The translations under genes were made by a program, and so were the position numbers. A DNA stretch of 64,000 nt from Chitinophagaceae bacterium LGM1 (GTDB taxonomy: Bacteria > Bacteroidota > Bacteroidia > Chitinophagales > Chitinophagaceae), in the NCBI GenBank assembly GCA_018604165.1, contig CP075895.1, forward strand, positions 992,001 to 1,056,000. The letters run 5' to 3'. Shown piece by piece: positions 1-64,000 of the stretch (positions are counted from its first letter, which is position 1; every line of letters begins with the position of its first letter). Under the pieces are notes generated by a model that made no database searches, was not told the origin of the DNA, and saw nothing but the letters and a program-made list of their open reading frames with translations.

Positions 1-1
1 T

Positions 2-1150
2 GTATCACGAAAATGGTTGTGGGTATGGATAGGTTTTTTTTTGCTAACAGCATTCAGTTATACATATAGTAGCAATAAAGACCAGTCTTTATTTGATATT
101 GGAGCAAAGGCAAGCATTTTGCTCCTGCCACTGATAATAGGTGCAGGCCCACAAATACCCAGAAAGTGGTTAGAGCGCATATTGGTTTCTCTGAATTACA
201 GTATATCATTCGTTGCATTATTTTGTGTTATACATGCTGTAGTACGTTGTTATCAAGAGGGGTATGTATATGTGCCATTCTTTTTTTACCATCGTTTGGT
301 TGAGGGTTTTGATGCAAGCGCAGTATATATGGCATTATATACCTTATTTTCTATCAGCATTATGTTGCTAACTCCCTGGCAGCATTATTATAAAGGCAAG
401 TGGCGTGTGTTGAAGGTTGTATTTATTGTATGGCAACTGATATTTTTTATCATGTTGTCTTCGAGGTTGCTGTTACTGCTATTTTTTTTATTGTTAGTGC
501 CTTTTTACATACGCAAGGCTTTTAAGTATAAAAAATGGGGATGGGGGCGGTTGGTAATCATAGCATTGTTATTTGTATCGGCTGGTATAGTTGTTTTTGC
601 AACAGATAATCCTGTAAAACAGCGTTATCATGATATTTTTCAGAAAGACCTGAGCATAGCCTGGTTGCCAGATTATAAAAACGTACCGCAAGAGTCTTTT
701 AACAATGTAACCTTACGATTGATGCTTTGGCGGTTTGGGTACGAGATAATGCAAGAAAATAACCTGTGGTTGATGGGGGCTGGCAATGGAGACGCAACAG
801 ACCTGCAAAACCAAAAACTGGCTCAATACGGTTTTGATGTAGATGCCCAAGGAGACAACAAACGTAGCGAGTTTTATGACATCAACTTGCATAATATGTT
901 TTTCGAGGCATTGTTAATGCTAGGTATTTTAGGCGCATTACTCTTTACTCTTATGGCATTTGTACCTGTCTTTTACCTTAGAGACATGGAGTATAGACAT
1001 ATTTTCTTTATTTTCCATGTGAGTGTGCTTTTCTTTATGTTTCAAGAAGCAATTCTACAAACACAAGCAGGAATTGTTTATTATTCATTGTTTAGTATGG
1101 TATTTTGGAATTTGATTTATAGCAATGATAAACAATTAATTAAGAAGTAA
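2..1150 (+). CDS. O-antigen ligase / Wzy-like polymerase, 5'-truncated
   Basis: Polytopic inner-membrane protein of about 380 visible residues, with many hydrophobic segments and a large periplasmic loop. The loop carries MGAGNGD, followed near residue 296 by LHNMFFEALLMLGILG, the arrangement expected of the O-antigen ligase/polymerase family (Wzy_C-type). It would join or polymerise lipid-linked glycans at the periplasmic face. The frame is open to the left edge; a TTG at 17 is the first possible start seen, so the true start probably lies outside the window. It sits just before a sugar transferase, consistent with the end of a polysaccharide cluster. Family is inferred from topology and the HN motif; substrate is unknown. 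Confidence 0.75.
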   Translation, partial: VSRKWLWVWIGFFLLTAFSYTYSSNKDQSLFDIGAKASILLLPLIIGAGPQIPRKWLERILVSLNYSISFVALFCVIHAVVRCYQEGYVYVPFFFYHRLVEGFDASAVYMALYTLFSISIMLLTPWQHYYKGKWRVLKVVFIVWQLIFFIMLSSRLLLLLFFLLLVPFYIRKAFKYKKWGWGRLVIIALLFVSAGIVVFATDNPVKQRYHDIFQKDLSIAWLPDYKNVPQESFNNVTLRLMLWRFGYEIMQENNLWLMGAGNGDATDLQNQKLAQYGFDVDAQGDNKRSEFYDINLHNMFFEALLMLGILGALLFTLMAFVPVFYLRDMEYRHIFFIFHVSVLFFMFQEAILQTQAGIVYYSLFSMVFWNLIYSNDKQLIKK

Positions 1151-1271
1151 TTTTTTATACATTTGTTAGAAATAGCAAAAAATCTTAAAAAATATTACTA
1201 AATCTTAAAGTTTGACACGATTTTTGCTGTAAAATATTAGTCATAATAGATTGATATTAGAGTAAATAGTA

Positions 1272-2012
1272 ATGGAACACCCTTTTGTAGTAAAAATACC
1301 TCAAATACAGCCAACTCGCAGGCAACCCGCCCCGCAGTCGGATGTTGCTGATATTCGCGAAATGTTTCGCGAAATAAACCATCGTTATATGGTTTATCAG
1401 CCATCTGCCTACTACGCAGCCGTAAAGCGTGGGTTGGATATATTTGTTTCAATGACATTCATCCTGTTGGTGATGTCTTGGGTGTATCCAATCGTTGCAT
1501 TGCTCATAAAACTCACCTCAAAAGGTCCTGTGTTCTTTGTGCAGAAACGCACAGGGTACAAGGGTGTAGAGTTTGATTGCTTCAAGTTCCGTACTATGTA
1601 CGTAAATGCAGACTCTGATACCAAACAAGCTACTGACGGAGATAAACGCATCACACCCATCGGTAAAATTCTTCGCAAAACGCACTTAGACGAAATACCA
1701 CAGTTTTTCAATGTATTGTTAGGTGATATGACCATTGTTGGTCCTCGCCCGCACATGTTGTATCATACAAGGTATTATTCTCAGTTTATTCCTTACTACA
1801 ACCTTCGTCACGAGGCAGTACCCGGCATTACAGGTATGGCACAGGTTAAAGGTTTTAAAGGTGAGATTACAGCCGAGCGAGAACTACGCAAGCGCATTCA
1901 GTGGGATATTTACTACTTGAAAAATCGCAGTATATGGCTTGATGTTAACATCATAGCTACCACATTTGCACAAGTAGTATCAGAAGCTTTCAGTAGCATT
2001 TTCAAAAAATGA
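1272..2012 (+). CDS. Undecaprenyl-phosphate sugar phosphotransferase (bacterial sugar transferase family)
   Basis: 246 residues. A short cytosolic N-terminus is followed by one hydrophobic hairpin (about 58-85) and then the conserved bacterial sugar transferase core: KFRTMYVNAD near 110, RITPIGKILRKTHLDEIPQ near 130, GDMTIVGPRPH near 150 and PGITGMAQVKG. This family transfers a hexose-1-phosphate from a nucleotide sugar to undecaprenyl phosphate, the first step of exopolysaccharide or O-antigen synthesis. The long N-terminal domain of WcaJ/WbaP is absent, so it is the short, catalytic-core-only type. A strong terminator follows at 2056-2100. ATG chosen because the preceding 120 bp are AT-rich and non-coding. 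Confidence 0.92.
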   Translation: MEHPFVVKIPQIQPTRRQPAPQSDVADIREMFREINHRYMVYQPSAYYAAVKRGLDIFVSMTFILLVMSWVYPIVALLIKLTSKGPVFFVQKRTGYKGVEFDCFKFRTMYVNADSDTKQATDGDKRITPIGKILRKTHLDEIPQFFNVLLGDMTIVGPRPHMLYHTRYYSQFIPYYNLRHEAVPGITGMAQVKGFKGEITAERELRKRIQWDIYYLKNRSIWLDVNIIATTFAQVVSEAFSSIFKK

Positions 2013-2055
2013 CATTGTTATTTCTGACTTAATTTATTGACGAAGTACATATTCT

Positions 2056-2100
2056 ACCCGTATTTAGTTTTAATTTTATATACCTAAATACGGGTTTTTT
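2056..2100 (+). terminator. Intrinsic terminator after the sugar transferase gene
   Basis: A perfect 12-bp stem, ACCCGTATTTAG (2056-2067) against CTAAATACGGGT (2084-2095), is followed by a run of T to 2100. The U-tract ends one base before the start codon of the next gene at 2101, leaving that gene no separate leader. Confidence 0.9.
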
Positions 2101-2916
2101 ATGCCGAAAATTATTACAGCCACCGATTTTTCAGATGCAGCTAATTATGCGCTGGAGTACGCGTGTATGCTCGCCAATAATATGCAGGCAGATGTTGTAG
2201 TGTTGCATAGCTATACCGTACCCGTAAGCGTGGGCGACAACCCCATGCCTATGATGAGTGTGGAAGAATGCAGGTGCATAGCTGAGAAAGCTATGATGCA
2301 GCTTACGGATAAACTGACGGTAACTTTTAATGACATCAACGTTTCAGGCTTGGTGATGTTTGGTGATATTACTGATGTGATAAAAGAATATGCAGCGCAA
2401 AATAACCCTTGGCTGATAGTAGTTGGTAACAGCCTGCACAACGAAGATAGTATATGGTATAGCAGCAACCTGATGAATATGATGCGTAGCTTGCCACATC
2501 CTATATTAGCAGTACCGGAGGGTTGTCTGTACAGCCCGGTCAGTAAAATATGCTTTGCTTGCGACTATAAGAAAGAAACAGAAACCCTGCCATTGAACAC
2601 TATCGTAAGTATAGCATCTGAACTGAAAAGTCAACTACATGTATTGAATATAGACCATGACAATAACAACTTCAATACAGATACGCCAGAAGTAAGTGAA
2701 ATATTGCATCAGCAGTTGGCAGATGCCAAGCCTGAATACTATTATATTAACAGTACCGATACCGATGCTGCTATTAATGAGTTTGTAAATACACATCACA
2801 TCAACTGGCTGATAGTTGCCCCGCACAAGCACGGTTTTTTTGAAAGCCTGTTTCGTAAAAGCCATACAAAAGAATTGGCAAAGCACGTCAACATACCAAT
2901 GCTATCAGTGCATTAG
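2101..2916 (+). CDS. Universal stress protein with two UspA domains
   Basis: 271 residues made of two tandem Usp folds (about 1-140 and 148-271). Both begin with a beta strand and the acidic motif expected (ITATDFSDAANYA; CFACDYKKETE), and each ends in an IP/hP-x-L strand (HPILAVP, IPMLSVH). The classical G-x2-G-x9-G-S/T ATP-binding signature is not visible in either half, so nucleotide binding is uncertain. Family members are cytosolic stress-response proteins. The ATG directly abuts the U-tract of the preceding terminator, so its message is either leaderless, made from a promoter inside the hairpin, or dependent on read-through. Confidence 0.88.
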   Translation: MPKIITATDFSDAANYALEYACMLANNMQADVVVLHSYTVPVSVGDNPMPMMSVEECRCIAEKAMMQLTDKLTVTFNDINVSGLVMFGDITDVIKEYAAQNNPWLIVVGNSLHNEDSIWYSSNLMNMMRSLPHPILAVPEGCLYSPVSKICFACDYKKETETLPLNTIVSIASELKSQLHVLNIDHDNNNFNTDTPEVSEILHQQLADAKPEYYYINSTDTDAAINEFVNTHHINWLIVAPHKHGFFESLFRKSHTKELAKHVNIPMLSVH

Positions 2917-2955
2917 CAGGCAATGCCTTATATTCGCCCTTATTTTTAATTACCA

Positions 2956-3804
2956 ATGTATAAGAGCCGTATATATATAACACTACTCGCTTTGGGTATG
3001 TTGCTGCAATCCTGTAAGGATGAACCAACAACAAATACCGATGATAACACAGCTACCACAGATAGTACAAATGCAGTAAAACCACCAGCTCAAATACCAT
3101 TTACAGTAGTAGCAGCATATCCGCACGATAATACTGCCTTTACAGAAGGATTACAATATGTAGATGGTGTGATGTATGAGAGTACAGGGCTGAGAGGTAA
3201 ATCTGTATTGAAGAAAAACGACTTGCAAACAGGCAGAGAACTGCAACGCATACAGCTTGATGGTAAATATTTTGGCGAAGGCATTACGGTGCTGAATGGT
3301 AAAATATACCAACTGACATACGAAGAAAAAACAGGCTTTGTGTATGATGCCAAAACATTGAAGCAGTTGCAGACATTTACCTACGCCAATGAAGAAGGAT
3401 GGGGTATGACCAACGACGGCACCAACCTGCTATACAGCGATGGCAGCGATGTACTCTATTTTATGAACCCAACCGATTTTTCTATAGTAAAGAAGATACA
3501 GGTAAAAGACCAATACGGCCCAATAACCGACATAAACGAATTGGAATACATTAAAGGGTACATCTATGCCAACCAATGGCGAGCTGATATGATTTATAAG
3601 ATAGACCCCTCAACCGGCAATGTGGTGGGTATTGCTGATATGCGAAATCTACGCAGGCAAACGGGCATACCGCCATTGGAAGAGGCAACAGACGAAACTA
3701 AACCCGAAGTTTTGAATGGCATAGCCTACGATGCAGCTACCAACCGAATTTTCATAACAGGTAAAAACTGGCCGAAGATTTTTGAGGTGAAGCTGGATAA
3801 CTAA
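2956..3804 (+). CDS. Glutaminyl-peptide cyclotransferase (glutamine cyclotransferase), lipoprotein
   Basis: 282 residues with an SPII signal (LLQSC, Cys20), then a low-complexity Thr/Asn/Asp linker to about residue 45 and a beta-propeller. The signature stretches of the glutamine cyclotransferase family are present: PHDNTAFTEGLQY, YESTGLRGKS, GEGITVLNGKIYQLTY, GWGMTNDG, INELEYIKGYIYANQW and near the end VLNGIAYDAATNRIFITGK. These enzymes convert N-terminal glutamine to pyroglutamate, here in the envelope. This could protect N-termini of exported proteins after signal cleavage, many of which in this window start with Gln. It stands between the Usp gene and a small T9SS-domain-like ORF, with short gaps. 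Confidence 0.93.
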   Translation: MYKSRIYITLLALGMLLQSCKDEPTTNTDDNTATTDSTNAVKPPAQIPFTVVAAYPHDNTAFTEGLQYVDGVMYESTGLRGKSVLKKNDLQTGRELQRIQLDGKYFGEGITVLNGKIYQLTYEEKTGFVYDAKTLKQLQTFTYANEEGWGMTNDGTNLLYSDGSDVLYFMNPTDFSIVKKIQVKDQYGPITDINELEYIKGYIYANQWRADMIYKIDPSTGNVVGIADMRNLRRQTGIPPLEEATDETKPEVLNGIAYDAATNRIFITGKNWPKIFEVKLDN

Positions 3805-3889
3805 GCTCCCTACCGTAATCCTGCAAATTAAAATACCCATTTCGGGGTATATGATGCTTACATGTAGGTTTGCAATTTTGTAAACTGCT

Positions 3890-4129
3890 ATGGATAAGAA
3901 CCTGACAGTTTACCCCATTTCTACAGGCGACCAGCTAAATGTATTTGCTACAGACGAGGTATCGTGCATACGTGTGATGGATATGAGTGGTAATGTATTG
4001 AGCATTGCAGACGATATACATAATAAACACAAAGTGCTTGACATCGGTAATCTACCCGGTGCTACATATATTGTAGAAGTTACTTTTCTCGACAAGCGTA
4101 CCAGTCGTTCCGTTTTTGTAAAAATGTAG
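3890..4129 (+). CDS. Free-standing T9SS C-terminal-domain-like small protein
   Basis: 79 residues with no signal peptide. The whole protein resembles a type A T9SS sorting domain: LTVYPISTGDQLNVFA matches the opening VYPNP strand, IRVMDMSGNVLS matches the V-x-D-x-x-G-R/K strand, and LPGATYIVEVTFLDK...VFVKM matches the closing L-x-G-x-Y-x-V-x-V / K-x-V-x-K strands. Normally this module is the last 70-90 residues of a large secreted protein. Here nothing precedes it: the upstream gene ends at 3804 in another frame, followed by non-coding sequence. It could be a remnant of a deleted cargo gene or a real mini-protein. Without a signal peptide it should stay cytosolic. Confidence 0.6.
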   Translation: MDKNLTVYPISTGDQLNVFATDEVSCIRVMDMSGNVLSIADDIHNKHKVLDIGNLPGATYIVEVTFLDKRTSRSVFVKM

Positions 4130-4154
4130 GTATCAACAAAAATTATTCTCAAAA

Positions 4155-4191
4155 TTTGGCAGTGTAAATTTATTAATCGTAATATTGCAAT
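4155..4191 (+). promoter_or_regulatory. arsR promoter with overlapping ArsR operator (copy 1)
   Basis: TTTG at 4155-4158 is followed after 21 bp by TAATATTG at 4180-4187, a near match to the Bacteroidota TTTG / TAnnTTTG promoter. The 20-bp stretch 4172-4191 is repeated almost exactly at 4550-4569 (18 of 20 identical) and is centred on the palindromic core AATATT. A repressor bound here would cover the -7 box, the standard mode of ArsR autorepression. Confidence 0.75.
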
Positions 4192-4205
4192 GAATAGATA
4201 AAGAA

Positions 4206-4535
4206 ATGGGTGCGACTAAAACAGATTTATTTACCAAAAAGCAGAATGAACTGGCAGCGATGGCCAAAGCGCTTGCTCACCCTGCACGGATAGCTATATT
4301 GCAGGTATTGGTAAAAACCAATGCTTGTGTATGCGGCAGTTTGGTAGAGGAACTGGGATTGGCACAAGCCACCATATCACAACACCTGAAAGAACTGAAA
4401 CAAGTAGGGCTGATACAAGGCACCATAGATGGTACCAGTGTGTGTTATTGCATCAACCCCAAAGCGTGGCTGCAGTACAAAGAATTCTTCACGATGTTTT
4501 TTAAAGAGTTGCCGGACGGTAATAGTTGTTGTTAA
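4206..4535 (+). CDS. arsR: ArsR-family arsenic-responsive transcriptional repressor
   Basis: 109 residues with a winged helix-turn-helix: HPARIAILQVL (25-35) and a recognition helix around AQATISQHLKEL (53-64). The metalloid-sensing pair lies in the C-V-C motif at Cys41 and Cys43, at the same place as ELCVCDL of known As(III) sensors. Further Cys at 80, 82, 108 and 109 could add a third ligand or be accessory. Apo-repressor should bind the two matching operators at 4172-4191 and 4550-4569 and leave on As(III) binding. It is the first gene of an arsenic cluster that runs to arsC. Confidence 0.93.
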   Translation: MGATKTDLFTKKQNELAAMAKALAHPARIAILQVLVKTNACVCGSLVEELGLAQATISQHLKELKQVGLIQGTIDGTSVCYCINPKAWLQYKEFFTMFFKELPDGNSCC

Positions 4536-4549
4536 CTTTTTTTGTCTTT

Positions 4550-4569
4550 ATTCATCGCAATATTGCAAT
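4550..4569 (+). promoter_or_regulatory. ArsR operator (copy 2), upstream of the Cys-rich peptide
   Basis: A second copy of the arsR operator, identical to 4172-4191 at 18 of 20 bases, with a perfect 10-bp palindrome GCAATATTGC at 4557-4566. It lies between the arsR stop and the ATG at 4589, so the small peptide and genes behind it can be controlled separately from arsR. Confidence 0.75.
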
Positions 4570-4588
4570 AACACAATAAATTAGCGTT

Positions 4589-4684
4589 ATGAAAAATCAA
4601 ATGCAGGTTAGCAATTGCTGCGACACTACGAACGACTGCTGCGGTGGTAATACGGATTGTTGCGAGGGCATGGGTTGCTGCTAA
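4589..4684 (+). CDS. Cysteine-rich micropeptide of the arsenic operon
   Basis: A 31-residue ORF beginning MKNQMQVSNCC. It contains exactly eight cysteines, all in four adjacent pairs (residues 10-11, 17-18, 24-25 and 30-31), spaced 7, 7 and 6 residues and separated by Asn/Asp/Thr/Gly. There is no signal peptide or hydrophobic segment. It follows its own ArsR operator by 19 bp and is closed by a hairpin at 4692-4720. Vicinal thiols bind trivalent arsenic tightly, so a soluble As(III) chaperone or buffer is a reasonable inference. Both ArsM termini and the ArsR C-terminus carry similar Cys pairs. I know of no named family for it. Confidence 0.75.
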   Translation: MKNQMQVSNCCDTTNDCCGGNTDCCEGMGCC

Positions 4685-4691
4685 GCTAAAA

Positions 4692-4720
4692 AGTCGGGTA
4701 GTGTGAGATGCTGCCCGACT
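4692..4720 (+). terminator. Hairpin between the Cys peptide and arsM (partial terminator or RNA processing site)
   Basis: AGTCGGGTAG (4692-4701) pairs with CTGCCCGACT (4711-4720), ten pairs with one U-G, loop of nine. The following ATATATACTTTT is AU-rich but not a clean U-tract. It may attenuate transcription so that more short transcript is made than full operon message. Confidence 0.6.
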
Positions 4721-4756
4721 ATATATACTTTTCATACACAGTAAAAACAAGATAAT

Positions 4757-5599
4757 ATGCAAACGGAACAAGAATTGAAAGAATTAGTAAGGCAAAAGTA
4801 TAGCGAAATAGCCTTACAGGATAAAGAAACGAATATGAGTAGCTGCTGTGGCAGTGGTGGGTGCAGTACAGAGGTATATAACATCATGAGCGATGACTAT
4901 ACCAAACTTGAAGGGTATAATGCCGATGCTGATTTAGGATTGGGCTGTGGGTTGCCAACAGAGTTTGCACAGATAAAAGAAGGTGATACGGTCATTGACT
5001 TAGGTAGCGGAGCAGGTAATGATTGTTTTGTAGCACGTAGGGCAACGGGTGAAAAGGGTAAAGTAATAGGCATAGACTTTACAGAGGCTATGGTAGAAAA
5101 AGCCAGGACAAACGCGGAGAAAGTAGGGTATAACAATGTTGAGTTCAGGCAGGGAGATATAGAGAAAATGCCTGTTACGGCTAATGTGGCCGATGTTGTA
5201 GTAAGTAATTGTGTACTGAACCTCGTACCGAATAAAAATGGGGTGTTCAAAGAAATATATCGTGTGCTGAAACCCAGCGGGCACTTTAGTATATCAGACG
5301 TAGTACTGGTAGGTCATTTGCCCAACAAGCTGCGCAATATCGCTGAAATGTATGCAGGTTGCATAAGTGGTGCAATACAAAAAGATGAGTATTTGGGCTT
5401 GATACAAGCTAATGGTTTTACTGACATTACACTGCAAAAAGAAAAAGCAATAGTTGTGCCTGATGATATTCTAAACCAATACCTGAGTGCGGAAGATATT
5501 GAAGCGTTTAAAAATAGTGGTACGGGCATTTACAGTATAACAGTATTTGCTAAAAAACCTCTTACAACAACCTGCGCACCAGGTAGTGGCTGTTGCTAA
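4757..5599 (+). CDS. arsM: Arsenite S-adenosylmethionine methyltransferase
   Basis: 280 residues. The Rossmann SAM-binding core is clear: VIDLGSGAGNDCFVAR (79-94), GIDFTEAMVEKAR (105-117), GDIEKMPV and LKPSGHFSISDVV. The cysteines needed for As(III) binding in the ArsM family align: Cys30/31 (SSCCGSGGC), Cys64 (GLGCG), Cys152 (SNCVLNL) and Cys202 (AGCISGA). The C-terminal tail ends TCAPGSGCC, extra Cys pairs like those of the small peptide just upstream. It methylates arsenite stepwise to volatile or less retained species. ATG chosen at the start of the conserved helical N-terminus. Confidence 0.95.
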   Translation: MQTEQELKELVRQKYSEIALQDKETNMSSCCGSGGCSTEVYNIMSDDYTKLEGYNADADLGLGCGLPTEFAQIKEGDTVIDLGSGAGNDCFVARRATGEKGKVIGIDFTEAMVEKARTNAEKVGYNNVEFRQGDIEKMPVTANVADVVVSNCVLNLVPNKNGVFKEIYRVLKPSGHFSISDVVLVGHLPNKLRNIAEMYAGCISGAIQKDEYLGLIQANGFTDITLQKEKAIVVPDDILNQYLSAEDIEAFKNSGTGIYSITVFAKKPLTTTCAPGSGCC

Positions 5600-5618
5600 A
5601 CTGATAAATATACCTGAT

Positions 5619-6392
5619 ATGAAAATTGCATTATTCTCCGATATTCATGCCAACTTGCCGGCACTTAACGCGGTACTTGCAGATATTAATAATCGCCAAC
5701 CAGATGCTGTCTATTGTCTGGGAGACCTTGTAGGCTATAACATTTGGCCAAACGAAGTGATTGCTGAAATAAGAAAGCGTGGTATACCTACCATTGCAGG
5801 TAACTACGACTTTGGTATAGGGCGCAGCAGCGACGATTGTGGCTGTGCATACAAAACAGATGAAGACAAAGCACATGGCAAAGTGTCTATCAGCTATACC
5901 AACGAAATAGTGGGTATAGAGGAAAGGACATATCTCAGAACATTGCCGGCACACATAAGGGTGGAATATAAACTGAACGATGATATAGCAAACCTGCTAC
6001 TGGTGCATGGCAGCCCCCGAAAAATAAACGAATATCTTTTTGAAGACAGAGATGAAAAAAGCATGCTTCGTATTATGAAAGATGCGGATGCAGACATCAT
6101 GTGTTTTGGGCATACACACAAACCATACCATAGAGTAGTAAAAGTTGATACTGATGGAGTAATAAAATACAGGCATGCCATTAATATAGGTTCTGTAGGT
6201 AAACCAAAAGATGGAGATGTAAGAGCTTGCTATGCCATATTGCACATAGACGAAAATTATGGAACTGTCGGTGAAAAAGGCTTTGAGGTAGAATTTGTGC
6301 GGGTGGAATATGATGTGGAAACTGCAGCAAAAGCAGTAGAAAACAGTCCATTGCCCAATGCGTATGCAGATATGCTACGTAAAGCCTATTAG
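5619..6392 (+). CDS. Metallophosphoesterase family protein in the arsenic operon
   Basis: 257 residues from the ATG of MKIALFSDIHANLPAL; an upstream in-frame extension would overlap arsM and lacks similarity to the fold. All calcineurin-like motifs are visible: D-x-H (SDIH), GDLVGYN, GNYD, LLVHGSP and GHTHKPY. These bind two metal ions and hydrolyse phosphomono- or diesters in the cytosol. It also has a Cys pair near residue 75 (DDCGC). It begins 19 bp after arsM and precedes the outer-membrane protein by 6 bp, so it is part of the operon. The substrate is not known; a role on arsenylated or phosphorylated metabolites is only a guess. Confidence 0.85.
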   Translation: MKIALFSDIHANLPALNAVLADINNRQPDAVYCLGDLVGYNIWPNEVIAEIRKRGIPTIAGNYDFGIGRSSDDCGCAYKTDEDKAHGKVSISYTNEIVGIEERTYLRTLPAHIRVEYKLNDDIANLLLVHGSPRKINEYLFEDRDEKSMLRIMKDADADIMCFGHTHKPYHRVVKVDTDGVIKYRHAINIGSVGKPKDGDVRACYAILHIDENYGTVGEKGFEVEFVRVEYDVETAAKAVENSPLPNAYADMLRKAY

Positions 6393-6398
6393 CAGTTT

Positions 6399-7124
6399 AT
6401 GAAGAAGATATTACTTACAGTATTTGCTTTCTGCGGAGCAGTTATAGTACACGCACAAAGCCTTAATCACATTGGTGTTTTTCCAACTATAGACCATAGC
6501 GGTACTATAAATAATAAGCTGGATTATAGCTTCTATTATTTTGCACAACTACATGCATATAACGATGAGGTAAATAACCAAACAGAACCTACAGGGTTGT
6601 TTGTATTTTATAGCGAACAGGCACTGCATTATAAACTCAACAAGATGCTTACCCTGTCAGGCAGCTATGTGTATGAGCGACAATATCCGTTTGAGAATAA
6701 TTACCGAAACGAGAATCGTTTTTATGTGCAGGCAACCTATAAATACCCACTGAATAAAGCGAGCATCAAGCATAGATTGCGTTTTGACGGACGCTTTGTA
6801 CAAAACAGGCTTACAAGAGAAACACCTTTTACACATAGGATTCGTTATTTCGCAGGAGTCAGCTTGCCTGTTGGCAAAAAAGATAAATGCTATTTCACAG
6901 CATACAACGAGTTTTTCTTTAACACGTACAAAGGTGCGACCGTTAAATATGCAGAAAACTGGGCAGCAGCAGCTATAGGCATAAAGACAGGCAAGAATAG
7001 TAGCGTAGAGGCTGGGCCATTGTATATATTCTGGGTAAATGACAACATAGGTACGCTTAACAATTTTTATTATTTACAATTGGCGTGGGTATCACACATC
7101 AATTTCAATAAAAGACAACAGTAA
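6399..7124 (+). CDS. DUF2490-like outer-membrane protein
   Basis: 241 residues with a cleavable signal peptide (AVIVHAQ, cut near 20) and a run of alternating hydrophobic beta strands rich in Tyr/Phe (e.g. YSFYYFAQLHAYN, RFYVQATYKYPL, HRLRFDGRF). The protein finishes YLQLAWVSHINF. Length and pattern fit the DUF2490 family of small barrels in Bacteroidota. It lies between the metallophosphoesterase and aquaporin genes and its stop overlaps the aquaporin start at 7124, so translation is coupled. In this context it may be the outer-membrane exit for arsenic species, which is an inference from position only. Confidence 0.7.
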   Translation: MKKILLTVFAFCGAVIVHAQSLNHIGVFPTIDHSGTINNKLDYSFYYFAQLHAYNDEVNNQTEPTGLFVFYSEQALHYKLNKMLTLSGSYVYERQYPFENNYRNENRFYVQATYKYPLNKASIKHRLRFDGRFVQNRLTRETPFTHRIRYFAGVSLPVGKKDKCYFTAYNEFFFNTYKGATVKYAENWAAAAIGIKTGKNSSVEAGPLYIFWVNDNIGTLNNFYYLQLAWVSHINFNKRQQ

Positions 7125-7771
7125 TGAAAAGATACATAGCAGAATTAACAGGCACATTTGCACTCGTGTTTTGTGGCACAGGGGCTATTGTTATTAATCA
7201 GCAATCGGGTGGTGCTATTACACACGTAGGTATCGCCATTACTTTCGGGTTTGTAGTGATGGCTATGATATATGCTTTAGGCAATGTATCTGGTGCGCAC
7301 CTGAATCCCGCAGTTAGTATTGCATTTGCCGTAGCTAAAAAGTTTAAAGCCAAAGAAGTGCTGCCTTATACCATCAGTCAATTGATTGGTGCGATGCTGG
7401 CAAGTGGTGTATTGAAGTTGTTGTTTCCTGATAATGCTACATTAGGAGCTACATTGCCATCGGGCAGCGATATGCAATCCTTTGTATTGGAAATACTGTT
7501 AACATTCTTCCTGATGTTGGTAATACTGAATGTAGCACATGGCAGCAAAGAGCAGGGCATGTTTGCCGGCTTAGCTATTGGTGGGGTGGTATTGCTCGAA
7601 GCCATGTTTGCCGGCCCTATATGCGGTGCATCTATGAACCCAGCGCGTTCTATTGCTCCTGCATTGGTGAGCGGTAATTTACAATCTATCTGGATTTACA
7701 TTGCAGCACCAGTTATCGGTGCTATAGCAGCAGTACCACTGCATCATTATTTTAACACAAAAGACGCATGA
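7124..7771 (+). CDS. Aquaporin / MIP-family channel, probable arsenite exit channel
   Basis: 215 residues, six hydrophobic spans and both half-helix motifs: GAHLNPAVSIAF and GASMNPARSIAP (two canonical NPA boxes). It lacks the long insertions of classic glycerol facilitators. It sits between a barrel gene and arsC with one- and four-base overlaps. No arsB or acr3 pump gene is present in the cluster. In Sinorhizobium meliloti an aquaporin (AqpS) next to arsC lets arsenite formed by ArsC leave down its gradient; the same job is inferred here. Confidence 0.93.
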   Translation: MKRYIAELTGTFALVFCGTGAIVINQQSGGAITHVGIAITFGFVVMAMIYALGNVSGAHLNPAVSIAFAVAKKFKAKEVLPYTISQLIGAMLASGVLKLLFPDNATLGATLPSGSDMQSFVLEILLTFFLMLVILNVAHGSKEQGMFAGLAIGGVVLLEAMFAGPICGASMNPARSIAPALVSGNLQSIWIYIAAPVIGAIAAVPLHHYFNTKDA

Positions 7772-8151
7772 AGAAACTACTTTTTGTTTGTATTGAAAAC
7801 AGTAACCGGAGCCAGATGGCGCAGGCGTTTGCTTTGATGAGCGGGCAAGTAGAGGCGTATAGCTCTGGCTCAAAACCATCAGGAATTGTAAACCCTAAAG
7901 CCATTGCAGCTATGCAGGAGTTGGGTTATGATTTGAGTACGCATACCAGCAAATCATTGGATGAAGTAAAGGGCTTTGCGCCTTTTGATGCGGTGGTAAC
8001 AATGGGCTGCGGCGATGCCTGCCCGTGGATGCCGGCTAAGCAGCATATAGATTGGCAAATACCCGACCCGCGAAACATGGAACCTGAAGAATTTAATACA
8101 GTGCGCGATATGATACGCGATAAAGTAAATGAATTAATAGCAACATTGTAA
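7768..8151 (+). CDS. arsC: Arsenate reductase, low-molecular-weight phosphatase type (thioredoxin-coupled)
   Basis: 127 residues. The phosphatase-like loop C-x5-R is Cys8 to Arg14 (CIENSNRS). The resolving cysteines are Cys81 and Cys85 in MGCGDACPW, and the general-acid Asp is in IPDPRNM near 100. Three Cys in these places define the Staphylococcus pI258-type arsenate reductase, which reduces As(V) to As(III) with electrons from thioredoxin. It overlaps the aquaporin stop by four bases, so product As(III) and its channel are made together. Last gene of the operon; a hairpin follows at 8163-8188. Confidence 0.94.
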   Translation: MKKLLFVCIENSNRSQMAQAFALMSGQVEAYSSGSKPSGIVNPKAIAAMQELGYDLSTHTSKSLDEVKGFAPFDAVVTMGCGDACPWMPAKQHIDWQIPDPRNMEPEEFNTVRDMIRDKVNELIATL

Positions 8152-8162
8152 TAAAAGCAAAA

Positions 8163-8188
8163 GGCGCACCTTACTCGGAAGGTGCGCC
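8163..8188 (+). terminator. Hairpin at the end of the ars operon
   Basis: GGCGCACCTT and AAGGTGCGCC form a perfect 10-bp stem with a six-base loop, 11 bp after the arsC stop. There is no U-tract on the plus side, so it may stabilise the 3' end rather than terminate by itself. Confidence 0.65.
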
Positions 8189-8405
8189 AATCGCTAAACG
8201 TATGAAACACTAAATCGTAGCCTGAAACGCCATTTGTAATGAAAGAGCCTGAAAGAAAATGCAAGATTTCTGGGTTTGTTTAGTAAGCTTTTCATAAATC
8301 ATCTTTTTTGCCATTATCAAATTCTTCATTGCCTGCTTCTACTAATATAGACGTAGCAATAACCATACCCGTTGGTATAGCTTTGTTATAATAATGTAAA
8401 AGAAA
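8189..8405. other. Intergenic region with no supported gene
   Basis: Convergent spacer between arsC and the lipoprotein set. On the minus strand two overlapping short reading frames (24 and 33 codons, ATGs near 8365 and 8297) can be drawn, but they lack a promoter match and convincing composition. I see no other structure besides the two flanking hairpins. Confidence 0.5.
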
Positions 8406-8426
8406 AAGCCCCTGTTACAGGGGCTT
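8399..8426 (-). terminator. Terminator for the minus-strand lipoprotein genes
   Basis: AAGCCCCTG / CAGGGGCTT perfect 9-bp stem (8406-8426) with a three-base loop. On the minus strand it is followed by TTTTTCTTTTAC, a good U-tract, 25 bp after the stop of the 139-residue lipoprotein. Confidence 0.85.
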
Positions 8427-8450
8427 CGTTATAGTAAAAATATCAGTGTA

Positions 8451-8870
8451 TCAATCACCTTCTGTTACAGGTATTATCAATTCGTAGCTTTGGTCGGCTG
8501 CAATAGTAATGGGTTTGCCGGCTTCTACTTTCATTTCTATACTGGGGTCCCAACCTACACCGTATATGTAGTATTTACCTTTTTTCAACTTTGTAAAATT
8601 AGCCGATGGCTTACCATCTGCAACGGTACATTTCAGCGAGTCGTCATACTGGTTGGGGTTGAAAGTGGGTGATGGTAAATCGTTGGTATTATACTTGATG
8701 TACATAGTACACTCGTTAATGAATTTACCGTGATGCTTTGGTACAGCAACGATATTGGCATTGCCACCTTTACCTGCAATCTCTACTGGTTCTTTTCGCT
8801 CGCAAGAAGAAAAGCTGATGGTGCTTATTACCGATGCTATTATTAATAATCTGCTGAAAGTCATATACAA
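8451..8870 (-). CDS. Small lipoprotein, paralogue of the gene at 9817-10269
   Basis: 139 residues with an SPII signal ending FSSC. The mature part contains YIKYNTND, QYDDS, VADGKPSANFTKLKKGKYYIYGVG. The same order of motifs (YIKYN, YDDS, V-x-[DN]-GKP, LK-x-G-x-YY-x-Y) occurs in the lipoprotein two genes upstream, so the two are paralogues flanking an MbnP-like protein. The shape suggests a small beta sandwich resembling a carboxypeptidase-regulatory or transthyretin-type fold. No enzymatic residues are recognisable. It starts 5 bp after the MbnP-like gene ends, so it is in the same operon. Confidence 0.8.
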   Translation of the reverse strand: MYMTFSRLLIIASVISTISFSSCERKEPVEIAGKGGNANIVAVPKHHGKFINECTMYIKYNTNDLPSPTFNPNQYDDSLKCTVADGKPSANFTKLKKGKYYIYGVGWDPSIEMKVEAGKPITIAADQSYELIIPVTEGD

Positions 8871-8875
8871 TGTTG

Positions 8876-9652
8876 TTATTCTAAAACTATTGAACTTACA
8901 CTAATCATATTCGCATAGTTATCTGCCACTGTTTTAGATGTGGCGTTTACACTCATCAGGTTACTGTTAGCTGCAATAGTTACATTACCCGGGGCAAACC
9001 ATTTTAATACATCTGCTTTCAGTTTGATGCTCAATTCTTTAGCAGACGATACTTCCATTGTTTGCGGGAAAGTAATGGTAACAGTGCGTAGTGAGCTATT
9101 AGCACCTGTAAAACCGCCAATATGATGTACAAATTTTTTGTCTGCCGTAGTAGCTGCAGGTGATGAGCCTTCCAGCTTTGCCATGATGTAGCCAGTAGTC
9201 CAGCTCCAGAACATTCCTTTAGCCGGGTCTAAAGCGCCCGTTTGTGCACCACTTGTATTGCGAGTTTCATCAACACCAATCATAAAGCTGGCACTTGTGT
9301 AGCTGCCTTTGGTAACATTCTTCAAGTGAAAGTGACGGGAAGCAGGCACATCGGCCTCAACCAAATGGTAGCTTTCTGGCTCAACATATTCAGTGCCATC
9401 CGCTTTTTTCAGTTTGATGTTGGTGATGTAATAATTGAACTTAGATACAGTAAATGATTCTCCGGCTGCGTTTGTATAATTACCGGTATTCAAAACCAAA
9501 TCAGTACTACCTACCACGTTTGCAAATTCAAAGCCTACTTCGCCGTTTCCTGTAGTTGGGGTAGGTGTTGGTTGAGGGTCTGGTTTTCTTTCGCAAGAGC
9601 CTAAAGTCAATGCCGTTAACGTACTTAAAGCCAGTATTTTTAATCCGTTCAT
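8876..9652 (-). CDS. MbnP-like lipoprotein
   Basis: 258 residues. SPII signal (LTLGSC), a Pro/Thr linker, then motifs of the MbnP family: LNTGNYTNAAGESFTVSKFNYYITNIKL, ESYHLVEAD, GVDETRNTSG, GALDPAKGMFWSWTTGYI and a C-terminal strand with MISVSSIVLE. In methanotrophs MbnP is a copper protein with a Trp oxidised to kynurenine by its di-haem partner MbnH. Many Bacteroidota encode the pair together. Trp residues are present in the FWSW stretch and near DVLKWFAPG, but no MbnH gene is adjacent here. Role in copper handling is inferred from family only. Confidence 0.85.
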   Translation of the reverse strand: MNGLKILALSTLTALTLGSCERKPDPQPTPTPTTGNGEVGFEFANVVGSTDLVLNTGNYTNAAGESFTVSKFNYYITNIKLKKADGTEYVEPESYHLVEADVPASRHFHLKNVTKGSYTSASFMIGVDETRNTSGAQTGALDPAKGMFWSWTTGYIMAKLEGSSPAATTADKKFVHHIGGFTGANSSLRTVTITFPQTMEVSSAKELSIKLKADVLKWFAPGNVTIAANSNLMSVNATSKTVADNYANMISVSSIVLE

Positions 9653-9772
9653 AAAACAATATTTTTCTGTAATAAAGACAGTTTTTTATACCTGAAAGTT
9701 GGCATATCAATATATAAATTTACTTATAAAAGCGCTTTATACATCACAGTATTGTCATAGAATATATAAAAA

Positions 9773-9795
9773 AAGCACCCACTATCAGGGTGCTT
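9773..9795 (-). terminator. Terminator behind the 150-residue lipoprotein gene
   Basis: AAGCACCC / GGGTGCTT, 8-bp stem with a seven-base loop. Read on the minus strand it is followed by TTTTTTTATAT. It separates the 150-residue lipoprotein gene from the MbnP-like gene. Confidence 0.8.
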
Positions 9796-9816
9796 AATAA
9801 AAAAGTAGAATCATAA

Positions 9817-10269
9817 TTATTTAGGAGCGTAGTGCATATCTATATCATTAAGGGCATTAATGTACACCTCATGAAACTGAACAGTAGTATCAACTATTCT
9901 GAAACTGCCGGTACCCATCAGGTCGTCATGTGGAGCAAGCTCTGTCAGGTCTTTAGCACGTACATAAAAGTAGTAGTTGCCGGCTTTCAGGCTGTCAAAT
10001 ATCACCATAGGCTTGCCGTTTTGTACTTTTATGTTACCACTGTCATCATACTTAGTATCAGTATAAGTAGTAGTATTGTTGTACTTAATATATACAGTGC
10101 CTGTATCTATCTGTTTGCTATAGCGCTTAACGATAACCCGCAAATCTGTTCTGCCACCAGTGCCGGCAACAGGGTTTGCCGGTGCAGCAATAAAATCGTT
10201 CTTCCTTGGTTTACAGCCAATGGCTATAGCCGCAATGGCAATACCGAATAAGAAATGTTTAGTACCCAT
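9817..10269 (-). CDS. Small lipoprotein, paralogue of the gene at 8451-8870
   Basis: 150 residues with an SPII signal (AIAIGC, Cys19), then VYIKYNNTT, KYDDSGNIKVQNGKPMVIFDSLKAGNYYFYV. These match, in order, the motifs of the lipoprotein at 8451-8870. It is separated from the MbnP-like gene by a terminator, so it has its own transcript end although it lies in the same direction. Function unknown; a small envelope beta-sandwich protein is the most that can be said. Confidence 0.78.
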   Translation of the reverse strand: MGTKHFLFGIAIAAIAIGCKPRKNDFIAAPANPVAGTGGRTDLRVIVKRYSKQIDTGTVYIKYNNTTTYTDTKYDDSGNIKVQNGKPMVIFDSLKAGNYYFYVRAKDLTELAPHDDLMGTGSFRIVDTTVQFHEVYINALNDIDMHYAPK

Positions 10270-10370
10270 AATGTTTAAAGATATAACTAGTTTGGGTTTT
10301 ATAAAATAGGGAGCAATAAAAAGTTTTCGTATTTATATAGAAATAATGTAAATTAAATTTTCGGAGCTTA

Positions 10371-11771
10371 ATGAAAGCAAGAAGGTATATGCGGTATTTT
10401 TTATTGTGGAGCATTTTCATCGGCATCATCCAGCCTGCCATTGCACAAACACCTGTTGTGCGGTTGGTAGGACAAAGTATATACGGGCATGATAGCCTGA
10501 GGTATGTATTGAATGATACTACAGGCTATACTTATAGTGGCAGCAGGGGTAGTAATATGGCTACAGCAACTCATTTATATGATACATCTACCCGATGGAA
10601 AGTGCAAGCTGCCGTAAAATCGCCATTACTGAAATGGCAGCGGATATATAACGGGGCAGACAGAATAAGCAGCCATACTGTACAAGAGTATGTAGGTAAC
10701 GGGTGGAGAAACCGATTGAAATACGAATATAAGTACTTGTCATCAGGCAACTACGATAGCGTATCTGAATGGCGATGGGATACCGTTGCATTATCATGGT
10801 CTTTGCGCAGGGTGCAGGTATATGTGTACAAACCCGGCAATATCTTAGATACTATAAAATGGTTCAAACCAACACCCGGAGGGCTGATAGACGAGGGTAA
10901 AGATGTATATCAATACACATCGGGCAACTTAACTAACCATGCGCTCTATATCTGGAACGACAGCCTTACAAAATGGGATACATGGGAAGAGGAGTTTTTT
11001 AATTACAACCTTTCAGGCAAGTTAGATACTTACACAATACACAGAATAAATACTGCTACACTTATAACAAGCCCTTCTGTAAGAGAAGTGTATCAATATG
11101 GCGCAAATGGCAAAACATCATCTCATTGGTACTATTACTGGTATGCCCCTGCACAAAGATGGGAGGGTAGCTATTGGCATTACTATACTTATGATGCTAA
11201 CAACTATACAGATGTTGAAACCATTAATTACTGGGATATAGCAGCACAACAATGGGGGCCGCAGAGCAGGATGCATTATTACTATGATATGAACAATAAT
11301 GTAACAGACATCATTGAAAAGCGATTTGTATTCCCTAATTATGTAGAGTATAGAAAGCGTACATGGACGTACAATTTGCTGAATAACATAAAGTCTTACA
11401 GAAAATATGACTGGCTGGCTGCAACAGCATATTGGATGCCCGAACGTAGTAACGAATCGCAAGTTTTGTATTACTACGAGGGCGAGAATACATCAGTACC
11501 TATAGAGCAAACAAAGCTTGCTGGCAACATTAAATTATACCCCAATCCTGCAATGGGGAATATGATAAACATTGAAATAGAAAACCCTGCAGGCGATAGC
11601 GCAGATGTGATGATGTATGATATTACAGGACGTCTTATAAAAAGACAAACCCTCACGGTTAATAATGGTGTTATTCAGCTTCCAATAAATGAATTAGCAA
11701 GCGGACAATACTACGTCAGTATTAGCCATGCAGGGAAAGAAATGACAAAAACATTAAGCATTGCACGTTAA
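10371..11771 (+). CDS. Secreted Tyr/Trp-rich repeat protein with T9SS sorting domain
   Basis: 466 residues. Signal peptide to about residue 26 (QPAIAQ). The body (about 30-380) repeats a loose unit of the kind Y-x-Y-x(3-8)-G-N/K-x(5-12)-W-x(5-8)-W, for instance EYKYLSSGNYDSVSEWRWD, YDANNYTDVETINYWD, YDMNNNVTDIIEKRF. This resembles YD/RHS-like beta repeats. The last 80 residues are a T9SS type A domain: IKLYPNPAMGNMINIEI, VMMYDITGRLIKR, LASGQYYVSIS. It should be exported by Sec, crossed by T9SS and anchored or released at the surface. Function unknown. Confidence 0.85.
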   Translation: MKARRYMRYFLLWSIFIGIIQPAIAQTPVVRLVGQSIYGHDSLRYVLNDTTGYTYSGSRGSNMATATHLYDTSTRWKVQAAVKSPLLKWQRIYNGADRISSHTVQEYVGNGWRNRLKYEYKYLSSGNYDSVSEWRWDTVALSWSLRRVQVYVYKPGNILDTIKWFKPTPGGLIDEGKDVYQYTSGNLTNHALYIWNDSLTKWDTWEEEFFNYNLSGKLDTYTIHRINTATLITSPSVREVYQYGANGKTSSHWYYYWYAPAQRWEGSYWHYYTYDANNYTDVETINYWDIAAQQWGPQSRMHYYYDMNNNVTDIIEKRFVFPNYVEYRKRTWTYNLLNNIKSYRKYDWLAATAYWMPERSNESQVLYYYEGENTSVPIEQTKLAGNIKLYPNPAMGNMINIEIENPAGDSADVMMYDITGRLIKRQTLTVNNGVIQLPINELASGQYYVSISHAGKEMTKTLSIAR

Positions 11772-11804
11772 TAAACAGTAGTTTTGCGCTTTCAGATAAA
11801 GTAT

Positions 11805-12314
11805 ATGAATAGTAGAATTTTGTCAATCATGGCATTAAGTGTTTTGGTTTTGATGACATCATCTTGCTGCAAGAAACGTAGGATTTGCGATGGCGAAACA
11901 TTAAGGATTGCTTTCACCGGGTACGACCGTAGTGAGGTGCGCAATGTATTGCTGAAAAGATACTTGCGCGGCGATAAGATAAGAACTAAAGCGCTAGACT
12001 CAATACAATTAGTAAACAACAAGCCCATATCTACAGTTACAAATAAGCCAGATACCAGTTGGTTGTCTGACTATACAGCTACGGCAGTTGGTAATGGTAC
12101 AAACGCAGTACGCTATGGGTACGATTGGGTATTGATAATAACATCTACTAACACAGGATACAAAATAGCTGATATATACGAAGGCGATAACCGCTATACT
12201 ACTGTGCCTTGCAGAGATGGAGATACGAAATGTACCAATAGTATTAAGTCTTATTCCATTAATGATTTTTGGGTAGAAAGCAATACGCTATACATACCTA
12301 AAAAGAAGCCATAA
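11805..12314 (+). CDS. Lipoprotein of unknown function
   Basis: 169 residues from the ATG of MNSRILSIMALSVLV; an earlier TTG (11784) would only add seven residues before the signal. SPII signal with a double Cys (MTSSCC). The mature part has a paired Cys near the C-terminus (PCRDGDTKC) that could form a disulphide, and many beta strands. It follows the T9SS protein by 33 bp and could be co-transcribed with it. A bidirectional terminator follows at 12325-12353. I do not recognise the family. Confidence 0.75.
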   Translation: MNSRILSIMALSVLVLMTSSCCKKRRICDGETLRIAFTGYDRSEVRNVLLKRYLRGDKIRTKALDSIQLVNNKPISTVTNKPDTSWLSDYTATAVGNGTNAVRYGYDWVLIITSTNTGYKIADIYEGDNRYTTVPCRDGDTKCTNSIKSYSINDFWVESNTLYIPKKKP

Positions 12315-12324
12315 ACATTCAATA

Positions 12325-12353
12325 AAAAAACTCCCAGAACAGGGAGTTTTTTT
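12325..12353. terminator. Bidirectional terminator
   Basis: A-run, ACTCCC, AGAACA loop, GGGAGT, T-run. It can end the lipoprotein transcript on the plus strand and the small-ORF transcript arriving from 12.75 kb on the minus strand. Confidence 0.85.
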
Positions 12354-12404
12354 ATTATGCCTTATACAGAAGGGCTCTCTTATTGCAATATGTTTCAACT
12401 ACAA

Positions 12405-12560
12405 TTAAATGCCTGCATGTCGTGCATCTTTCATAGCTGCTAAAGCTATGCGGCGTTCATTACGGCGCTCTTTTTGTTTATGTATATATACCATAACAAA
12501 GGCAAATAGCAGATAGCTGCGAAGTAATAAACCGATGGGGGCGAGCATGAGCGATTTCAT
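12405..12560 (-). CDS. Small basic membrane protein (51 residues)
   Basis: MKSLMLAPIGLLLRSYLLFA begins a 51-residue ORF. It has a hydrophobic stretch to about residue 26 and then a highly charged helix (HKQKERRNERR) with an Ala-rich end, so a single-span inner-membrane protein with a basic cytosolic tail is predicted. The start is preceded by an A/C-rich leader (CAACAAACAAATA) like other starts here. It is the second ORF of a transcript that begins at the repeat-controlled promoter near 12745 and runs to the terminator at 12325-12353. No family recognised. Confidence 0.6.
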   Translation of the reverse strand: MKSLMLAPIGLLLRSYLLFAFVMVYIHKQKERRNERRIALAAMKDARHAGI

Positions 12561-12614
12561 TATTTGTTTGTTGAATGTTTTAATAAATAGTTTGTTTTGC
12601 TTGAGTGTCCGTTT

Positions 12615-12677
12615 TTATATGTTTACGGCTGCTATGATGCATCCCAGTATAGCTACGAACATTGTTACTTTAGTCAT
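12615..12677 (-). CDS. 20-residue hydrophobic peptide
   Basis: ORF MTKVTMFVAILGCIIAAVNI, 20 residues and almost entirely one transmembrane-length hydrophobic segment. It starts 64 nt behind the -7 box at 12742-12749 after an A/C-rich leader, and 54 bp before the 51-residue ORF. Alternatives are a leader peptide regulating the downstream ORF, or a small toxin-like membrane peptide. Confidence 0.45.
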   Translation of the reverse strand: MTKVTMFVAILGCIIAAVNI

Positions 12678-12741
12678 TGCTTGTGTTTTTATTCTTTGTT
12701 TTAAAAGGCTGTGTTTTTGTTTTGTTTGTCGTTTGATGATG

Positions 12742-12774
12742 CAAATATGCGACCCGCAGCAAGGGGTTGCCAAA
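12742..12774 (-). promoter_or_regulatory. Promoter of the 12.4-12.7 kb small-ORF transcript
   Basis: On the minus strand TTTG (12774-12771), a 21-bp spacer, then CATATTTG (12749-12742) followed by CATCATC. The same TTTG-N21-CATATTTGCATCAT occurs at 51740-51778 upstream of a secreted protein gene. The last GTTAA repeat begins at 12792, 43 bp before the C of CATATTTG. Confidence 0.7.
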
Positions 12775-12781
12775 TAAACAA

Positions 12782-12848
12782 GCCCGTTTAACGGCTCGTT
12801 TAAAACCGCTTAACGAGCAGCTTTGTTAAGCGTTAACCAACGGTTAAG
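12782..12848 (-). repeat. GTTAA direct-repeat array A
   Basis: On the minus strand: CTTAACCGTTG, GTTAACGCTTA, ACAAAGCTGCT, then C plus GTTAAGCGGT, TTTAAACGAGCC and GTTAAACGGGC (12792-12782). Spacing is 11, then 23, 10 and 12 bp, so the array is less regular than at 51.7 and 53.9 kb, but the promoter-proximal unit is identical to the one at 53929-53939. Confidence 0.7.
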
Positions 12849-12866
12849 AAACTAGCGTGCATAAAT

Positions 12867-12897
12867 AATAAAACCCGCTACCGTAGCGGGTTTTATT
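12867..12897. terminator. Terminator of the 814-residue T9SS protein gene
   Basis: AATAAAACCCGCTA, a three-base loop, then TAGCGGGTTTTATT, a 14-bp perfect stem with A and T runs on either side. It lies 27 bp after the stop codon of the minus-strand gene. Confidence 0.9.
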
Positions 12898-12923
12898 GAT
12901 ATTATAAATGTATTGAATGGATG

Positions 12924-15368
12924 CTATTCTTTCGTAATCTTCATCTTAAAGCGATTACCCTTGTTGTCATCGAGCAGCAATATATAATTGCCGGGGATGA
13001 GGGATTGGGTGTTGACTGTTTCGTTGTTGCTGATGGCTGTTTTGCGGATGAGCATTCTGCCTGCTACATCGGTTAGTTGTATAATTGTGCCTGTTGGTAT
13101 CCCCTCTATTATCAGTAAGTCTTTTACAGGGTTGGGGTAGATGCTTGGTTGCTTGCTTGCCCATGTGCCTTTGATGCCTGTTGTTTCGATGCTTACTTTA
13201 ATGCAGTTGCTCTTAACCGTTTTAGGGTTGGGGCAGAGGTAGCTGCTGGTCATGTTCACACATATCTCATCGTTATTACTCAACGTAGGTGCACCCCATA
13301 CGTTGCTCAATGCACCAACAATATTGCTGCCGTTGCGTGTCCATTGATAAGTTGGGCTGTTACCGCCGTTGGTAGGTGTGGCGGTAAAGTTGATTGTTGT
13401 ACCGCTGGGTACGGTGGTGGTTGGGTTCGCGATGATGCTCACTTTTGGTGCTAACCAAGGGAATACCCTGATGGGTATCTGATTGCTTGTATCAGTAAAT
13501 GGTTCAGCGCAGTTACCACCTGTCAGGGTTACAAAATACACATCATTATCGGCAGCAGTGGTAGTGCTGTAGCTAGCGCCTGTTGCAGTTGATATTAAAG
13601 TATTGTTTCTGTACCACTTACGTTGAAACACTGTACCAGCATTGTTTTGGTTGGATATTAAAGTGAGCATTGCGCCCTGACAGATGCTATCCTTAGGGCT
13701 CGGGTACATATTGATCATGGGTGCTGGGTTGACGGTAACCGTTACACTATCGATACCAGATGCACAACCATTGGCTGTAGCCTGTACATAGTATTTACCT
13801 GCCATAGCAGTTGTAGCAGTAGAGATAATTGGATTTTGCAAAGCAGATGAATAACCTGTTGTGCTTGTCCATGCATAGGTAGCACCAGCTACGTTGGTAG
13901 CTGTCAGATTCAAGTCTTGCCCAATACATACGGGTGTATTGGCAGATGGTACGGGTGTGGCGGTGATTCCAAATACCGTAGTATTAGTCGTGTCTTTTCT
14001 GCTGCAGCCGTTCAGCGTAGCGGTTACAATATAGTTACCTGCATCGGCGGTTGTCATACCCGTTCGCGATGGATTTTGTGCGGTGCTGTTGTAGCTGTTA
14101 GGCCCTGTCCATGCCCAATTTACACCTATGGTGGTAGTGGTAGCACTGAGGTGTAGCGTAGTATTTGGACATAGTGATGTGTCGCTATTCGCAACAGGTT
14201 TTTGTGGTAGGGGTTTAACCGTTACGGTAGTGGTATCTTTACTTATACAGCCTTGCGATGTAGTCATAGTAAGGATATACTGCCCGCTGTTGGCTGCAGT
14301 AGTATTCCCTGTTTGGGCATTGGCAGTATTAGCAATAAACGACAAGGGGCCTACCCAGCTATACATTGTGCCTGCTGTTGATGTGCTGCTAAACAGCCTT
14401 ACAGTATCTGGCTCGCAAACCGGGCTGTTGTTGCTGATGGTACGGTTGGCAGCAAGTGCTTTTATCTGTATGTTGGTACCATTATCAAATGATATACTAC
14501 TTGGGCTACTGCTGACAATGCGTATGCGGTAGCCACTTCCTCCCGTAGTAGTACGAGGTATTATACATCTGATAGTATCGCTCGTAGTATCTGTACGGCT
14601 GCCGATGTTTACGGGTGTGGCGAAGCTACCTGCTGCGTTGCTGAGTTGGGCGGTAAATATATTACCGCTATTAAAGGTATTGCTGACTTTGTAGGGTATT
14701 TTAATAGTATCGCCTGCACATACAGGTACTATAGTAAGGGGCTGATTGATATAAGCGAGGGTATCAGAAGCGAAAAATACTTCTCCACCAAAAGGATAGT
14801 TACAACCAATTGTTGCCGGAATACTTGTATTAGTAAATACAGTAAAGCTATCCATTGGTTGTGTTGGGAAGAAATCTATTTGATGATTAACATACAACCC
14901 TCCAGTACTACTACTTGTACAAGCATACATAGTATCGCCTTTCAAATCGCCTGACGCAGTTATCGATGTAGGTGTAAAAGAGAAGCCACAGCGGGCTAAG
15001 GGTACACTAAGCATAGAGTTATTTAGGATTTGCTTATTGTTGTTCACATAAAAAGAAGCGGTATCTCCCGTTCTCATTTGATAACTTACATAGCGTATGC
15101 GGGTTACTTTTCTTGAAAAAACAAATGACTTACCCTTAAGTGGAGGTATTGTACCTACTGCACCGCCTATAAAATGTACGGATATATAGGGTGGAGTAAA
15201 GCAAGTATGTGCAATACTCTGGTTCGCAGAAGATACTAAAAAATTAATAGTCACATTTGTAGCTCCATAAGCAACAGGACCTCCCATAAGATGGTTTATT
15301 GCAATAAACTGTGCTTTGCAGCATGTATTACTGTATACAATAGCAATAATGAGAAATAAGATGCGCAT
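12924..15368 (-). CDS. Large secreted Ig-like repeat protein with T9SS sorting domain
   Basis: 814 residues. Signal peptide to about residue 19 (YSNTCCKAQ). The central region (about 310-720) is a chain of Ig/PKD-like modules of 80-90 residues, each with the pattern C-x-G-x-x-L-x-L-x-A (e.g. PVCIGQDLNLTATNVAGATYAWTS), YxW and GxYxVTATxNGC. The end is a T9SS domain: SIYPNPVKDLLII, IQLTDVAGRMLIR, PGNYILLL. Such proteins are surface adhesins or matrix components exported by T9SS. A hairpin lies in the leader at 15400-15429. Confidence 0.88.
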   Translation of the reverse strand: MRILFLIIAIVYSNTCCKAQFIAINHLMGGPVAYGATNVTINFLVSSANQSIAHTCFTPPYISVHFIGGAVGTIPPLKGKSFVFSRKVTRIRYVSYQMRTGDTASFYVNNNKQILNNSMLSVPLARCGFSFTPTSITASGDLKGDTMYACTSSSTGGLYVNHQIDFFPTQPMDSFTVFTNTSIPATIGCNYPFGGEVFFASDTLAYINQPLTIVPVCAGDTIKIPYKVSNTFNSGNIFTAQLSNAAGSFATPVNIGSRTDTTSDTIRCIIPRTTTGGSGYRIRIVSSSPSSISFDNGTNIQIKALAANRTISNNSPVCEPDTVRLFSSTSTAGTMYSWVGPLSFIANTANAQTGNTTAANSGQYILTMTTSQGCISKDTTTVTVKPLPQKPVANSDTSLCPNTTLHLSATTTTIGVNWAWTGPNSYNSTAQNPSRTGMTTADAGNYIVTATLNGCSRKDTTNTTVFGITATPVPSANTPVCIGQDLNLTATNVAGATYAWTSTTGYSSALQNPIISTATTAMAGKYYVQATANGCASGIDSVTVTVNPAPMINMYPSPKDSICQGAMLTLISNQNNAGTVFQRKWYRNNTLISTATGASYSTTTAADNDVYFVTLTGGNCAEPFTDTSNQIPIRVFPWLAPKVSIIANPTTTVPSGTTINFTATPTNGGNSPTYQWTRNGSNIVGALSNVWGAPTLSNNDEICVNMTSSYLCPNPKTVKSNCIKVSIETTGIKGTWASKQPSIYPNPVKDLLIIEGIPTGTIIQLTDVAGRMLIRKTAISNNETVNTQSLIPGNYILLLDDNKGNRFKMKITKE

Positions 15369-15652
15369 GGTATGTGTTGGTTGTTTTAAGAGGTCCGGTG
15401 TTCAGGATATTCAGCAGACAGTCTTGAACATCGCATAGCACTCTGTTCTCCAAAAGATATTCATAGTACTAAAGCTACATAAAAGCTGTAATTTCTAAAA
15501 GTGCTTTGCTACACAACTATTCGACAAGCCTCAACTACAGTATTTCAAATTCTGTTTATAAAACGGCTTGCTATTCATAGTTCAAGATGCTTAACAGAAC
15601 ATCTTGAACAGCGACGTAATAATTACTTAATCATTATTAAGTAACCATTAAA
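15369..15652. other. Intergenic region with two GTTCAAGA-type hairpins
   Basis: Non-coding stretch upstream of the 814-residue gene. It holds GTTCAGGA / TCTTGAAC at 15400-15429 and, within the longer repeat at 15539-15611, GTTCAAGATG / CATCTTGAAC. No convincing ORF is seen. Confidence 0.6.
15539..15611 (+). repeat. 73-bp intergenic repeat, copy 1
   Basis: Aligns without gaps to 20168-20240 at 59 of 73 positions. The right part is an inverted repeat, GTTCAAGATG (15580-15589) and CATCTTGAAC (15600-15609), with a 10-base loop. The first 14 and last 13 bases are identical in both copies. Confidence 0.8.
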
Positions 15653-15675
15653 AAAGCGGCTCATAGAGCCGCTTT
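15653..15675 (-). terminator. Terminator of the SPFH / ribbon-helix-helix operon
   Basis: AAAGCGGCTC / GAGCCGCTTT, perfect 10-bp stem with a three-base loop, five bases after the minus-strand stop at 15680; on the minus strand it is followed by TTTTTTAATGG. Confidence 0.85.
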
Positions 15676-15679
15676 GTGT

Positions 15680-15859
15680 TTAATTGTTTTTACCATCATC
15701 CTTTTTCTTATCAGGCTTTTTGCGGCCTGCATCTTTCAGTGCCTTGTCTATAATCCATTCCAGTTGCCCATTGGCACTACGAAACTCATCGGCAGCCCAT
15801 TTTTCAATGGCTTTAAATGTTTCTTCTTCTATCCGTAGTACAAAACTTTTTTTAGGCAT
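15680..15859 (-). CDS. Arc-like ribbon-helix-helix DNA-binding protein
   Basis: 59 residues beginning MPKKSFVLRIEEETFKAIEK. The N-terminal strand (KKSFVLRI) and two helices (EETFKAIEKWAADEF, SANGQLEWIIDKAL) fit the Arc/MetJ ribbon-helix-helix fold, with a lysine-rich tail. It follows the SPFH gene by 69 bp on the same strand, a pairing often seen in Bacteroidota. It probably dimerises and binds DNA, perhaps controlling the SPFH operon; the target is not visible. Confidence 0.85.
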   Translation of the reverse strand: MPKKSFVLRIEEETFKAIEKWAADEFRSANGQLEWIIDKALKDAGRKKPDKKKDDGKNN

Positions 15860-15878
15860 GTTTTCAAATTCAAAAGTA

Positions 15879-15921
15879 AAAAGTCAAAATTCAAGGTTAT
15901 TAGTTTTGAATTTCGACTTTT
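15879..15921. repeat. AT-rich inverted repeat between the SPFH and ribbon-helix-helix genes
   Basis: AAAAGTCAAAATTCAA pairs with TTGAATTTCGACTTTT with one mismatch. The words GACTTTT and TTGAATTT recur as direct repeats at 59869-59889, so this is a recurring intergenic motif. Confidence 0.55.
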
Positions 15922-15928
15922 AAATTAA

Positions 15929-16792
15929 TTACTGATGCAGCGTACCCGTGTTTAATACAGGTTGTGCGCCACGCTCACCGCATAGCACCACCATCAGGTT
16001 GCTTACCATAGTAGCTTTCTTGTCTTCGTCCAGCTCTACTATATTCTTTTTGCTCAGGTGTTCCAGTGCCATCTCTACCATGCCTACTGCACCCTCTACT
16101 ATCTTGTAGCGTGCTGCTACGATAGCTGTTGCTTGTTGGCGTTGCAGCATAGCGCCTGCTATTTCCTGTGCATAAGCTAAGTGACTGATGCGTGCTTCGA
16201 GTATCGAAATACCCGAAGTAGATAAACGCTCGTTCAGTTCTTTTTCAAGCAATTCATTCACTTTCTGTCCGCCCTCGCGTAGGGTGATGGTGGCGGTTTC
16301 GTCCTCTATATTATCGTACGCAAAGCTGGTAGCCAGGTTGCGTAGCGCTGCCTCGCTTTGTGTTTTGATATAAGATGCATAGTCCGATACCTCGTAGGCA
16401 GCTTTATAAGTATCTGATATCTGCCATACTATCACCGCGCCTATTTCTATGGGGTTACCCATTTTGTCATTCACTTTTAGCGTAGGTGTGGCAAGGTTGG
16501 ATGCCCTTTGCGAAATCTTAATAGTTGCATACAGCGGGTTGACGAAGAACATGCCGTTTTCTTTCACGCTGCCCACATACTTACCAAAAAAGTTGAGCAC
16601 GCGCGCGTGGTTGGGCTGTATAATCATCAGCCCTTTCCAGATGAATATAGTAGTAGCTGCACACAGGATGCCAGGTACTACGATGACAGGCATTTCGGGT
16701 GCAAGGGTAAAGAGATAGATAGCAACACCCAGCAGTACAAGTGATAGTACTAATGCAAGGTAGCCGTTGGTTGGTTTTGTTATTTTTTCCAT
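15929..16792 (-). CDS. SPFH/band-7 domain membrane protein (stomatin-like)
   Basis: 287 residues. Two hydrophobic segments (about 12-30 and 35-55) anchor it to the membrane. They are followed by an SPFH domain beginning [31 protein letters not shown], then [27 protein letters not shown] and a long helical region with an Ala/Glu-rich segment ([24 protein letters not shown]). Family members form ring oligomers in membrane microdomains and often modulate proteases. A small ribbon-helix-helix gene follows. Confidence 0.92.
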
Positions 16793-16937
16793 ATCGCGTT
16801 GTTTTAGTTAATTCAGTATGATATTAAATTGATATCGTAAAGATATAACACATTTTATCAATCCACCAAAACATTAACAAAAAATCATGCGGAATTAATA
16901 GTAGAAGCCTCTTGCTTTTCTTCCTATTTTTGAAGCC

Positions 16938-18071
16938 ATGCAATTCTCATCGGTAGTAGGACAATCGGGCGCGAAGCAAGGGCTTATCAACATGTACAGA
17001 AGCGGGCACTTTCCACATGCTTTGCTGCTTACGGGCAATGAGGGTACGGGTGGGCTGCCCTTTGCGCTGGCATTGGCACAATACATATTTTGCGAAGCAC
17101 CAACGGCTACCGATAGTTGCGGGCAATGCCCTAACTGCCAAAAAGTGGGTAAGCTGGAACATGCAGACCTGCACCTTAGCTTCCCCAGCATACCACCCAA
17201 AAGCGGTACCAAAGCCATGAGCCGTCATTACATGACCGACTTCAGAGAGTTTGTAGCACAAACACCGTATGGTACTACGTACGATTGGTTGCAGTTCATC
17301 AATGCGGAAAACAAACAAGGCAACCTGACCGCCGAAGAGTGCCGAGAGATAATAGATACACTCAACCTGAAATCGTACGAAGGGGGAAAGAAAGTGCAAA
17401 TCATCTGGCGGCCTGAATACCTCGGCAAAGAGGGTAACATACTACTGAAACTAATAGAAGAACCACCAGCCGATACGATACTGATACTGGTGGCAGAAGC
17501 ACAGGAAGATATATTGCCTACCATATTATCCCGAACGCAGGATGTGAGGCTTGTACCATTGTCTGCACAAGATGTGGCGAGTGCATTATTGCAGCGCGGA
17601 TTGGCAGACGAGCGCAATGCCATGCAGATAGGACACCTTGCCAATGGCAGTTTTACAGAAGCACTCCGCCTACTGCAACATACACAAAACGACCTCTTCC
17701 CCGATGTACGAAATTGGTTCAACGCATTGTTTACCAATAATGGTATAGCCATAGCTAAGTTTGCAGATGAATGGAGCAAAGCTGGCAGAGAGCAGCAAAA
17801 GAACTTTTTGCATTATGTGATAAGCCTGCTGGAACATACTATACGCAGCCGCTACCTGCCGCAGCAATCGCCCGCACTACCACAGGAAGAAGCGCAGTTT
17901 GCCCAAAAACTGGCTGCTATGAAGATAAGCTTTGATGTATTGGGGCAGATGACAGAGGCCATATCTAAGACGATATACTATATAGAGCGTAATGCACACA
18001 GCAAAACACAATTACATAGTTTGTCTGTAAAATTGGTGTATATGATACAGAGTAGAAAAATGCCTGTTTAG
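16938..18071 (+). CDS. holB: DNA polymerase III delta' subunit-like clamp-loader protein
   Basis: 377 residues. AAA+ fold with the order seen in delta': VVGQSGAKQGLINMYRSGHFPHALLL, the Walker A position as GNEGTGGLP with no Lys (so no ATP hydrolysis, as in delta'), and the zinc-binding Cys cluster Cys52, 61, 64 and 67 (DSCGQCPNC). Then IIWRPEYLGKEGNILLKLIEEPP and the sensor-1 region TILSRTQDVRL. It works in the clamp-loader complex that places the sliding clamp on DNA. It ends against the small minus-strand ORF at 18068. Confidence 0.92.
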   Translation: MQFSSVVGQSGAKQGLINMYRSGHFPHALLLTGNEGTGGLPFALALAQYIFCEAPTATDSCGQCPNCQKVGKLEHADLHLSFPSIPPKSGTKAMSRHYMTDFREFVAQTPYGTTYDWLQFINAENKQGNLTAEECREIIDTLNLKSYEGGKKVQIIWRPEYLGKEGNILLKLIEEPPADTILILVAEAQEDILPTILSRTQDVRLVPLSAQDVASALLQRGLADERNAMQIGHLANGSFTEALRLLQHTQNDLFPDVRNWFNALFTNNGIAIAKFADEWSKAGREQQKNFLHYVISLLEHTIRSRYLPQQSPALPQEEAQFAQKLAAMKISFDVLGQMTEAISKTIYYIERNAHSKTQLHSLSVKLVYMIQSRKMPV

Positions 18072-18154
18072 TTTAGCTCTACCATCAGTTCCATTAGGAT
18101 GGCATCATATTCAGTGATTTGTACTGCCTCTATTGGGAAAGTGAAATCTAACAT
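18068..18154 (-). CDS. 28-residue acidic peptide under the GTTAA-array promoter
   Basis: ORF starting MLDFTFPIEAVQITEYDAIL and ending MVELN, 28 residues, acidic with only amphipathic hydrophobicity. It overlaps the holB stop by four bases. The evidence for it is its start: it lies 27 nt behind a TATATTCG -7 box whose geometry to the GTTAA repeats matches three other sites. The leader (AAACACTAAAACAACAAACA) has the A/C-rich composition of other starts here. Family unknown. Confidence 0.5.
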   Translation of the reverse strand: MLDFTFPIEAVQITEYDAILMELMVELN

Positions 18155-18427
18155 TGTTTGTTGTTTTAGTGTTTGATAGCACGAATATAAAAATGCCACT
18201 ACCTGATATTAAAAAAATTGCAAGTCGTTAACGAGCGATTAACAAGTGAGCGTCAACTTATTGTAAGTAAAGTTGTTCAATAATGCTTAATTAGTTGATA
18301 ATCAGTAGTTTTTTGCTGATTGTGGCTCTTGGAAAATAATATATGCTGTCTTTGTGTTTCTTTGAATGTTCATGCTGTAATTTAGACGTTGTATTACGCT
18401 ACTAAGGCTTGAAAAACAATAGGATAG
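18155..18427. other. Intergenic region carrying GTTAA array B
   Basis: Contains the minus-strand promoter and array at 18182-18243, and about 180 bp of AT-rich sequence leading to the plus-strand hydrolase gene. No further ORF is supported. Confidence 0.6.
18182..18243 (-). promoter_or_regulatory. GTTAA array B and promoter of the 28-residue ORF
   Basis: On the minus strand GTTAATCGCTC (18243-18233) and GTTAACGACTT (18232-18222) are contiguous 11-bp units, followed by a weak unit GCAATTTTTTT. The -7 box TATATTCG starts at 18189, exactly 43 bp from the G at 18232. The -33 region is T-rich without an exact TTTG. Confidence 0.65.
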
Positions 18428-19102
18428 ATGGAATTTACATACTACGGACATTCTTGCTTTTTAGTTAAATCGGACGGGTTGAAGTTTTTGTTTGACCCTT
18501 TTATAAGCGGTAACCCGTTAGCTACACACATCGACATCGCCAAAATAGAGGCAGACTATATATTAGTAAGCCACGCACACCGTGCGCATACCGAAGACCT
18601 TGACAGACTGGCAAAGCAAACAGGCGCAACAGTAATAGCCACTTATGAGGTGATAGCCAAAGCACAACAAGTACAGAAGTTTCATGCGATGAACTACGGA
18701 GCTACCAACTTCGACTTTGGCGAAGTGCGTATGGTGCCTGCCCTTCATAGCAGTGCCTTTCCTGATGGTACGTATGGAGGGGCTGCAGGTGGCTTTATAC
18801 TTAAAATGGCATCCGGCAATTTTTACTACAGTGGAGATACCGGGCTGAATACTGATATGCAACTGATACCTAAATACTATGCCATGCTCGACTTTGCAGT
18901 ACTACCCATTGGCGGCAATTTTACCATGAATGTTGATATGGCTATTGTAGCCAGCGACTTTATAGGGTGTAACAAGATAATAGGCGTACACTATAATACA
19001 TTTGAGTACATAAAGATAGATACTAACCAAGCAGTAGAAAAGTTTGCTGCAGCAGGTAAAGAATTGATATTGTTGCAAGTTGGCGAAACAATAGAACTGT
19101 AA
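18428..19102 (+). CDS. UPF0173-like metallo-beta-lactamase-fold protein with a changed metal motif
   Basis: 224 residues, very similar throughout to the gene at 21501 (e.g. FLFDPFISGNPLA, EADYILVSHAH, SSAFPDGTYGGAAGGFI, YYSGDTGL, LPIGGNFTMNVDMA, GVHYNTF). In the paralogue the metal-binding motif is H49-A-H51-V-D53-H54. Here it is H49-A-H51-R-A53-H54, so the Asp that normally bridges or ligates the second metal is Ala. Either activity is lost, the protein uses one metal, or it has a binding role. Otherwise full length and intact. The paralogue is 2.4 kb downstream. Confidence 0.88.
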   Translation: MEFTYYGHSCFLVKSDGLKFLFDPFISGNPLATHIDIAKIEADYILVSHAHRAHTEDLDRLAKQTGATVIATYEVIAKAQQVQKFHAMNYGATNFDFGEVRMVPALHSSAFPDGTYGGAAGGFILKMASGNFYYSGDTGLNTDMQLIPKYYAMLDFAVLPIGGNFTMNVDMAIVASDFIGCNKIIGVHYNTFEYIKIDTNQAVEKFAAAGKELILLQVGETIEL

Positions 19103-19103
19103 C

Positions 19104-19934
19104 CTACTTTCTTATCAATGTATATTTAAGCGCACCTTTTTCTAAACGGGTGCGTTCTTCATTTTCTTTGGCAGCGTACAGGCGTGTAGTATCTCCGCTG
19201 ATAGTGAAGACGAAAGGCTGCTGGTTTTTAGTTCTTTCGTCAAAGCATATTTCGTCTATTTTATATCCTTCTTCTTCTGTCATAAAATCGGTAAAAATGT
19301 AGAAAGTGTTGCTGCCTTCAAAACCCTGCAACAAACCATCTGCTGTAAACGATACATCGGCAACAATGCCCTGCTCGTTTGTTGCGGTATAGTTGCCTGC
19401 AAACAGTGTTTGGTTGACTATGCGTTGCAGGGCAGATGGTTCACCATCTTCGCTACTGGGTAGTGCTTGGGTGAAGCTCCGTTTATCTATCAGCTTGTTG
19501 CCAGCGCCGTAGTGGTAGAGTACAAGTACGGTATCTATGCCATTTACTTCATAGCCCAACTCGAATGTATTAATGCTGTTTTTGTAATCGGGTAGGGAAG
19601 TGAGTAGGGTATTGTCGCTATGCCCTCTGCGGAAGTAAACCATAAAGCCATCGCCCTCGTGGTTGTTCAGGCTGGCTTGTATATAGAGGCTATCGCCTGT
19701 GTAGTCTGTAGTGTTTATATCCATTGCAACAATGTCTTGCAACACACCGTATGATGCCAGTGGCGATTTGGTCTTTTGCAGTTGAGTGATGTAGTCTGTC
19801 ATAACCCAACCACCATTGATGATAGGGCTGAAACGTGCTGCCAGTTCTTTGGCATCGTCTGCCTGTTGGGTAGCGGTGTCTTTGCAAGATGCCAGTAGTA
19901 TTATGATTGCCGATATGCCGATTAGCTTTTTCAT
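19104..19934 (-). CDS. Lipoprotein of unknown function
   Basis: 276 residues. SPII signal (ILLASC, Cys17), then an Ala-rich stretch, and a region of alternating strands with GGWVMTDYITQLQKTKSP, YTGDSLYIQASLNNHEGDGF, EVNGIDTVLVLYHY and a C-terminal half with YTATNEQGIVADVSFTADG. The two halves look like related lipocalin-like or beta-barrel modules, but I cannot name a family. It is convergent with the preceding hydrolase gene, with one base between the stops. Confidence 0.8.
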   Translation of the reverse strand: MKKLIGISAIIILLASCKDTATQQADDAKELAARFSPIINGGWVMTDYITQLQKTKSPLASYGVLQDIVAMDINTTDYTGDSLYIQASLNNHEGDGFMVYFRRGHSDNTLLTSLPDYKNSINTFELGYEVNGIDTVLVLYHYGAGNKLIDKRSFTQALPSSEDGEPSALQRIVNQTLFAGNYTATNEQGIVADVSFTADGLLQGFEGSNTFYIFTDFMTEEEGYKIDEICFDERTKNQQPFVFTISGDTTRLYAAKENEERTRLEKGALKYTLIRK

Positions 19935-20167
19935 CGTATAAATATAGGTTTTTCTGTTTTGTTGCTGTTTGTTGCCGTTTTTTCGTGTTGTGTGTTTTGT
20001 TGCTTTTCATTTTTAACTGCAAATTCGATGAGGTACAAAACAAATTTACTACTACAAATATACGTTTAAAATAACAATTTATTCGCTATTCCGGGATGTT
20101 CTGTGTGGGATAGGGGCATTTATTGTACTACGGTTTAAAAATGAGCTTTAATAAAAACATCATTGCA

Positions 20168-20240
20168 AGTATTTCAAATTCCATTTGCAAAACGGCGTTA
20201 TATTAATACTTTAAGGTGCCTTACACAACATCTTGAACAG
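20168..20240 (+). repeat. 73-bp intergenic repeat, copy 2
   Basis: Gap-free alignment with 15539-15611 (59 of 73 identical). The inverted repeat is TTTAAGGTG (20210-20218) with CATCTTGAA (20229-20237). The two changes relative to copy 1 turn a C-G and an A-U pair into U-G and G-U, which keeps the stem only in plus-strand RNA. Confidence 0.8.
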
Positions 20241-20436
20241 TATAGGCAGATCCCTTATTTCGAGAGATGGCTTTGCTTCGTACCTCGCAACTCCTCGCCA
20301 TAACTGGTAATGATGGCATACGTTTTAGTAACTCAAAAATAACACCCTATTTGGCGGATTCATTATTTATATACTATATTGCAGCCATAATTCCTCTATA
20401 CTACCCGTCGTGTTGCATGTTTTGGCCGAGAGAGAT

Positions 20437-20457
20437 AAATGATACAGTGTGTCATTT
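20437..20457. promoter_or_regulatory. 21-bp near-palindrome, candidate operator
   Basis: Half sites AAATGATACA and TGTGTCATTT around a central G, nine of ten pairs matching. It lies 24 bp before the acetyltransferase ATG, where a dimeric repressor could act. Confidence 0.5.
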
Positions 20458-20481
20458 ACAAAACAAACAACATCCTTATTT

Positions 20482-20781
20482 ATGACAGTTATTATTAACG
20501 ACACGCCCCTCGTACACAACGAAGCAGCGCAAAGGTTTGAAATGCACATAAACGGGCTGGTGCCTTTTATGGAATATAGCCGTAATGCCAATATGCTCAT
20601 CATTGCACATACAGAAGTACCTGCCGAATTGGAAGGAAAAGGTATAGGTAAGATGTTGGCAGAAAAAACATTTGCCTATATAGAAGAGCAGGGCTGGAAG
20701 ATTATCCCCCTGTGTCCGTTCGCCAGCTCTTACATCAAACGCCACCCAGAGTGGGATAGGATAGTGCACCATGTGCTGTAG
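20482..20781 (+). CDS. GNAT-like N-acetyltransferase, short YidJ-type
   Basis: 99 residues from the ATG of MTVIINDTPLVHNEAAQRFE. The pattern matches the short acetyltransferase family (Acetyltransf_CG): RFEMHINGLVPFMEYSRN, IIAHTEVPAELEGKGIGKMLAEKTFAYI and IPLCPFASSYIKRHPEW. ELEGKGIGKML is the acetyl-CoA pyrophosphate-binding loop, and the CPF segment may supply the catalytic Cys reported for this group. Substrate unknown. It is preceded by a 21-bp palindrome. Confidence 0.88.
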   Translation: MTVIINDTPLVHNEAAQRFEMHINGLVPFMEYSRNANMLIIAHTEVPAELEGKGIGKMLAEKTFAYIEEQGWKIIPLCPFASSYIKRHPEWDRIVHHVL

Positions 20782-20793
20782 AAACAACAGAAG

Positions 20794-21264
20794 CTAAGAC
20801 GCTTCGCAAGAGGCTACAGATGCCTTTATGGCTTCTTCTATCATTGCAGATAGCTCTTTGTAGACAGCTTCTTCGCTTTTTTTAGCGTCTAAGAACATCA
20901 CTTCAAGCCTCGCGTTTCTACGATTATTCTTACGGCATATATCTTTACCAAAGCGTACAAGGAATTGCCCTCTTTTGCCGGCAGATAGTATCTCTACATT
21001 CTGCCCCATTACAGCGCGGCTCAGGTCTATGTCGTAGATGGCAGGGTCTGTATCTTGCGCACCCCATACTTCTATTATCTCTGCAATGCGTAGTTTACAT
21101 GCGGCATCGTCTGCTGCCCAAGCTTTGTATCTGAACTTTGATAACACGGCATCTGTACCTGCCTGTTTATTAATGGCATCCATTAGCTTCTGCACCCCTT
21201 CGTTGGCGTATGATGTTGTATGCATACATGCCATCATCAGTATAGAAAATAATATCCTTTTCAT
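20794..21264 (-). CDS. Secreted protein of unknown function
   Basis: 156 residues from the ATG of MKRILFSILMMACMHTTSYA, which gives a clean SPI signal (cut near SYA-N); an upstream extension exists but spoils it. The mature part is helical with charged patches, three or four Cys (AACKL, DICRKNN, ASCEAS) and no enzyme motif that I recognise. It ends 13 bp from the convergent acetyltransferase. Confidence 0.75.
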   Translation of the reverse strand: MKRILFSILMMACMHTTSYANEGVQKLMDAINKQAGTDAVLSKFRYKAWAADDAACKLRIAEIIEVWGAQDTDPAIYDIDLSRAVMGQNVEILSAGKRGQFLVRFGKDICRKNNRRNARLEVMFLDAKKSEEAVYKELSAMIEEAIKASVASCEAS

Positions 21265-21465
21265 GCTGATATAACATCCGGGATTAAAGAAAGTTGTATT
21301 GTAAAAGAGGTGGATGGGGTGATTTTTGTCATGCAATGTTTGCAAGCATATCAATGTATTAACCAATTACTAATGCCTCATTCCTCACCACTCATTCCTT
21401 ACTAGCAAATACCTAAACTTATCCACAATCACCTCATTGTTTCACAAAATACGGGCGTGGAACAT

Positions 21466-21473
21466 TATTTTTG
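21466..21473 (+). promoter_or_regulatory. Candidate -7 box for the UPF0173 gene
   Basis: TATTTTTG is an exact TAnnTTTG match, 28 bp before the ATG at 21501. The -33 position has only an approximate TTTC. Confidence 0.45.
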
Positions 21474-21500
21474 TATTGCAACATTCAGAGGGATTTTTTC

Positions 21501-22178
21501 ATGCAGTTTACGTTTTACGGACATGCCTGTTTCAGCATAGCATCAGGGGGCAAACGCTTCCTATTCGACCCATTTATATCGGGCAATCCGCTAGCGAAGG
21601 ATATAGACGTAAATAGTATTGAGGCAGACTATATATTGGTGAGCCATGCACATGTTGACCATACTGCCGACTTGCTAAGTATAGCCAAGCGAACAGGTGC
21701 TACCGTAATAGGCGCATGGGAAGTGGCAGAATGGGTGAAAAAGCATGGCTACGACAACGTACACCCCATGAATTTCGGCAGGTTTGGCTTTCCGTTTGGC
21801 GATGTAAGGTTTGTGCAGGCTGCGCACAGCAGTTCGTTTGCTGATGGTACATACGGTGGCGCGGCAGGTGGTTTCATCGTGAAGTTGGAAGAAGGTAGTT
21901 TTTACTATACAGGCGATACAGGATTGATGCTCGATTTTCAACTGATACCGCATTTTGCAAAGCCCGATTTTACCATTATGCCCATCGGCGGCAACTTTAC
22001 TATGGATGTGGCAGATGCAGTAACAGCAGCAGGCTATATACAGTGCAATAAAATAATAGGCGTACACTACGATACCTTTGGGTATATAGTAATAGATAAG
22101 GAACAAGCGGTACAGCAGTTTGCCAATGCAGGCAAAGAATTGCTGCTGCCGCAAATAGGCGAAACCATCACATTATAA
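21501..22178 (+). CDS. UPF0173 metal-dependent hydrolase (metallo-beta-lactamase fold)
   Basis: 225 residues from the ATG of MQFTFYGHACFSI. It has the complete metal site: H49-A-H51-V-D53-H54, His in AAHSSSF, Asp in GDTGLM and His in GVHYDTF. The family is cytosolic metal-dependent hydrolases of uncertain substrate. It is the intact counterpart of the altered paralogue at 18428 and lies just upstream of parA, separated by 56 bp. Confidence 0.93.
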   Translation: MQFTFYGHACFSIASGGKRFLFDPFISGNPLAKDIDVNSIEADYILVSHAHVDHTADLLSIAKRTGATVIGAWEVAEWVKKHGYDNVHPMNFGRFGFPFGDVRFVQAAHSSSFADGTYGGAAGGFIVKLEEGSFYYTGDTGLMLDFQLIPHFAKPDFTIMPIGGNFTMDVADAVTAAGYIQCNKIIGVHYDTFGYIVIDKEQAVQQFANAGKELLLPQIGETITL

Positions 22179-22234
22179 CTATCAATCAAAAGGCGTACCT
22201 TTTGCTACGGTAAAAAGGGACTAAACAATAAGAT

Positions 22235-23059
22235 ATGGCTAAAGTAATAGCGATAGCAAACCAAAAGGGCGGAGTAGGAAAGACGACCACAGCCATCAAT
22301 CTGGCGGCCAGCCTGGCGGTGCTGGAGTACAAAACGCTGCTGGTAGATGCCGACCCGCAGGCCAACAGCACAACGGGTAATGGCTTTGACCTGAAGAACA
22401 TACAGCTAAGCCTGTATGACTGTATGGTGAACGACACACCTGCTGCACAGGTGATACTGGAAACGGAAACACCCAACCTGTACCTGCTGCCCAGTCATCT
22501 GGACTTGGTAGGTGCAGAGATAGAACTGATACACCACCCCAACCGCGAGCATGTAATGCGCAATGCGCTGGAAGAGCAAAGCAAGAAGTTTGATTTCATC
22601 ATCATAGACTGTTCACCATCGCTGGGTTTGATAACCGTAAACGCGCTGACGGCTGCTCATAGCGTAGCCATACCCGTACAGTGCGAATACTTTGCCCTGG
22701 AAGGTTTGGGCAAATTGCTCAACACCATCAAAATAGTGCAAACACGCATTAATACAGATTTGCAGATAGAGGGCATACTGATGACGATGTATGATGGGCG
22801 TTTGCGACTGAGCAATCAGGTGGTAGAGGAAATCAAAAACCACTTTGGCGAGTTGGTGTTCAATACCATCGTACACCGCAACACAAGGCTGGGCGAAGCA
22901 CCGAGCTTTGGTACACCCGCGCTGATGTATGACGCGGAGAGTACAGGTGCCATCAACTACCTGAATCTGGCAAAAGAGATTTTGCAGAAAAACAACCTGA
23001 CCAAGATAAAGAACGAAGACAGAATATTTGAAACAGGAGACCATGTCGCAGATCAATAA
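22235..23059 (+). CDS. parA: Chromosome-partitioning ATPase ParA/Soj
   Basis: 274 residues. Deviant Walker A KGGVGKTT (residues 11-18), the second lysine AIANQKGGVGKTT, Walker A' VDADPQANST, Walker B DFIIIDCSPSLGL and the family signature PVQCEYFALEGLGKLL. As a dimer on the nucleoid it moves ParB-bound origin regions apart. It overlaps parB by 17 bases, so the two are translated as a unit. No parS site was found in the window. Confidence 0.97.
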   Translation: MAKVIAIANQKGGVGKTTTAINLAASLAVLEYKTLLVDADPQANSTTGNGFDLKNIQLSLYDCMVNDTPAAQVILETETPNLYLLPSHLDLVGAEIELIHHPNREHVMRNALEEQSKKFDFIIIDCSPSLGLITVNALTAAHSVAIPVQCEYFALEGLGKLLNTIKIVQTRINTDLQIEGILMTMYDGRLRLSNQVVEEIKNHFGELVFNTIVHRNTRLGEAPSFGTPALMYDAESTGAINYLNLAKEILQKNNLTKIKNEDRIFETGDHVADQ

Positions 23060-23972
23060 GAAACAAGCATTGGGTAAAGGCATCCGCGCATTGCTCAATA
23101 CCATTGACGAGGAGATGAAAACACCCGCAGAAGGTGCTACATCCGTGCCACCTGCCGTAAGCGGGCAAACACCGTCTGCCGGTTCTATTGTGCGCATACC
23201 TGTTGACCAGATAGAGGTAAACCCCAAGCAGCCACGCCGCGACTTTGACGAGCAGGCACTGAGAGAATTGTCAGACAGCATCAAACTGCACGATATTATA
23301 CAGCCCATAACGGTGGTGAAACTGGGAGCAGCACAGTATCAACTGATTTCGGGTGAGCGCCGTTTGCGGGCATCAAAGCTGGCTGGGTTGAAGGATATAC
23401 CTGCTTACATACGCACCGCAGACGACCAACAGATGCTGGAGATGGCATTGCTGGAAAACCTGCAACGTGAAGACCTGAACGCGATAGAAATATCACTGAG
23501 CTACAAGCGGTTGATGGATGAATGCGAACTGACACAAGAGCAAGTGGCAGAGCGCATGAAGAAAGACCGTAGTACGGTTACCAACTATCTGCGCTTGCTG
23601 AAGTTGCCACCTGATATACAAAAAAGCGTACGTGATGGTCACCTTAGTATGGGGCACGCACGCGCCATTATAGGGCTTGATAAAGTGGATGAGCAACTGT
23701 ATGTGTACCGCGAAACGCTGGAGAAAGGACTATCTGTGCGTCAGGTAGAGCAGTTGGTGAAAAATATGCTGAGTGGTGGTAAGGCAATGCCAGTTGCAAG
23801 TGGGTTGCCAAACAAGCTGCCACCTGCATACAAACGTATAGAAGATAATATGGCTTCGCACTTTAGCACCAAAGTGAAATTGGAACGTAAGAAAAATGGT
23901 AAGGGGCAGGTAGTGATAGAGTTTTATAACGATAGCGACTTGGAGCGAATTATGGATAAGATGAATCTGTGA
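23043..23972 (+). CDS. parB: Chromosome-partitioning protein ParB/Spo0J
   Basis: 309 residues from MSQINKKQALGKGIRALL; the ATG five codons earlier is possible, but this start gives the conserved KKQALGKG N-terminus. The CTP-binding ParB domain shows PVDQIEVNPKQPRRDFD, ISGERRLRASKLAGL and LQREDLNAIE, followed by the HTH (LTQEQVAERMKKDRSTVTNYLRLLKLP, LSMGHARAIIGL) and a C-terminal dimerisation region. It loads at parS and spreads. A terminator follows at 24065. Confidence 0.97.
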   Translation: MSQINKKQALGKGIRALLNTIDEEMKTPAEGATSVPPAVSGQTPSAGSIVRIPVDQIEVNPKQPRRDFDEQALRELSDSIKLHDIIQPITVVKLGAAQYQLISGERRLRASKLAGLKDIPAYIRTADDQQMLEMALLENLQREDLNAIEISLSYKRLMDECELTQEQVAERMKKDRSTVTNYLRLLKLPPDIQKSVRDGHLSMGHARAIIGLDKVDEQLYVYRETLEKGLSVRQVEQLVKNMLSGGKAMPVASGLPNKLPPAYKRIEDNMASHFSTKVKLERKKNGKGQVVIEFYNDSDLERIMDKMNL

Positions 23973-24064
23973 TAATGGCTGAATGGCTTAATTGCGCAAT
24001 GGCTCAATCTTAATTTGATAATTTGATGATGTGATAATGAGTAAGGTTATTCTTTGAAAATATC

Positions 24065-24088
24065 AGGCTGTGTAATGCAGCCTTTTTT
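24065..24088 (+). terminator. Terminator after parB
   Basis: AGGCTG / CAGCCT stem with a seven-base loop and a run of six T, about 90 bp after the parB stop. Confidence 0.75.
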
Positions 24089-24133
24089 AATAACAAAAAT
24101 TCCTCTTACTTGTGAGGAAGCAGGGAGTAGGCA

Positions 24134-24610
24134 ATGATACCTGATAATTGGGAAAAGGCTGCTAAAGAAAATCAGAAGGCATATAAGCGTATGCTGGAGA
24201 AAGGCAATAAGAATACCATGCTGAAAGCATTGCCCGACTTGCATGAAGAAGCTTTTAGTAAGATAGACTGCCTGCAGTGTGCTAATTGCTGCAAAAATTA
24301 CTCCCCACGTTTTAAAACACCCGACATCAAACGTATAGCCAAGCTATTGCGGATGAAAGAGGGCGATTTTGTAGAAACTTATTTGCGGCTGGATGAGGAT
24401 AACGATTATGTAGTAAGGCAATCGCCCTGCCCGTTTTTAGATACTGATAATACCTGTAAAATATACGACGACAGGCCGAGTGACTGTCGTCGTTATCCAT
24501 ATACCGATGAAGATGTATTAATAAAGCGTGTTCCACTAACCTTGAAGAACGCTACCGTTTGCCCTGCAACATACATGGTGCTGGAGCGGCTGCTGCAAGT
24601 AAGCAAATAG
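24134..24610 (+). CDS. YkgJ-family cysteine-cluster protein
   Basis: 158 residues. The Cys pattern of the YkgJ/UPF0153 family is clear: CLQCANCC (about 50-57), SPCPFLDTDNTCKIYDDRPSDCRRYP and later TVCPATY. The cluster is thought to bind zinc or iron-sulphur. Function is not settled; the family is widespread and often stands alone. The preceding HEEAFSKIDCLQC supports ATG at 24134. Confidence 0.92.
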   Translation: MIPDNWEKAAKENQKAYKRMLEKGNKNTMLKALPDLHEEAFSKIDCLQCANCCKNYSPRFKTPDIKRIAKLLRMKEGDFVETYLRLDEDNDYVVRQSPCPFLDTDNTCKIYDDRPSDCRRYPYTDEDVLIKRVPLTLKNATVCPATYMVLERLLQVSK

Positions 24611-24614
24611 GATT

Positions 24615-24839
24615 TTATTCTTCTCCACTTGTCAAATCACAATCGTAAGCAGAGCCTACAGATGAGTTGCGTGTTTGGCATTGTGTCTTTGCCTTTTTCT
24701 CTGAAGTTTTGAGTACCAGAGAGTATACGGTATCATTTGTCTGGTAGTTGGTACACTTGCAAATAAACTCTTTATTGCTGCAAGAAGAGTAAGCAGTAAG
24801 GGTGGCTATTGCTGATAGTATCAGTAAAAATTGTTTCAT
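24615..24839 (-). CDS. Small lipoprotein
   Basis: 74 residues from MKQFLLILSAIATLTAYSSC, which gives an SPII lipobox (AYSSC). A longer in-frame start overlaps the upstream gene and removes the signal. The mature peptide has five further Cys (e.g. FICKCTNYQ, TQCQTRN, YDCDLTS), suggesting disulphides in the periplasm. Unknown family. Confidence 0.7.
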   Translation of the reverse strand: MKQFLLILSAIATLTAYSSCSNKEFICKCTNYQTNDTVYSLVLKTSEKKAKTQCQTRNSSVGSAYDCDLTSGEE

Positions 24840-24862
24840 TGCATTATAATGTTTGGATAAAT

Positions 24863-26374
24863 TTATAAAAATCTTTCTATCTGTTTCCATACTTCGCCAA
24901 TATTATCTGCAATGTCGCCTGCTACCATGCCTTGTTGCCCGTATTTTTCAGCAGCAGCATCGCCTGCTTTGGCATGGATGTACACCCCCAATATAGAGGC
25001 AGTATAGGCGTCGTATCCCTGTGCAAATAACCCTGTAATAATGCCTGTAAGTACATCGCCGCTACCTGCAGTAGCCATGCCTGCATTGCCATCTGTACAA
25101 TACCAGCATTCACCCTCGGGGGTAGTAACAGCGGTATGGTGCCCTTTCAGGATGATGTATATGTTGTAGCGCATAGCCTGTGTACGGGCATGCTCCAGTT
25201 GTTGCATACTGTTGTGGGTTTTACCAAACAGCCTTTCGTACTCCTTTGAATGTGGCGTCAGTATACTGCCTGTAGGTATTTTATGTAGCAGTTCGGGTTG
25301 TTTTACCAGTATATTCAGGGCATCAGCATCCAGCACTAAAGGGTTTTTATACGTTTCAATAAAATCTGCAAACGCTTTAATGGTATAGTCGTGCATACCA
25401 ATGCCCGGGCCAAGGGCCAAGGACTGCACATCAGCAGGGCAGTTGATTTTAGAAATATGATTCTCGCCGCTTACTGTACACATTGCCTCGGGTACGGCAG
25501 TCTGTACAATGCTGTAGCCAATTTGTGGTGTCAGCACTTTTACCTTGCCAGCTCCGCTACGCAAAGCAGCTTTGGCAGTTAATACAGCGGCTCCCATCAT
25601 GCCATAGCTACCAGCAGCTATGAGTGCTGTGCCATAATCTCCTTTATGTGAAAATGGAGAACGCTTTTTGTAGAGGGATTTTATTTTTTCTTCGTCTATG
25701 GTTTGGTAGTTGCTGTGTGTAGATGCTATGAAAGTGGGGTGTAGCCCTATATCCAACAGTGATATACTACCTGCATGAATGCCCGTTTCGGGATGCAGAA
25801 AAGTACGCTTGTATAACTGAAAGCTGAGTGTATAATCAACTTTCAGTATGTCTGTATCATTGACAGGAATATTATCGGCAGGCATACCACTTGGTATGTC
25901 TATGGCTATTTTGGTATTGGGTAGTTGGTTGATGTGGTCTATGAATTGAGCTAACCACCCTTCAACAGCTCGGTTGAGCCCCGTGCCCACTATGGCATCT
26001 ACGATGATGATATTGGGTGGTATATCGGTAATGAAAGCATCGGGCAGCAGTACGTCTACCAGATGGCTATCTATGCCCTGTAGCCTTTGCAGATTGGTTG
26101 CGCAATCTTCAGATAATGCATCTGTAAACTGCAGCAGAAATACTTTGACGTTGAAACCTGAGCGGTGCAGCATACGGGCGATGGCTAATCCATCGCCGCC
26201 ATTGTTGCCACTGCCACACAATACTATATACACACTGTCTTTGGGCATGTTGCCTATCATCCATTCTGTACAAGCAGCAGCAGCACGCTCCATCAGGTCT
26301 ATACTACTGATGCCGGATGCATGTATGGTATAAGCGTCGCAAGCTTTTATTTGTGAAGCACTGAAAATCTTCAT
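24863..26374 (-). CDS. nnr: Bifunctional NAD(P)H-hydrate epimerase / ADP-dependent dehydratase
   Basis: 503 residues with two domains. Residues 1-215 are the YjeF_N epimerase (LCGSGNNGGDGLAIARML, IVDAIVGTGLNRAVEG, AIDIPSGM). Residues 225-500 are the ribokinase-like dehydratase (SHKGDYGTALIAAGSYGMMGAAVLTAKAALRSGAGKVKV, LGPGIG, VLDADALN, LTPHSKEYERLFG, AGSGDVLTGIITGLFAQG). Together they repair damaged NAD(P)H hydrates, the epimerase interconverting R and S forms and the dehydratase removing water with ADP. Divergent from the TonB receptor operon. Confidence 0.96.
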   Translation of the reverse strand: MKIFSASQIKACDAYTIHASGISSIDLMERAAAACTEWMIGNMPKDSVYIVLCGSGNNGGDGLAIARMLHRSGFNVKVFLLQFTDALSEDCATNLQRLQGIDSHLVDVLLPDAFITDIPPNIIIVDAIVGTGLNRAVEGWLAQFIDHINQLPNTKIAIDIPSGMPADNIPVNDTDILKVDYTLSFQLYKRTFLHPETGIHAGSISLLDIGLHPTFIASTHSNYQTIDEEKIKSLYKKRSPFSHKGDYGTALIAAGSYGMMGAAVLTAKAALRSGAGKVKVLTPQIGYSIVQTAVPEAMCTVSGENHISKINCPADVQSLALGPGIGMHDYTIKAFADFIETYKNPLVLDADALNILVKQPELLHKIPTGSILTPHSKEYERLFGKTHNSMQQLEHARTQAMRYNIYIILKGHHTAVTTPEGECWYCTDGNAGMATAGSGDVLTGIITGLFAQGYDAYTASILGVYIHAKAGDAAAEKYGQQGMVAGDIADNIGEVWKQIERFL

Positions 26375-26455
26375 ACAAACAATATTACATAAATAGGCAA
26401 CAGTATGGTATTATATTATGCAAATATGCTAAGTAAGGATGAAGGCAATTATGCT

Positions 26456-26486
26456 TTTGGTCACTGTTGTGTAATTCCTATCTTTG
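26456..26486 (+). promoter_or_regulatory. Bacteroidota-type promoter of the TonB-receptor operon
   Basis: TTTG (26456-26459), 19-bp spacer, TATCTTTG (26479-26486): an exact match to the TTTG-N19-TAnnTTTG consensus. The ATG is 58 bp downstream of the -7 box. Confidence 0.8.
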
Positions 26487-26544
26487 TTTCGCCCAACATA
26501 TTGGAGAATAGATTATTTTTCGGGGCAATTTTAATTTTATTTTA

Positions 26545-28950
26545 ATGAGAACAACCTGCCTGCAGAAGTTTGCTGCATTTTTTTTACTGATAGCCTGTGT
26601 CTTCATCCATGTTGAAGTAAATGCGCAACAAGCAACAACCGGTATCATCAAAGGTTTTGTGTACGATAAAGCATCCGGAGAACCCGTCATCTTTACCAAC
26701 GTAATACTGGAAGGTACCAAAATAGGTGTACAGACAGATGTGAATGGCTATTTTACCATGACACAAGTGAAACCGGGAACATATACACTCTATACCAGTC
26801 TGATAGGTTACGATACGGTACGTGCTACTGTTACCGTAAAAGCGGGTGATGTAGTAAGCAAAAAGCTGTTTTTAGGGCAGCGCAGTCAAGAGTTGGGTAG
26901 TGTAGAAGTATCTGCTAGAAAAACGGAGAAGCAAACACAAGTGAATGCAGGTTCTATCACCGTAACGCCCAGAGAAATGAAACTGATGCCCAGCGCAGGT
27001 GGCGAACCTGATATAGCACAATACCTGCAGGTAGTGCCGGGTGTAGTTTTCACGGGCGACCAAGGCGGACAGTTATATATACGTGGTGGTGCGCCATCGC
27101 AAACTGGTATTTTGCTAGATGGTATTACTATTTATAACCCTTTTCACTCAATAGGTTTATACTCAGTTTTTGAAACAGATGCCATTCGAAATGTAGAAAT
27201 ACAAACGGCGGGTTTCAATGCACAGTATGGTAATCGTACATCGGCCATACTCGATGTGCGTACCAAGGATGGTAATAAAAACAGGCTGGCAGGCAAGGTG
27301 TCGGCATCACCCATAATGGCAAGGGCTATGTTGGAAGGTCCGCTATTGAAAGCTAAAACTGAGGGTGGCTCGTCTGCTACTTTCCTGCTTTCTGCCAAGC
27401 ATAGTTACTTAGATAAAACATCCAAATCAATATACGGCAGCCTTGGCGAACCGTATAAATATGGTCTGCCTTATGCATTTACCGATTTGTATGGCAAGCT
27501 GACATACAATGGTGATAACGGTAGTAAGCTGAATGTATTCGGCTTCAGCTTTGACGACAGGGCACAGGTATTGAAACACAATACATCTACACCTAATGCA
27601 GACTTCAGGTGGAGAGCTTCGGGTGCAGGTACTAATTTTGTGGTAACACCCGGTACAAGTGCTGCGCTGATAAATGGTAAGTTCGCATATTCAAAATATG
27701 TGATAGACTATACAAACCTGAATGAAAACCCACAACGCCCGCGTAGCAGTGGTATAGACGGTTTTGAAGGAGCGATAGACTTTACGTACTTCCTGCCAAA
27801 CTACAGCCAACTGAAATATGGTATAGAAGTTAGCGGTTTCCATACAACACTCGACTATAAAGACTACTTGGGTAATATCATAACACTTGATAGGCGCAAT
27901 ACGCTTGCAGCATTGTATATTATGTTCAGAAAGAATTTTGGTGAAAAATTTATCATCGAACCGGGTTTCAGGGGGCAATATTATTCTGCTATCAGCAGGT
28001 TTTCACCAGAGCCACGCCTTGGTATGAAGTACAATATAACCAATGCGGTGAGGCTGAAAGCGGCTACTGGTATGTATTCTCAAAACATCATCAGTACCAA
28101 GAGCGACAGAGATATTGTTAACTTCTTTACAGGGTTCCTACTGAGCCCAGACCAGTCGATTATTAATACAGACCAGCAACGCATAGACAATAACCTGCAA
28201 ACGGCTTACCATATATTGGGTGGTATAGAAGTAGATGTACGCAATGTTGAATTCAACTTTGAGCCTTGGTACAAAAACTTTACACGCAATATAGAACTGA
28301 GCAGGATAAAGATAGAAACAAGTGATCCTGACTTTGTATCCGGTTCGGGTGTAGCCTACGGTATGGACTTGTCTGCCAGATATAACAAAAACAGGTGGTA
28401 CTTGTGGGGTGTTGTGTCTTATCAACAGGTAACATACGAGGCGCTGGTGCTAAAAGATAATAAAGTAACTGCACCACCACCTAACTATACTTATGTAAAA
28501 GAAGTACAGAAGCAAACATACGCACCGCCATTCGATAGGCGTATCAACATCAATCTGCTGGCATCTTATACTTTTGGTAAGAAGCGTGATTTGGAAGTGT
28601 CGGGTAGGTTCAACTATGGTTCACCATTCCCCTTCACCCAAACACAAGGCTATTATGAAAATCTGAGCCCCACTGCAAACAGTATTGGGACGAATGTTAA
28701 TCAGCAGAATGGCACAACAGGTTTATTTTATGCCAGCGATATCAATGGTGGTCGCTTATCGCACTACCACCGCCTTGACCTGTCAGTAAAAAAGCGTTTT
28801 TCGTTGAGCGAGTTCTCAATCGTAGAAACATCGCTGAGCCTGACGAATGTGTATGACAGGAACAACATATTTTATGTTGACAGGATAGACAATGTACGTG
28901 TGTACCAACTGCCTGTATTTCCCAGTCTGAATGTGACATGGAATTTTTAA
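26545..28950 (+). CDS. TonB-dependent receptor with N-terminal carboxypeptidase-regulatory-like domain
   Basis: 801 residues. Signal peptide to about 28 (VEVNAQ), a CarboxypepD_reg-like domain (about 32-115: IIKGFVYDKASGEPVIFTNVILEGTK, GYFTMTQVKPGTYTLYTSLIGYDT), a plug with GGEPDIAQYLQVVPGV and QLYIRGGAPSQTGILLDGITIYN, and a 22-strand barrel ending in Phe. It imports an unidentified ligand across the outer membrane using TonB. No SusD partner is adjacent, so it is of the non-SUS type. First gene of a four-gene run with a TPR protein and a second barrel. Confidence 0.94.
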   Translation: MRTTCLQKFAAFFLLIACVFIHVEVNAQQATTGIIKGFVYDKASGEPVIFTNVILEGTKIGVQTDVNGYFTMTQVKPGTYTLYTSLIGYDTVRATVTVKAGDVVSKKLFLGQRSQELGSVEVSARKTEKQTQVNAGSITVTPREMKLMPSAGGEPDIAQYLQVVPGVVFTGDQGGQLYIRGGAPSQTGILLDGITIYNPFHSIGLYSVFETDAIRNVEIQTAGFNAQYGNRTSAILDVRTKDGNKNRLAGKVSASPIMARAMLEGPLLKAKTEGGSSATFLLSAKHSYLDKTSKSIYGSLGEPYKYGLPYAFTDLYGKLTYNGDNGSKLNVFGFSFDDRAQVLKHNTSTPNADFRWRASGAGTNFVVTPGTSAALINGKFAYSKYVIDYTNLNENPQRPRSSGIDGFEGAIDFTYFLPNYSQLKYGIEVSGFHTTLDYKDYLGNIITLDRRNTLAALYIMFRKNFGEKFIIEPGFRGQYYSAISRFSPEPRLGMKYNITNAVRLKAATGMYSQNIISTKSDRDIVNFFTGFLLSPDQSIINTDQQRIDNNLQTAYHILGGIEVDVRNVEFNFEPWYKNFTRNIELSRIKIETSDPDFVSGSGVAYGMDLSARYNKNRWYLWGVVSYQQVTYEALVLKDNKVTAPPPNYTYVKEVQKQTYAPPFDRRININLLASYTFGKKRDLEVSGRFNYGSPFPFTQTQGYYENLSPTANSIGTNVNQQNGTTGLFYASDINGGRLSHYHRLDLSVKKRFSLSEFSIVETSLSLTNVYDRNNIFYVDRIDNVRVYQLPVFPSLNVTWNF

Positions 28951-28963
28951 TGCAATCAACTGA

Positions 28964-31900
28964 ATGACAAAAAGAAAGGAACAGTTTTATAAACGAAGCC
29001 TGATGTGTTTAGCAGTATCGCTGTTGAGCCATCAGGCTTCGGCTCAAATACACATACAGCATACAACACCCGACAAGTGGCTGGCACAAGCTGCTCAGCA
29101 ATACGAAAGCGGTATGTATGCCAATGCATCGCAATCGGCAAAGCAATATTTAGATGCTGTTGGTAAGCAACTGCAAACAACGGACAAAGATGCTACAGAC
29201 AGGGCTGGCTATTATCTTGCCACCGCTGCATTGAAGACAGGCGCACAAGGGTGTGATGAAGCGGCGATAGCCTATATCGCGACTACATCGAACCCTGCTT
29301 ACAAACAACGCACTGCATTTGGGGTAGCACAATACTACTTTAAGCAGCAGCAACTGGCAAGTGCTATTTATTACTACGAGTTGGCAGGCATTAGCAACCT
29401 AAGTAATCAGGAGATAGCAGATGCGAAATTTGAATTGGCATATTGCTACTTCAACGTAAAGCAGTTTGACAGGGCGAGAGAATTGTTTCAGTCCATAAAA
29501 GAACTGGCAGATGGTAAGTATTATCTGGCAGGTAATTATTACTATGGTTTGCTTGCATACAACCAGAGTAATTATGAAGATGCATTGAAGTCGTTTGAAC
29601 GTATAGCCAATGACAAGGACTATAAAATAATAGTGCCTTATTATGTAGCAGAGATACACTACTTCACAGGCAATAAAGCAAAAGCATTGCAGGAAGCGAA
29701 ACGCCTGATAGAACTACCCGAAAAACTGTTTTACGATAACGAGCTGCACCTGCTGGCAGCACAGGTGTTGTTTGAGCAAAAGAAATACAAAGAGGCATTG
29801 CCTTACTTTGAACATTACTACGCCAATACCGAAAGGATACGCAAAGAAGACTTGTACGAGATGGCGTATTGCTACTACCACGAAAGACAATGGCAACTGG
29901 CGGTAGATAAATTCAGCCAATTGAGCGATACCCGCGACTCGTTGGCACAAACATCCATGTACCTACTGGGCGATTGTCATCTTAAAATGGACGATACCAA
30001 AAGCGCACGCAATGCATTTGGTCTATGTGCCGATATGCCTTTTAACCCCGCACAAAGAGAAGCAGCATTGTTACTAGCAGCAAAGCTATCGTACACGATG
30101 GGCTATAACGATGAAGCCCTGACACGTATTAATGACTTGCTCACATCATACCCTGCATCTGTATATAAGGATGAAGCAAAGACCATGCTGTCTGACCTGT
30201 TGATTAAAACCAACAATTATACAGAAGCATACGCCGCATTGGGCGATGTACAGGTGAAAGATGCCGCATATTGGGTAGTACAGCAAAAAGTAGCGTATGG
30301 CTATGCGATGGCACAGATGCAAGCTGGTAACCTTGCCATGGCAGATAGCCTGCTGAGTATATCGCTGCAACGTACACCCGATGAGAAGTATGAACAGGCT
30401 GCTAACTTTTGGAAAGGCGAACTGGCATATAAAACAAGAAAGTTTGCCGATGTAATAAACTACACCGAGCAATTTGTAACCAAAGCACTTGCCGGCAACA
30501 AGGCAGAGGCAATAGCACCCAATGCCACACTGCACAATGCCTATACCAATATGGGCTATGCGGCTATGGAGCAGAAAGATTTTGAAGCAGCGCAATGGTA
30601 CTTTGCACAGGCGCAAATGAAAGCGGGCAACCATACTGCAATGGATGCTACACTGCGCGAGGCAGATGCTGTGTTTATGCAAAAGGGCTATGACAAAGCC
30701 ATTGCCCTGTACGAAAAAGTAATAGCTGCAAACGGCGAAGATGCAGACTATGCACGCTACCAGAAAGGTATAGTGCTGGGTGTTATAGGTAAGCGTGCAG
30801 AGAAAGCTGCCATCATGCAGGGATTGATGAACGTGAAACCTGCATCGAAGTACGCGTATGACGCGCGTTACGAACTGGCATTGGTGCAGATAGAAGAAGA
30901 TAAATATCAGCAAGCGATAGCTACACTCACACCACTCACTACTGCTTATGACAACGTGCGCTTTGCATCGAAAGCTTGGATGAAGATTGGTTTTTGCCAC
31001 CAGCAACTGAAAGCAGATGAAAAAGCCATAGATGCCTATAAGCGTGTAGTAACCGATTACCCTGCTGCAGAGGAAAGAACGGCTGCATTGGACGCATTGC
31101 GTAGCTTGTATATAGACAACAACCAGCCACAGGCTTTTGCACAACTGCTGAAAGACAACAACATACGCTTGACGGATGACAATACAATGGACTCTACCTA
31201 CTACAGTGCTGCTGAAGGGCAATATGCATCTGGTAATTGGACGAAAGCAAAACAGTCTTTAGGTGCGTACATCAAGCAATACCCTGATGGTGTGTTTGCT
31301 ACGAAGGCGAACTATTACAAAGCAGAATCTCACTACCAGCTAAACGAAATGAAAGAGGCATTGGCATGTTATGACGTGGTGCTGCAAAAAGGCTGGAGCG
31401 ATTTTGCAGAGCGTAGCGCGCTGAAAGCGGCAAGTATCGCTGCGTTTGCCAACAATCATGAAAATGCCTTCAGGTATTATGGTATGCTACGCAACTACGC
31501 GATGGGCAAAGACAACCTACAAGAAGCCTATATGGGTATGATGCGCACGGGCTATCATCAAAAAAAATACAATGAAGCGGCGGCGTATGCAGATACACTT
31601 CTGCAAATGCCCGCGCTGAACGATGCGTTGATAACGGAAGGCTCGTACATCAAAGCCAAATCGCTATACGAAGCGGGCAGGCAGGAAGAAGCATATGCAC
31701 TGTTTGCGAAAATGACAGGTAATAAAAAATCGGTGATAGCAGCAGAGGCAAATTATTATACTGCAGAAGCTGCGTTGAAAAACAATAAGCTGAAGGAAGC
31801 GGAAGAACTTGCCAACAAAGCGGTGAAGTTGGCGGGCGGTAATGATGCCATCACGCTGAAGTCTTACTTAGTGATTGCCGATGTGCTGATAAAACAAGGA

Positions 31901-32041
31901 GATTTTTTCAATGCTAAAGCATTGTTGCAAAGCATGGTGAAGAATGCCAAAGTACCCGAACTGAAAGATGTGGCTGCAAAGAAACTGGAAGAAGTAAAAG
32001 CAAACGAAAAGAAACAAGGTAAACTGAAGCAAGACCAATAA
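28964..32041 (+). CDS. Large periplasmic tetratricopeptide-repeat protein
   Basis: 1025 residues. Signal peptide (LLSHQASAQ, near 28) followed by roughly 25-30 TPR helices pairs over the whole length; repeats such as AKFELAYCYFNVKQFDRARELFQSI, ASAIYYYELAGI, ARYQKGIVLGVIGKRAEKAAIMQGLM and YDARYELALVQIEEDKYQQAIATL follow the A-x2-L-G-x-A/Y-x-F pattern. The final 60 residues are Lys/Glu-rich and helical. Such proteins are scaffolds for envelope complexes. The position between a TonB receptor and a barrel (13 and 10 bp gaps) points to a common assembly. Confidence 0.92.
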   Translation: MTKRKEQFYKRSLMCLAVSLLSHQASAQIHIQHTTPDKWLAQAAQQYESGMYANASQSAKQYLDAVGKQLQTTDKDATDRAGYYLATAALKTGAQGCDEAAIAYIATTSNPAYKQRTAFGVAQYYFKQQQLASAIYYYELAGISNLSNQEIADAKFELAYCYFNVKQFDRARELFQSIKELADGKYYLAGNYYYGLLAYNQSNYEDALKSFERIANDKDYKIIVPYYVAEIHYFTGNKAKALQEAKRLIELPEKLFYDNELHLLAAQVLFEQKKYKEALPYFEHYYANTERIRKEDLYEMAYCYYHERQWQLAVDKFSQLSDTRDSLAQTSMYLLGDCHLKMDDTKSARNAFGLCADMPFNPAQREAALLLAAKLSYTMGYNDEALTRINDLLTSYPASVYKDEAKTMLSDLLIKTNNYTEAYAALGDVQVKDAAYWVVQQKVAYGYAMAQMQAGNLAMADSLLSISLQRTPDEKYEQAANFWKGELAYKTRKFADVINYTEQFVTKALAGNKAEAIAPNATLHNAYTNMGYAAMEQKDFEAAQWYFAQAQMKAGNHTAMDATLREADAVFMQKGYDKAIALYEKVIAANGEDADYARYQKGIVLGVIGKRAEKAAIMQGLMNVKPASKYAYDARYELALVQIEEDKYQQAIATLTPLTTAYDNVRFASKAWMKIGFCHQQLKADEKAIDAYKRVVTDYPAAEERTAALDALRSLYIDNNQPQAFAQLLKDNNIRLTDDNTMDSTYYSAAEGQYASGNWTKAKQSLGAYIKQYPDGVFATKANYYKAESHYQLNEMKEALACYDVVLQKGWSDFAERSALKAASIAAFANNHENAFRYYGMLRNYAMGKDNLQEAYMGMMRTGYHQKKYNEAAAYADTLLQMPALNDALITEGSYIKAKSLYEAGRQEEAYALFAKMTGNKKSVIAAEANYYTAEAALKNNKLKEAEELANKAVKLAGGNDAITLKSYLVIADVLIKQGDFFNAKALLQSMVKNAKVPELKDVAAKKLEEVKANEKKQGKLKQDQ

Positions 32042-32051
32042 CGGCACAAAC

Positions 32052-33794
32052 ATGAAATTGAGAATAACATACATATTGCTACTGTTGTTGTCGCTGACGT
32101 TTACTGCCGATGCGCAACGCAAAAAGAATACTGCTAAAAAGCCAACCAAAACAGCTGCAAAAAAGAAAGAGGTGAAGAAGCCTGCTGCAAAGAAAGTAGT
32201 AAAACCCAAAACACAGGTAAAAGACAGTGCAGACCTGAAAGCAGCAACCATAGAAATCATTCAGTCTTACAGACCAGAGGTAAAGCAGGCAGTGAAGCCA
32301 GAAACCGCGCCCGATTTGCCACCTGTTGATACGGCTATACTACCCATGAGCTATGAAGTGCCTGCACAAAACCTGAATTATACATATAGCGCGTTGCCAC
32401 TACGTCCGTTGGCATTGGGCAAGGATAGTGCGAAGAAACAATTTGCCAACTATGTGAGGCTGGCAGGCGGTAATCTTTCTACCTTGTTGCTGGATGCAGG
32501 TATTGGTGGATTGAAAGGACGGAATTATTACACGATGTTCAACATACGCCACCTATCGCAAGCAGGCAATTTGTTGTATCAAAAATCATCGCTCACAGGT
32601 TTTGATGCGGATGGGTATTATAAAACCAATAGTATGCTATGGCATGGTGGTGTGGGTGTGTTGTATAACAGGTTCAACCTGTTTGGGTATGACAATAACC
32701 TGCACAACTACAAAGAATCTGAAGTAGGCTTTAGCAACACAGGGTTTAATGTAACGATTGATGCCCAAAATATTGACGATGAGAAATGGGGCTATCATCC
32801 GTCTGTCAACATACGTTCTTATACATTGAACCGTATGTCGGGTATTGATGGTAGTGAGTATAACGTAATAGCGAAATTACCATTTACCTATACCATAGAC
32901 ACATCATTAAAAATAGGACTGGCTGTAAACGGAGTATTGTCTAATTATACTATCAATACCAAACCAGCAACACAGCAAGCCAATAACTATGTACAAATAG
33001 CACCATCTATGCAATACAGAAAAGGAGCGTTTGATGGCAGGGTGGGGCTTTATCCTACAATGGGTATATTGAATACTACTTATTTACTACCCGATGTGCA
33101 ACTGAATGTAAGGCTAGCAAAAGCATCACAACTATTATTATCAGCGGGATGGAACGGGCAGTTGCAACAAAATACTTTTGAGCAGTTGGCTACTATTAAT
33201 CCCTTTATTTCTGTTTTCAAAGGATTGGCACAAACCCATAGCAACGAAATATATGGCGGTCTGCAAACAAATATTGGCAACCATATAACAGTAGGTGGAA
33301 AGGTATCTTACTGGCAATATGGAAATATGCCACTGTTCGTTAATGATACGGCTACGGACAATAAACAGTTTATGGTGTCTTACGACAAGGTGAATGCCGT
33401 GTCGCTGCAAGGCTCGCTTCGCTATACCATAGGGCAAACAGTATCTGTTGGTGGTAGTATTATATACACTACTTACGATGCCGACCTGAATAAACATGCC
33501 TGGCATCTGCCAGCGTTGCGGTTGAATGCTGATGTGTCTATCCGCCCGATGCAGGACTTGTTGATAACAGGCTACCTGACTGTACTGGATGGTATCTATG
33601 CGGTAGATAAGGGTAACCGTACGATAGAACTACCCGCTGCCTTTGATTTGGGTGCAGGTGCTGAATATAGTTTTATACCGAGGTTGAGTGCATTTGCACA
33701 GGTTAATAATATATTTAATAATCAATATGAGCGTTGGTACGGATACAGGGCTTATGGTATGAATATATTCGGTGGGTTGCGACTGAAATTTTAA
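32052..33794 (+). CDS. Outer-membrane beta-barrel with lysine-rich periplasmic tail
   Basis: 580 residues. Signal peptide to about 22 (FTADAQ), then about 40 residues made mainly of Lys, Ala, Pro and Thr (KKNTAKKPTKTAAKKKEV and on to VKPKTQVK), like a histone H1 tail, then an acidic/Pro linker. From about 120 the protein is a barrel, ending like TonB receptors (FAQVNNIFNNQYERWYGYRAYGMNIFGGLRLKF, terminal Phe). No plug or TonB box is seen. The basic tail may bind peptidoglycan, LPS phosphates or the upstream TPR protein. Confidence 0.82.
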   Translation: MKLRITYILLLLLSLTFTADAQRKKNTAKKPTKTAAKKKEVKKPAAKKVVKPKTQVKDSADLKAATIEIIQSYRPEVKQAVKPETAPDLPPVDTAILPMSYEVPAQNLNYTYSALPLRPLALGKDSAKKQFANYVRLAGGNLSTLLLDAGIGGLKGRNYYTMFNIRHLSQAGNLLYQKSSLTGFDADGYYKTNSMLWHGGVGVLYNRFNLFGYDNNLHNYKESEVGFSNTGFNVTIDAQNIDDEKWGYHPSVNIRSYTLNRMSGIDGSEYNVIAKLPFTYTIDTSLKIGLAVNGVLSNYTINTKPATQQANNYVQIAPSMQYRKGAFDGRVGLYPTMGILNTTYLLPDVQLNVRLAKASQLLLSAGWNGQLQQNTFEQLATINPFISVFKGLAQTHSNEIYGGLQTNIGNHITVGGKVSYWQYGNMPLFVNDTATDNKQFMVSYDKVNAVSLQGSLRYTIGQTVSVGGSIIYTTYDADLNKHAWHLPALRLNADVSIRPMQDLLITGYLTVLDGIYAVDKGNRTIELPAAFDLGAGAEYSFIPRLSAFAQVNNIFNNQYERWYGYRAYGMNIFGGLRLKF

Positions 33795-33836
33795 ACCTAT
33801 TTAGTTATTTTACAGCCGATTTAGGATAAGGCATTC

Positions 33837-34877
33837 ATGGATATTGCTAAATATATAGGACTCTACCTGCTCAAAAACCAAACCTGCTACGTGCATGGCT
33901 TGGGTAATATTGAGATAAGAAGAAAACCTGCATCGTATGACGGGCGCAACCTTGTGCCGGGTGTCAGTGAGGTAGTGGTAGTGCCTGTGAATACTGTGGA
34001 TGATTCCCTTTCCAACTTTATAGCCACTAACGAGCAGATAAGCATATCTAAAGCCAGCAACGCGCTGAAAGACTATGCAACCAATGCCATGGCAGATGTG
34101 CAGGCAGGCAGAGAAGTATTGATACCCGCTATCGGCAGCTTTTTTCAGGTGAATGATAAATTGCAGTTTGCTACTGCCCCACAACTGCTGCTGACACCAC
34201 CACCCATACCTACGGAAAAAAACCTGCCGCGCCGCAATACAGGTGCTGCTGCCATGCAAGCACCATCGCTTGGCTATCAGCAAGAGCAGCAACAGGCACC
34301 TGCTTATATGGCACCGCCGCCACCTGCCGCTACCATGCAGGCACCCGCACAGCCATATCCGCAAATGGAAGAGGAGAAAAAAGGCGGGCTTAACTGGGGT
34401 AGGATAATATTGTTTATATTAATACTGTTGGCACTGATAGGTGGGGTAGCTTATGTAGCAAAAAATATACTGAAGATAGGTGGTGGCGCACCTGCACCCG
34501 CACAGCAACAACAGCCTATGACAATACCTGCACCTGCCGATACCATTGGTGCAACCCAACGTGCTACTGATACTACACAACTGATAGACACGGCAGAAAC
34601 GATGGTGGTAGATGAAACCGTACCAGCACAACAGCCAGTGGTGAATAAAGGACCGATGCTGAACTTCAAAGTAATCATAAATACGTATGAAGAACGTGCA
34701 AGGGCAGAAAAACGGATCAGTCGCTTGCGTAGTTATGGGCATAGGGTAGAACTGGTTTCTGAAGATTCTAGCACCCATTATATATTGCTTCCACTATCTA
34801 TTCCAAGGGCAGATTCTGCTAGAGCAATGGATTCTATCAGGAGAACGTATAATCCTGAAGGGGTCTTCGTTTACTAA
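33837..34877 (+). CDS. HU-CCDC81-like and SPOR domain membrane protein
   Basis: 346 residues. N-terminal module (MDIAKYIGLYLLKNQTCYVHGLGNIEI, ASNALKDYATNAMADVQAGREVLIPAIGSFF) of the bacterial HU-CCDC81 type, a Pro/Ala/Gln-rich linker, one transmembrane segment near 188-210 (RIILFILILLALIGGVAYVA), a second linker and a C-terminal SPOR domain (FKVIINTYEERARAEKRISRLRSYGHRVELV, YILLPLSIPRADSARAMDSIR). SPOR domains bind denuded glycan strands at the division septum. HU-SPOR fusions are typical of Bacteroidota. It closes the preceding operon. Confidence 0.9.
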   Translation: MDIAKYIGLYLLKNQTCYVHGLGNIEIRRKPASYDGRNLVPGVSEVVVVPVNTVDDSLSNFIATNEQISISKASNALKDYATNAMADVQAGREVLIPAIGSFFQVNDKLQFATAPQLLLTPPPIPTEKNLPRRNTGAAAMQAPSLGYQQEQQQAPAYMAPPPPAATMQAPAQPYPQMEEEKKGGLNWGRIILFILILLALIGGVAYVAKNILKIGGGAPAPAQQQQPMTIPAPADTIGATQRATDTTQLIDTAETMVVDETVPAQQPVVNKGPMLNFKVIINTYEERARAEKRISRLRSYGHRVELVSEDSSTHYILLPLSIPRADSARAMDSIRRTYNPEGVFVY

Positions 34878-34883
34878 ACTACT

Positions 34884-36167
34884 TTATTGAAATTCGTACC
34901 CTATATCTCGGCGGTAATATTTGCCTTCGTAAGCAATCTTTGCTGCATTTTCGTAGCTTACTGCCAATGCATCCTCTATGGTATCGCCATAAGAAGTGAT
35001 GGCTAATACACGCCCACCGTTGGTTACTATCTCACCCTCTTTATTAGCAGTACCTGCATGAAATAATATGCTGCCATGTACTTGGTCGAAGCCCGTCATT
35101 AGTTTGCCTTTGGGGTAAGAGCCCGGGTAGCCTTCAGATACCAGCATCACGTTACAGGCTGCGCGCTGGTCATGGGTTACAGTTACTTCGTTCAGCTTGC
35201 CTTCGCCCATTTTCACCATTAGTTCTACCAAATCGTTTTGCAGACGAGGCATTACTACTTCGGTTTCAGGATCGCCCATGCGGCAGTTATATTCTATCAC
35301 ATACGGGTTGCCATCTACATTTATTAGCCCGAAGAAAACAAAGCCATTATATACAATGTTTTCAGCAGCCAAGCCGTTGATTGTGGGGTTAACGATACGC
35401 TCCACTACTTTATCCATAAACGCGCCCTGTGCAAACGGTACAGGCGATATAGCACCCATGCCGCCAGTGTTCAATCCCGTATCGCCCTCGCCAATACGTT
35501 TGTAGTCTTTGGCTTCGGGGAGCAGCACATAGTTTTTGCCATCAGTAAATGCGAATACTGATAGTTCTATACCCGTCAAAAATTCTTCTACTACTACCTT
35601 CTTACTTGCATCGCCAAACAGTGCTTCTTTTATCATGGTAGTAAAAGCCTGTATAGCCTCGTCGTGGCTTTGTGCTATCACTACACCCTTGCCTGCTGCC
35701 AATCCGTCTGCTTTCAATACTATCGGCAGCTTGTGTTGTTGCAGGTAAGCAATGCCATTATCAAAATTAGCCTCAGTAAATTCCTGATAAGCGGCAGTAG
35801 GTATATTGTGGCGTTGCATGAATTTTTTAGAAAAAGCCTTACTGCCTTCTAACTGTGCACCATCTTTTGACGGCCCTGCAACGATGATGTGTTGCAGTTG
35901 CGCGTCGTTTTTGACATAATCGTAAATGCCAGCCACCAACGAGTCTTCTCCACCAGGCAACAACATGTCTATCTGGTATTCAATACATGCTTCTTTAATG
36001 CCCTCAAAATCTGTAATGCTGAGATTGAGGTTGCTACCAAGCTGTGCCGTGCCAGGGTTGCCAGGTGCTATAAACAATTCTTTGCATAGTTTGCTTTGGC
36101 GTAGCTTCCAAGCCAATGCATTTTCGCGACCACCTGAGCCGAGTAACAGTATATTGTAAGATGACAT
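34884..36167 (-). CDS. purD: Phosphoribosylamine-glycine ligase
   Basis: 427 residues from MSSYNILLLGSGGRENALAWKL; an upstream in-frame extension of 118 codons overlaps the divergent promoter region and is not real coding. GARS motifs: LLGSGGRENALAWKL, IVAGPSKDGAQLEGSKAFSKKFMQRHNIPTA, VLKADGLAAGKGVVIA, GDTGLNTGGMGAISP and the grasp-domain EYNCRMGDPETE. It ligates glycine to phosphoribosylamine with ATP in de novo purine synthesis. Divergent from the first POT gene. Confidence 0.96.
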   Translation of the reverse strand: MSSYNILLLGSGGRENALAWKLRQSKLCKELFIAPGNPGTAQLGSNLNLSITDFEGIKEACIEYQIDMLLPGGEDSLVAGIYDYVKNDAQLQHIIVAGPSKDGAQLEGSKAFSKKFMQRHNIPTAAYQEFTEANFDNGIAYLQQHKLPIVLKADGLAAGKGVVIAQSHDEAIQAFTTMIKEALFGDASKKVVVEEFLTGIELSVFAFTDGKNYVLLPEAKDYKRIGEGDTGLNTGGMGAISPVPFAQGAFMDKVVERIVNPTINGLAAENIVYNGFVFFGLINVDGNPYVIEYNCRMGDPETEVVMPRLQNDLVELMVKMGEGKLNEVTVTHDQRAACNVMLVSEGYPGSYPKGKLMTGFDQVHGSILFHAGTANKEGEIVTNGGRVLAITSYGDTIEDALAVSYENAAKIAYEGKYYRRDIGYEFQ

Positions 36168-36218
36168 TGTGATGTGTGCTAATTTACTATCTTGAGGCTG
36201 CAAAAATATTGAAAGTAT

Positions 36219-37862
36219 ATGGAACATACGAATGAGAAAAAACACCCTAAGGGTTTGCCCTTTCTGTTTTTTACAGAAATGTGGGAGCGTTTCGGGTATT
36301 ACCTGATGCTGGGCATCTTCGTGCTGTATATGATAGATGTGAAAAACGGGCTGGCAATACCCGATAAAATGGCGGATGATGTGTTTGGTACTTTCATAGC
36401 GTTTACCTACCTCACGCCGTTTTTGGGTGGTTTTCTTGCAGACAGGAAGTTTGGCTACGTCAAATCGGTATATGCGGGTGGGTTGCTGATGGCGTTGGGC
36501 TATCTGGGCTTGGCATTGCACAATATCAATACATTTTACATATCGGTTGCGCTGATAATAATAGGTAATGGATTCTTCAAGCCCAATATATCTACATTGC
36601 TAGGTAACATCTACTCTACAGATGCGTACAAGGCTAAAAAAGATAGTGGGTACAACCTATTTTATATGGGTATCAACATCGGGGCATTTCTTGGGCCAAT
36701 ACTGGCAGCTTTTATGCGCAACAAGTATAGCTGGCCTGCGGCATTTGCTACGGCAGGTGTGGGTATGCTAATTGGCTTGGTGGTTTTCAGCTTCGGGCTG
36801 AAACACATACGCCATGCAGACGTACTAAAGCCTGTAGAAAAAGGCGATGCCACTATGGGGCAGGTGTTTGGTGTGGTGTTTCTGCCTGCGATGGTAGCGG
36901 GTGTACTGGGCTGGATGATACCCGATAATATATTTGGCAGCGACAGTACAGATGCTTTTATTTCGGCGGCTATACCGGTGATCATTTTCTATGTATCGCT
37001 GTGGGTGCGGGCAAATGCTAACGACAAACGACCGATAGCGGCATTGTTGGTGATATTCGCGTTGAGTGCGGCATTTTGGGCAGTGTTTAAGCAAAATGGT
37101 ACGGCACTTACAAGATGGGCAAAGTATTATACAGACCGCGAAGTACCTGCTGCGGTAGAAAAACCAGCAAGGGCATTGTATCAAGTAGAAACCATGCCAA
37201 CCAAAATAGACTCTGTAACAAAATATGATGTGCAATACCAAGCTGTGAAAGTGGATGGCAAAGTGCAGAAAGAATGGGGCAGGGATGTGTACTTCCGCAA
37301 TCAGGCACAGGATAAGTTGTCGAAAGATGATAAGCCTGTGTATCTGATAAGTACAGAACTGTTTCAGTCGATCAACCCAGCGTGGGTGGTATTGCTAACA
37401 CCCCTTGTAGTAGGGTTCTTTGCCATGCTTAACAGGCGAAAGAAAGAGCCATCTACAGCTACGAAAATCGCATTCGGGTTGCTGATTTCAGGACTATCTA
37501 CTTTAGTGATGGTGTGGGCTGTGTATGCTGGCAGCAATGGTGAGGTAAAAGTATCGCCTATGTGGTTGGTGGGTTGTTATGGAGTGATAACGGTGGGTGA
37601 GTTGCTTTTAAGCCCCATGGGGTTGTCATTGGTATCGAAACTTAGTCCGCCACGCTTGACTGCGTTGATGATGGGTGGATTCTTCTTGTCAACATCTATA
37701 GGTAATAAGATGTCGGGCGTATTGGCGAGTATGTGGTATGACTATACGGATAAGAAAGATTTCTTCCTGTTCAACTGTATGCTGCTGATGATTTCGAGCG
37801 CGTTGGCTTTTATGGTGCTGCGCTGGCTTAACCGTATTATGAAAGAGAAGAACCTGCATTGA
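36219..37862 (+). CDS. POT-family proton-coupled peptide transporter 1
   Basis: 547 residues. EMWERFGYYLML (ExxERFxYY proton/peptide motif), GNGFFKPNISTLLGNIY, YMGINIGAFLGP and GELLLSPMGLSLVSKLSPP are POT (PTR2) signatures. About 12 hydrophobic spans with a long hydrophilic insertion (about residues 310-385, including YTDREVPAAVEKPARALYQV and DKLSKDDKPVYL) in the second half, absent from its two neighbours. Imports di- and tripeptides with protons. First of three paralogues in tandem. Confidence 0.94.
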   Translation: MEHTNEKKHPKGLPFLFFTEMWERFGYYLMLGIFVLYMIDVKNGLAIPDKMADDVFGTFIAFTYLTPFLGGFLADRKFGYVKSVYAGGLLMALGYLGLALHNINTFYISVALIIIGNGFFKPNISTLLGNIYSTDAYKAKKDSGYNLFYMGINIGAFLGPILAAFMRNKYSWPAAFATAGVGMLIGLVVFSFGLKHIRHADVLKPVEKGDATMGQVFGVVFLPAMVAGVLGWMIPDNIFGSDSTDAFISAAIPVIIFYVSLWVRANANDKRPIAALLVIFALSAAFWAVFKQNGTALTRWAKYYTDREVPAAVEKPARALYQVETMPTKIDSVTKYDVQYQAVKVDGKVQKEWGRDVYFRNQAQDKLSKDDKPVYLISTELFQSINPAWVVLLTPLVVGFFAMLNRRKKEPSTATKIAFGLLISGLSTLVMVWAVYAGSNGEVKVSPMWLVGCYGVITVGELLLSPMGLSLVSKLSPPRLTALMMGGFFLSTSIGNKMSGVLASMWYDYTDKKDFFLFNCMLLMISSALAFMVLRWLNRIMKEKNLH

Positions 37863-37883
37863 TATTCATTCTCAACAATTTAT

Positions 37884-37908
37884 AAAATACCGCCCTGTGC
37901 GGTATTTT
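37884..37908 (+). terminator. Terminator after POT transporter 1
   Basis: AAAATACCGC / GCGGTATTTT, perfect 10-bp stem with a five-base loop and a T-run inside the right arm. Confidence 0.85.
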
Positions 37909-37973
37909 TCGTTTTTCGGGCTTTTATCACAGGCTTTTTTTACTATCTTTCGAGACTTAATACTATTCATAAT

Positions 37974-39692
37974 ATGAGTGATGTAAAACAATCTAAACAC
38001 CCACAGGGTCTTTTTGTACTTTTTTTTACTGAGATGTGGGAACGTTTTAGCTATTATGGTATGCGTGCCATATTTGCCCTGTATATGACAAAAGCATTGA
38101 TGATGGACAAGGCTGCTGCATCTAATATATATGGCAGCTTCACGGGTCTTGTTTATCTGACACCACTTATAGGCGGTTATGTTGCAGACAGATATTGGGG
38201 AAACAGACGTTCTATTCTTGTAGGTGGCTTGTTGATGGCTTTAGGACAGTTGTTGATGTTTTTCAGTGCATCGAATTATCAAAATGCAGACATGGCAACG
38301 GTGTTTATGTGGCTTGGTTTAACAGGTTTAATAGTAGGTAATGGTTTCTTTAAACCCAATATATCAACACTAGTAGGTCAATTATACCCAAGGGGTGATA
38401 GCAGATTAGATGCTGCATTTACTTTGTTTTATATGGGTATTAATCTGGGTGCATTTTTCTCACCGATAGTATGCGGCATACTCGGTGATACGGGTAATCC
38501 AGCGGACTTTAAGTGGGGTTTTATGGCAGCTTGTGTCGGCATGATTATCGGAGTAATATCATTTGAGGTGATGAAGAAGAAATACCTTGTAACACCGGAA
38601 GGAGAAGCTGTAGGGGCGATTGCAAATAAGAAGCGGGATGCCATATCTGCAAAAGAAAATGGCGAACAAGAAACAAAAAGCACCATGTCGGCAGGTAAAT
38701 TGGGCATATGGGCTGTGGTGTTATTAGCTTTGATAGCAGTGTTTCATTTTGTAATGAGTCAAGACTGGATAGGGTCTTCTATATTTAGTGTATCTATTGT
38801 TGCTTTAGGTCTTATTATTACAGATAGTTCGCTTACAAAAGTTGAGAGAGAGCGTATTATTGTAATATTTGTTGCTGCATTCTTTGTGATATTCTTTTGG
38901 GCAGCATTTGAACAAGCAGGCGCGTCACTTACATTCTTTGCTGATGAGCAAATGAACAGAACTGTAAACATAAATACATCATATGGTATTGTTTATCTGG
39001 TAGTAACATTGCTAGCTTTTGTTTTGTATTATGTTTTACAAAGTATCATGAATATACCTCGTGAGTATAAGTTTATTTTCGGTGCGCTTGGAGTATATCT
39101 CTTATATCTCGTAGTTATGGGGTTTGTTAAAGGCGAGCAATTCAATCTGCCTGAAATACCTGCCTCAACATATAATAGTGTAAATGCAATATTTATTGTT
39201 GTGCTTGCACCATTGTTTGCTGAAATGTGGGGTAAACTCGGTAAGCGTGGTATGGAACCGCCATCTCCTTATAAACAAGCCCTTGGGCTATTGTTCCTAT
39301 CGTTGGGATACGTTGTAATTGCGATTGCTGTAAAAGATTTAGGTTCTGTAAAAGTTAGTATGATGTGGTTGATAACATTGTATTTCCTGCATACAGTAGG
39401 GGAGCTCTGTTTATCGCCAATAGGTTTGTCTATGGTAAACAAACTAGCTCCGGCACGTTTTGCTTCATTATTAATGGGTACATGGTTTCTTGCTAATGCA
39501 ACAGCAAATAAATTTGCAGGTACATTGAGTGCGTTCTATCCTGAAGCAGGAAAAACCACTTCATTTATGGGTTATGAAATGACTAATCTGTACGACTTCT
39601 TTGTACTATTTATTGTAATGTCAGGGGCAGCGTCTATTGTATTGTTCTTCTTGTCAAAAAAATTAGTAAAAATGATGCATGGCGTAAAGTAG
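37974..39692 (+). CDS. POT-family proton-coupled peptide transporter 2
   Basis: 572 residues. EMWERFSYYGMRAIFALYM, GNGFFKPNISTLVGQLYPRGDSRLDAAFTLFYMGINLGAFFSP and GELCLSPIGLSMVNKLAP identify the POT family. Fourteen probable spans, with a hydrophilic loop (about 205-245, GEAVGAIANKKRDAISAKE) in the middle and the extra pair of helices common in bacterial members. Each of the three POT genes is followed by its own terminator, so they are expressed singly. Confidence 0.95.
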   Translation: MSDVKQSKHPQGLFVLFFTEMWERFSYYGMRAIFALYMTKALMMDKAAASNIYGSFTGLVYLTPLIGGYVADRYWGNRRSILVGGLLMALGQLLMFFSASNYQNADMATVFMWLGLTGLIVGNGFFKPNISTLVGQLYPRGDSRLDAAFTLFYMGINLGAFFSPIVCGILGDTGNPADFKWGFMAACVGMIIGVISFEVMKKKYLVTPEGEAVGAIANKKRDAISAKENGEQETKSTMSAGKLGIWAVVLLALIAVFHFVMSQDWIGSSIFSVSIVALGLIITDSSLTKVERERIIVIFVAAFFVIFFWAAFEQAGASLTFFADEQMNRTVNINTSYGIVYLVVTLLAFVLYYVLQSIMNIPREYKFIFGALGVYLLYLVVMGFVKGEQFNLPEIPASTYNSVNAIFIVVLAPLFAEMWGKLGKRGMEPPSPYKQALGLLFLSLGYVVIAIAVKDLGSVKVSMMWLITLYFLHTVGELCLSPIGLSMVNKLAPARFASLLMGTWFLANATANKFAGTLSAFYPEAGKTTSFMGYEMTNLYDFFVLFIVMSGAASIVLFFLSKKLVKMMHGVK

Positions 39693-39715
39693 TCTTTGCA
39701 TATAACATATATGAC

Positions 39716-39741
39716 AGCCCCGCAATTGCGGGGCTTTTTTA
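39716..39741 (+). terminator. Terminator after POT transporter 2
   Basis: AGCCCCGC / GCGGGGCT with an AATT loop followed by six T; a textbook intrinsic terminator. Confidence 0.93.
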
Positions 39742-39821
39742 ATATATGGGGGTGATAAAAAGTGTTAGTCGGAAATAAAGTTTTATTTTGGGTGTTATAT
39801 CTAATCAACTAAAACAAGTAT

Positions 39822-41300
39822 ATGTCGCAAGAACTGACATTGGAACAGATACAGGATTTTAAAGGCAAGTACCCCAAACAGATATGGTACTTATTCCTGA
39901 CCGAAATGTGGGAACGATTTTGTTTCTATGGCTTGCGTGGGATGCTTATGGTATTCATGATGACACAACTGACAATACCCGAAAAGGCTGCTAATAAACA
40001 ATACGCAGCAATACAAGCATTTATTTATGCTTTTACATTCATAGGTGGTTTGTTTGCTGATAAGATACTGGGTTTCCGTAAGTCGTTGTTTTGGGGTGGC
40101 TTGTTGATGATAGCAGGTAGTTTCATTATTGCTGCTAACCCCAAAGAGTTCTTTTTTATTGGTACATGTTTTACAATAGTAGGTACGGGCTTCTTCAAAC
40201 CCAATATATCTACGATGGTAGGCGAGCTATACCGCGCAGGTGATAGCCGCAGAGATGCAGGTTTTGGACTGTTTTATTCAGGTATCAATATTGGAGCGTT
40301 ATTGGGGGGGTGGTTATGTGTAACATTAGGCAAACAATATTCTTGGAATTTAGCATTTGCATCAGCTGGGGTGGTAATGGTAATTGGTTTATTGACTTTC
40401 CTATTTACTCAGAAGAGCATGGGGCCAGTAGGTTTATCTCCATTACGAAATTATATGCCCGGTAAAAGAAAAATGTATGAAGTGGCTGTTTTTATTGGAT
40501 CCTTGGCGATAATGCCATTGTTAATGATAATGGTAAAAAAGACAGACTACACTGATTATTTTATGTATACAGTAGGTCCACTAACCTTATTATACTTGTT
40601 TTACGAAATTTCAAAACTCAGTATTTCAGAAAGGAAGAAAATGGTCGCGGCATTAGTTTTTATTGTCTTTTCAATTTTGTTTTGGGCAATTTTTGAACAA
40701 AGTGGTGGGTCATTAAGTGCTTTTGCGCTGTATAACTTGAATGACTCATTGTTGGGTGTGCGTGCTGACCCCAATGCTGTCAATAATGCTGTAAATTCTT
40801 TTTTCGTAATAATATTTAGTGTAATTGTAGGTTTATTGTGGGTTTGGATGGCAAAGAAAAAGATTGAGCCAAACTCAGTAGTTAAGTTTGGACTAGGGTT
40901 TTTATTTCTAGCTGGTGCATATTTTGTATTCTTTTCTACCAGGTATTTTGCTGATTCGACAGGGAAAACTTCTTTAGAAATATTTACACTTGCTTATTTG
41001 GTTATTACATTGGGTGAATTGTGTCTTTCTCCGATAGGGTTGTCATTAATGACAAAGTTGTCGCCTAAAAAACTGTCAGGAGTGATGATGGGTATGTGGT
41101 TTTTGGCTAGTGCGTACGGACAGTATGTAGCAGGTATATTTGGATCTGAAATGGCAGAAGATGGCAATGCCTCGTTACTAGTTAAGCTAGAGTCATATAC
41201 GGATGGCTATAAACAATTAGGCATCTACGCATTGGTAGCAGGTATTGCACTGATAGCGATAGCACCACTGGTTAGAAAGCTTATGCAGGAAGTGAAATAA
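39822..41300 (+). CDS. POT-family proton-coupled peptide transporter 3
   Basis: 492 residues, the shortest of the three. EMWERFCFYGLRGMLMVFM has Phe in place of the first Tyr of the ExxERFxYY motif. GTGFFKPNISTMVGELYRAGDSRRDAGFGLFYSGINIGALLGG and GELCLSPIGLSLMTKLSPK are present. About 12 to 14 spans. The Tyr-to-Phe change may alter peptide recognition compared with its neighbours. Confidence 0.94.
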   Translation: MSQELTLEQIQDFKGKYPKQIWYLFLTEMWERFCFYGLRGMLMVFMMTQLTIPEKAANKQYAAIQAFIYAFTFIGGLFADKILGFRKSLFWGGLLMIAGSFIIAANPKEFFFIGTCFTIVGTGFFKPNISTMVGELYRAGDSRRDAGFGLFYSGINIGALLGGWLCVTLGKQYSWNLAFASAGVVMVIGLLTFLFTQKSMGPVGLSPLRNYMPGKRKMYEVAVFIGSLAIMPLLMIMVKKTDYTDYFMYTVGPLTLLYLFYEISKLSISERKKMVAALVFIVFSILFWAIFEQSGGSLSAFALYNLNDSLLGVRADPNAVNNAVNSFFVIIFSVIVGLLWVWMAKKKIEPNSVVKFGLGFLFLAGAYFVFFSTRYFADSTGKTSLEIFTLAYLVITLGELCLSPIGLSLMTKLSPKKLSGVMMGMWFLASAYGQYVAGIFGSEMAEDGNASLLVKLESYTDGYKQLGIYALVAGIALIAIAPLVRKLMQEVK

Positions 41301-41316
41301 GATAACTACAAAAATG

Positions 41317-41344
41317 AATAAGCCTCGCAAACGCGGGGCTTATT
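41317..41344 (+). terminator. Terminator after POT transporter 3
   Basis: AATAAGCCTCGC pairs with GCGGGGCTTATT (one G-U), four-base loop. It lies 16 bp behind the stop codon, before ispD. Confidence 0.85.
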
Positions 41345-41387
41345 CTTTGCAGTATAGTTTTTATAGTGTTTTTTTGTACCCATATCT

Positions 41388-42068
41388 ATGAAGAAATATG
41401 CTGTAATAGTAGCGGGTGGTAAGGGGGTGCGCATGGGTAGTGCTGTGCCTAAACAGTTTCTGCCGCTGAACGGGCAGCCAATACTGTATCATACCATCAA
41501 AGCATTTGCAGATGCTTTTGCAGATATGCAATTGGTATTGGTACTGCCGCAAGACCAGCTTAGCTATGCACAGATGGTGTTGCAGTCTTTTCCCGAAAGG
41601 ATAGATATAACGATAGTAGCCGGTGGCGAAACACGCTACCATAGTGTGCAAAACGGATTGAAAGTGGTGGAGCAGGATAGTGTTGTGTTTGTACAAGACG
41701 GTGTGCGACCTTTGGTAACGACAGAGTTGATACAACGCTGCTACGTACAAGCAATCGAAAAGGGCAGTGCCATACCTGCCATACCCGTGGCAGACAGTAT
41801 GCGTATACTGGAAGATGAAGACAGCCGCCCGATAGACCGTGAGCAAATGCGTATTATACAAACACCGCAAACCTTTAAGGCAGAAGTAATACTACCGGCT
41901 TTCAATCAGAAATATCAGGCAGCTTTTACAGACGAAGCTACAGTAGTAGAAGCTTATGGAGATGTGGTGTATTTAGTGGATGGCGAACGCAGCAATATAA
42001 AAGTAACTACGCCTGAAGATATGATTGTAGCGGAAGCATTGCTGAAAGCAAGAGAGAGTCATGCGTAA
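41388..42068 (+). CDS. ispD: 2-C-methyl-D-erythritol 4-phosphate cytidylyltransferase
   Basis: 226 residues. Nucleotidyltransferase loop VIVAGGKGVRMGSAVPKQFLPL (residues 6-27), VAGGETRYHSVQNGL, VFVQDGVRPLV, PVADSMR, IIQTPQTFKAEVI and ERSNIKVTTPEDM. The third enzyme of the MEP pathway for isoprenoid precursors, forming CDP-methylerythritol. The next gene begins inside its last eight bases, so they are coupled. Confidence 0.96.
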   Translation: MKKYAVIVAGGKGVRMGSAVPKQFLPLNGQPILYHTIKAFADAFADMQLVLVLPQDQLSYAQMVLQSFPERIDITIVAGGETRYHSVQNGLKVVEQDSVVFVQDGVRPLVTTELIQRCYVQAIEKGSAIPAIPVADSMRILEDEDSRPIDREQMRIIQTPQTFKAEVILPAFNQKYQAAFTDEATVVEAYGDVVYLVDGERSNIKVTTPEDMIVAEALLKARESHA

Positions 42069-42975
42069 GGTTGTTGTACTGATATTATTTTTCACTTCTT
42101 ATATTTCTTTTGCACAAACAAAAGACACCAGCATCTTTAAGCTGCCCATTAAGATGGATGATGTGGTTGTAAAAGCAGTACGCAAGGGTTGGGATGTGCA
42201 GGGCTTCATTAAGCGGGTGAAGAACGATACCACATTCTACAAAGCCTTTCGTAGCCTGCATCTGCTTACATGGAATGCTACCAACGATATACGCGTATAT
42301 AATAACAAAGGTGGTGTACAGGCATCATTGTACAGCAAAACAAAACAAGTATATGCCAATGGCTGCCGTACCATGCAGGTACTGGAAGAAAAAACAACAG
42401 GTGATTTTTACAATCGAAAACGCCAGTACAATTATTACACGGCAGAGTTGTATGCTTATCTTTTCTTTACACAAGGCAAAAAATGTGGGGAGAATGATTA
42501 TGTAACAGGTGGCATACGCAAAGTAGGCAGCAGCAAAAATGAAAGCAATAGTTATAAGCTAAAGCAACTAATGTTCAATCCGGGAAGTAAAGTAACGGGT
42601 GTACCGCTGATGGGTGATAAGAGCGCGATATTTGAACCTGAGATAGCCAAACTGTATGACTTCAAACTATCATCGCAAGAGTATGGTGGTGAGGAATGTT
42701 ATGTGTTTCATGCAGTGCCCAAAAAAGGGTTTGAAAAAGATGTAGTGTATGATGACCTCACTACATGGTTTCGCAAATCGGACTATAGTATTGTTGCACG
42801 CGATTATTCATTATCGTACAGGGCAGGTTTATACGATTTTATAGTACGTATGAAAGTGCGGATGACACAAGCGCATGGTAAAATGGTACCATCGTATATT
42901 GAGTACGATGGTAACTGGCATGTATTTACCAAGAAGCGAGAAAGGGTGCGGTTTGTAACGCAACTCAGTTACTAA
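42061..42975 (+). CDS. Secreted/outer-envelope protein of unknown function
   Basis: 304 residues. Signal peptide to about 19 (YISFAQ), then a mostly beta protein with VYNNKGGVQASLYSKTKQVYANGC, TGDFYNRKRQYNYYTAELYAYLFF, VTGVPLMGDKSAIFEPEIAKLYDFKLSSQEYGGEECYVFHAVPK and a closing YIEYDGNWHVFTKKRERVRF. The later half resembles the LolA-like folds that appear in secreted Bacteroidota proteins, but the family is not certain. It overlaps ispD by eight bases; any functional link to isoprenoids is unproven. Confidence 0.75.
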   Translation: MRKVVVLILFFTSYISFAQTKDTSIFKLPIKMDDVVVKAVRKGWDVQGFIKRVKNDTTFYKAFRSLHLLTWNATNDIRVYNNKGGVQASLYSKTKQVYANGCRTMQVLEEKTTGDFYNRKRQYNYYTAELYAYLFFTQGKKCGENDYVTGGIRKVGSSKNESNSYKLKQLMFNPGSKVTGVPLMGDKSAIFEPEIAKLYDFKLSSQEYGGEECYVFHAVPKKGFEKDVVYDDLTTWFRKSDYSIVARDYSLSYRAGLYDFIVRMKVRMTQAHGKMVPSYIEYDGNWHVFTKKRERVRFVTQLSY

Positions 42976-43027
42976 TTGCGGCGATAATCAAGGTCTTTTT
43001 TGATTAAATTTGTATAAATCGTTTATA

Positions 43028-43279
43028 ATGACAACCTCGGCAATCAGGAATAAACTGTATGACTATATCAGGATAGCAGACGATAAAAAGATAAAAGCTA
43101 TCTATACCATGTTGGAAGAAGATATAGAGCAAAAACTTGATTGGTGGAAAGACAACAGTTTTGTACAAGAACTTGATGCGGAATACAATAGCTGGAAAGA
43201 CGGTAAGGCAAAGGGTTATTCAATGGCAGAGGTTGAAAAGGAATTGAAAAAAGCAGCTACGAAGAAAACTAAGAAATGA
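43028..43279 (+). CDS. Putative antitoxin of a RelE/ParE-type module
   Basis: 83 residues from MTTSAIRNKLYDYIRIADDKK. Small, highly charged helical protein: a helical N-terminus (KLYDYIRIADDKKIKAIYTMLEEDIEQK), an acidic/Trp segment (LDWWKDNSFVQELDAEYNSWKDGKAKGYSM) and a Lys-rich tail. The ATGA overlap (43276-43279) with the following ParE-like gene and size are the main reasons for the antitoxin call; the sequence family itself (addiction-module type) is only partly recognised. Confidence 0.78.
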   Translation: MTTSAIRNKLYDYIRIADDKKIKAIYTMLEEDIEQKLDWWKDNSFVQELDAEYNSWKDGKAKGYSMAEVEKELKKAATKKTKK

Positions 43280-43575
43280 GCTATACAATTGTCATTTCTG
43301 AGAGAGCAAAAAAGGAAATGCTTGATGCATGTGCTTGGTATAATGAGAGACTTCATGGTTTAGGAGATAAATTTGAACACATCATATTCGAGAAACTATA
43401 TACTATAGCCAATAACCCTCACCTTATCAGGAAAAGAACACCCACCTATCATGAGGTATCTATAAAAACATTTCCTTATCTAATTATTTACAGGGTAGAA
43501 GAAGGCACGAAAGAGGTATATATTGCCTCTATTTTTCATACAAGCCAAAGCCCTAAGAAGAAGTACAGAAAGTAG
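43276..43575 (+). CDS. RelE/ParE-superfamily toxin
   Basis: 99 residues with the ParE/RelE layout: YTIVISERAKKEMLDACAWYNERLHGLGDKFEHIIFEKL (two helices), PHLIRKRTPTYHEVSIKTFPYLIIYRVEEGTKEVYIASIFHTSQSPKKKYR (the antiparallel sheet and C-terminal basic strand). The toxin either blocks gyrase or cleaves mRNA. Start overlaps the antitoxin stop by four bases, the normal gene order and coupling of type II modules. It lies in a run of housekeeping genes, immediately before dnaG. Confidence 0.88.
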   Translation: MSYTIVISERAKKEMLDACAWYNERLHGLGDKFEHIIFEKLYTIANNPHLIRKRTPTYHEVSIKTFPYLIIYRVEEGTKEVYIASIFHTSQSPKKKYRK

Positions 43576-43620
43576 CAACATAAGCTTTAGTACCCATTTA
43601 GTTTTGACTAACTTAGCAAG

Positions 43621-45582
43621 GTGATTTCCCCCGCATCCATACAGGAAGTAATGAACCGTGCCGACGTAGTAGAGGTCATCGGTCAGTTTTTGCGTTTGAA
43701 GAAACGTGGGGTAAATTATATTGCCAACTGTCCTTTTCACAACGAAAAAACACCCTCGTTTACTGTATCGGGTGCAAAGGGTTTGTATAAATGTTTTGGC
43801 TGCGGCAAGGGTGGCAATGTGGTGAGCTTTGTACAAGAGCATGAAAAACTAACCTACCCCGAAGCCATCCGCTGGCTGGCAGACTATTATAAGATAAAGC
43901 TGGAAGAAACCGAACGCTCGCCCGAACAGCAACAACAGCAATTAGCCGAAGAAGCCCTGCGCATACTGAATGAATATGCCGCGCAATACTTCAGCGAAAC
44001 ATTGTTGGATAGCGAAGAGGGGCAAACCGTAGGCGGCAGTTACTTTAAACAACGTGGCTTTTCAAAAGAAACGATAGAGAAATTCAGGCTGGGGTATAAC
44101 CCTGAGGGTGGCGAGGCTTTTTATAATGCAGCCATCAAAAAAGGGCATGGTGCAGACTTGTTGGAGAAAGCAGGACTGGTAAAGAACAGCGGGCGCGGAT
44201 ATTACGATGTGTATCGGGGCAGGGTAGTATTCCCCATACAAAGTATGACGGGACGTGTGTTGGGCTTTGGCGCGCGCATACTGAAAACCAACGACCGTGC
44301 ACCCAAATATATCAACACACCCGAAAATGAACTGTATAACAAGAGTCGTGTGCTGTATGGTATGTACCAGAGCCGTACAGCCATCAGCAAGCAGGATGAG
44401 TGTTTTCTGGTAGAGGGTTATACAGACGTTATATCGCTGCATCAGGGTGGGGTAGAAAATGTAGTAGCAAGTAGCGGTACATCCCTTACAGAGGGGCAGC
44501 TGCGCCTGATAGGGCAATTGACACACAACCTGACCATACTCTATGATGGCGATGCAGCAGGTGTTAAAGCAGCACTACGTGGGTTGGATATGGCACTGTC
44601 GCAAAGCTTTAATGTGAAGTTGGTATTGCTGCCCGAAGGAGAAGACCCCGATAGCTTTATACAAAAGAATGGTGAACTCGGCTTTCGTGAATATGTAAAA
44701 GCGCATAAGCAAGACATCATCAACTTCCGTATGGAAGTGGGCATGAAAGAAGTGGGTGATGACCCTGTGCGTAAATCGAAATTGGTAAATGAAATTGCGG
44801 AAAGTGTAGCCCGCATTAATAAAGCGGAAGACTTTGCCCTGCAAGATTATTATATACGCGAAGCTGCAAGGCGTTTGCAGGTGGACGAAACAAAACTGGT
44901 AAACCTTGTCAATAAGTATATACGCGACAGGGTAGATAACGACCGCAGGCAACAGGAGCGCGACAAAGCCGACGCAAAACCCACAACAGACCCTGAACAG
45001 ATAACAGTAGAAACAGAGCTGACCGACTATGTGTCGAAGGTGAAGCCCAACGTGCAGCAAGAGTGGGAACTGATACGGGTACTGATAGAGCATGGTGCAA
45101 AAGCATTAGAAGGCCATAAGAACGTGGCAGAAAAAGTGTACAAAGATGTGGACCCCGACCTGATAGAGAACGAACTGGTACGCAGGATATACGACGACTA
45201 TTATAAGTATGACGCGACACACGGCAACCCACCCGATTTGCAATATATAGTGAACAATACGGGTAGAGATGTATTGGAAATCATATCCAGCGTGTTGCAC
45301 ATCCGCAGCGACATCAGCCACAACTGGAAGGATATATATGGCATAGAAACGCTGAATGGTGAGATGAACTACGTAAATGAAGTAGAAAGCTCGCTGGCAT
45401 ATTTTGAGCTGAAACACCTGAAGATAATGCAGGGGCAATTGTTGAACAGGTTGCAAACTGAAACAGAGCTACCCCGTATATTGGCACTGGTAAAAAAGCA
45501 ACTGGAACTAAAACGTACCGAAGCAGAGATAGTGAAGAAAATGGGTACAGTGATTTTAAAAATCTGGAAGCACCAACCGTAA
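43621..45582 (+). CDS. dnaG: DNA primase
   Basis: 653 residues, GTG start. CHC2 zinc finger with Cys37, His40, Cys58, Cys61 (NCPFHNEKTPSF, YKCFGCGKGGN), the RNA-polymerase domain (VVFPIQSMTGRVLGFGARIL, APKYINTPE) and TOPRIM (FLVEGYTDVISLHQGG, LTILYDGDAAGVKAALRGLDMAL, LLPEGEDPDSFI). C-terminal helicase-binding region is present but divergent. It makes RNA primers at the replication fork. Followed after four bases by ruvX. Confidence 0.96.
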   Translation: MISPASIQEVMNRADVVEVIGQFLRLKKRGVNYIANCPFHNEKTPSFTVSGAKGLYKCFGCGKGGNVVSFVQEHEKLTYPEAIRWLADYYKIKLEETERSPEQQQQQLAEEALRILNEYAAQYFSETLLDSEEGQTVGGSYFKQRGFSKETIEKFRLGYNPEGGEAFYNAAIKKGHGADLLEKAGLVKNSGRGYYDVYRGRVVFPIQSMTGRVLGFGARILKTNDRAPKYINTPENELYNKSRVLYGMYQSRTAISKQDECFLVEGYTDVISLHQGGVENVVASSGTSLTEGQLRLIGQLTHNLTILYDGDAAGVKAALRGLDMALSQSFNVKLVLLPEGEDPDSFIQKNGELGFREYVKAHKQDIINFRMEVGMKEVGDDPVRKSKLVNEIAESVARINKAEDFALQDYYIREAARRLQVDETKLVNLVNKYIRDRVDNDRRQQERDKADAKPTTDPEQITVETELTDYVSKVKPNVQQEWELIRVLIEHGAKALEGHKNVAEKVYKDVDPDLIENELVRRIYDDYYKYDATHGNPPDLQYIVNNTGRDVLEIISSVLHIRSDISHNWKDIYGIETLNGEMNYVNEVESSLAYFELKHLKIMQGQLLNRLQTETELPRILALVKKQLELKRTEAEIVKKMGTVILKIWKHQP

Positions 45583-45586
45583 CGAG

Positions 45587-46000
45587 ATGGGCAGGATACT
45601 GGCATTAGACTATGGCAAAAAGCGCACGGGTGTAGCCACTACAGACCCCTTGCAGATAATAGCAACGGCTGTGGATACGGTTGATAGCGGCGAACTGATA
45701 GGCTGGTTGAAAAAATACATAGCCGCCGAGCCTGTCGAAAAAATAGTCATCGGATATCCGCTGAACTTTGACGACACCCCTACGGATGCCACGCCACTGG
45801 TAGAAAAATTCATAGTAAAATTTAAAAATGTTTTCCCCGATATGCCTGTAGAGAAGTGGGATGAACGCATGACATCCAAGATGGCATCGCAGGCGATTGC
45901 AGAAATGGGACTGAAAAAGAAAATCCGTGAGCGGAAAGAACTCGTAGATAGTATCGCCGCAGTCATCATTTTACGAGAGTATCTTGAAAGCCGCGGCTAA
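45587..46000 (+). CDS. ruvX: Holliday-junction resolvase-like protein / rRNA-processing nuclease RuvX
   Basis: 137 residues of RNase H-like fold: ILALDYGKKRTGVATTDP (first Asp), IVIGYPLNFDDTPTDAT, WDERMTSKMASQAIAEMG and KELVDSIAAVIILREYLE (last Asp). YqgF/RuvX proteins act in 16S rRNA 5' processing and possibly DNA resolution. It lies four bases behind dnaG and 37 bp before def. Confidence 0.93.
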   Translation: MGRILALDYGKKRTGVATTDPLQIIATAVDTVDSGELIGWLKKYIAAEPVEKIVIGYPLNFDDTPTDATPLVEKFIVKFKNVFPDMPVEKWDERMTSKMASQAIAEMGLKKKIRERKELVDSIAAVIILREYLESRG

Positions 46001-46037
46001 TTCGTATTTTTGGCGGATTATATAATAAAAGATTAAG

Positions 46038-46616
46038 ATGGTTTTACCGATTGTCGCTTACGGGCATCCTGTATTGAGAAAAGTATGTGAAGATATTACC
46101 CCCGACTACCCTGAACTGAAAAAACTGATTGCCGATATGTGGGAGAGCATGTACCATACTAACGGTGTTGGCCTGGCTGCTCCGCAAATCAACCGCCCGA
46201 TACGCCTGTTTGTAATTGATACTGTACAGATAGTTGAGAATTTTGACGATGAAGACAAAAAGGAGTACCCGAATGAAAAGCCTATAAAGCGGGTTTTCAT
46301 TAATGCTCATAAAGTGGAAGAGAGTGGAGACCCTTGGGCATATAACGAAGGCTGCCTGAGCATCCCCAAAGTGCGTGAAGATGTATTGCGCCAACCAAAA
46401 GTAAAACTCCGCTATATGGATGAAAACTTTGTGGAGCATGAAGAAGAATTTCAGGGTATTACCGCGCGCGTTATACAGCACGAGTACGACCATATAGAAG
46501 GTAAGCTGTTTATAGATTACCTGCCGATGCTGAAACGCAGGTTGATTAAAAAAAGGCTTGACGATATAAGTAATGGTAAAATAAAGACTGACTATCGTAT
46601 GGTGTTTAGCAAATAG
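46038..46616 (+). CDS. def: Peptide deformylase
   Basis: 192 residues with the three metal-site motifs: GVGLAAPQI (residues 39-47), EGCLSIP (near 113) and QHEYDHIEGKLFIDYL (near 150). It removes formyl from nascent N-terminal Met using Fe or Zn. The loop before motif 2 is long (VEESGDPWAYNEGCLSIP). Confidence 0.97.
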   Translation: MVLPIVAYGHPVLRKVCEDITPDYPELKKLIADMWESMYHTNGVGLAAPQINRPIRLFVIDTVQIVENFDDEDKKEYPNEKPIKRVFINAHKVEESGDPWAYNEGCLSIPKVREDVLRQPKVKLRYMDENFVEHEEEFQGITARVIQHEYDHIEGKLFIDYLPMLKRRLIKKRLDDISNGKIKTDYRMVFSK

Positions 46617-46640
46617 TGTATATTTATTTCTGAAACTGAT

Positions 46641-47192
46641 TTGGCACCCGTATTATCATATAGCGAAGAGGAACTGGTTTTGTTGCTGAAACAACAGAGC
46701 CAGGATGCTTTTAACTACCTGTATAAGAATTATGCAGGCGGGCTGTATGGTATTGTCCGCAAAGTAATAACTGACGAGCAAACAGCACAGGATGTATTGC
46801 AGGATGTATTTGTGAAAGTATGGAATAATATAGGGCAGTATAATACAGAGAAAGGCAGGATATATACGTGGATGATAAATATAGCCCGCAACGCAGCTAT
46901 AGACAAGCTACGCTCGAAGGGTGAGATAATGAAGTCGAAAATCCATACGGGAGAAGATGCCGTATATAATGTGCAGAAGGGAATGAAAACGGAGCAGTCG
47001 ACAGATACTATAGGACTGAAAGAAGCAGTAGGGGAGTTAAAACCCGAGCAGCAGACAATCGTCAGTCTGGCTTACTTTAAAGGTTTCACATTAGATGAGA
47101 TTGCCAAAACCCTGGATATACCGTTGGGGACGGTAAAAACCCGTATGCGGGCAGCAATGCAGGCCTTGCGGACATATTATAACAGTAATTGA
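46641..47192 (+). CDS. ECF-type RNA polymerase sigma factor
   Basis: 183 residues; no ATG is available and the start is TTG at 46641. Region 2 is DAFNYLYKNYAGGLYGIVRKVI...AQDVLQDVFVKVWNNIGQYNTEKGRIYTWMINIARNAAIDKLR, and region 4 is LKPEQQTIVSLAYFKGFTLDEIAKTLDIPLGTVKTRMRAAMQAL. It overlaps the anti-sigma gene by four bases, the usual arrangement of a partner-controlled sigma (SigK-like). Its target promoters are not identifiable here. Confidence 0.94.
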   Translation: MAPVLSYSEEELVLLLKQQSQDAFNYLYKNYAGGLYGIVRKVITDEQTAQDVLQDVFVKVWNNIGQYNTEKGRIYTWMINIARNAAIDKLRSKGEIMKSKIHTGEDAVYNVQKGMKTEQSTDTIGLKEAVGELKPEQQTIVSLAYFKGFTLDEIAKTLDIPLGTVKTRMRAAMQALRTYYNSN

Positions 47193-48025
47193 GTGAAGTG
47201 AATATAAAGGAATACATAGAATCGGGCATCTTGGAAGCTTATGTACTCGGCGCACTAACCGAAGGGGAACGTGCATCGGTAGAGGCAGACATGGTGATGT
47301 ATCCTGAGCTTGCAAAAGAAGTAGCAGCCATAGAGGCGGCTATGGAGTCTTTTGCCCAAGCCAATGCCGAGCAGCCGCCTGCGCACATGCAGCAGCAGAT
47401 ATGGAATGCCATACAACAGCAAACGGTACAGTCAGCACCCGATGTGCAGTCTACTGAACAATCAACCCCGCAAGCTAAAGTAATAGCGTTGCCACAACCC
47501 GCACAACGCCCCGCTTGGCAGCGAGCAGCCGTATGGGCAGCCATCGTGGTAAGTGTGGTTACCAACTTCATGCTGCTGTCGCAACGCAACAAGAGCAAAG
47601 AAGAAATAGCTGCATTGTCATCGCAGATGGATTCTTTAAAAACATCGCAACAAGAAGTACTTGCCCAATACAAAAAAGGGCGCGATATGCTGGCAGATAC
47701 CGCCATGAAGACGGTGGTGATGCGTAGTGTACAGCAGGGTAAGGATATGACGGGTATGGTATTCTGGAGCAAAACGACAGGCGAATCTTACCTTGCCATA
47801 CACAATATGCCGATGCCCGAAAAAGGTAAGCAATACCAGCTATGGGTGATACAGGACGGCAAGCCCGTAAGCATGGGTGTGATAGATAACAACCTAGTAG
47901 CCAATGCAGGCAGTATGTACAAAGTGCCTATACAGATAAAAGCAGGCCAGGCATTCGCCATCTCTTTAGAAAAAGAAGGCGGCAACCCAACACCTACCGA
48001 GGTGTGTGTGGTAGGGGCGATATAA
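47189..48025 (+). CDS. Anti-sigma factor, RskA type
   Basis: 278 residues from a TTG overlapping the sigma stop. An N-terminal cytosolic zinc-less anti-sigma region (about 1-75: EYIESGILEAYVLGALTEGERASVEADMVMYPELAKEVAAIEAAMESFA), a Pro/Gln-rich linker, one transmembrane span (about 110-130: AAVWAAIVVSVVTNFMLLSQ), a short coiled coil and a periplasmic RskA domain (GMVFWSKTTGESYLAIHNMPMPEKGKQYQLWVIQDGKPVSMGV). It would hold the sigma factor at the membrane until a signal releases it. Confidence 0.9.
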   Translation: MSEVNIKEYIESGILEAYVLGALTEGERASVEADMVMYPELAKEVAAIEAAMESFAQANAEQPPAHMQQQIWNAIQQQTVQSAPDVQSTEQSTPQAKVIALPQPAQRPAWQRAAVWAAIVVSVVTNFMLLSQRNKSKEEIAALSSQMDSLKTSQQEVLAQYKKGRDMLADTAMKTVVMRSVQQGKDMTGMVFWSKTTGESYLAIHNMPMPEKGKQYQLWVIQDGKPVSMGVIDNNLVANAGSMYKVPIQIKAGQAFAISLEKEGGNPTPTEVCVVGAI

Positions 48026-48035
48026 CCAATGTCTA

Positions 48036-48368
48036 ATGAATGTTAACCTAATTGATACTGATAATGCAGTAAATGATAATTACGCATCAGTTATCGATTT
48101 TATTATTGATGCAGTAGTTGATTATCCAGACAATAATTCTGATTTAGATTCTTATTTACAAGAAATCAAGAAAATACTTAATTCTGATATTATAACCGAA
48201 AAAGTTCTCACAGAATATCTAAACAATTCCCAACTTGACAACGAAAATGTAGTTTGGGTGGAAGTGTCTATATCTGCTATGCGTGAAGCGATTAAATTAA
48301 TGGATTTTTTCAAGATAGATTTCACAGATGTCATTGCAGAAATGAATAGATTAGCTGTGAAAGCATAA
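48036..48368 (+). CDS. Hypothetical AT-rich protein
   Basis: 110 residues, acidic and Asn/Asp-rich, no signal or membrane segment (e.g. DYPDNNSDLDSYLQEIKKILNSDI, VWVEVSISAMREAIKLMDFFKIDF). The coding sequence is clearly more AT-rich than the genes on either side, with codons such as ATA, TTA and AAT favoured, so it may be a recent arrival. Its start is 11 bp behind the anti-sigma stop. I cannot name a family. Confidence 0.65.
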   Translation: MNVNLIDTDNAVNDNYASVIDFIIDAVVDYPDNNSDLDSYLQEIKKILNSDIITEKVLTEYLNNSQLDNENVVWVEVSISAMREAIKLMDFFKIDFTDVIAEMNRLAVKA

Positions 48369-48415
48369 GGTATATTTTATCGTCGCATTTTTAGGAGAAC
48401 ATGAGTTATTCAATA

Positions 48416-48451
48416 AAAAAATCCCGCTTGTATTACACAAGCGGGATTTTT
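48416..48451. terminator. Bidirectional terminator
   Basis: AAAAAATCCCGCTTGT / ACAAGCGGGATTTTT, about 15 bp of stem with a five-base loop, A-run on the left and T-run on the right, placed between converging genes. Confidence 0.9.
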
Positions 48452-48472
48452 ATGTGATGTTATTTCTATAAA

Positions 48473-49972
48473 TTATTGTTTCACAAAACGCCCTGTAGCC
48501 ATCATACGGCCTTGTTCATCTTTCAGGGTGTAGAGATACACGCCTGCAGCGGCATTAGCCATTGGTATAGCTACTGTATTGCGACCAGTGCTATAAGCAG
48601 TATTGTTGTTTTGGTAAACGACACGACCAGCCATATCGGCAACAGTTACAGTAAGTGTTTGTGCTTTTTCAAGTGTTATGTCCATGTTTACATTAGCCGC
48701 AGTAGGGTTAGGATATACATTTACATTACCTGCGAAAGCGATGTTTTTTATGCTCAGTGTGCTATCCATCAGGCTGAACAGTTCGCTGCCATTTGCGCTG
48801 TCTGATGCACGGAAATAAATGGTTTTATCCATTTGCAGGAAATCTGTAGGGTTGCTGCTGATTGCGCCATTGTATATGTCTGCAACCATAGAAGGAGTAG
48901 CAACACCATTATACATCCACAGTTCGTTGCCGGCAACACCATTGTCTGCACCGAAGTACAGTTTGTTTTTTACACTAATAATAGAGCCTATGTTACTATT
49001 GCCTATCGGGTTGGTTCTATAAACCAGCATTGTATTGCCTGTTGCAGGGTCGTACGCATAGAGGTGGCCGAAGTTGGTGCCGTCGTTGCCTACGAAGTAA
49101 ATTTTAGTACCAAGGCCTGCTATTATTTTAGTGCCCGTAACTGTTGTGTTGATGCTGTTGCTGCTACCAGTTACTACATCTGTAAGGCGCATTACATTCA
49201 TACCATTGTAAGAATATAACTCTCGACCATTAGCAGTAGTAGATGCTGTAAAGTATAGTTTGCCACCAATAACAACTAGGTTGTTAGGGGTAGAACTACC
49301 AACACCCGCTTCTATATCAGATACCAGTGTTGTGCTATTAGTAGCAGGGTTGTAAGAATATAATTCTGTACCTGTAGTAGAGCCATTGTTTGCAGTGAAG
49401 TAAATCAGTGTATCATAAACTGTAATACTGCTAACAATGCTAGAGCCGAATGTGTTAACATCAGTAAGCCTAGTTGCTGTACCCGATGTTGTATCGTACG
49501 ACCACAATTCTTCGCCGTTTGTACCGTCGTTAGCATCAAAATATATTTTGCCTTTGTGGCTCACAACCTCATCTACGCCCGAGCCTGTACCGCCTGTCCA
49601 TACTTCTGCAGCCAGCATAGGTGGATTTGTACCATCCCAGCGATACAGTTCTGTACCCGATGTACCATTGTTGGCAGGGAAGTAAATGAATTTACCCAGT
49701 GTAGCCATAGAGCGTGAATTTGCAAACGCCATACTGCTTGCCGATGCGGGATTAATGTTGAATGCAAGATTTGTGCCGCTTGTGTCCTTTACCCAAAGCT
49801 CGTATCCGTTGGTGCCGTCGTTAGCAGTGAACACGAGTTTTTTGCCCATTGCTGCCAAGCGCGAAGGCAAACTGCCAGCTGTGCCCGGATTAATGTCTCT
49901 TACCAGCATGGTTTGTGCATCAGCAGTTGCAATGCCTGCCAGTAATGCGATACTAAGTATGCTACGCTTCAT
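48473..49972 (-). CDS. ELWxxDGT-repeat surface protein with T9SS sorting domain (copy 1)
   Basis: 499 residues. Signal peptide (GIATADAQ). The body carries about nine repeats of roughly 45 residues built round F/Y-x-A-N-D-G-T/S-x-G-x-E-L-W/Y-x-x-D-T/G (e.g. LVFTANDGTNGYELWVKDTSGTN, YFPANNGTSGTELYRWDGTN, YFDANDGTNGEELWSYDTTSG). Last 80 residues are a T9SS domain (VNVYPNPTAANVNMDI, VTVADMAGRVVYQ, AAGVYLYTLKDE). Likely a propeller exported to the surface. The gene at 50022 is the same length and order: a tandem duplicate. Confidence 0.9.
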   Translation of the reverse strand: MKRSILSIALLAGIATADAQTMLVRDINPGTAGSLPSRLAAMGKKLVFTANDGTNGYELWVKDTSGTNLAFNINPASASSMAFANSRSMATLGKFIYFPANNGTSGTELYRWDGTNPPMLAAEVWTGGTGSGVDEVVSHKGKIYFDANDGTNGEELWSYDTTSGTATRLTDVNTFGSSIVSSITVYDTLIYFTANNGSTTGTELYSYNPATNSTTLVSDIEAGVGSSTPNNLVVIGGKLYFTASTTANGRELYSYNGMNVMRLTDVVTGSSNSINTTVTGTKIIAGLGTKIYFVGNDGTNFGHLYAYDPATGNTMLVYRTNPIGNSNIGSIISVKNKLYFGADNGVAGNELWMYNGVATPSMVADIYNGAISSNPTDFLQMDKTIYFRASDSANGSELFSLMDSTLSIKNIAFAGNVNVYPNPTAANVNMDITLEKAQTLTVTVADMAGRVVYQNNNTAYSTGRNTVAIPMANAAAGVYLYTLKDEQGRMMATGRFVKQ

Positions 49973-50021
49973 AATAAAGTTGTTTTATGTTATTGTGTTT
50001 TGGTTAGCTAAAATGTATATG

Positions 50022-51521
50022 TTATTGTTTCTGTATTTTCCCACTTGCCATCAAGCGTCCTTTTGCATCGTGCAGTTTGTATATGTATGTACCGGCGGCG
50101 GCTGCCTGCAAGTTGATTTCAATAATATTATTGCCTTTGGTATATTTGGCAACTGCACTATTATATACTAGCCTGCCACTGATATCGGCAACTGTGTAGC
50201 TCAGTTGTGTGTCTTTACCTACATCCAGCTTGATGTTGGTATTGCCCGTTGTAGGGTTAGGGAATACAGTAACGTTACCCTCAAAAGAAATGTTTTGTAC
50301 ACTTAAAGCTACAGAGTCTGTAAGACGATACAGTTCTGTGCCGCTTGTAACAGTATAAGCACTGAAGTATAGCCTTGTACCCCAACGCAACAAGTTGGCT
50401 GGTGAGCTACCCACGCCAATGTTAGTGTCAATGTCAGCTACCATAGCTGGTGCAAGATTGCCGTCAAACTTCCACAGTTCTTCGCCATGTGTACCATCGT
50501 CAGCAGTAAAGAATATTTTGCCACCATAGTAAGTAAAATGTTGCGGGTTGCTGCTGCCTGTAGGGTTGATGCTATATACTTTTGATGCAACGCCATTTGC
50601 AGGGTTATATTCATAGAACTCAGGTCCGCTAAGGCCATCATCACCGGCAAAGTATATTTTGTTTTTAAACCAAATGAGCTGCACTTGATTGATAGCTACA
50701 GGTGGAACACCGTCCAGGTTGCTGTTATCAATATTTGTAAGGCGCTGCAGGTTGATGCCGTCAAATACATACAACTCTCTGCCGAAAGAATTTGTATATG
50801 CAGAGAAGTATAGTTTGTTGTTGGCAACAATAAAGCCTTGCGGGCTGCTGCTGCCTAAGCCTGCATTAATATCCAACACATTGCTAACTGTGTTTGTAGT
50901 GGGATTGTAGCTGTAGAGTTCTGCACCCATTGTTGTGCTGGTGGCAGTAAAGTATATTTTGTCTTTATAAGCTATAAAGCCATAAGGGTTGCTGTTGCCT
51001 ATGCCTGTGCTAATGTCTGTAAGCCTTTGCGTATATGCACTTGAGGTAGTATAAGACCACAACTCGCTACCGTTGGCAGGCGTAGTAGCAGAGAAATAAA
51101 CTCTGCCATCGTGTGCATACACTTCAGATACTGACGATGAGCCTGAAGGTGTAACATCTGTGGCTAATTCGGGTGCATTTGTTCCATTCCATCTGAAAAG
51201 TTCCAGTCCGTTAGCGCCATTGTCGGCAGGGAAATATATATGGCTGCCTGATTGAGCCATTTTGCTGTTAAAAATCAGGAAACCACCAGATGCAGCACCT
51301 GGGTTGATGTTGTATTGCAAGCTTGCTGCTGTATCATAAGCCCATAATTCGTAGCCGTCTGTGCCATTGTCTGCAAAAAATACCACTTTGTTGCCGAAAC
51401 CACTAACCCAACTCGGGTATGCATCGCCAGATGATGGATTGATGTCTTTAATAAGTGTTGGCTGTGCAGTTGCATACAGGCTTCCTGCAAGCAGTAATGT
51501 GCTGAGTAAACGAATTTTCAT
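50022..51521 (-). CDS. ELWxxDGT-repeat surface protein with T9SS sorting domain (copy 2)
   Basis: 499 residues, the same as its neighbour. Signal peptide to about 19 (LYATAQ). Repeats include VFFADNGTDGYELWAYDTAAS, YFPADNGANGLELFRWNGTN, FFTADDGTHGEELWKFDG and YFSAYTVTSGTELYRLTD. The C-terminal T9SS domain has VTVFPNPTTGNTNIKLDV, YTVADISGRLVYN and AAGTYIYKLHD. The two proteins are aligned unit for unit but clearly diverged, so the duplication is not recent. Function unknown. Confidence 0.9.
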   Translation of the reverse strand: MKIRLLSTLLLAGSLYATAQPTLIKDINPSSGDAYPSWVSGFGNKVVFFADNGTDGYELWAYDTAASLQYNINPGAASGGFLIFNSKMAQSGSHIYFPADNGANGLELFRWNGTNAPELATDVTPSGSSSVSEVYAHDGRVYFSATTPANGSELWSYTTSSAYTQRLTDISTGIGNSNPYGFIAYKDKIYFTATSTTMGAELYSYNPTTNTVSNVLDINAGLGSSSPQGFIVANNKLYFSAYTNSFGRELYVFDGINLQRLTNIDNSNLDGVPPVAINQVQLIWFKNKIYFAGDDGLSGPEFYEYNPANGVASKVYSINPTGSSNPQHFTYYGGKIFFTADDGTHGEELWKFDGNLAPAMVADIDTNIGVGSSPANLLRWGTRLYFSAYTVTSGTELYRLTDSVALSVQNISFEGNVTVFPNPTTGNTNIKLDVGKDTQLSYTVADISGRLVYNSAVAKYTKGNNIIEINLQAAAAGTYIYKLHDAKGRLMASGKIQKQ

Positions 51522-51688
51522 ACGCGCTTAAGAATGTTAATCGTGAACAATTGGATATAATCAGTTAAAAATAAAAATTATTAAGGGAATATTAAATAAT
51601 TATGACCGTTTTACTTGAAAAAATACGTACTAACACGTACTGGCAGGCATTTTCGCGTATTTGTACTGTAACTTATTGATTTTCAGTT

Positions 51689-51732
51689 GTTAATTGGTTG
51701 TTAATCGCTTGTCAATCAGGCGTTAACAAAGC
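51689..51732 (+). repeat. GTTAA direct-repeat array C, four units at exactly 11 bp
   Basis: GTTAATTGGTT (51689), GTTAATCGCTT (51700), GTCAATCAGGC (51711), GTTAACAAAGC (51722): four contiguous 11-bp units. The period is one helical turn, so one DNA face carries all four sites. Confidence 0.85.
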
Positions 51733-51772
51733 CCGATAATTTGAACATCGGGCAGTGATGCCCCCATATTTG
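51731..51772 (+). promoter_or_regulatory. Promoter of the first small secreted protein gene
   Basis: TTTG (51740-51743), 21-bp spacer, CATATTTG (51765-51772). The C of the -7 box is 43 bp from the last array unit at 51722. The -33 box is inside an inverted repeat GCCCGAT / ATCGGGC (51731-51753). Confidence 0.8.
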
Positions 51773-51831
51773 CATCATAAACAACAACAAAAACAATTTT
51801 TTAAACAAACAAACAACAAAAACAAACAACA

Positions 51832-52383
51832 ATGAAAAAAGTAATCGCAATCATCGCTCTGGGTATCACTGGTTTTGCTGCAAAAGCACAGTCGCCATCT
51901 TCTACTGCTACACAAACAGTTAACCTGAACCTGAGCAACGCAATCGAATTGACTTTCACAGGGTCTGGTTCTGCAACTGGTGCAGCTGTTAACCTCGCTT
52001 TCAACACAGTAAATGATTATGCAAACGGTGTTACCTCTGCAAATCAGGAACTGCGTGTACGTTCAAACCGTCGTTTCGGTGTAACGGTTCGTACCAATAA
52101 TGCAAACTTTACTTATACCGGTACTGTATCTCCTGCTCCTGTAATGCCTGTAAGTGGTGTATTAGGACTGAAAGTAGGAAGCAACAGCACAGGTGGTGCC
52201 ATAGCTTCACCGTTCAGCACAACAGCATATGCAGGTTTGACATCAGCAGCACAAAATCTGTTGACAAATGCTAACAACGGCGGTAACCAACTGTTCAGCG
52301 TATCATACGAAGCACAACCTGGTTTCACTTACCCTGCAGGTACTTATACTGTAGATGTAGTGTACACGGCTACGCAGCTTTAA
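51832..52383 (+). CDS. Small secreted beta protein, DUF4402-like (paralogue 1)
   Basis: 183 residues. Signal peptide to about 19 (GFAAKAQ). Mature part: TVNLNLSNAIELTF, AVNLAFNTVNDYANGVTSANQELRVRSNRRFGVTVRTNNANFTYTG, SPAPVMPVSGVLGLKV, GGAIASPFSTTAYAGL and a closing YPAGTYTVDVVYTATQL. This looks like a beta-sandwich of the DUF4402 / spore-coat-U type. Two paralogues lie within 3 kb. No T9SS domain, so it may be released to the periplasm or surface by other means. Driven by array C. Family call is from pattern, not search. Confidence 0.75.
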   Translation: MKKVIAIIALGITGFAAKAQSPSSTATQTVNLNLSNAIELTFTGSGSATGAAVNLAFNTVNDYANGVTSANQELRVRSNRRFGVTVRTNNANFTYTGTVSPAPVMPVSGVLGLKVGSNSTGGAIASPFSTTAYAGLTSAAQNLLTNANNGGNQLFSVSYEAQPGFTYPAGTYTVDVVYTATQL

Positions 52384-52410
52384 TCAATCGGATCTTTTTC
52401 ATCCAAATAC

Positions 52411-52440
52411 GAGGGCTCCCCAATCGGGGAGCTTTCTTTT
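52411..52440 (+). terminator. Terminator after the first small secreted protein gene
   Basis: GCTCCCC / GGGGAGC with an AATC loop, followed by TTTCTTTTTT. Confidence 0.85.
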
Positions 52441-52468
52441 TTGTGTAGATTGCAGTCTTGTATAGAGT

Positions 52469-53812
52469 ATGAAAAACAGCATTATTACATTATGTATTGC
52501 CTGTATGTGTATTACAGGGCTACAAGCACAAGACAACAGAGCTAAAACGATAGACTCAGTATTAAGCGTATACAATAGGCAGGGTATGTTTAATGGTACA
52601 GTATTGGTAACCCAATATAACAGGCCATTTTTCGCTAAAGGCTACGGATACAAAGACGCAGTTAAAAAACAAGTAAACGATACAAATACCATTTTCCAGA
52701 TTGGTTCTATAACTAAAACATTCACAGCTACCATGATATTGATGCTGCAAGAGCAAGGTAAGCTGCATGTAAAAGACAAACTGGTAAAGTACTTGCCCGA
52801 TTACCCTGATGCAGATAAAATAACTGTTGAAAATTTGCTAACCCATACTTCGGGTATATACAACTATACAGAAGATACTGTTTTCGCAAATAAAGGTATG
52901 TTTACTGCAAAAAGCCGTAAAGAAATGTTAGCAGTTTTTAAAGATAAGCTGACGGGGATTGAACCAGGCACTATATTCAGTTACAGCAACTCAAATTATA
53001 TGTTGCTAGGCTATATTATTGAAGATATTACAGGGAAACCTTACTATACTGCCTTGCGTGAAATGATATTGCAACCACTCGGAATGCGCAATACAGGTTG
53101 CGATTTTGCTGTGTTGAAGAACAAAAACAAGGCAACAGGTTATTTTTCGATGGAAGATAATAATAGTATAAAAGCACCGTTGGTAGATTCTTCCGTGTCG
53201 TATGCGGCGGGCTGTATTTACACAACAGCAGGCGACTTGCTGAAATGGGCAGAAGCCGTACAAAAAGAACAGTTACTGAGCAAAACAAGTTGGCAAACCG
53301 CTACAACAGAGTACAAGCAACACTATGGATACGGGTGGATGATAGGAGAGGCATTATCTAAAAAAAGTATTGGACATAATGGTGGGGTGCATGGTTTTGT
53401 AGCCAATATGTTTATGACCAAAGAAGATGGGCACACAGTTATCCTGTTATCGAACGTAATGGATAATGACCTTGCTCCTATCAGGCGGAATATTACAGCT
53501 ATTATAAATGATAAGCCTTATGAGCTGCCTGAATTTCGCAAAGAAGTAAAATTGCCTGTGACATTATTAAAAGAATACATCGGCAGTTATGAGTTGGCTC
53601 CTAATTTCTTAATTAATATCACGTTGGAAGGTGATAAGCTGTTTGCTCAGGCAACAGGGCAAACCAAATTGCGTATCTATGCAGAACGTAAAGACTTTTT
53701 CTTTTTGAAACTGGTAGATGCGCAAATATCATTTGGACGAGATGCAAGCGCCAAGGTAGAAAAGCTAAGCTTAAGACAAGGTGGTAGGATAGTACTAGGT
53801 ATGAAGAAGTAG
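52469..53812 (+). CDS. Serine hydrolase of the class C beta-lactamase / DD-peptidase family
   Basis: 447 residues. Signal peptide to about 20 (GLQAQ). Catalytic motifs in order: S80-x-x-K83 (QIGSITKTFTATMIL), Y-S-N (TIFSYSNSNYMLLGYIIE, about residue 172) and H-x-G (GHNGGVHGF, about 313). A C-terminal lipocalin-like part (YIGSYELAPNFLINITLEGDKLFAQATGQ) follows. It may be a periplasmic peptidase or esterase acting on D-amino acid peptides. Terminator at 53841. Confidence 0.92.
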   Translation: MKNSIITLCIACMCITGLQAQDNRAKTIDSVLSVYNRQGMFNGTVLVTQYNRPFFAKGYGYKDAVKKQVNDTNTIFQIGSITKTFTATMILMLQEQGKLHVKDKLVKYLPDYPDADKITVENLLTHTSGIYNYTEDTVFANKGMFTAKSRKEMLAVFKDKLTGIEPGTIFSYSNSNYMLLGYIIEDITGKPYYTALREMILQPLGMRNTGCDFAVLKNKNKATGYFSMEDNNSIKAPLVDSSVSYAAGCIYTTAGDLLKWAEAVQKEQLLSKTSWQTATTEYKQHYGYGWMIGEALSKKSIGHNGGVHGFVANMFMTKEDGHTVILLSNVMDNDLAPIRRNITAIINDKPYELPEFRKEVKLPVTLLKEYIGSYELAPNFLINITLEGDKLFAQATGQTKLRIYAERKDFFFLKLVDAQISFGRDASAKVEKLSLRQGGRIVLGMKK

Positions 53813-53840
53813 TAAAAACAATTTTTTCAATAGAAATATC

Positions 53841-53867
53841 AGCAGGCTATAGGCCTGCTTTTTTTAT
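53841..53867 (+). terminator. Terminator after the serine hydrolase gene
   Basis: AGCAGGC / GCCTGCT with a five-base loop followed by seven T. Confidence 0.9.
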
Positions 53868-53895
53868 TGATAATCAATAGGTTGGTGGTTAGGTT

Positions 53896-53939
53896 GTTAA
53901 TTGTCTGTTAGGTGCTTGCAAAGTGCGGGTTAAACGGGC
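53896..53939 (+). repeat. GTTAA direct-repeat array D, four units at exactly 11 bp
   Basis: GTTAATTGTCT (53896), GTTAGGTGCTT (53907), GCAAAGTGCGG (53918), GTTAAACGGGC (53929). Same number, period and order as array C, with the third unit the least conserved in both, although the surrounding sequence differs. Confidence 0.85.
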
Positions 53940-53948
53940 TGTGATTTT

Positions 53949-53979
53949 AGGTTAAAGGTGATTTGTATGGACATATTTG
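53949..53979 (+). promoter_or_regulatory. Promoter of the second small secreted protein gene
   Basis: CATATTTG at 53972-53979, 43 bp from the array unit at 53929. The -33 position has TTAG, not TTTG, at the 21-bp spacing. The start codon is 19 nt downstream. Confidence 0.75.
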
Positions 53980-53998
53980 CAGTAAGAAACAAACTGTA

Positions 53999-54544
53999 AT
54001 GAAACAAACAATTTCCATCATCGGCATCCTTATCTGCAGCACAGGCGTATTTGCACAGCAAAGCAGCAATGGCTCTCAAACTGTACAGATGGGTGTGAGC
54101 AGCACCATAGAAATGGCTTTTACAGGTAGTGGTACGGCTACAGGTACAATTGTAAACCTGAACTTTAATACTGTAAATGATTATGCAAATGGTGTGGTGT
54201 CTGCCAATCAGGAATTGTCTGTAACATCTAACAGAAACTATACGGTAGCCATTAAAACAAATACATCCAATTTTACCTATACAGGTAGCACATCGCCTGC
54301 ACCCACTATGCCGGTAAATGTACTGAGCCTGCTGATAGCTAGCAATGCAACAGGTGGTGCTATTGTGAGTCCTTTTTCTACAACAGCTTACAGTACACTT
54401 AGTAATAGCAGCCAAATGATGCTGAACACTTGTACGGCAGGCAGCAACAAATTATTTGCTATAAAATACAAAGCTACTCCGGGGTTTATTTATCCTGCAG
54501 GTACTTATACAGTAGATGTTCTTTTCACAGCAACCCAACTATAA
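53999..54544 (+). CDS. Small secreted beta protein, DUF4402-like (paralogue 2)
   Basis: 181 residues from MKQTISIIGILICSTGVFAQ; a longer in-frame start is excluded because its extension would begin inside the -7 box. The sequence follows paralogue 1 closely: TVQMGVSSTIEMAFTG, VNLNFNTVNDYANGVVSANQELSVTSNRNYTVAIKTN, NFTYTGSTSPAPTMPVNVLSL, SPFSTTAYSTL and YPAGTYTVDVLFTATQL. A Cys (LNTCTAGSNKL) is unique to it. It is 20 bp before paralogue 3 and likely co-transcribed. Confidence 0.75.
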   Translation: MKQTISIIGILICSTGVFAQQSSNGSQTVQMGVSSTIEMAFTGSGTATGTIVNLNFNTVNDYANGVVSANQELSVTSNRNYTVAIKTNTSNFTYTGSTSPAPTMPVNVLSLLIASNATGGAIVSPFSTTAYSTLSNSSQMMLNTCTAGSNKLFAIKYKATPGFIYPAGTYTVDVLFTATQL

Positions 54545-54564
54545 ACCTGCAAAGCAAACAAAAA

Positions 54565-55140
54565 ATGAAAAGGACAAATAAGCAAATGAGCATAGTAATA
54601 AAAGCCATACTGGTTTTCGCTGCAGGTATGTTGTTGGCAGTTGGTGCTAATGCACAACAAGCCAATAGCAGTGCTACACAAACGGCTAATCTGAACCTTG
54701 CAGATGCTATAGAATTGTCATTCATCAACGGTGGTGGTGGTACAGTCAATCTTGGGTTTAATACCGCTTCAGAACTTATAAACGGTAAAGAGAGTATGAT
54801 GCAAGACATCAGGGTACGTTCTAACAGAAAGTTTAAAGTAGCTGTGTCAAGCTCTACTGCCAACTTTACGTATTCGGGTACTTCTATTGTTAATAACATC
54901 ATACCTGTAAGCACTGGTTTGAAAGTAATGGTAACGGCTAATAACACAGGTGGGTATATGACATTGTCTGCATTGCTTGGCTGGTTGGGCGTTAACTTTG
55001 GCAACAGTACTACCATACTTACCGCTTGCGACCCCGGTGGCAACCAGACATTTACTGTAAAATACAAAGCCACTCCGGGCATATTAGCAGCCCCCGGCAC
55101 TTATACCACAGAGGTGATTTTTACCGCTACACAGATGTAA
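54565..55140 (+). CDS. Small secreted beta protein, DUF4402-like (paralogue 3)
   Basis: 191 residues; signal peptide with an extended basic N-terminus (MKRTNKQMSIVIKAILVFAA to GANAQQ). It follows the paralogue pattern (TANLNLADAIELSFINGGGG, VNLGFNTASELINGKESMMQDIRVRSNRKFKVAVSSSTANFTYSG, NQTFTVKYKATPGILAAPGTYTTEVIFTATQM) but lacks the SPFSTTAY region and has a changed middle. It shares its message with paralogue 2. Ends 12 bp before array E. Confidence 0.75.
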   Translation: MKRTNKQMSIVIKAILVFAAGMLLAVGANAQQANSSATQTANLNLADAIELSFINGGGGTVNLGFNTASELINGKESMMQDIRVRSNRKFKVAVSSSTANFTYSGTSIVNNIIPVSTGLKVMVTANNTGGYMTLSALLGWLGVNFGNSTTILTACDPGGNQTFTVKYKATPGILAAPGTYTTEVIFTATQM

Positions 55141-55151
55141 AACGTAGCATG

Positions 55152-55212
55152 GTTAAACGGCTGTTAAGTAGCACAGTATTTTTTGAAAGGGTAATACACT
55201 AACTGATATTTA
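55152..55212 (+). promoter_or_regulatory. GTTAA array E and promoter of the 54-residue ORF
   Basis: GTTAAACGGCT (55152) and GTTAAGTAGCA (55163), contiguous 11-bp units. TTTG at 55182-55185, 19-bp spacer, GATATTTA at 55205-55212. The spacing from the last unit to the -7 box is 42 bp, one less than at other sites. Confidence 0.7.
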
Positions 55213-55228
55213 CACAAAACAAAAAAAC

Positions 55229-55393
55229 ATGAAAGCACACAGTCTTACATCTCGCCCAAAACCTTTTGGTAATAAAGTGCTGCATTACTTCACCAAGCTC
55301 AATCCGTTTCGCGGAGAGTTGGTAGAGGTGGAGATGAAAGTAGTAGGCAAGCGTATTGTGTATTCTTATACTAAAATCAGGGAAACGAATTAA
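55229..55393 (+). CDS. 54-residue basic protein under the GTTAA-array promoter
   Basis: ORF starting MKAHSLTSRPKPFGNKVLHY, 54 residues. It is strongly basic and apparently folded in the second half, where strands can be read (GELVEVEMKVVGKRIVYSYTKIR). No signal or membrane segment. It starts 17 nt after the GATATTTA box with an A/C-rich leader (CACAAAACAAAAAAAC). Family unknown. It is followed by the membrane protease gene after 39 bp. Confidence 0.6.
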   Translation: MKAHSLTSRPKPFGNKVLHYFTKLNPFRGELVEVEMKVVGKRIVYSYTKIRETN

Positions 55394-55432
55394 TCTATTC
55401 CGCAAGCAATAATATTATATTCATAGTCGTTA

Positions 55433-56071
55433 GTGATAAAGCCTATAAATAACGTCCGTATCTTTTTAGTATTCTTTTTAATGGCTATTGTAGGAACACT
55501 TGCTCATGAGTGCGGTCATGCAATAGCAGGTTCGTTGGTGGGGTTTCAAACATCCATTAGCTACGCATATACACATTGCTATAATTGTAAACACTTGTAC
55601 GATTCCGCGGATGTGATGGGTAAATTGGCAGACTATGAGCACAAGCGTATGCTTTTTACATTAGGTGGACCGCTGCAAACTATGCTGACAGGTACTATTG
55701 GTGTTGCAGGTTTGTTGTATATCAGAATGCGCACCGCAGTAGATGCATACAAGCCTAAGCACCTGCTATGGCTTACATTGGCTTTTTTCTGGAGTAGGGC
55801 TGTGTTTAATGAGGTGCTGTTGTGGGGCAATTATCTTATTAATAATCAGTGGGCTCGTAGCGGAGATGAAACAAAACTGTTCACTTATTTTAACATGCCG
55901 CAAATCTACGGGCATCTAATACTTTTCTGTGTTAGTAGTGCTATACTGTTGTGGGTTACATTTGGCATACTGCAACAACACCGCAAACAATTCATTATTT
56001 GGGGTGCTGTTGGTAGCTTATGTGGGGGCTTGCTGTGGGTGTATATAGTGGGGAAGTATGTAATGCCGTAA
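55433..56071 (+). CDS. Membrane zinc metalloprotease, M50-like
   Basis: 212 residues, GTG start. Membrane helix with H25-E26-C27-G28-H29 (TLAHECGHAIAG), the M50/site-2-protease zinc motif, and later GGPLQTMLTG resembling the family's second conserved region, in four or five membrane segments. The usual N-P-D-G motif is replaced by GGPLQ. A cytosolic or lumenal Cys pair (HCYNCKHLY) follows. It may cleave membrane substrates or be an M50-like chaperone. Function inferred from HExxH only. Confidence 0.75.
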   Translation: MIKPINNVRIFLVFFLMAIVGTLAHECGHAIAGSLVGFQTSISYAYTHCYNCKHLYDSADVMGKLADYEHKRMLFTLGGPLQTMLTGTIGVAGLLYIRMRTAVDAYKPKHLLWLTLAFFWSRAVFNEVLLWGNYLINNQWARSGDETKLFTYFNMPQIYGHLILFCVSSAILLWVTFGILQQHRKQFIIWGAVGSLCGGLLWVYIVGKYVMP

Positions 56072-56079
56072 AACAACAC

Positions 56080-56100
56080 AGCCCCTCTTGTAGAGGGGCT
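56080..56100. terminator. Terminator between protease gene and mdh
   Basis: AGCCCCTC / GAGGGGCT with a five-base loop, between convergent stops at 56071 and 56135. No long U-tract on either side. Confidence 0.65.
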
Positions 56101-56134
56101 GCTGAATATATCGAAACGGGCAATCAAAATATGG

Positions 56135-57070
56135 TTATGCCACCAGTGTTTCCAGTACGGCATTCATGCTGCGCACTGCTTCTGCGCTTTTGTTGAATGC
56201 GTCTTGTTCTTCGGCGTTCAGTTTGTAGTCTATTATTTTTTCCCAGCCGTTGCTGCCTATTACTACAGGTACGCCCAGACATATATCGCTCTGTCCGTAT
56301 TCCCCATCTAACGCTACACAGCAAGGGAATACTTTTTTCTGATTACGGATGATGCTTTCTACAAGCAATGCTCCTGCCGCTCCTGGTGCATACCATGCAC
56401 TTGTGCCAAGCAGTTTGGTAAGGGTAGCACCACCTACCATTGTATCGGCTGCTATTTGTTTCAGTTGCTCTTCGTTCAGGAAATTGCTAACCGGAGTGCT
56501 GTTCAGCGTTGCATGGCGTGTAAGCGGTATCATAGTAGTATCGCCGTGTCCACCTATTACTACTGCGTGCAGGTCGTTTTGCGAACAGTTGAGCGACATT
56601 TGCAGGTATGTTTTAAAACGCGCACTATCCAGTATGCCACCCATACCTATAATGCGGTTTTTTGGCAAGCCTGTAGCTTTCAGCGTCAGGTATGTCATGG
56701 TATCCATCGGGTTGCTTATCACCACGATGATGGTATTAGGAGAATGTTGTAACAGGTTTTTAGCAACTGTTTCTACTATTTTGGCATTGGTACCTATCAG
56801 TTCTTCGCGCGTCATACCCGGTTTGCGTGGTATGCCAGATGTGATAACACAAACATCTGAGTTGGCAGTTTTACTATAGTCGTTGGTGCTGCCGATAACA
56901 CGTGTATCGAAGCCCAGCAGCGACGATGTCTGCATAATATCCAAAGCCTTGCCTTCCGCAAAACCTTCTTTAATGTCAACCAGTACCAGTTCTTCAACCA
57001 AACCCCTGCGGGCAATGTTGTCGGCACAAGTAGCGCCTACTGCGCCTGCACCCACTACAGTTACTTTCAT
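56135..57070 (-). CDS. mdh: Malate dehydrogenase
   Basis: 311 residues. NAD-binding GAGAVGATCADNIARR (7-22), VLVDIKEGFAEGKALDI, ITSGIPRKPGMTREELI (substrate Arg loop), VISNPMDTMTYL, GMGGILDSARFKTYL and catalytic His in VIGGHGDTTMIPL. The G-x-P-R-K-P-G-M loop and the DTMTYL pattern identify malate, not lactate, dehydrogenase. It oxidises malate to oxaloacetate in the citric acid cycle. Confidence 0.96.
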   Translation of the reverse strand: MKVTVVGAGAVGATCADNIARRGLVEELVLVDIKEGFAEGKALDIMQTSSLLGFDTRVIGSTNDYSKTANSDVCVITSGIPRKPGMTREELIGTNAKIVETVAKNLLQHSPNTIIVVISNPMDTMTYLTLKATGLPKNRIIGMGGILDSARFKTYLQMSLNCSQNDLHAVVIGGHGDTTMIPLTRHATLNSTPVSNFLNEEQLKQIAADTMVGGATLTKLLGTSAWYAPGAAGALLVESIIRNQKKVFPCCVALDGEYGQSDICLGVPVVIGSNGWEKIIDYKLNAEEQDAFNKSAEAVRSMNAVLETLVA

Positions 57071-57231
57071 TGTATGCTATTCTTTTTATTGTTAGGTAAT
57101 TAATAATCGGGGCAAAGATAGGGGGTTTTGGGTATCAGGTACGATGATTTTACCCATTTTGGCATGATTTTTTCTTTACATACATTATAGGTTGCCCGTT
57201 ACGCGATAGGTTAAAGAAAAAATTTCAGGTT

Positions 57232-57369
57232 ATGGAAATGAAAAAGGAATACGAAGCACCTGCCAATGCACCGTCTGTAATAACTATGCTGGCATTACTT
57301 ACGGGCTTGTCTTTATTTTTAGCTGCTGCTGTATTTATAGTTTTTTCGGTTTCGGAAGTACTCCCTTAG
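57232..57369 (+). CDS. 45-residue single-span membrane protein
   Basis: ORF starting MEMKKEYEAPANAPSVITML, 45 residues. A charged N-terminus, then one hydrophobic span (residues 17-42, rich in Leu, Ala, Val). The last 51 bp overlap the end of the convergent transglutaminase-like gene. Composition is membrane-like rather than random, and the ATG is preceded by an A-rich leader, but the overlap lowers confidence. Family unknown. Confidence 0.45.
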   Translation: MEMKKEYEAPANAPSVITMLALLTGLSLFLAAAVFIVFSVSEVLP

Positions 57370-58158
57370 CGCGCGTATCTCTGGTCTGAAGAGTCTGAAT
57401 GCTATGAGTAATGATAGTACAAAGCTACCCGCGCCTATTAATACAATAGCGTGATTCAGCCGTATCATATAGTAGCGTAGCGAGAACTTTTCAGTTTTCT
57501 CTTTACCCACAAAAAAGGCGGTTGCCCTGTATATCACTTTCGATACAAGACCAAGTTTGCCCCAGTTGGTGTATTTCCATCCGTATTGATAATTGTATAG
57601 TTTAGTATAACCAGTAGGTGTTTGTGCAGCGTAATACGTGTTCCAATATTTAGCCACAGTATCTATCTCCACCATTTCGTTATTAGCATTGCGATATACG
57701 ATACCATAAAACGGATCAACAAGTAGTAGTTTATTATTTTGCTCCAGTACGATGGTGATGTGCATACCTTCTCTTCCCGGTCCGTTCATAATGACGAATT
57801 TGCTCCTGTAGCCTGCCCGCGCCATCAATCGTGCATAAAAACTTGCATATGCACCACATGCCCCTTTGCCAAAATAAAAATTACTGAACGAACTGTGTGT
57901 GAATAATGTTTTGGGAGAGGTGAATGTTTTATTGCCAAATAGGTTTTTCATAGGGTTTTGCATCAAGTGAGTATAGTACATTGCAGTATCTGCAAGGCAG
58001 CTTAAATCGTTGCTTTTGCAACGGGTAGTTACTTCTGCTGATATATGTTGTACCAATTCATCCTCATACTTCCAGTCGCTGTAACTCAGAATGGTAAACA
58101 TTAACAGAAAACCGGCTAAAAAAATAAACCCGAATCCTGCAATTTTTCTAAATAACAT
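57319..58158 (-). CDS. Transglutaminase-like membrane protein
   Basis: 279 residues. Two membrane spans: one at the N-terminus (FIFLAGFLLMFTILSY) and one near 235-255. The catalytic triad pattern of transglutaminase/peptidase folds is present: Cys in GKGACGAYASFYARLM (about 98), His in GMHITIVLE (about 132) and Asp in LLLVDPFYG (about 148). The catalytic domain would be periplasmic. Members crosslink or cleave peptides or amides; substrate unknown. Confidence 0.82.
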   Translation of the reverse strand: MLFRKIAGFGFIFLAGFLLMFTILSYSDWKYEDELVQHISAEVTTRCKSNDLSCLADTAMYYTHLMQNPMKNLFGNKTFTSPKTLFTHSSFSNFYFGKGACGAYASFYARLMARAGYRSKFVIMNGPGREGMHITIVLEQNNKLLLVDPFYGIVYRNANNEMVEIDTVAKYWNTYYAAQTPTGYTKLYNYQYGWKYTNWGKLGLVSKVIYRATAFFVGKEKTEKFSLRYYMIRLNHAIVLIGAGSFVLSLLIAFRLFRPEIRALREYFRNRKNYKYSSS

Positions 58159-58255
58159 GTGTGGTGTTTTTTGATAAGGTTACAGTAGAGAGGAAGCGCA
58201 AATGTAGAGTTTAGAATTAATTCTACAACACGGCTCGTCATATAATTATGCCCAA

Positions 58256-58396
58256 ATGTATAACCTGTTCAAACTGTATGTTGATATTTACCTGAAGGTT
58301 AAACGAATGATAGTATTACTACTGGATACGATGAAAAATAATGTGCATAAGGATATACAAATGCAGCATCTGTACCAGAGAAAGAACGGTTTATAA
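58256..58396 (+). CDS. 46-residue basic small ORF upstream of the cystathionine beta-synthase gene
   Basis: Reads MYNLFKLYVDIYLKVKRMIV, then LLLDTM and a charged end, 46 residues. It is an amphipathic Leu/Lys-rich helix with no clear signal. It lies alone in a 280-bp intergenic region and stops 44 bp before the start of the next gene. No good promoter or start signal supports it, so it is listed as possible only. Confidence 0.3.
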   Translation: MYNLFKLYVDIYLKVKRMIVLLLDTMKNNVHKDIQMQHLYQRKNGL

Positions 58397-58439
58397 GGTT
58401 ATAAATCATTTCTTTACCTTCGCCATAAGATTATAGTTT

Positions 58440-59813
58440 ATGAACGCAGCAAGACGCGTGTACGATAACGTACTGCAAACAATTGGTGATACACCGCTTA
58501 TAAAACTAAACAGGGTAACGGCAGACTTGCCATGCCCGGTGTATGCCAAAGTTGACTTCTACAACCCCGGCAACAGCATTAAAGACCGTATGGCACTGAA
58601 GATGCTGGAAGTGGCAGAGAAAGAAGGCAAGATAAAACCCGGCGGCACTATTATAGAAGGTACAAGCGGCAACACAGGTATGGGGCTTGCTTTGGCTGCA
58701 ATCATCAAAGGGTATAAGTGTATTTTCGCTACAACAGATAAGCAATCGAAAGAGAAAGTAGATATACTGAAAGCCGTAGGCGCAGAGGTAATAGTATGCC
58801 CTACAAATGTAGAACCCGAAGACCCTCGCTCTTACTACTCAGTATCAAAACGCTTGGCTACAGAGATACCTAATAGCTGGTACGTAAACCAATACGATAA
58901 CCTCGCTAACAGATTGGCACACTACGAAAGTACTGCCCCCGAAATATGGGAACAGACAGAAGGCAAGGTAACGCATATAGTAGTAGCGAGTGGTACAGGC
59001 GGTACGATAACAGGTATAGGCATGTTCATGAAAGAAAAGAACCCGGATATAAAAATGTGGGCGATAGATACCTACGGCTCACTACTGAAAAAATGGTTTG
59101 ACACAGGCGAACTGGACATGAACGAAGTACACCCTTATATATCCGAAGGTTTTGGTGAGGACTTTTTGCCGCAGAACTATATAAAAGAGGTAATAGACCA
59201 TTTTGAAAAAGTAACTGATAAAGATGGTGCTGTGATGGCGCGCCGCATAGCCAAAGAAGAAGGTTTGTTTGTTGGATACTCTGCCGGCTCTGTAATAGCA
59301 GGCTTGAAGCAAATGAAGCAACACCTAAAACCAACCGACTTAGTAGTAGTTGTTTTTCACGACCATGGTAGCCGATATGTGGGTAAGATATATAATGATG
59401 AGTGGATGCTGGACCGTGGCTTCCTTGAAGTATCAACCGTGCGCGATTTGATAGGCGGGCTTGGTCGTCGCCGTTTGGTAACCATAGATGAAGATGCCAA
59501 AGTAAGCGACGCACTAGAACTGATGAAGAAGTATGACATAGAACAAATACCTGTGCTGAAAGGCACAGAGGTAACAGGTGCCATCACGCAGGCTGGCTTG
59601 TTCAAGCGGATGATAGAGAATGTGGATGTAAAAGATTTCAGCATTGGCGATGTAAAAGAAACAGCTATGCCGCTGGTAGAAATGGATATGCCGCTGGAAC
59701 GCCTGAAACATTACATCAGCAAAGACAATGGCGCGGTGCTTTCAAAAGACGATAGCGGACAATATCACATCCTTACCAAATACGATGTGCTGAACGCCTT
59801 TAGTAAAGGGTAG
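58440..59813 (+). CDS. Cystathionine beta-synthase
   Basis: 457 residues. PLP-enzyme core with NPGNSIKDRMALKM (Lys48 in SIKDR), EGTSGNTGMGLALAA, PTNVEPEDPRSYY, VASGTGGTITGIG and YSAGSVIAGL, then two CBS domains (about 335-457: VRDLIGGLGRRRLVTIDEDAKVSDALELMKKYDIEQIPVLKG, and a second ending SKDDSGQYHILTKYDVLNAF). It condenses serine and homocysteine to cystathionine; the CBS pair may regulate it by nucleotides. The gene begins 44 bp after a small possible ORF. Confidence 0.93.
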   Translation: MNAARRVYDNVLQTIGDTPLIKLNRVTADLPCPVYAKVDFYNPGNSIKDRMALKMLEVAEKEGKIKPGGTIIEGTSGNTGMGLALAAIIKGYKCIFATTDKQSKEKVDILKAVGAEVIVCPTNVEPEDPRSYYSVSKRLATEIPNSWYVNQYDNLANRLAHYESTAPEIWEQTEGKVTHIVVASGTGGTITGIGMFMKEKNPDIKMWAIDTYGSLLKKWFDTGELDMNEVHPYISEGFGEDFLPQNYIKEVIDHFEKVTDKDGAVMARRIAKEEGLFVGYSAGSVIAGLKQMKQHLKPTDLVVVVFHDHGSRYVGKIYNDEWMLDRGFLEVSTVRDLIGGLGRRRLVTIDEDAKVSDALELMKKYDIEQIPVLKGTEVTGAITQAGLFKRMIENVDVKDFSIGDVKETAMPLVEMDMPLERLKHYISKDNGAVLSKDDSGQYHILTKYDVLNAFSKG

Positions 59814-59865
59814 CATTATTGTTGATTGGTTGAATAGTTGATTTGTTGCCATGCTTTTTTTTGAC

Positions 59866-59889
59866 TTTTGAATTTTGACTTTTGAATTT
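59866..59889 (+). repeat. TTTGACTTTTGAAT direct repeat
   Basis: The 14-base unit GACTTTTGAATTTT is nearly repeated back to back. The same words occur as an inverted pair at 15879-15921. It runs into the TTG start of the next gene. Confidence 0.5.
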
Positions 59890-60220
59890 CATTGACAAAT
59901 ACATCAAAAAGCCACCCGTGTTATTTCCACTGGTGGCTTTGTTTCATATCGGGTTGCTGGTGTTTAGCATATACAATGCAAGCACCGAGCCATTATCTTC
60001 ATTGATATGGTTAGAGCCTCTATGGATGTTGGCATACACTATAGCATGGTTATTTGTATGTGGTATGCAGCGTTGGGCGGCATATACATACATTGCCATT
60101 ACAACTTTTAATCTCGGGCTGCATTTTTTTATGAAGGATGGGCCGTATGACAGTAGTTTATTTTTGACAGATGCTATTTTTGCCATGATAGTGATGTCGT
60201 ACATAAAAAGATTTCCCTAA
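59882..60220 (+). CDS. Small polytopic membrane protein of unknown function
   Basis: 112 residues, TTG start at 59882 (FIDKYIKKPPVLFPL follows); no ATG lies between the upstream gene and this point. Four hydrophobic spans with short loops and aromatic ends (e.g. PLWMLAYTIAWLFVC, AAYTYIAITTFNL). Basic ends suggest both termini in the cytosol. Family not recognised. It is separated from the next gene by 22 bp. Confidence 0.65.
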   Translation: MNFIDKYIKKPPVLFPLVALFHIGLLVFSIYNASTEPLSSLIWLEPLWMLAYTIAWLFVCGMQRWAAYTYIAITTFNLGLHFFMKDGPYDSSLFLTDAIFAMIVMSYIKRFP

Positions 60221-60242
60221 ATCCCCCAAAGGGTACTTTAAT

Positions 60243-61031
60243 ATGCTACAGTCTGTAAGAATAATAACCGATATGCTGGGTCGCGATGTGGAATTTTCTT
60301 TTCCGCCAAAACGCATTGTATCTGTTGTGCCGTCGCAAACGGAGTTGTTACATTATTTGGGTTTGGAAGATGAGGTAGCAGGCATTACCAAATTTTGTGT
60401 GCATCCCGAAAACTGGTTTCGTAATAAAACACGCATTGGGGGTACTAAAAAACTGAACATAGAAAAAATACGCGAACTGCGCCCCGACCTTATCATTGCC
60501 AACAAAGAAGAAAATGAGCGCGACCAGATAGAAGAGCTGGCAAAAGAATTTCCGGTATGGATAAGCGATATACAAAACATACCACAAGCCTTGCAGATGA
60601 TACAGGTAGTAGGGCAGCTAACCGGCAAGGAAGCAAAAGCCAATGAACTGGTAGATGAAGTGGTGACTGGCTTTACTAACTTACAAAAAGCAACAACACC
60701 CAAGCGCGTAGCTTACTTTATATGGTACAATCCGTGGATGAGTGTGGGGCACGATACCTTCATCAGCAATATGATACACACCATAGGATGGCAGAATGTA
60801 TTGCAACACGAAAGCCGCTACCCAGAGGTGAATTTCGAGCATCTGAAAGAGCTAAACCCCGAACTTGTATTACTATCGTCAGAGCCATTTCCGTTTAAAG
60901 AAAAACACTTGGACGAAATAAAAGCCATATTACCCAATGCTGAAGTGAAATTAGTGGACGGTGAAATGTTTAGCTGGTATGGTAGTAGAATGAAAGATGC
61001 GGTAGGGTATATGGATAATTTGGTAAAATAA
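60243..61031 (+). CDS. Helical-backbone metal-receptor (BtuF/FepB-like) protein without a signal peptide
   Basis: 262 residues. The cobalamin/iron-siderophore binding-protein fold: KRIVSVVPSQTELLHYLGLEDEVAGITKFCVHPE (18-51), LRPDLIIANKEENERDQIEEL, NPELVLLSSEPFPF and ending VDGEMFSWYGSRMKDAVGYM. The N-terminus MLQSVRIITDMLGRDVEF has no signal peptide, so as read it is cytosolic, unlike usual transport components. No ABC permease or ATPase genes are adjacent. Tentative cobalamin or tetrapyrrole binding. Confidence 0.85.
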   Translation: MLQSVRIITDMLGRDVEFSFPPKRIVSVVPSQTELLHYLGLEDEVAGITKFCVHPENWFRNKTRIGGTKKLNIEKIRELRPDLIIANKEENERDQIEELAKEFPVWISDIQNIPQALQMIQVVGQLTGKEAKANELVDEVVTGFTNLQKATTPKRVAYFIWYNPWMSVGHDTFISNMIHTIGWQNVLQHESRYPEVNFEHLKELNPELVLLSSEPFPFKEKHLDEIKAILPNAEVKLVDGEMFSWYGSRMKDAVGYMDNLVK

Positions 61032-61045
61032 ATTACTTTCAATTT

Positions 61046-61420
61046 ATGCAAACACCATTCCTCGGACTCCGAACACTTGTTTACAAAGTGCCAGATTTAG
61101 ATGCAGCCAAAGCATGGTACACTAAAGTACTGGGTACTGCTCCGTATTTCGATATGCCTTTTTATGTAGGGTTCAATGTTGCTGGTTACGAACTTGGTTT
61201 ACAACCGGCAGAAAGTGCAGTAAATGCAGGTGATAATACGTTCGTGTATATGGGTGTTGAAAATGTACAAGCTACTTATGATATGCTATTATCTGCCGGT
61301 GCTACAGAATACGAACAGCCACAAGATGTTGGTAGCGATATAGTTGTTGCAACCGCAAAAGACCCTTGGGGAAATATATTCGGTATAATTTACAATCCGC
61401 ATTTTAAGTTAAACCCCTAA
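61046..61420 (+). CDS. VOC-family glyoxalase-like protein
   Basis: 124 residues, single VOC/glyoxalase module: LRTLVYKVPDLDAAKAWYTKVLGTAPYFDMPFYVGFNVAGYELGLQP, VYMGVENVQATYDMLLSAGATEYEQPQDVG and KDPWGNIFGIIYNP. The family binds a metal ion between paired beta-alpha-beta-beta-beta units in a dimer. Activity unknown. 14 bp behind the preceding gene, so in its operon. Confidence 0.9.
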   Translation: MQTPFLGLRTLVYKVPDLDAAKAWYTKVLGTAPYFDMPFYVGFNVAGYELGLQPAESAVNAGDNTFVYMGVENVQATYDMLLSAGATEYEQPQDVGSDIVVATAKDPWGNIFGIIYNPHFKLNP

Positions 61421-61469
61421 ATTCCCTAAAGGGGACTTCATGTAATACTTGTAATTTAGATATTAGTAT

Positions 61470-61802
61470 TTAGATTTTTCCATCAGGTACTTCATCTATA
61501 TTGTAATACACACGTAAGCCTTTGCTTAATACATGGTCACGCTCCATATTCGCGCCACGGCTTTCAGCTATTAATAATAGTGCTTCACATTTGTCTATTA
61601 CTGCCATAGATATATCCATGATGGCTTTATACTGGTCGGTAATGTTAGCAGCCTTTACAACAGGTAGTGCAGTATGAACACCTATCAGAGGTATATGCCC
61701 TTTTTCAAGCAATCGGGCGGCAGCATGGTTCAGTCTGTCAAGATTTAGTTGCCTTTGTTCTTCCGTATCGGCACTGTATGGTCCTGCAACGCCTATTATC
61801 AT
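61470..61802 (-). CDS. DUF4406-like nucleoside 2-deoxyribosyltransferase-fold protein
   Basis: 110 residues: MIIGVAGPYSADTEEQRQLNLDRLNHAAARLLEKGHIPLIGVHTALPVVK, MDISMAVIDKCEALLLIAESRGANMERDHVLSKGLRVYYNI. The AGPYS opening and the E-x-x-x-A arrangement fit DUF4406, related to nucleoside deoxyribosyltransferase folds. The role is unclear. Convergent with the VOC gene and divergent from the next. Confidence 0.85.
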   Translation of the reverse strand: MIIGVAGPYSADTEEQRQLNLDRLNHAAARLLEKGHIPLIGVHTALPVVKAANITDQYKAIMDISMAVIDKCEALLLIAESRGANMERDHVLSKGLRVYYNIDEVPDGKI

Positions 61803-61905
61803 AAAAATGCTGTTTTGCTAAAGATAATAATTACAGCACCTTTCCCATCTTAAAACAATCATAATAAAACAAGGTTGACATCGTGGTATTACAGGTTATA
61901 TTTGT

Positions 61906-63282
61906 ATGTACATCACAGATGGCTCCATGTTTGTAAAACCCTCACGCGCTGATATTCGTTTTCTTGTATCGCTGATAGTGGTGCACTTGGTCTATTTCCT
62001 TGTGGCAACGCAGTACAAGTGCATCTACAACGGTGATTCGCTGGAGTATATCAACATGGCTATCAACTTCAATAAGGGTTGGTTTTATTCGGGCAGCCTG
62101 CTCGACCCTTTCGACCCGATGTATTATACATTGCGTCCGCCAGGTTATCCGTTTTTTTTATGGTTGGTATATGTTTTTGGTGTCAATAACTGGATAGTAC
62201 TGTTATTACAAAATGCCTTGTCGGTTTTCAATTTGTTGTATTTGCGTAGCACCCTTAAACTGATGGGCTACAGTAGAAAGTACGATTGGGTACTGATGGC
62301 ATTTATATTGCTGTACCCCTCTCAGTTCATCAATGCTAATCTGATACAGCCTGAGTTGCTATTGCAAACATCGGTGTTGTTTTATAGCAGGCATTTTCTT
62401 TTGCTGATGCAGACAAAAAGCTGGAAACATGGGTTTGTTATGAGCCTTGCAGTAATAGCGGGTATGATGATGAAACCCGTTCTATATCCTTTTGTCTTAA
62501 TCCATTTTGTTTTGTTGATGCTTGTTGCCAGAAGATACAGGAACAGTATTGTAAGGGCCGCTGTGGCTTCTGTATTGCCCATATTAGTGGTGCTTGGTTA
62601 TAGCTATTGGAATGGTAAGCGAACAGGGAAGATGCATTTTTCAAGCATCCAGTCTATTAATGCTTTGCTGTACAATCACGAATATTATATACGCGAAACA
62701 CAGGGCGCACAGGCTGCTAGGCACTTTTACGAAAGTGAATTGGCAAAGTCTATGGCTATAAAAAGTTTTGCTGCCCGTTACGATTATCAATCGAAAAAAG
62801 CGCTGCACCTGTTGCAGGAAAACTTTTTGCCCTACATGGTGCTGCATACACAAAAAAGCCTGACGATGCTGATAGACCCCGGCAAGGGCGAAATGGATTT
62901 GTTTACCGCGCAAACAACACTGCAACAGATATACAGCCCGTCTACAAAACCTTTCAGGCAGGTGATACTGCAAGATGGTTTTTCGGGTATAGTAACCTAT
63001 ATCAGGTCAAACCCGTCCGCACCCATTGCATTGCTTGTTGTGCTGTTTAATATCTTTCGGTTGATTGGCATAGGATTATTTTTCTTTTCCCGAAATATAG
63101 AAGCCCGCTACAAATGGGCGATGGCTGTGTTGTTCTGTTATTTTGTATTCATTACAGGTCCAGTAGCATATGCGCGCTACCTGATGCCTGTATCACTGCT
63201 GCTGATGGGTTGTGCGGCATTGGGTTATCAATTCTTGTTGCAAAGGATGCGCAATACAGATAATATTGCAGAAGCAAATTAA
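61906..63282 (+). CDS. GT-C-like polytopic membrane protein (possible glycosyltransferase)
   Basis: 458 residues. About ten hydrophobic spans with YNGDSLEYINMAINFNKGW in the first periplasmic loop (Asp/Glu pattern of GT-C glycosyltransferases) and the phrase LRPPGYPFFLWL soon after. Members use polyprenyl-phosphate sugars to glycosylate lipid A or other targets. Start at 61906; the ATG at 61927 (MFVKPSRADIRFL) is equally likely. It is followed after 7 bp by a second gene of the same type. Confidence 0.75.
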   Translation: MYITDGSMFVKPSRADIRFLVSLIVVHLVYFLVATQYKCIYNGDSLEYINMAINFNKGWFYSGSLLDPFDPMYYTLRPPGYPFFLWLVYVFGVNNWIVLLLQNALSVFNLLYLRSTLKLMGYSRKYDWVLMAFILLYPSQFINANLIQPELLLQTSVLFYSRHFLLLMQTKSWKHGFVMSLAVIAGMMMKPVLYPFVLIHFVLLMLVARRYRNSIVRAAVASVLPILVVLGYSYWNGKRTGKMHFSSIQSINALLYNHEYYIRETQGAQAARHFYESELAKSMAIKSFAARYDYQSKKALHLLQENFLPYMVLHTQKSLTMLIDPGKGEMDLFTAQTTLQQIYSPSTKPFRQVILQDGFSGIVTYIRSNPSAPIALLVVLFNIFRLIGIGLFFFSRNIEARYKWAMAVLFCYFVFITGPVAYARYLMPVSLLLMGCAALGYQFLLQRMRNTDNIAEAN

Positions 63283-63288
63283 TACAGC

Positions 63289-64000
63289 TTGCAACGCATA
63301 CGCAAATACATGCCGTTTATTGCATCGTCAGTCTTACTGGTTATGCTGGTGGTATTTTATTACCCGTATTGCAAATATTATATAGACCCCGATGCTACAG
63401 CATACCTTACCATATCTCAACGCTATGCAGATGGAGATTTCTTCAATGCTATCAATGGGTATTGGAGTCCGTGGAGTTGTTGGTTGACAGCACTATTCAT
63501 CAAAGTAGGTACATCTGCTATGGCAGGGGCTATTACAGCTAATGCTATTGCGGGCGTATTGTTGTTATGGGTTACACAGTCTTTTTTTCTCAAATACAGC
63601 ATTCGTACTTTTTCGCAATGGTGGTTGTGTATGGCATCAGCAATGTTTTTGTCTTATGCGGTCTATTGGCAAAATTTTGATGATTTGTGGGAATGCTTCT
63701 TTTTGTTGTATGCCTTACGCATGATGGTGAGCCATAAATTCAGGCATACACCTTGGTATTGGGTAGGTGCAGGTGTGTTGGGTGCATTGGCATACTTTGC
63801 CAAAGCCTATGCTTTCCCGTTTTTTATACTCAGTAGCCTATTCATCACTTTTTACATCACTAGGGCTTGGCGTAGTGCTAACAGGGTAGAGTGGTTGAAG
63901 ATAGCAAGCGTTATGATTGTGGTGATGATAGCCTGCAGCTTGCCATGGTTGTATGCGCTGCATCACAAATATGGCATATGGACGACAGGTACGGCAGGGG
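63289..64000 (+). CDS. GT-C-like polytopic membrane protein, 3'-truncated
   Basis: Open to the right edge; TTG at 63289 or ATG at 63310 (MPFIASSVLLVMLVVFYYPY). Several spans and the motif YIDPDATAYLTISQRYADGDFFNAINGYWSPW in the first loop, as in the preceding gene. Both are probably membrane glycosyltransferases or related enzymes acting in the envelope. The rest of the gene is beyond the window. Confidence 0.75.
   Translation, partial: MQRIRKYMPFIASSVLLVMLVVFYYPYCKYYIDPDATAYLTISQRYADGDFFNAINGYWSPWSCWLTALFIKVGTSAMAGAITANAIAGVLLLWVTQSFFLKYSIRTFSQWWLCMASAMFLSYAVYWQNFDDLWECFFLLYALRMMVSHKFRHTPWYWVGAGVLGALAYFAKAYAFPFFILSSLFITFYITRAWRSANRVEWLKIASVMIVVMIACSLPWLYALHHKYGIWTTGTAG

Follow-up and report, generated by a model that had tools for sequence, protein, structure and literature searches.

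The direct repeat recognised by PmrA has a period of 11 bp. The PmrA site of Salmonella is a direct repeat of YTTAAK (PMC10927774), while that of HP1043, of OmpR/PhoB type, reads TTTAAG-N5-TTTAAG, i.e. TTAA repeats with a 5-bp spacer (PMC8345958). PlnC and PlnD, of LytTR type, recognise TACGTTAAT repeats, separated by a spacer of 12 bp, immediately in front of the -35 (PMC2714321). On direct repeats, BldC assembles head to tail into an asymmetric filament whose length varies, the unit being 9 bp, AATTNNNN(C) (PMC5859096). In the window, i.e. the whole stretch of 64,000 nucleotides analysed here, five sites (A to E) fit one element, in which a -7 box of CATATTTG type is preceded by up to four GTTAA-like 11-bp units.

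The four-unit array and its register to the -7 box

The five sites are listed below. Values are those obtained with two models, R1 (17 sites) and R2 (96 sites), both of which include A, C and D; distances run from the start of the last GTTAA unit to the -7 box.

51689..51732, plus strand: array of site C, four 11-bp units GTTAATTGGTT GTTAATCGCTT GTCAATCAGGC GTTAACAAAGC (R2 1.2e-18, in the training set)
51740..51743, plus strand: -33 element of site C, TTTG, a column conserved in alignments A1 and A2
51765..51772, plus strand: -7 box of site C, CATATTTG, 43 bp from the start of unit 4
53896..53939, plus strand: array of site D, four 11-bp units GTTAA, GTTAG, GCAAA and GTTAA (R2 3.7e-13, in training)
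53972..53979, plus strand: -7 box of site D, CATATTTG, 43 bp from unit 4
55152..55173, plus strand: array of site E, two 11-bp units (held out of R2, 4.4e-4)
55205..55212, plus strand: -7 box of site E, GATATTTA, 42 bp from the last unit
12782..12848, minus strand: array of site A (R2 1.3e-16, in training)
12742..12749, minus strand: -7 box of site A, CATATTTG, 43 bp from the last unit
18222..18243, minus strand: array of site B, two 11-bp units (held out; R2 1.1e-6, R1 3.7e-5)
18182..18189, minus strand: -7 box of site B, TATATTCG, 43 bp from the last unit

In site A, the units at 12814 and 12792 are 22 bp apart and are preceded by an irregular pair at 12847-12818. The -33 element of site D is TTTA. 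The sequence-only reading had proposed a common architecture for these five sites, and direct reading places them where it did, with a -7 box beginning 42-43 bp after the start of the last unit. Its description of C and D as four contiguous GTTAA-N6 units stands for the four 11-bp units and fails for the motif, since exact GTTAA gives way to GTCAA in unit 3 of C and to GTTAG and GCAAA in units 2 and 3 of D, and is kept in the remaining units.

Recurrence in the genome and across the family

Same-strand GTTAA pairs lying 5-59 bp apart in the window were at multiples of 11 bp in 10 of 15 cases (binomial p 8e-8, pairs within an array not being independent). A composite pattern matched three window sites (A, B and C) and was absent from all of 200 first-order simulations. 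Over the whole genome, GTTAA-N(0-30)-GTTAA-N(20-50)-TATTTG gave 31 matches against 10 for the reversed pattern. Model R1 recovered A, C and D together with the held-out B, and missed E at E<=10; R2 recovered A, C and D as well as the held-out B and E, E being the weakest of the five window sites. A profile made from 17 sites of the same genome gave 32 matches with E<0.01 in its 3.32 Mb, 15 of them outside training.

Among 147 genomes of the family, 12 carry 4-27 matches to the element, two carry three, 30 carry one and 103 carry none. The four units and the 42/43-bp register were found again in seven genera, so that the proposal of one promoter class, with repeats on one helix face at a near-fixed distance, survives comparison with related genomes. 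At 80 non-redundant sites from relatives, the T, T, A and A of unit 1 were present at 59, 64, 74 and 67 sites, and the two A of unit 3 at 78 and 77. In the own genome the same unit-3 bases were found at 18/18 and 17/18 sites, as judged by a first pattern search carrying no unit-3 requirement, about half of these 18 promoters belonging to one gene family. Units 2 and 4, which are 22 bp apart, form the strongest part of the array in this genome. The array-to-box spacing of 93 clean-core sites, tallied with 39-47 bp allowed, was 42 bp in 52 and 43 bp in 41; part of this tightness, like the invariance of unit 4 and the TTTG of the box, comes from the search expression and the model themselves.

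Conserved positions cluster in the array, the -33 and the -7 parts. In a comparison of G000 with isolate IBVUCB1, the spacer and upstream flank have diverged around one array that is itself nearly identical in the two, as is its -7 region; the transcribed leader is also conserved. Compared with the primary-sigma promoters of Bacteroidota (F. psychrophilum SM1-3, TAnnTTTG), the -7 box keeps the A at the second place and the terminal TTTG (the latter by selection) but not the first T, since it mostly starts with C (17/18 own sites and 71/92 sites in relatives). As in those promoters, transcription is expected to start about 5 nt downstream of the -7 box.

Genes behind the element

The following genes lie behind the window sites or next to such a gene.

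51832..52383, plus strand: pilin-like secreted protein of 183 aa, target of site C
53999..54544, plus strand: pilin-like secreted paralogue of 181 aa, target of site D
54565..55140, plus strand: third pilin-like paralogue, 191 aa, starting 20 bp after the gene of the 181-aa paralogue
55229..55393, plus strand: ORF of 54 aa, target of site E, with homologues behind the element in G042 and G132
12615..12677, minus strand: membrane peptide of 20 aa, MTKVTMFVAILGCIIAAVNI, target of site A
18068..18154, minus strand: ORF of 28 aa, target of site B

The 191-aa paralogue probably shares a transcript with the 181-aa paralogue. No homologue of the 28-aa ORF was seen behind other element sites. Pilin-like secreted paralogues and tiny membrane peptides are the main targets, PID-CTERM proteins and probable small RNAs being further ones. 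The pilin-like proteins showed no credible Pfam family (stray matches only) and, for the one protein given to NCBIfam, no family there; two RNA features of the DNA gave nothing near Rfam thresholds.

Thirty own-genome sites were assigned to loci: 13 lie before members of the pilin-like family and 16 before other ORFs, and for the remaining one no ORF is evident. As some of the upstream DNA in the pilin-like family is near-identical, the likeness might be a mere trace of recent duplication of these genes, without regulatory meaning. Gene duplication alone is nevertheless no explanation, because ten small-protein groups have the element in at least two genomes, eight of them across genera. Moreover, 17 of the 30 sites lie outside the family, conservation is confined mostly to the three parts named above, and two genomes of genus g63, G062 and G144, carry seven and four elements without a detected family member. 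Since other genes also carry the element, we rejected a duplication-only reading, which we hold to be extremely improbable.

The element thus lies before several unlike small genes, and about thirty scattered genes in one Bacteroidota lineage appear to stand under one promoter design. These almost certainly form a regulon with one shared operator, in line with the sequence-only reading, which placed small secreted paralogues and tiny ORFs in a single regulon and is supported by the 32 genome matches and the ten protein groups. A wider, rather unlikely scheme is that one activator drives small RNAs and tiny membrane peptides alongside subunits of cell-surface fibres, and that a part of the transcripts, with UCUCUCUUAUCCUCUAUAUGU as a common 3' block immediately ahead of the terminator, serve as trans-acting regulatory RNAs; this would constitute a circuit of transcription factor and small RNA special to the lineage.

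Candidate regulators

The sequence-only reading had pointed to LytTR-type regulators; this assignment could not be established, the period being 11 bp in four units, the third of which has an AA that hardly varies. In such a reading, units 2 and 4 would each take one subunit of a LytTR response regulator at their GTTAA core, and units 1 and 3 would form a weaker interleaved pair. The PlnC/PlnD operators (TACGTTAAT-N12-TACGTTAAT) share with the element a GTTAA core in direct repeats directly above the -35, but are made of two sites with a 21-bp repeat, as opposed to 11 and 22 bp and four units here. Where LytTR sites are 9-bp GTT-core repeats about 21 bp apart, the element has its GTTAA units 2 and 4 at 22 bp, a distance and strength that suit two subunits; units 1 and 3 are also conserved, however, and the unit-3 AA would become mere spacer between two sites 21-22 bp apart.

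The own genome encodes six LytTR and seven PF00486 (OmpR/PhoB-type candidate) regulators, of which three were searched over the family, and none of these follows the element perfectly. The best co-occurrence was seen with the LytTR group 2331k (>=220 bits), present in 10 of the 12 element-rich genomes and in two others of the 147 (Fisher 4e-12; within the sub-clade 10/12 vs 2/10, p 0.005; both uncorrected for kinship). Against it, G020 and G117, which belong to genus g21 and have 20 elements each, gave no match at E<=1e-30, and the group is present in G026 and G092 (60% complete), both devoid of the element at the cut-off. Of the six LytTR proteins, 1442k alone has orthologues throughout the set G000, G094, G042, G020 and G117. 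Among 12 genomes viewed, five show a pilin-like and chaperone-like cluster some 5 kb from it. As a specific reader 1442k was rejected: at E<=1e-60 it occurs in 108/147 genomes, most without the element, and it was not found in G033, which is element-rich (draft, 90% complete). We regard a LytTR reader as possible, though fairly unlikely.

Direct repeats with a 10-11 bp period, as looked for in OmpR/PhoB-type operators, are present at the element. Like these operators, it has TTAA-core hexamers every 11 bp at or just above the promoter, HP1043 being in activator position; it differs by four units instead of two, a unit 1 starting with G or C, and a Bacteroidota -7 box. Judged from this layout, a winged-helix response regulator of the OmpR/PhoB type, acting on TTAA half-sites like HP1043 and PmrA, is our tentative candidate for the reader, at slightly less than an even chance. 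Reciprocal orthologues of the PF00486 proteins were found in five other element-rich genomes, three proteins in 5/5 and two in 4/5, with near-identical recognition helices; the conserved presence of those other than L252 says little, as it is possibly family-wide. L252, the sole PF00486 regulator searched over the family, was rejected as a clade-specific reader: it occurs in 54/147 genomes at E<=1e-75 without following the element, and has no match at this threshold in element-rich G042, G062, G079, G132 and G144 (G042 has a 53% orthologue).

Another head-to-tail binder, such as a BldC-like MerR-type protein, another HTH protein or a novel regulator, is quite unlikely. Streptomyces BldC sets a precedent for head-to-tail filaments on direct repeats in variable number; its units are nonetheless of 9 bp, against 11 bp here, and the element does not have the form of a BldC site. 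A RemA-like (PF04025) repeat-array binder was found in 0/12 genomes searched.

For the element as a whole, we give about even chances to an operator and core promoter of a lineage-specific regulon, read by an activator lying head to tail on the four units. Activation instead of repression, one protein for all sites and one subunit per unit are what we infer. The activator would occupy the four 11-bp units along one helix face and touch RNA polymerase with its downstream subunit, which would sit on unit 4, close above the -33 element. The polymerase itself would be bound to a promoter of primary-sigma type, the -7 box of which differs from TAnnTTTG at the first base.

Among the open-access titles listed, no description of the element was found, which is weak evidence of absence, and none of the papers with one of its exact strings, among the matches listed, is by title on Bacteroidota. 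Per genome the regulon would have about 10-30 sites, and we found no mapped regulator for the group concerned. The element links several families of small proteins, pilin-like secreted proteins and tiny membrane peptides, for which neither Pfam nor NCBIfam gave a family. Among the ORFs behind the sites no regulator gene was seen by eye, a weak negative covering the longest ORF per site. Naming the regulator would show what these small proteins do, and the strict register to the promoter offers a clean test of activator action on the Bacteroidota polymerase.

The repeat array and its register

The element combines up to four 11-bp GTTAA-like units with a -33 element and a -7 box, the latter 42-43 bp after the start of the last unit. 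Direct reading of the sequence confirmed the five copies described in the sequence-only reading. Sites and positions stood as described, while some unit sequences needed small corrections.

Arrays of the five window sites
Site A: 12848-12782, minus strand
Site B: 18243-18222, minus strand
Site C: 51689-51732, plus strand
Site D: 53896-53939, plus strand
Site E: 55152-55173, plus strand

The 64-kb window contains 15 pairs of GTTAA on one strand with a separation of 5-59 bp, and in 10 of them that separation is a multiple of 11 (p 8e-8, pairs within one array not being independent). A composite pattern gave 3 occurrences in the window versus 0 in 200 simulated windows. Over the whole genome, a single contig of 3,322,193 bp, a pattern with neither spacing fixed gave 31 matches (some overlapping) versus 10 for the reversed pattern. 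Alignment on the -7 box of 18 sites from the first pattern search gave the consensus GTTAA-N6, GTTAACCGCTT, G[CT][AC]AA-N6, GTTAA-N6, then ATTTG, ~21 bp and CAT[AC]TTTGYATCA. A model built from the sequences alone of 17 of these (R1) returned 46 genome matches at E<=10 and 32 at E<0.01, 15 of the latter outside training.

For comparison, 100 relative sites were fetched, some in G094, which shares the window's genus, and the others in six further genera (seven genera in all). When unit 4 and the -7 box were allowed to stand 39-47 bp apart, 93 showed a clean core and 7 did not; as in the window, the distance was either 42 bp, in 52 sites, or 43 bp, in 41. This tightness is partly built in because R1 itself favours that spacing, a preference of which the first own-genome pattern search was free. 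Ninety-two clean-core sites were usable and 80 non-redundant. In these 80, unit 1 reads [G/C]TTAA, unit 2 GTTAA and unit 3 GYAAA, the two A positions of unit 3 being kept in 78 and 77, respectively; the invariance of unit 4 is a product of site selection. Exceptions are relative sites L163 and L188, where units 2 and 4 are 23 bp apart, and one own site (L028), with 44 bp to the -7 box. In isolate IBVUCB1, whose DNA is ~80% identical to the own genome across aligned stretches, one array has hardly changed, nor has its -7 region, and the spacer and upstream flank differ. An inverted repeat, TTGATAATCAA or TTGATTTTCAA, lies a few tens of bases upstream of several arrays (e.g. L035, L036, L044, L049).

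Distribution and candidate readers

A family scan of 147 genomes, under stricter filters and a ceiling of 27 scored candidates for each genome, gave a match at E<=0.01 in 44 and none in 103. Twelve genomes, termed element-rich, carried 4 to 27 matches, two (G013, G074) carried three and 30 carried one.

Element-rich genomes, matches at E<=0.01
G000 27, G050 24, G136 23, G020 20
G117 20, G132 19, G079 18, G042 17
G033 11, G094 8, G062 7, G144 4

Order-wide, a wider model from 96 sites (R2), scoring at most 10 candidates per genome, found matches at E<=1e-3 in 14 of 396 genomes: at least 9 or 10 each in G000, G094, G020 and G050, two in G039 and one in nine others. Several element-rich genomes do not figure among these 14 and are assumed not to have been drawn into the sample. 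When the species-genome collection was scanned with a pattern that demanded all four units, and is thus no test of the units themselves, 110 stretches matched. Most of the 80 listed came from Flavipsychrobacter, Taibaiella and Bacteroidetes assemblies; scattered matches in other phyla among these 80 were taken for chance or misbinning. Judging by its named members, the lineage with the element is Chitinophagaceae in NCBI taxonomy.

The four one-turn units, in fixed register and just above the -33 element, suggest a head-to-tail activator that would contact polymerase. Precedents for TTAA sites are HP1043 (PMC8345958) and PmrA (PMC10927774), and one for GTTAA sites, with a repeat at 21 bp, is PlnC (PMC2714321). 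This layout favours an OmpR-type protein, and an OmpR/PhoB-type reader has, in our estimate, somewhat less than an even chance. The own genome encodes six LytTR and seven PF00486 (OmpR/PhoB-type) regulators, 3 of these 13 (2331k, 1442k and L252) being covered by the family-wide search. Reciprocal orthologues of the PF00486 regulators L252, L257 and L389 were found in 5/5 other genomes checked, and those of L390 and L265 in 4/5, with near-identical recognition helices among the orthologues of all five. L252 was rejected as a clade-specific reader, since its presence does not track the element over the family.

Co-occurrence, counted as raw genome numbers with kinship ignored, instead favours LytTR 2331k, which reaches at least 220 bits in 12 genomes of the family, ten element-rich plus G026 and G092; the family-wide search did not find it in element-rich G020 and G117. 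A second LytTR regulator, 1442k, adjoins a LiaF-like gene and a LytS-type kinase. Its orthologue is present in 5/5 genomes compared and overall in 108/147, and was not found in element-rich G033 in the 147-genome search. Neither co-occurrence nor layout is decisive; a LytTR-type reader seems less probable than an OmpR/PhoB-type one, and a protein of another kind less probable still.

Genes behind the element

By reading of the ORFs at the 30 own sites with loci, a family of small secreted paralogues, the one behind sites C and D, follows 13, tiny membrane peptides (KIMLFVSIITCVVLAVNF and similar) five, PID-CTERM proteins three, a 94-98-aa family two and other targets seven, one of these without evident ORF. 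Two PID-CTERM proteins are above the NCBIfam cut-off and the third scores 25.0 versus 26; its gene is followed by an exosortase-X-like gene, a partial-sequence match below that family's cut-off. Clustering of ORFs from 131 sites (30 own, 100 relative and site E) gave 12 groups spanning at least two genomes. Two were removed as apparent artefacts, one out of frame and one from a shared 3' DNA block, and eight of the remaining ten are cross-genus; some tiny ORF groups may be remotely related. Site E, the weakest, is supported because homologues of its 54-aa ORF follow the element in G042 and G132.

Of the 147 genomes, 14 gave a match to the secreted family at E<=1e-8: ten strong (E<1e-70), all in element-rich genomes, and four weak (G016, G018, G071, G077), none of them in an element-rich one. 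The same search did not find it in element-rich G062 and G144. The nearest folds to its predicted structure (mean pLDDT 85.5) are TLP-1a and the CFA/I pilin CfaB (best E 2.7e-5, TM-scores ~0.4-0.55), a modest, fold-level likeness that suggests a pilin-like family. In cluster L101 (G000:C1 1435382-1437882), ~5 kb from 1442k, a pilin-like gene is grouped with genes for two small secreted proteins and for a chaperone-like protein, whose WxLIP match is below threshold. This order is kept in G136, G050, G042 and G132, and no such cluster was seen beside 1442k in seven other genomes viewed. In G000 and G136 (L096, L097; L106), inspection of ORFs by eye places the 94-98-aa family in the neighbourhood of dispersed phage-like genes (terminase-like, tail-like, SIR2-like), which may represent a gene-transfer cluster or a domesticated phage.

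A shared 3' block and probable small RNAs

The exact 12-mer TCTCTCTTATCC occurs downstream of 5/30 own and 11/100 relative sites (five genera), every time directly before a terminator-like hairpin (by eye; four folded), against 11 copies in the remaining fetched loci (1.07 Mb), of which some are themselves regulon members. The 3' block scores 20-21 of 21 in 14 of 119 downstream stretches, versus 16 for the best of 357 mononucleotide shuffles; it was not found in the window, and most other regulon transcripts are also without it. In a minority of transcripts, behind tiny-peptide and pilin-like genes, the 20-nt block CTCTCTTATCCTCTATATGT directly precedes an intrinsic terminator and looks like a small-RNA seed.

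Positions of the CTCTCTTATCCTCTATATGT block (among others)
L042: 1804-1823
L050: 1821-1840
L051: 1760-1779
L160: 510-529
L189: 855-874

At L165 and L228, the pyrimidine block (a variant in L228) and a terminator-like hairpin lie within ~140 and ~45 nt downstream of the element, with no ORF recognised in between; these transcripts are probable small RNAs. Behind another element without evident ORF, also in IBVUCB1, L097:6129-6523 (G000:C1 ~2322128-2322522) carries CCGTAA eleven times, mostly at intervals of 30-33 bp, with 3 or more complementary pairs flanking nine of the copies; the pilin-like gene that comes next has a single copy in its 5' leader. The series resembles a sponge RNA or one that binds protein, and an Rfam search gave no match near threshold.

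A search of open-access literature found no earlier report of the element, itself weak evidence of absence. The element is a new regulon of known kind, and the shared 3' block is what could raise it above that kind.
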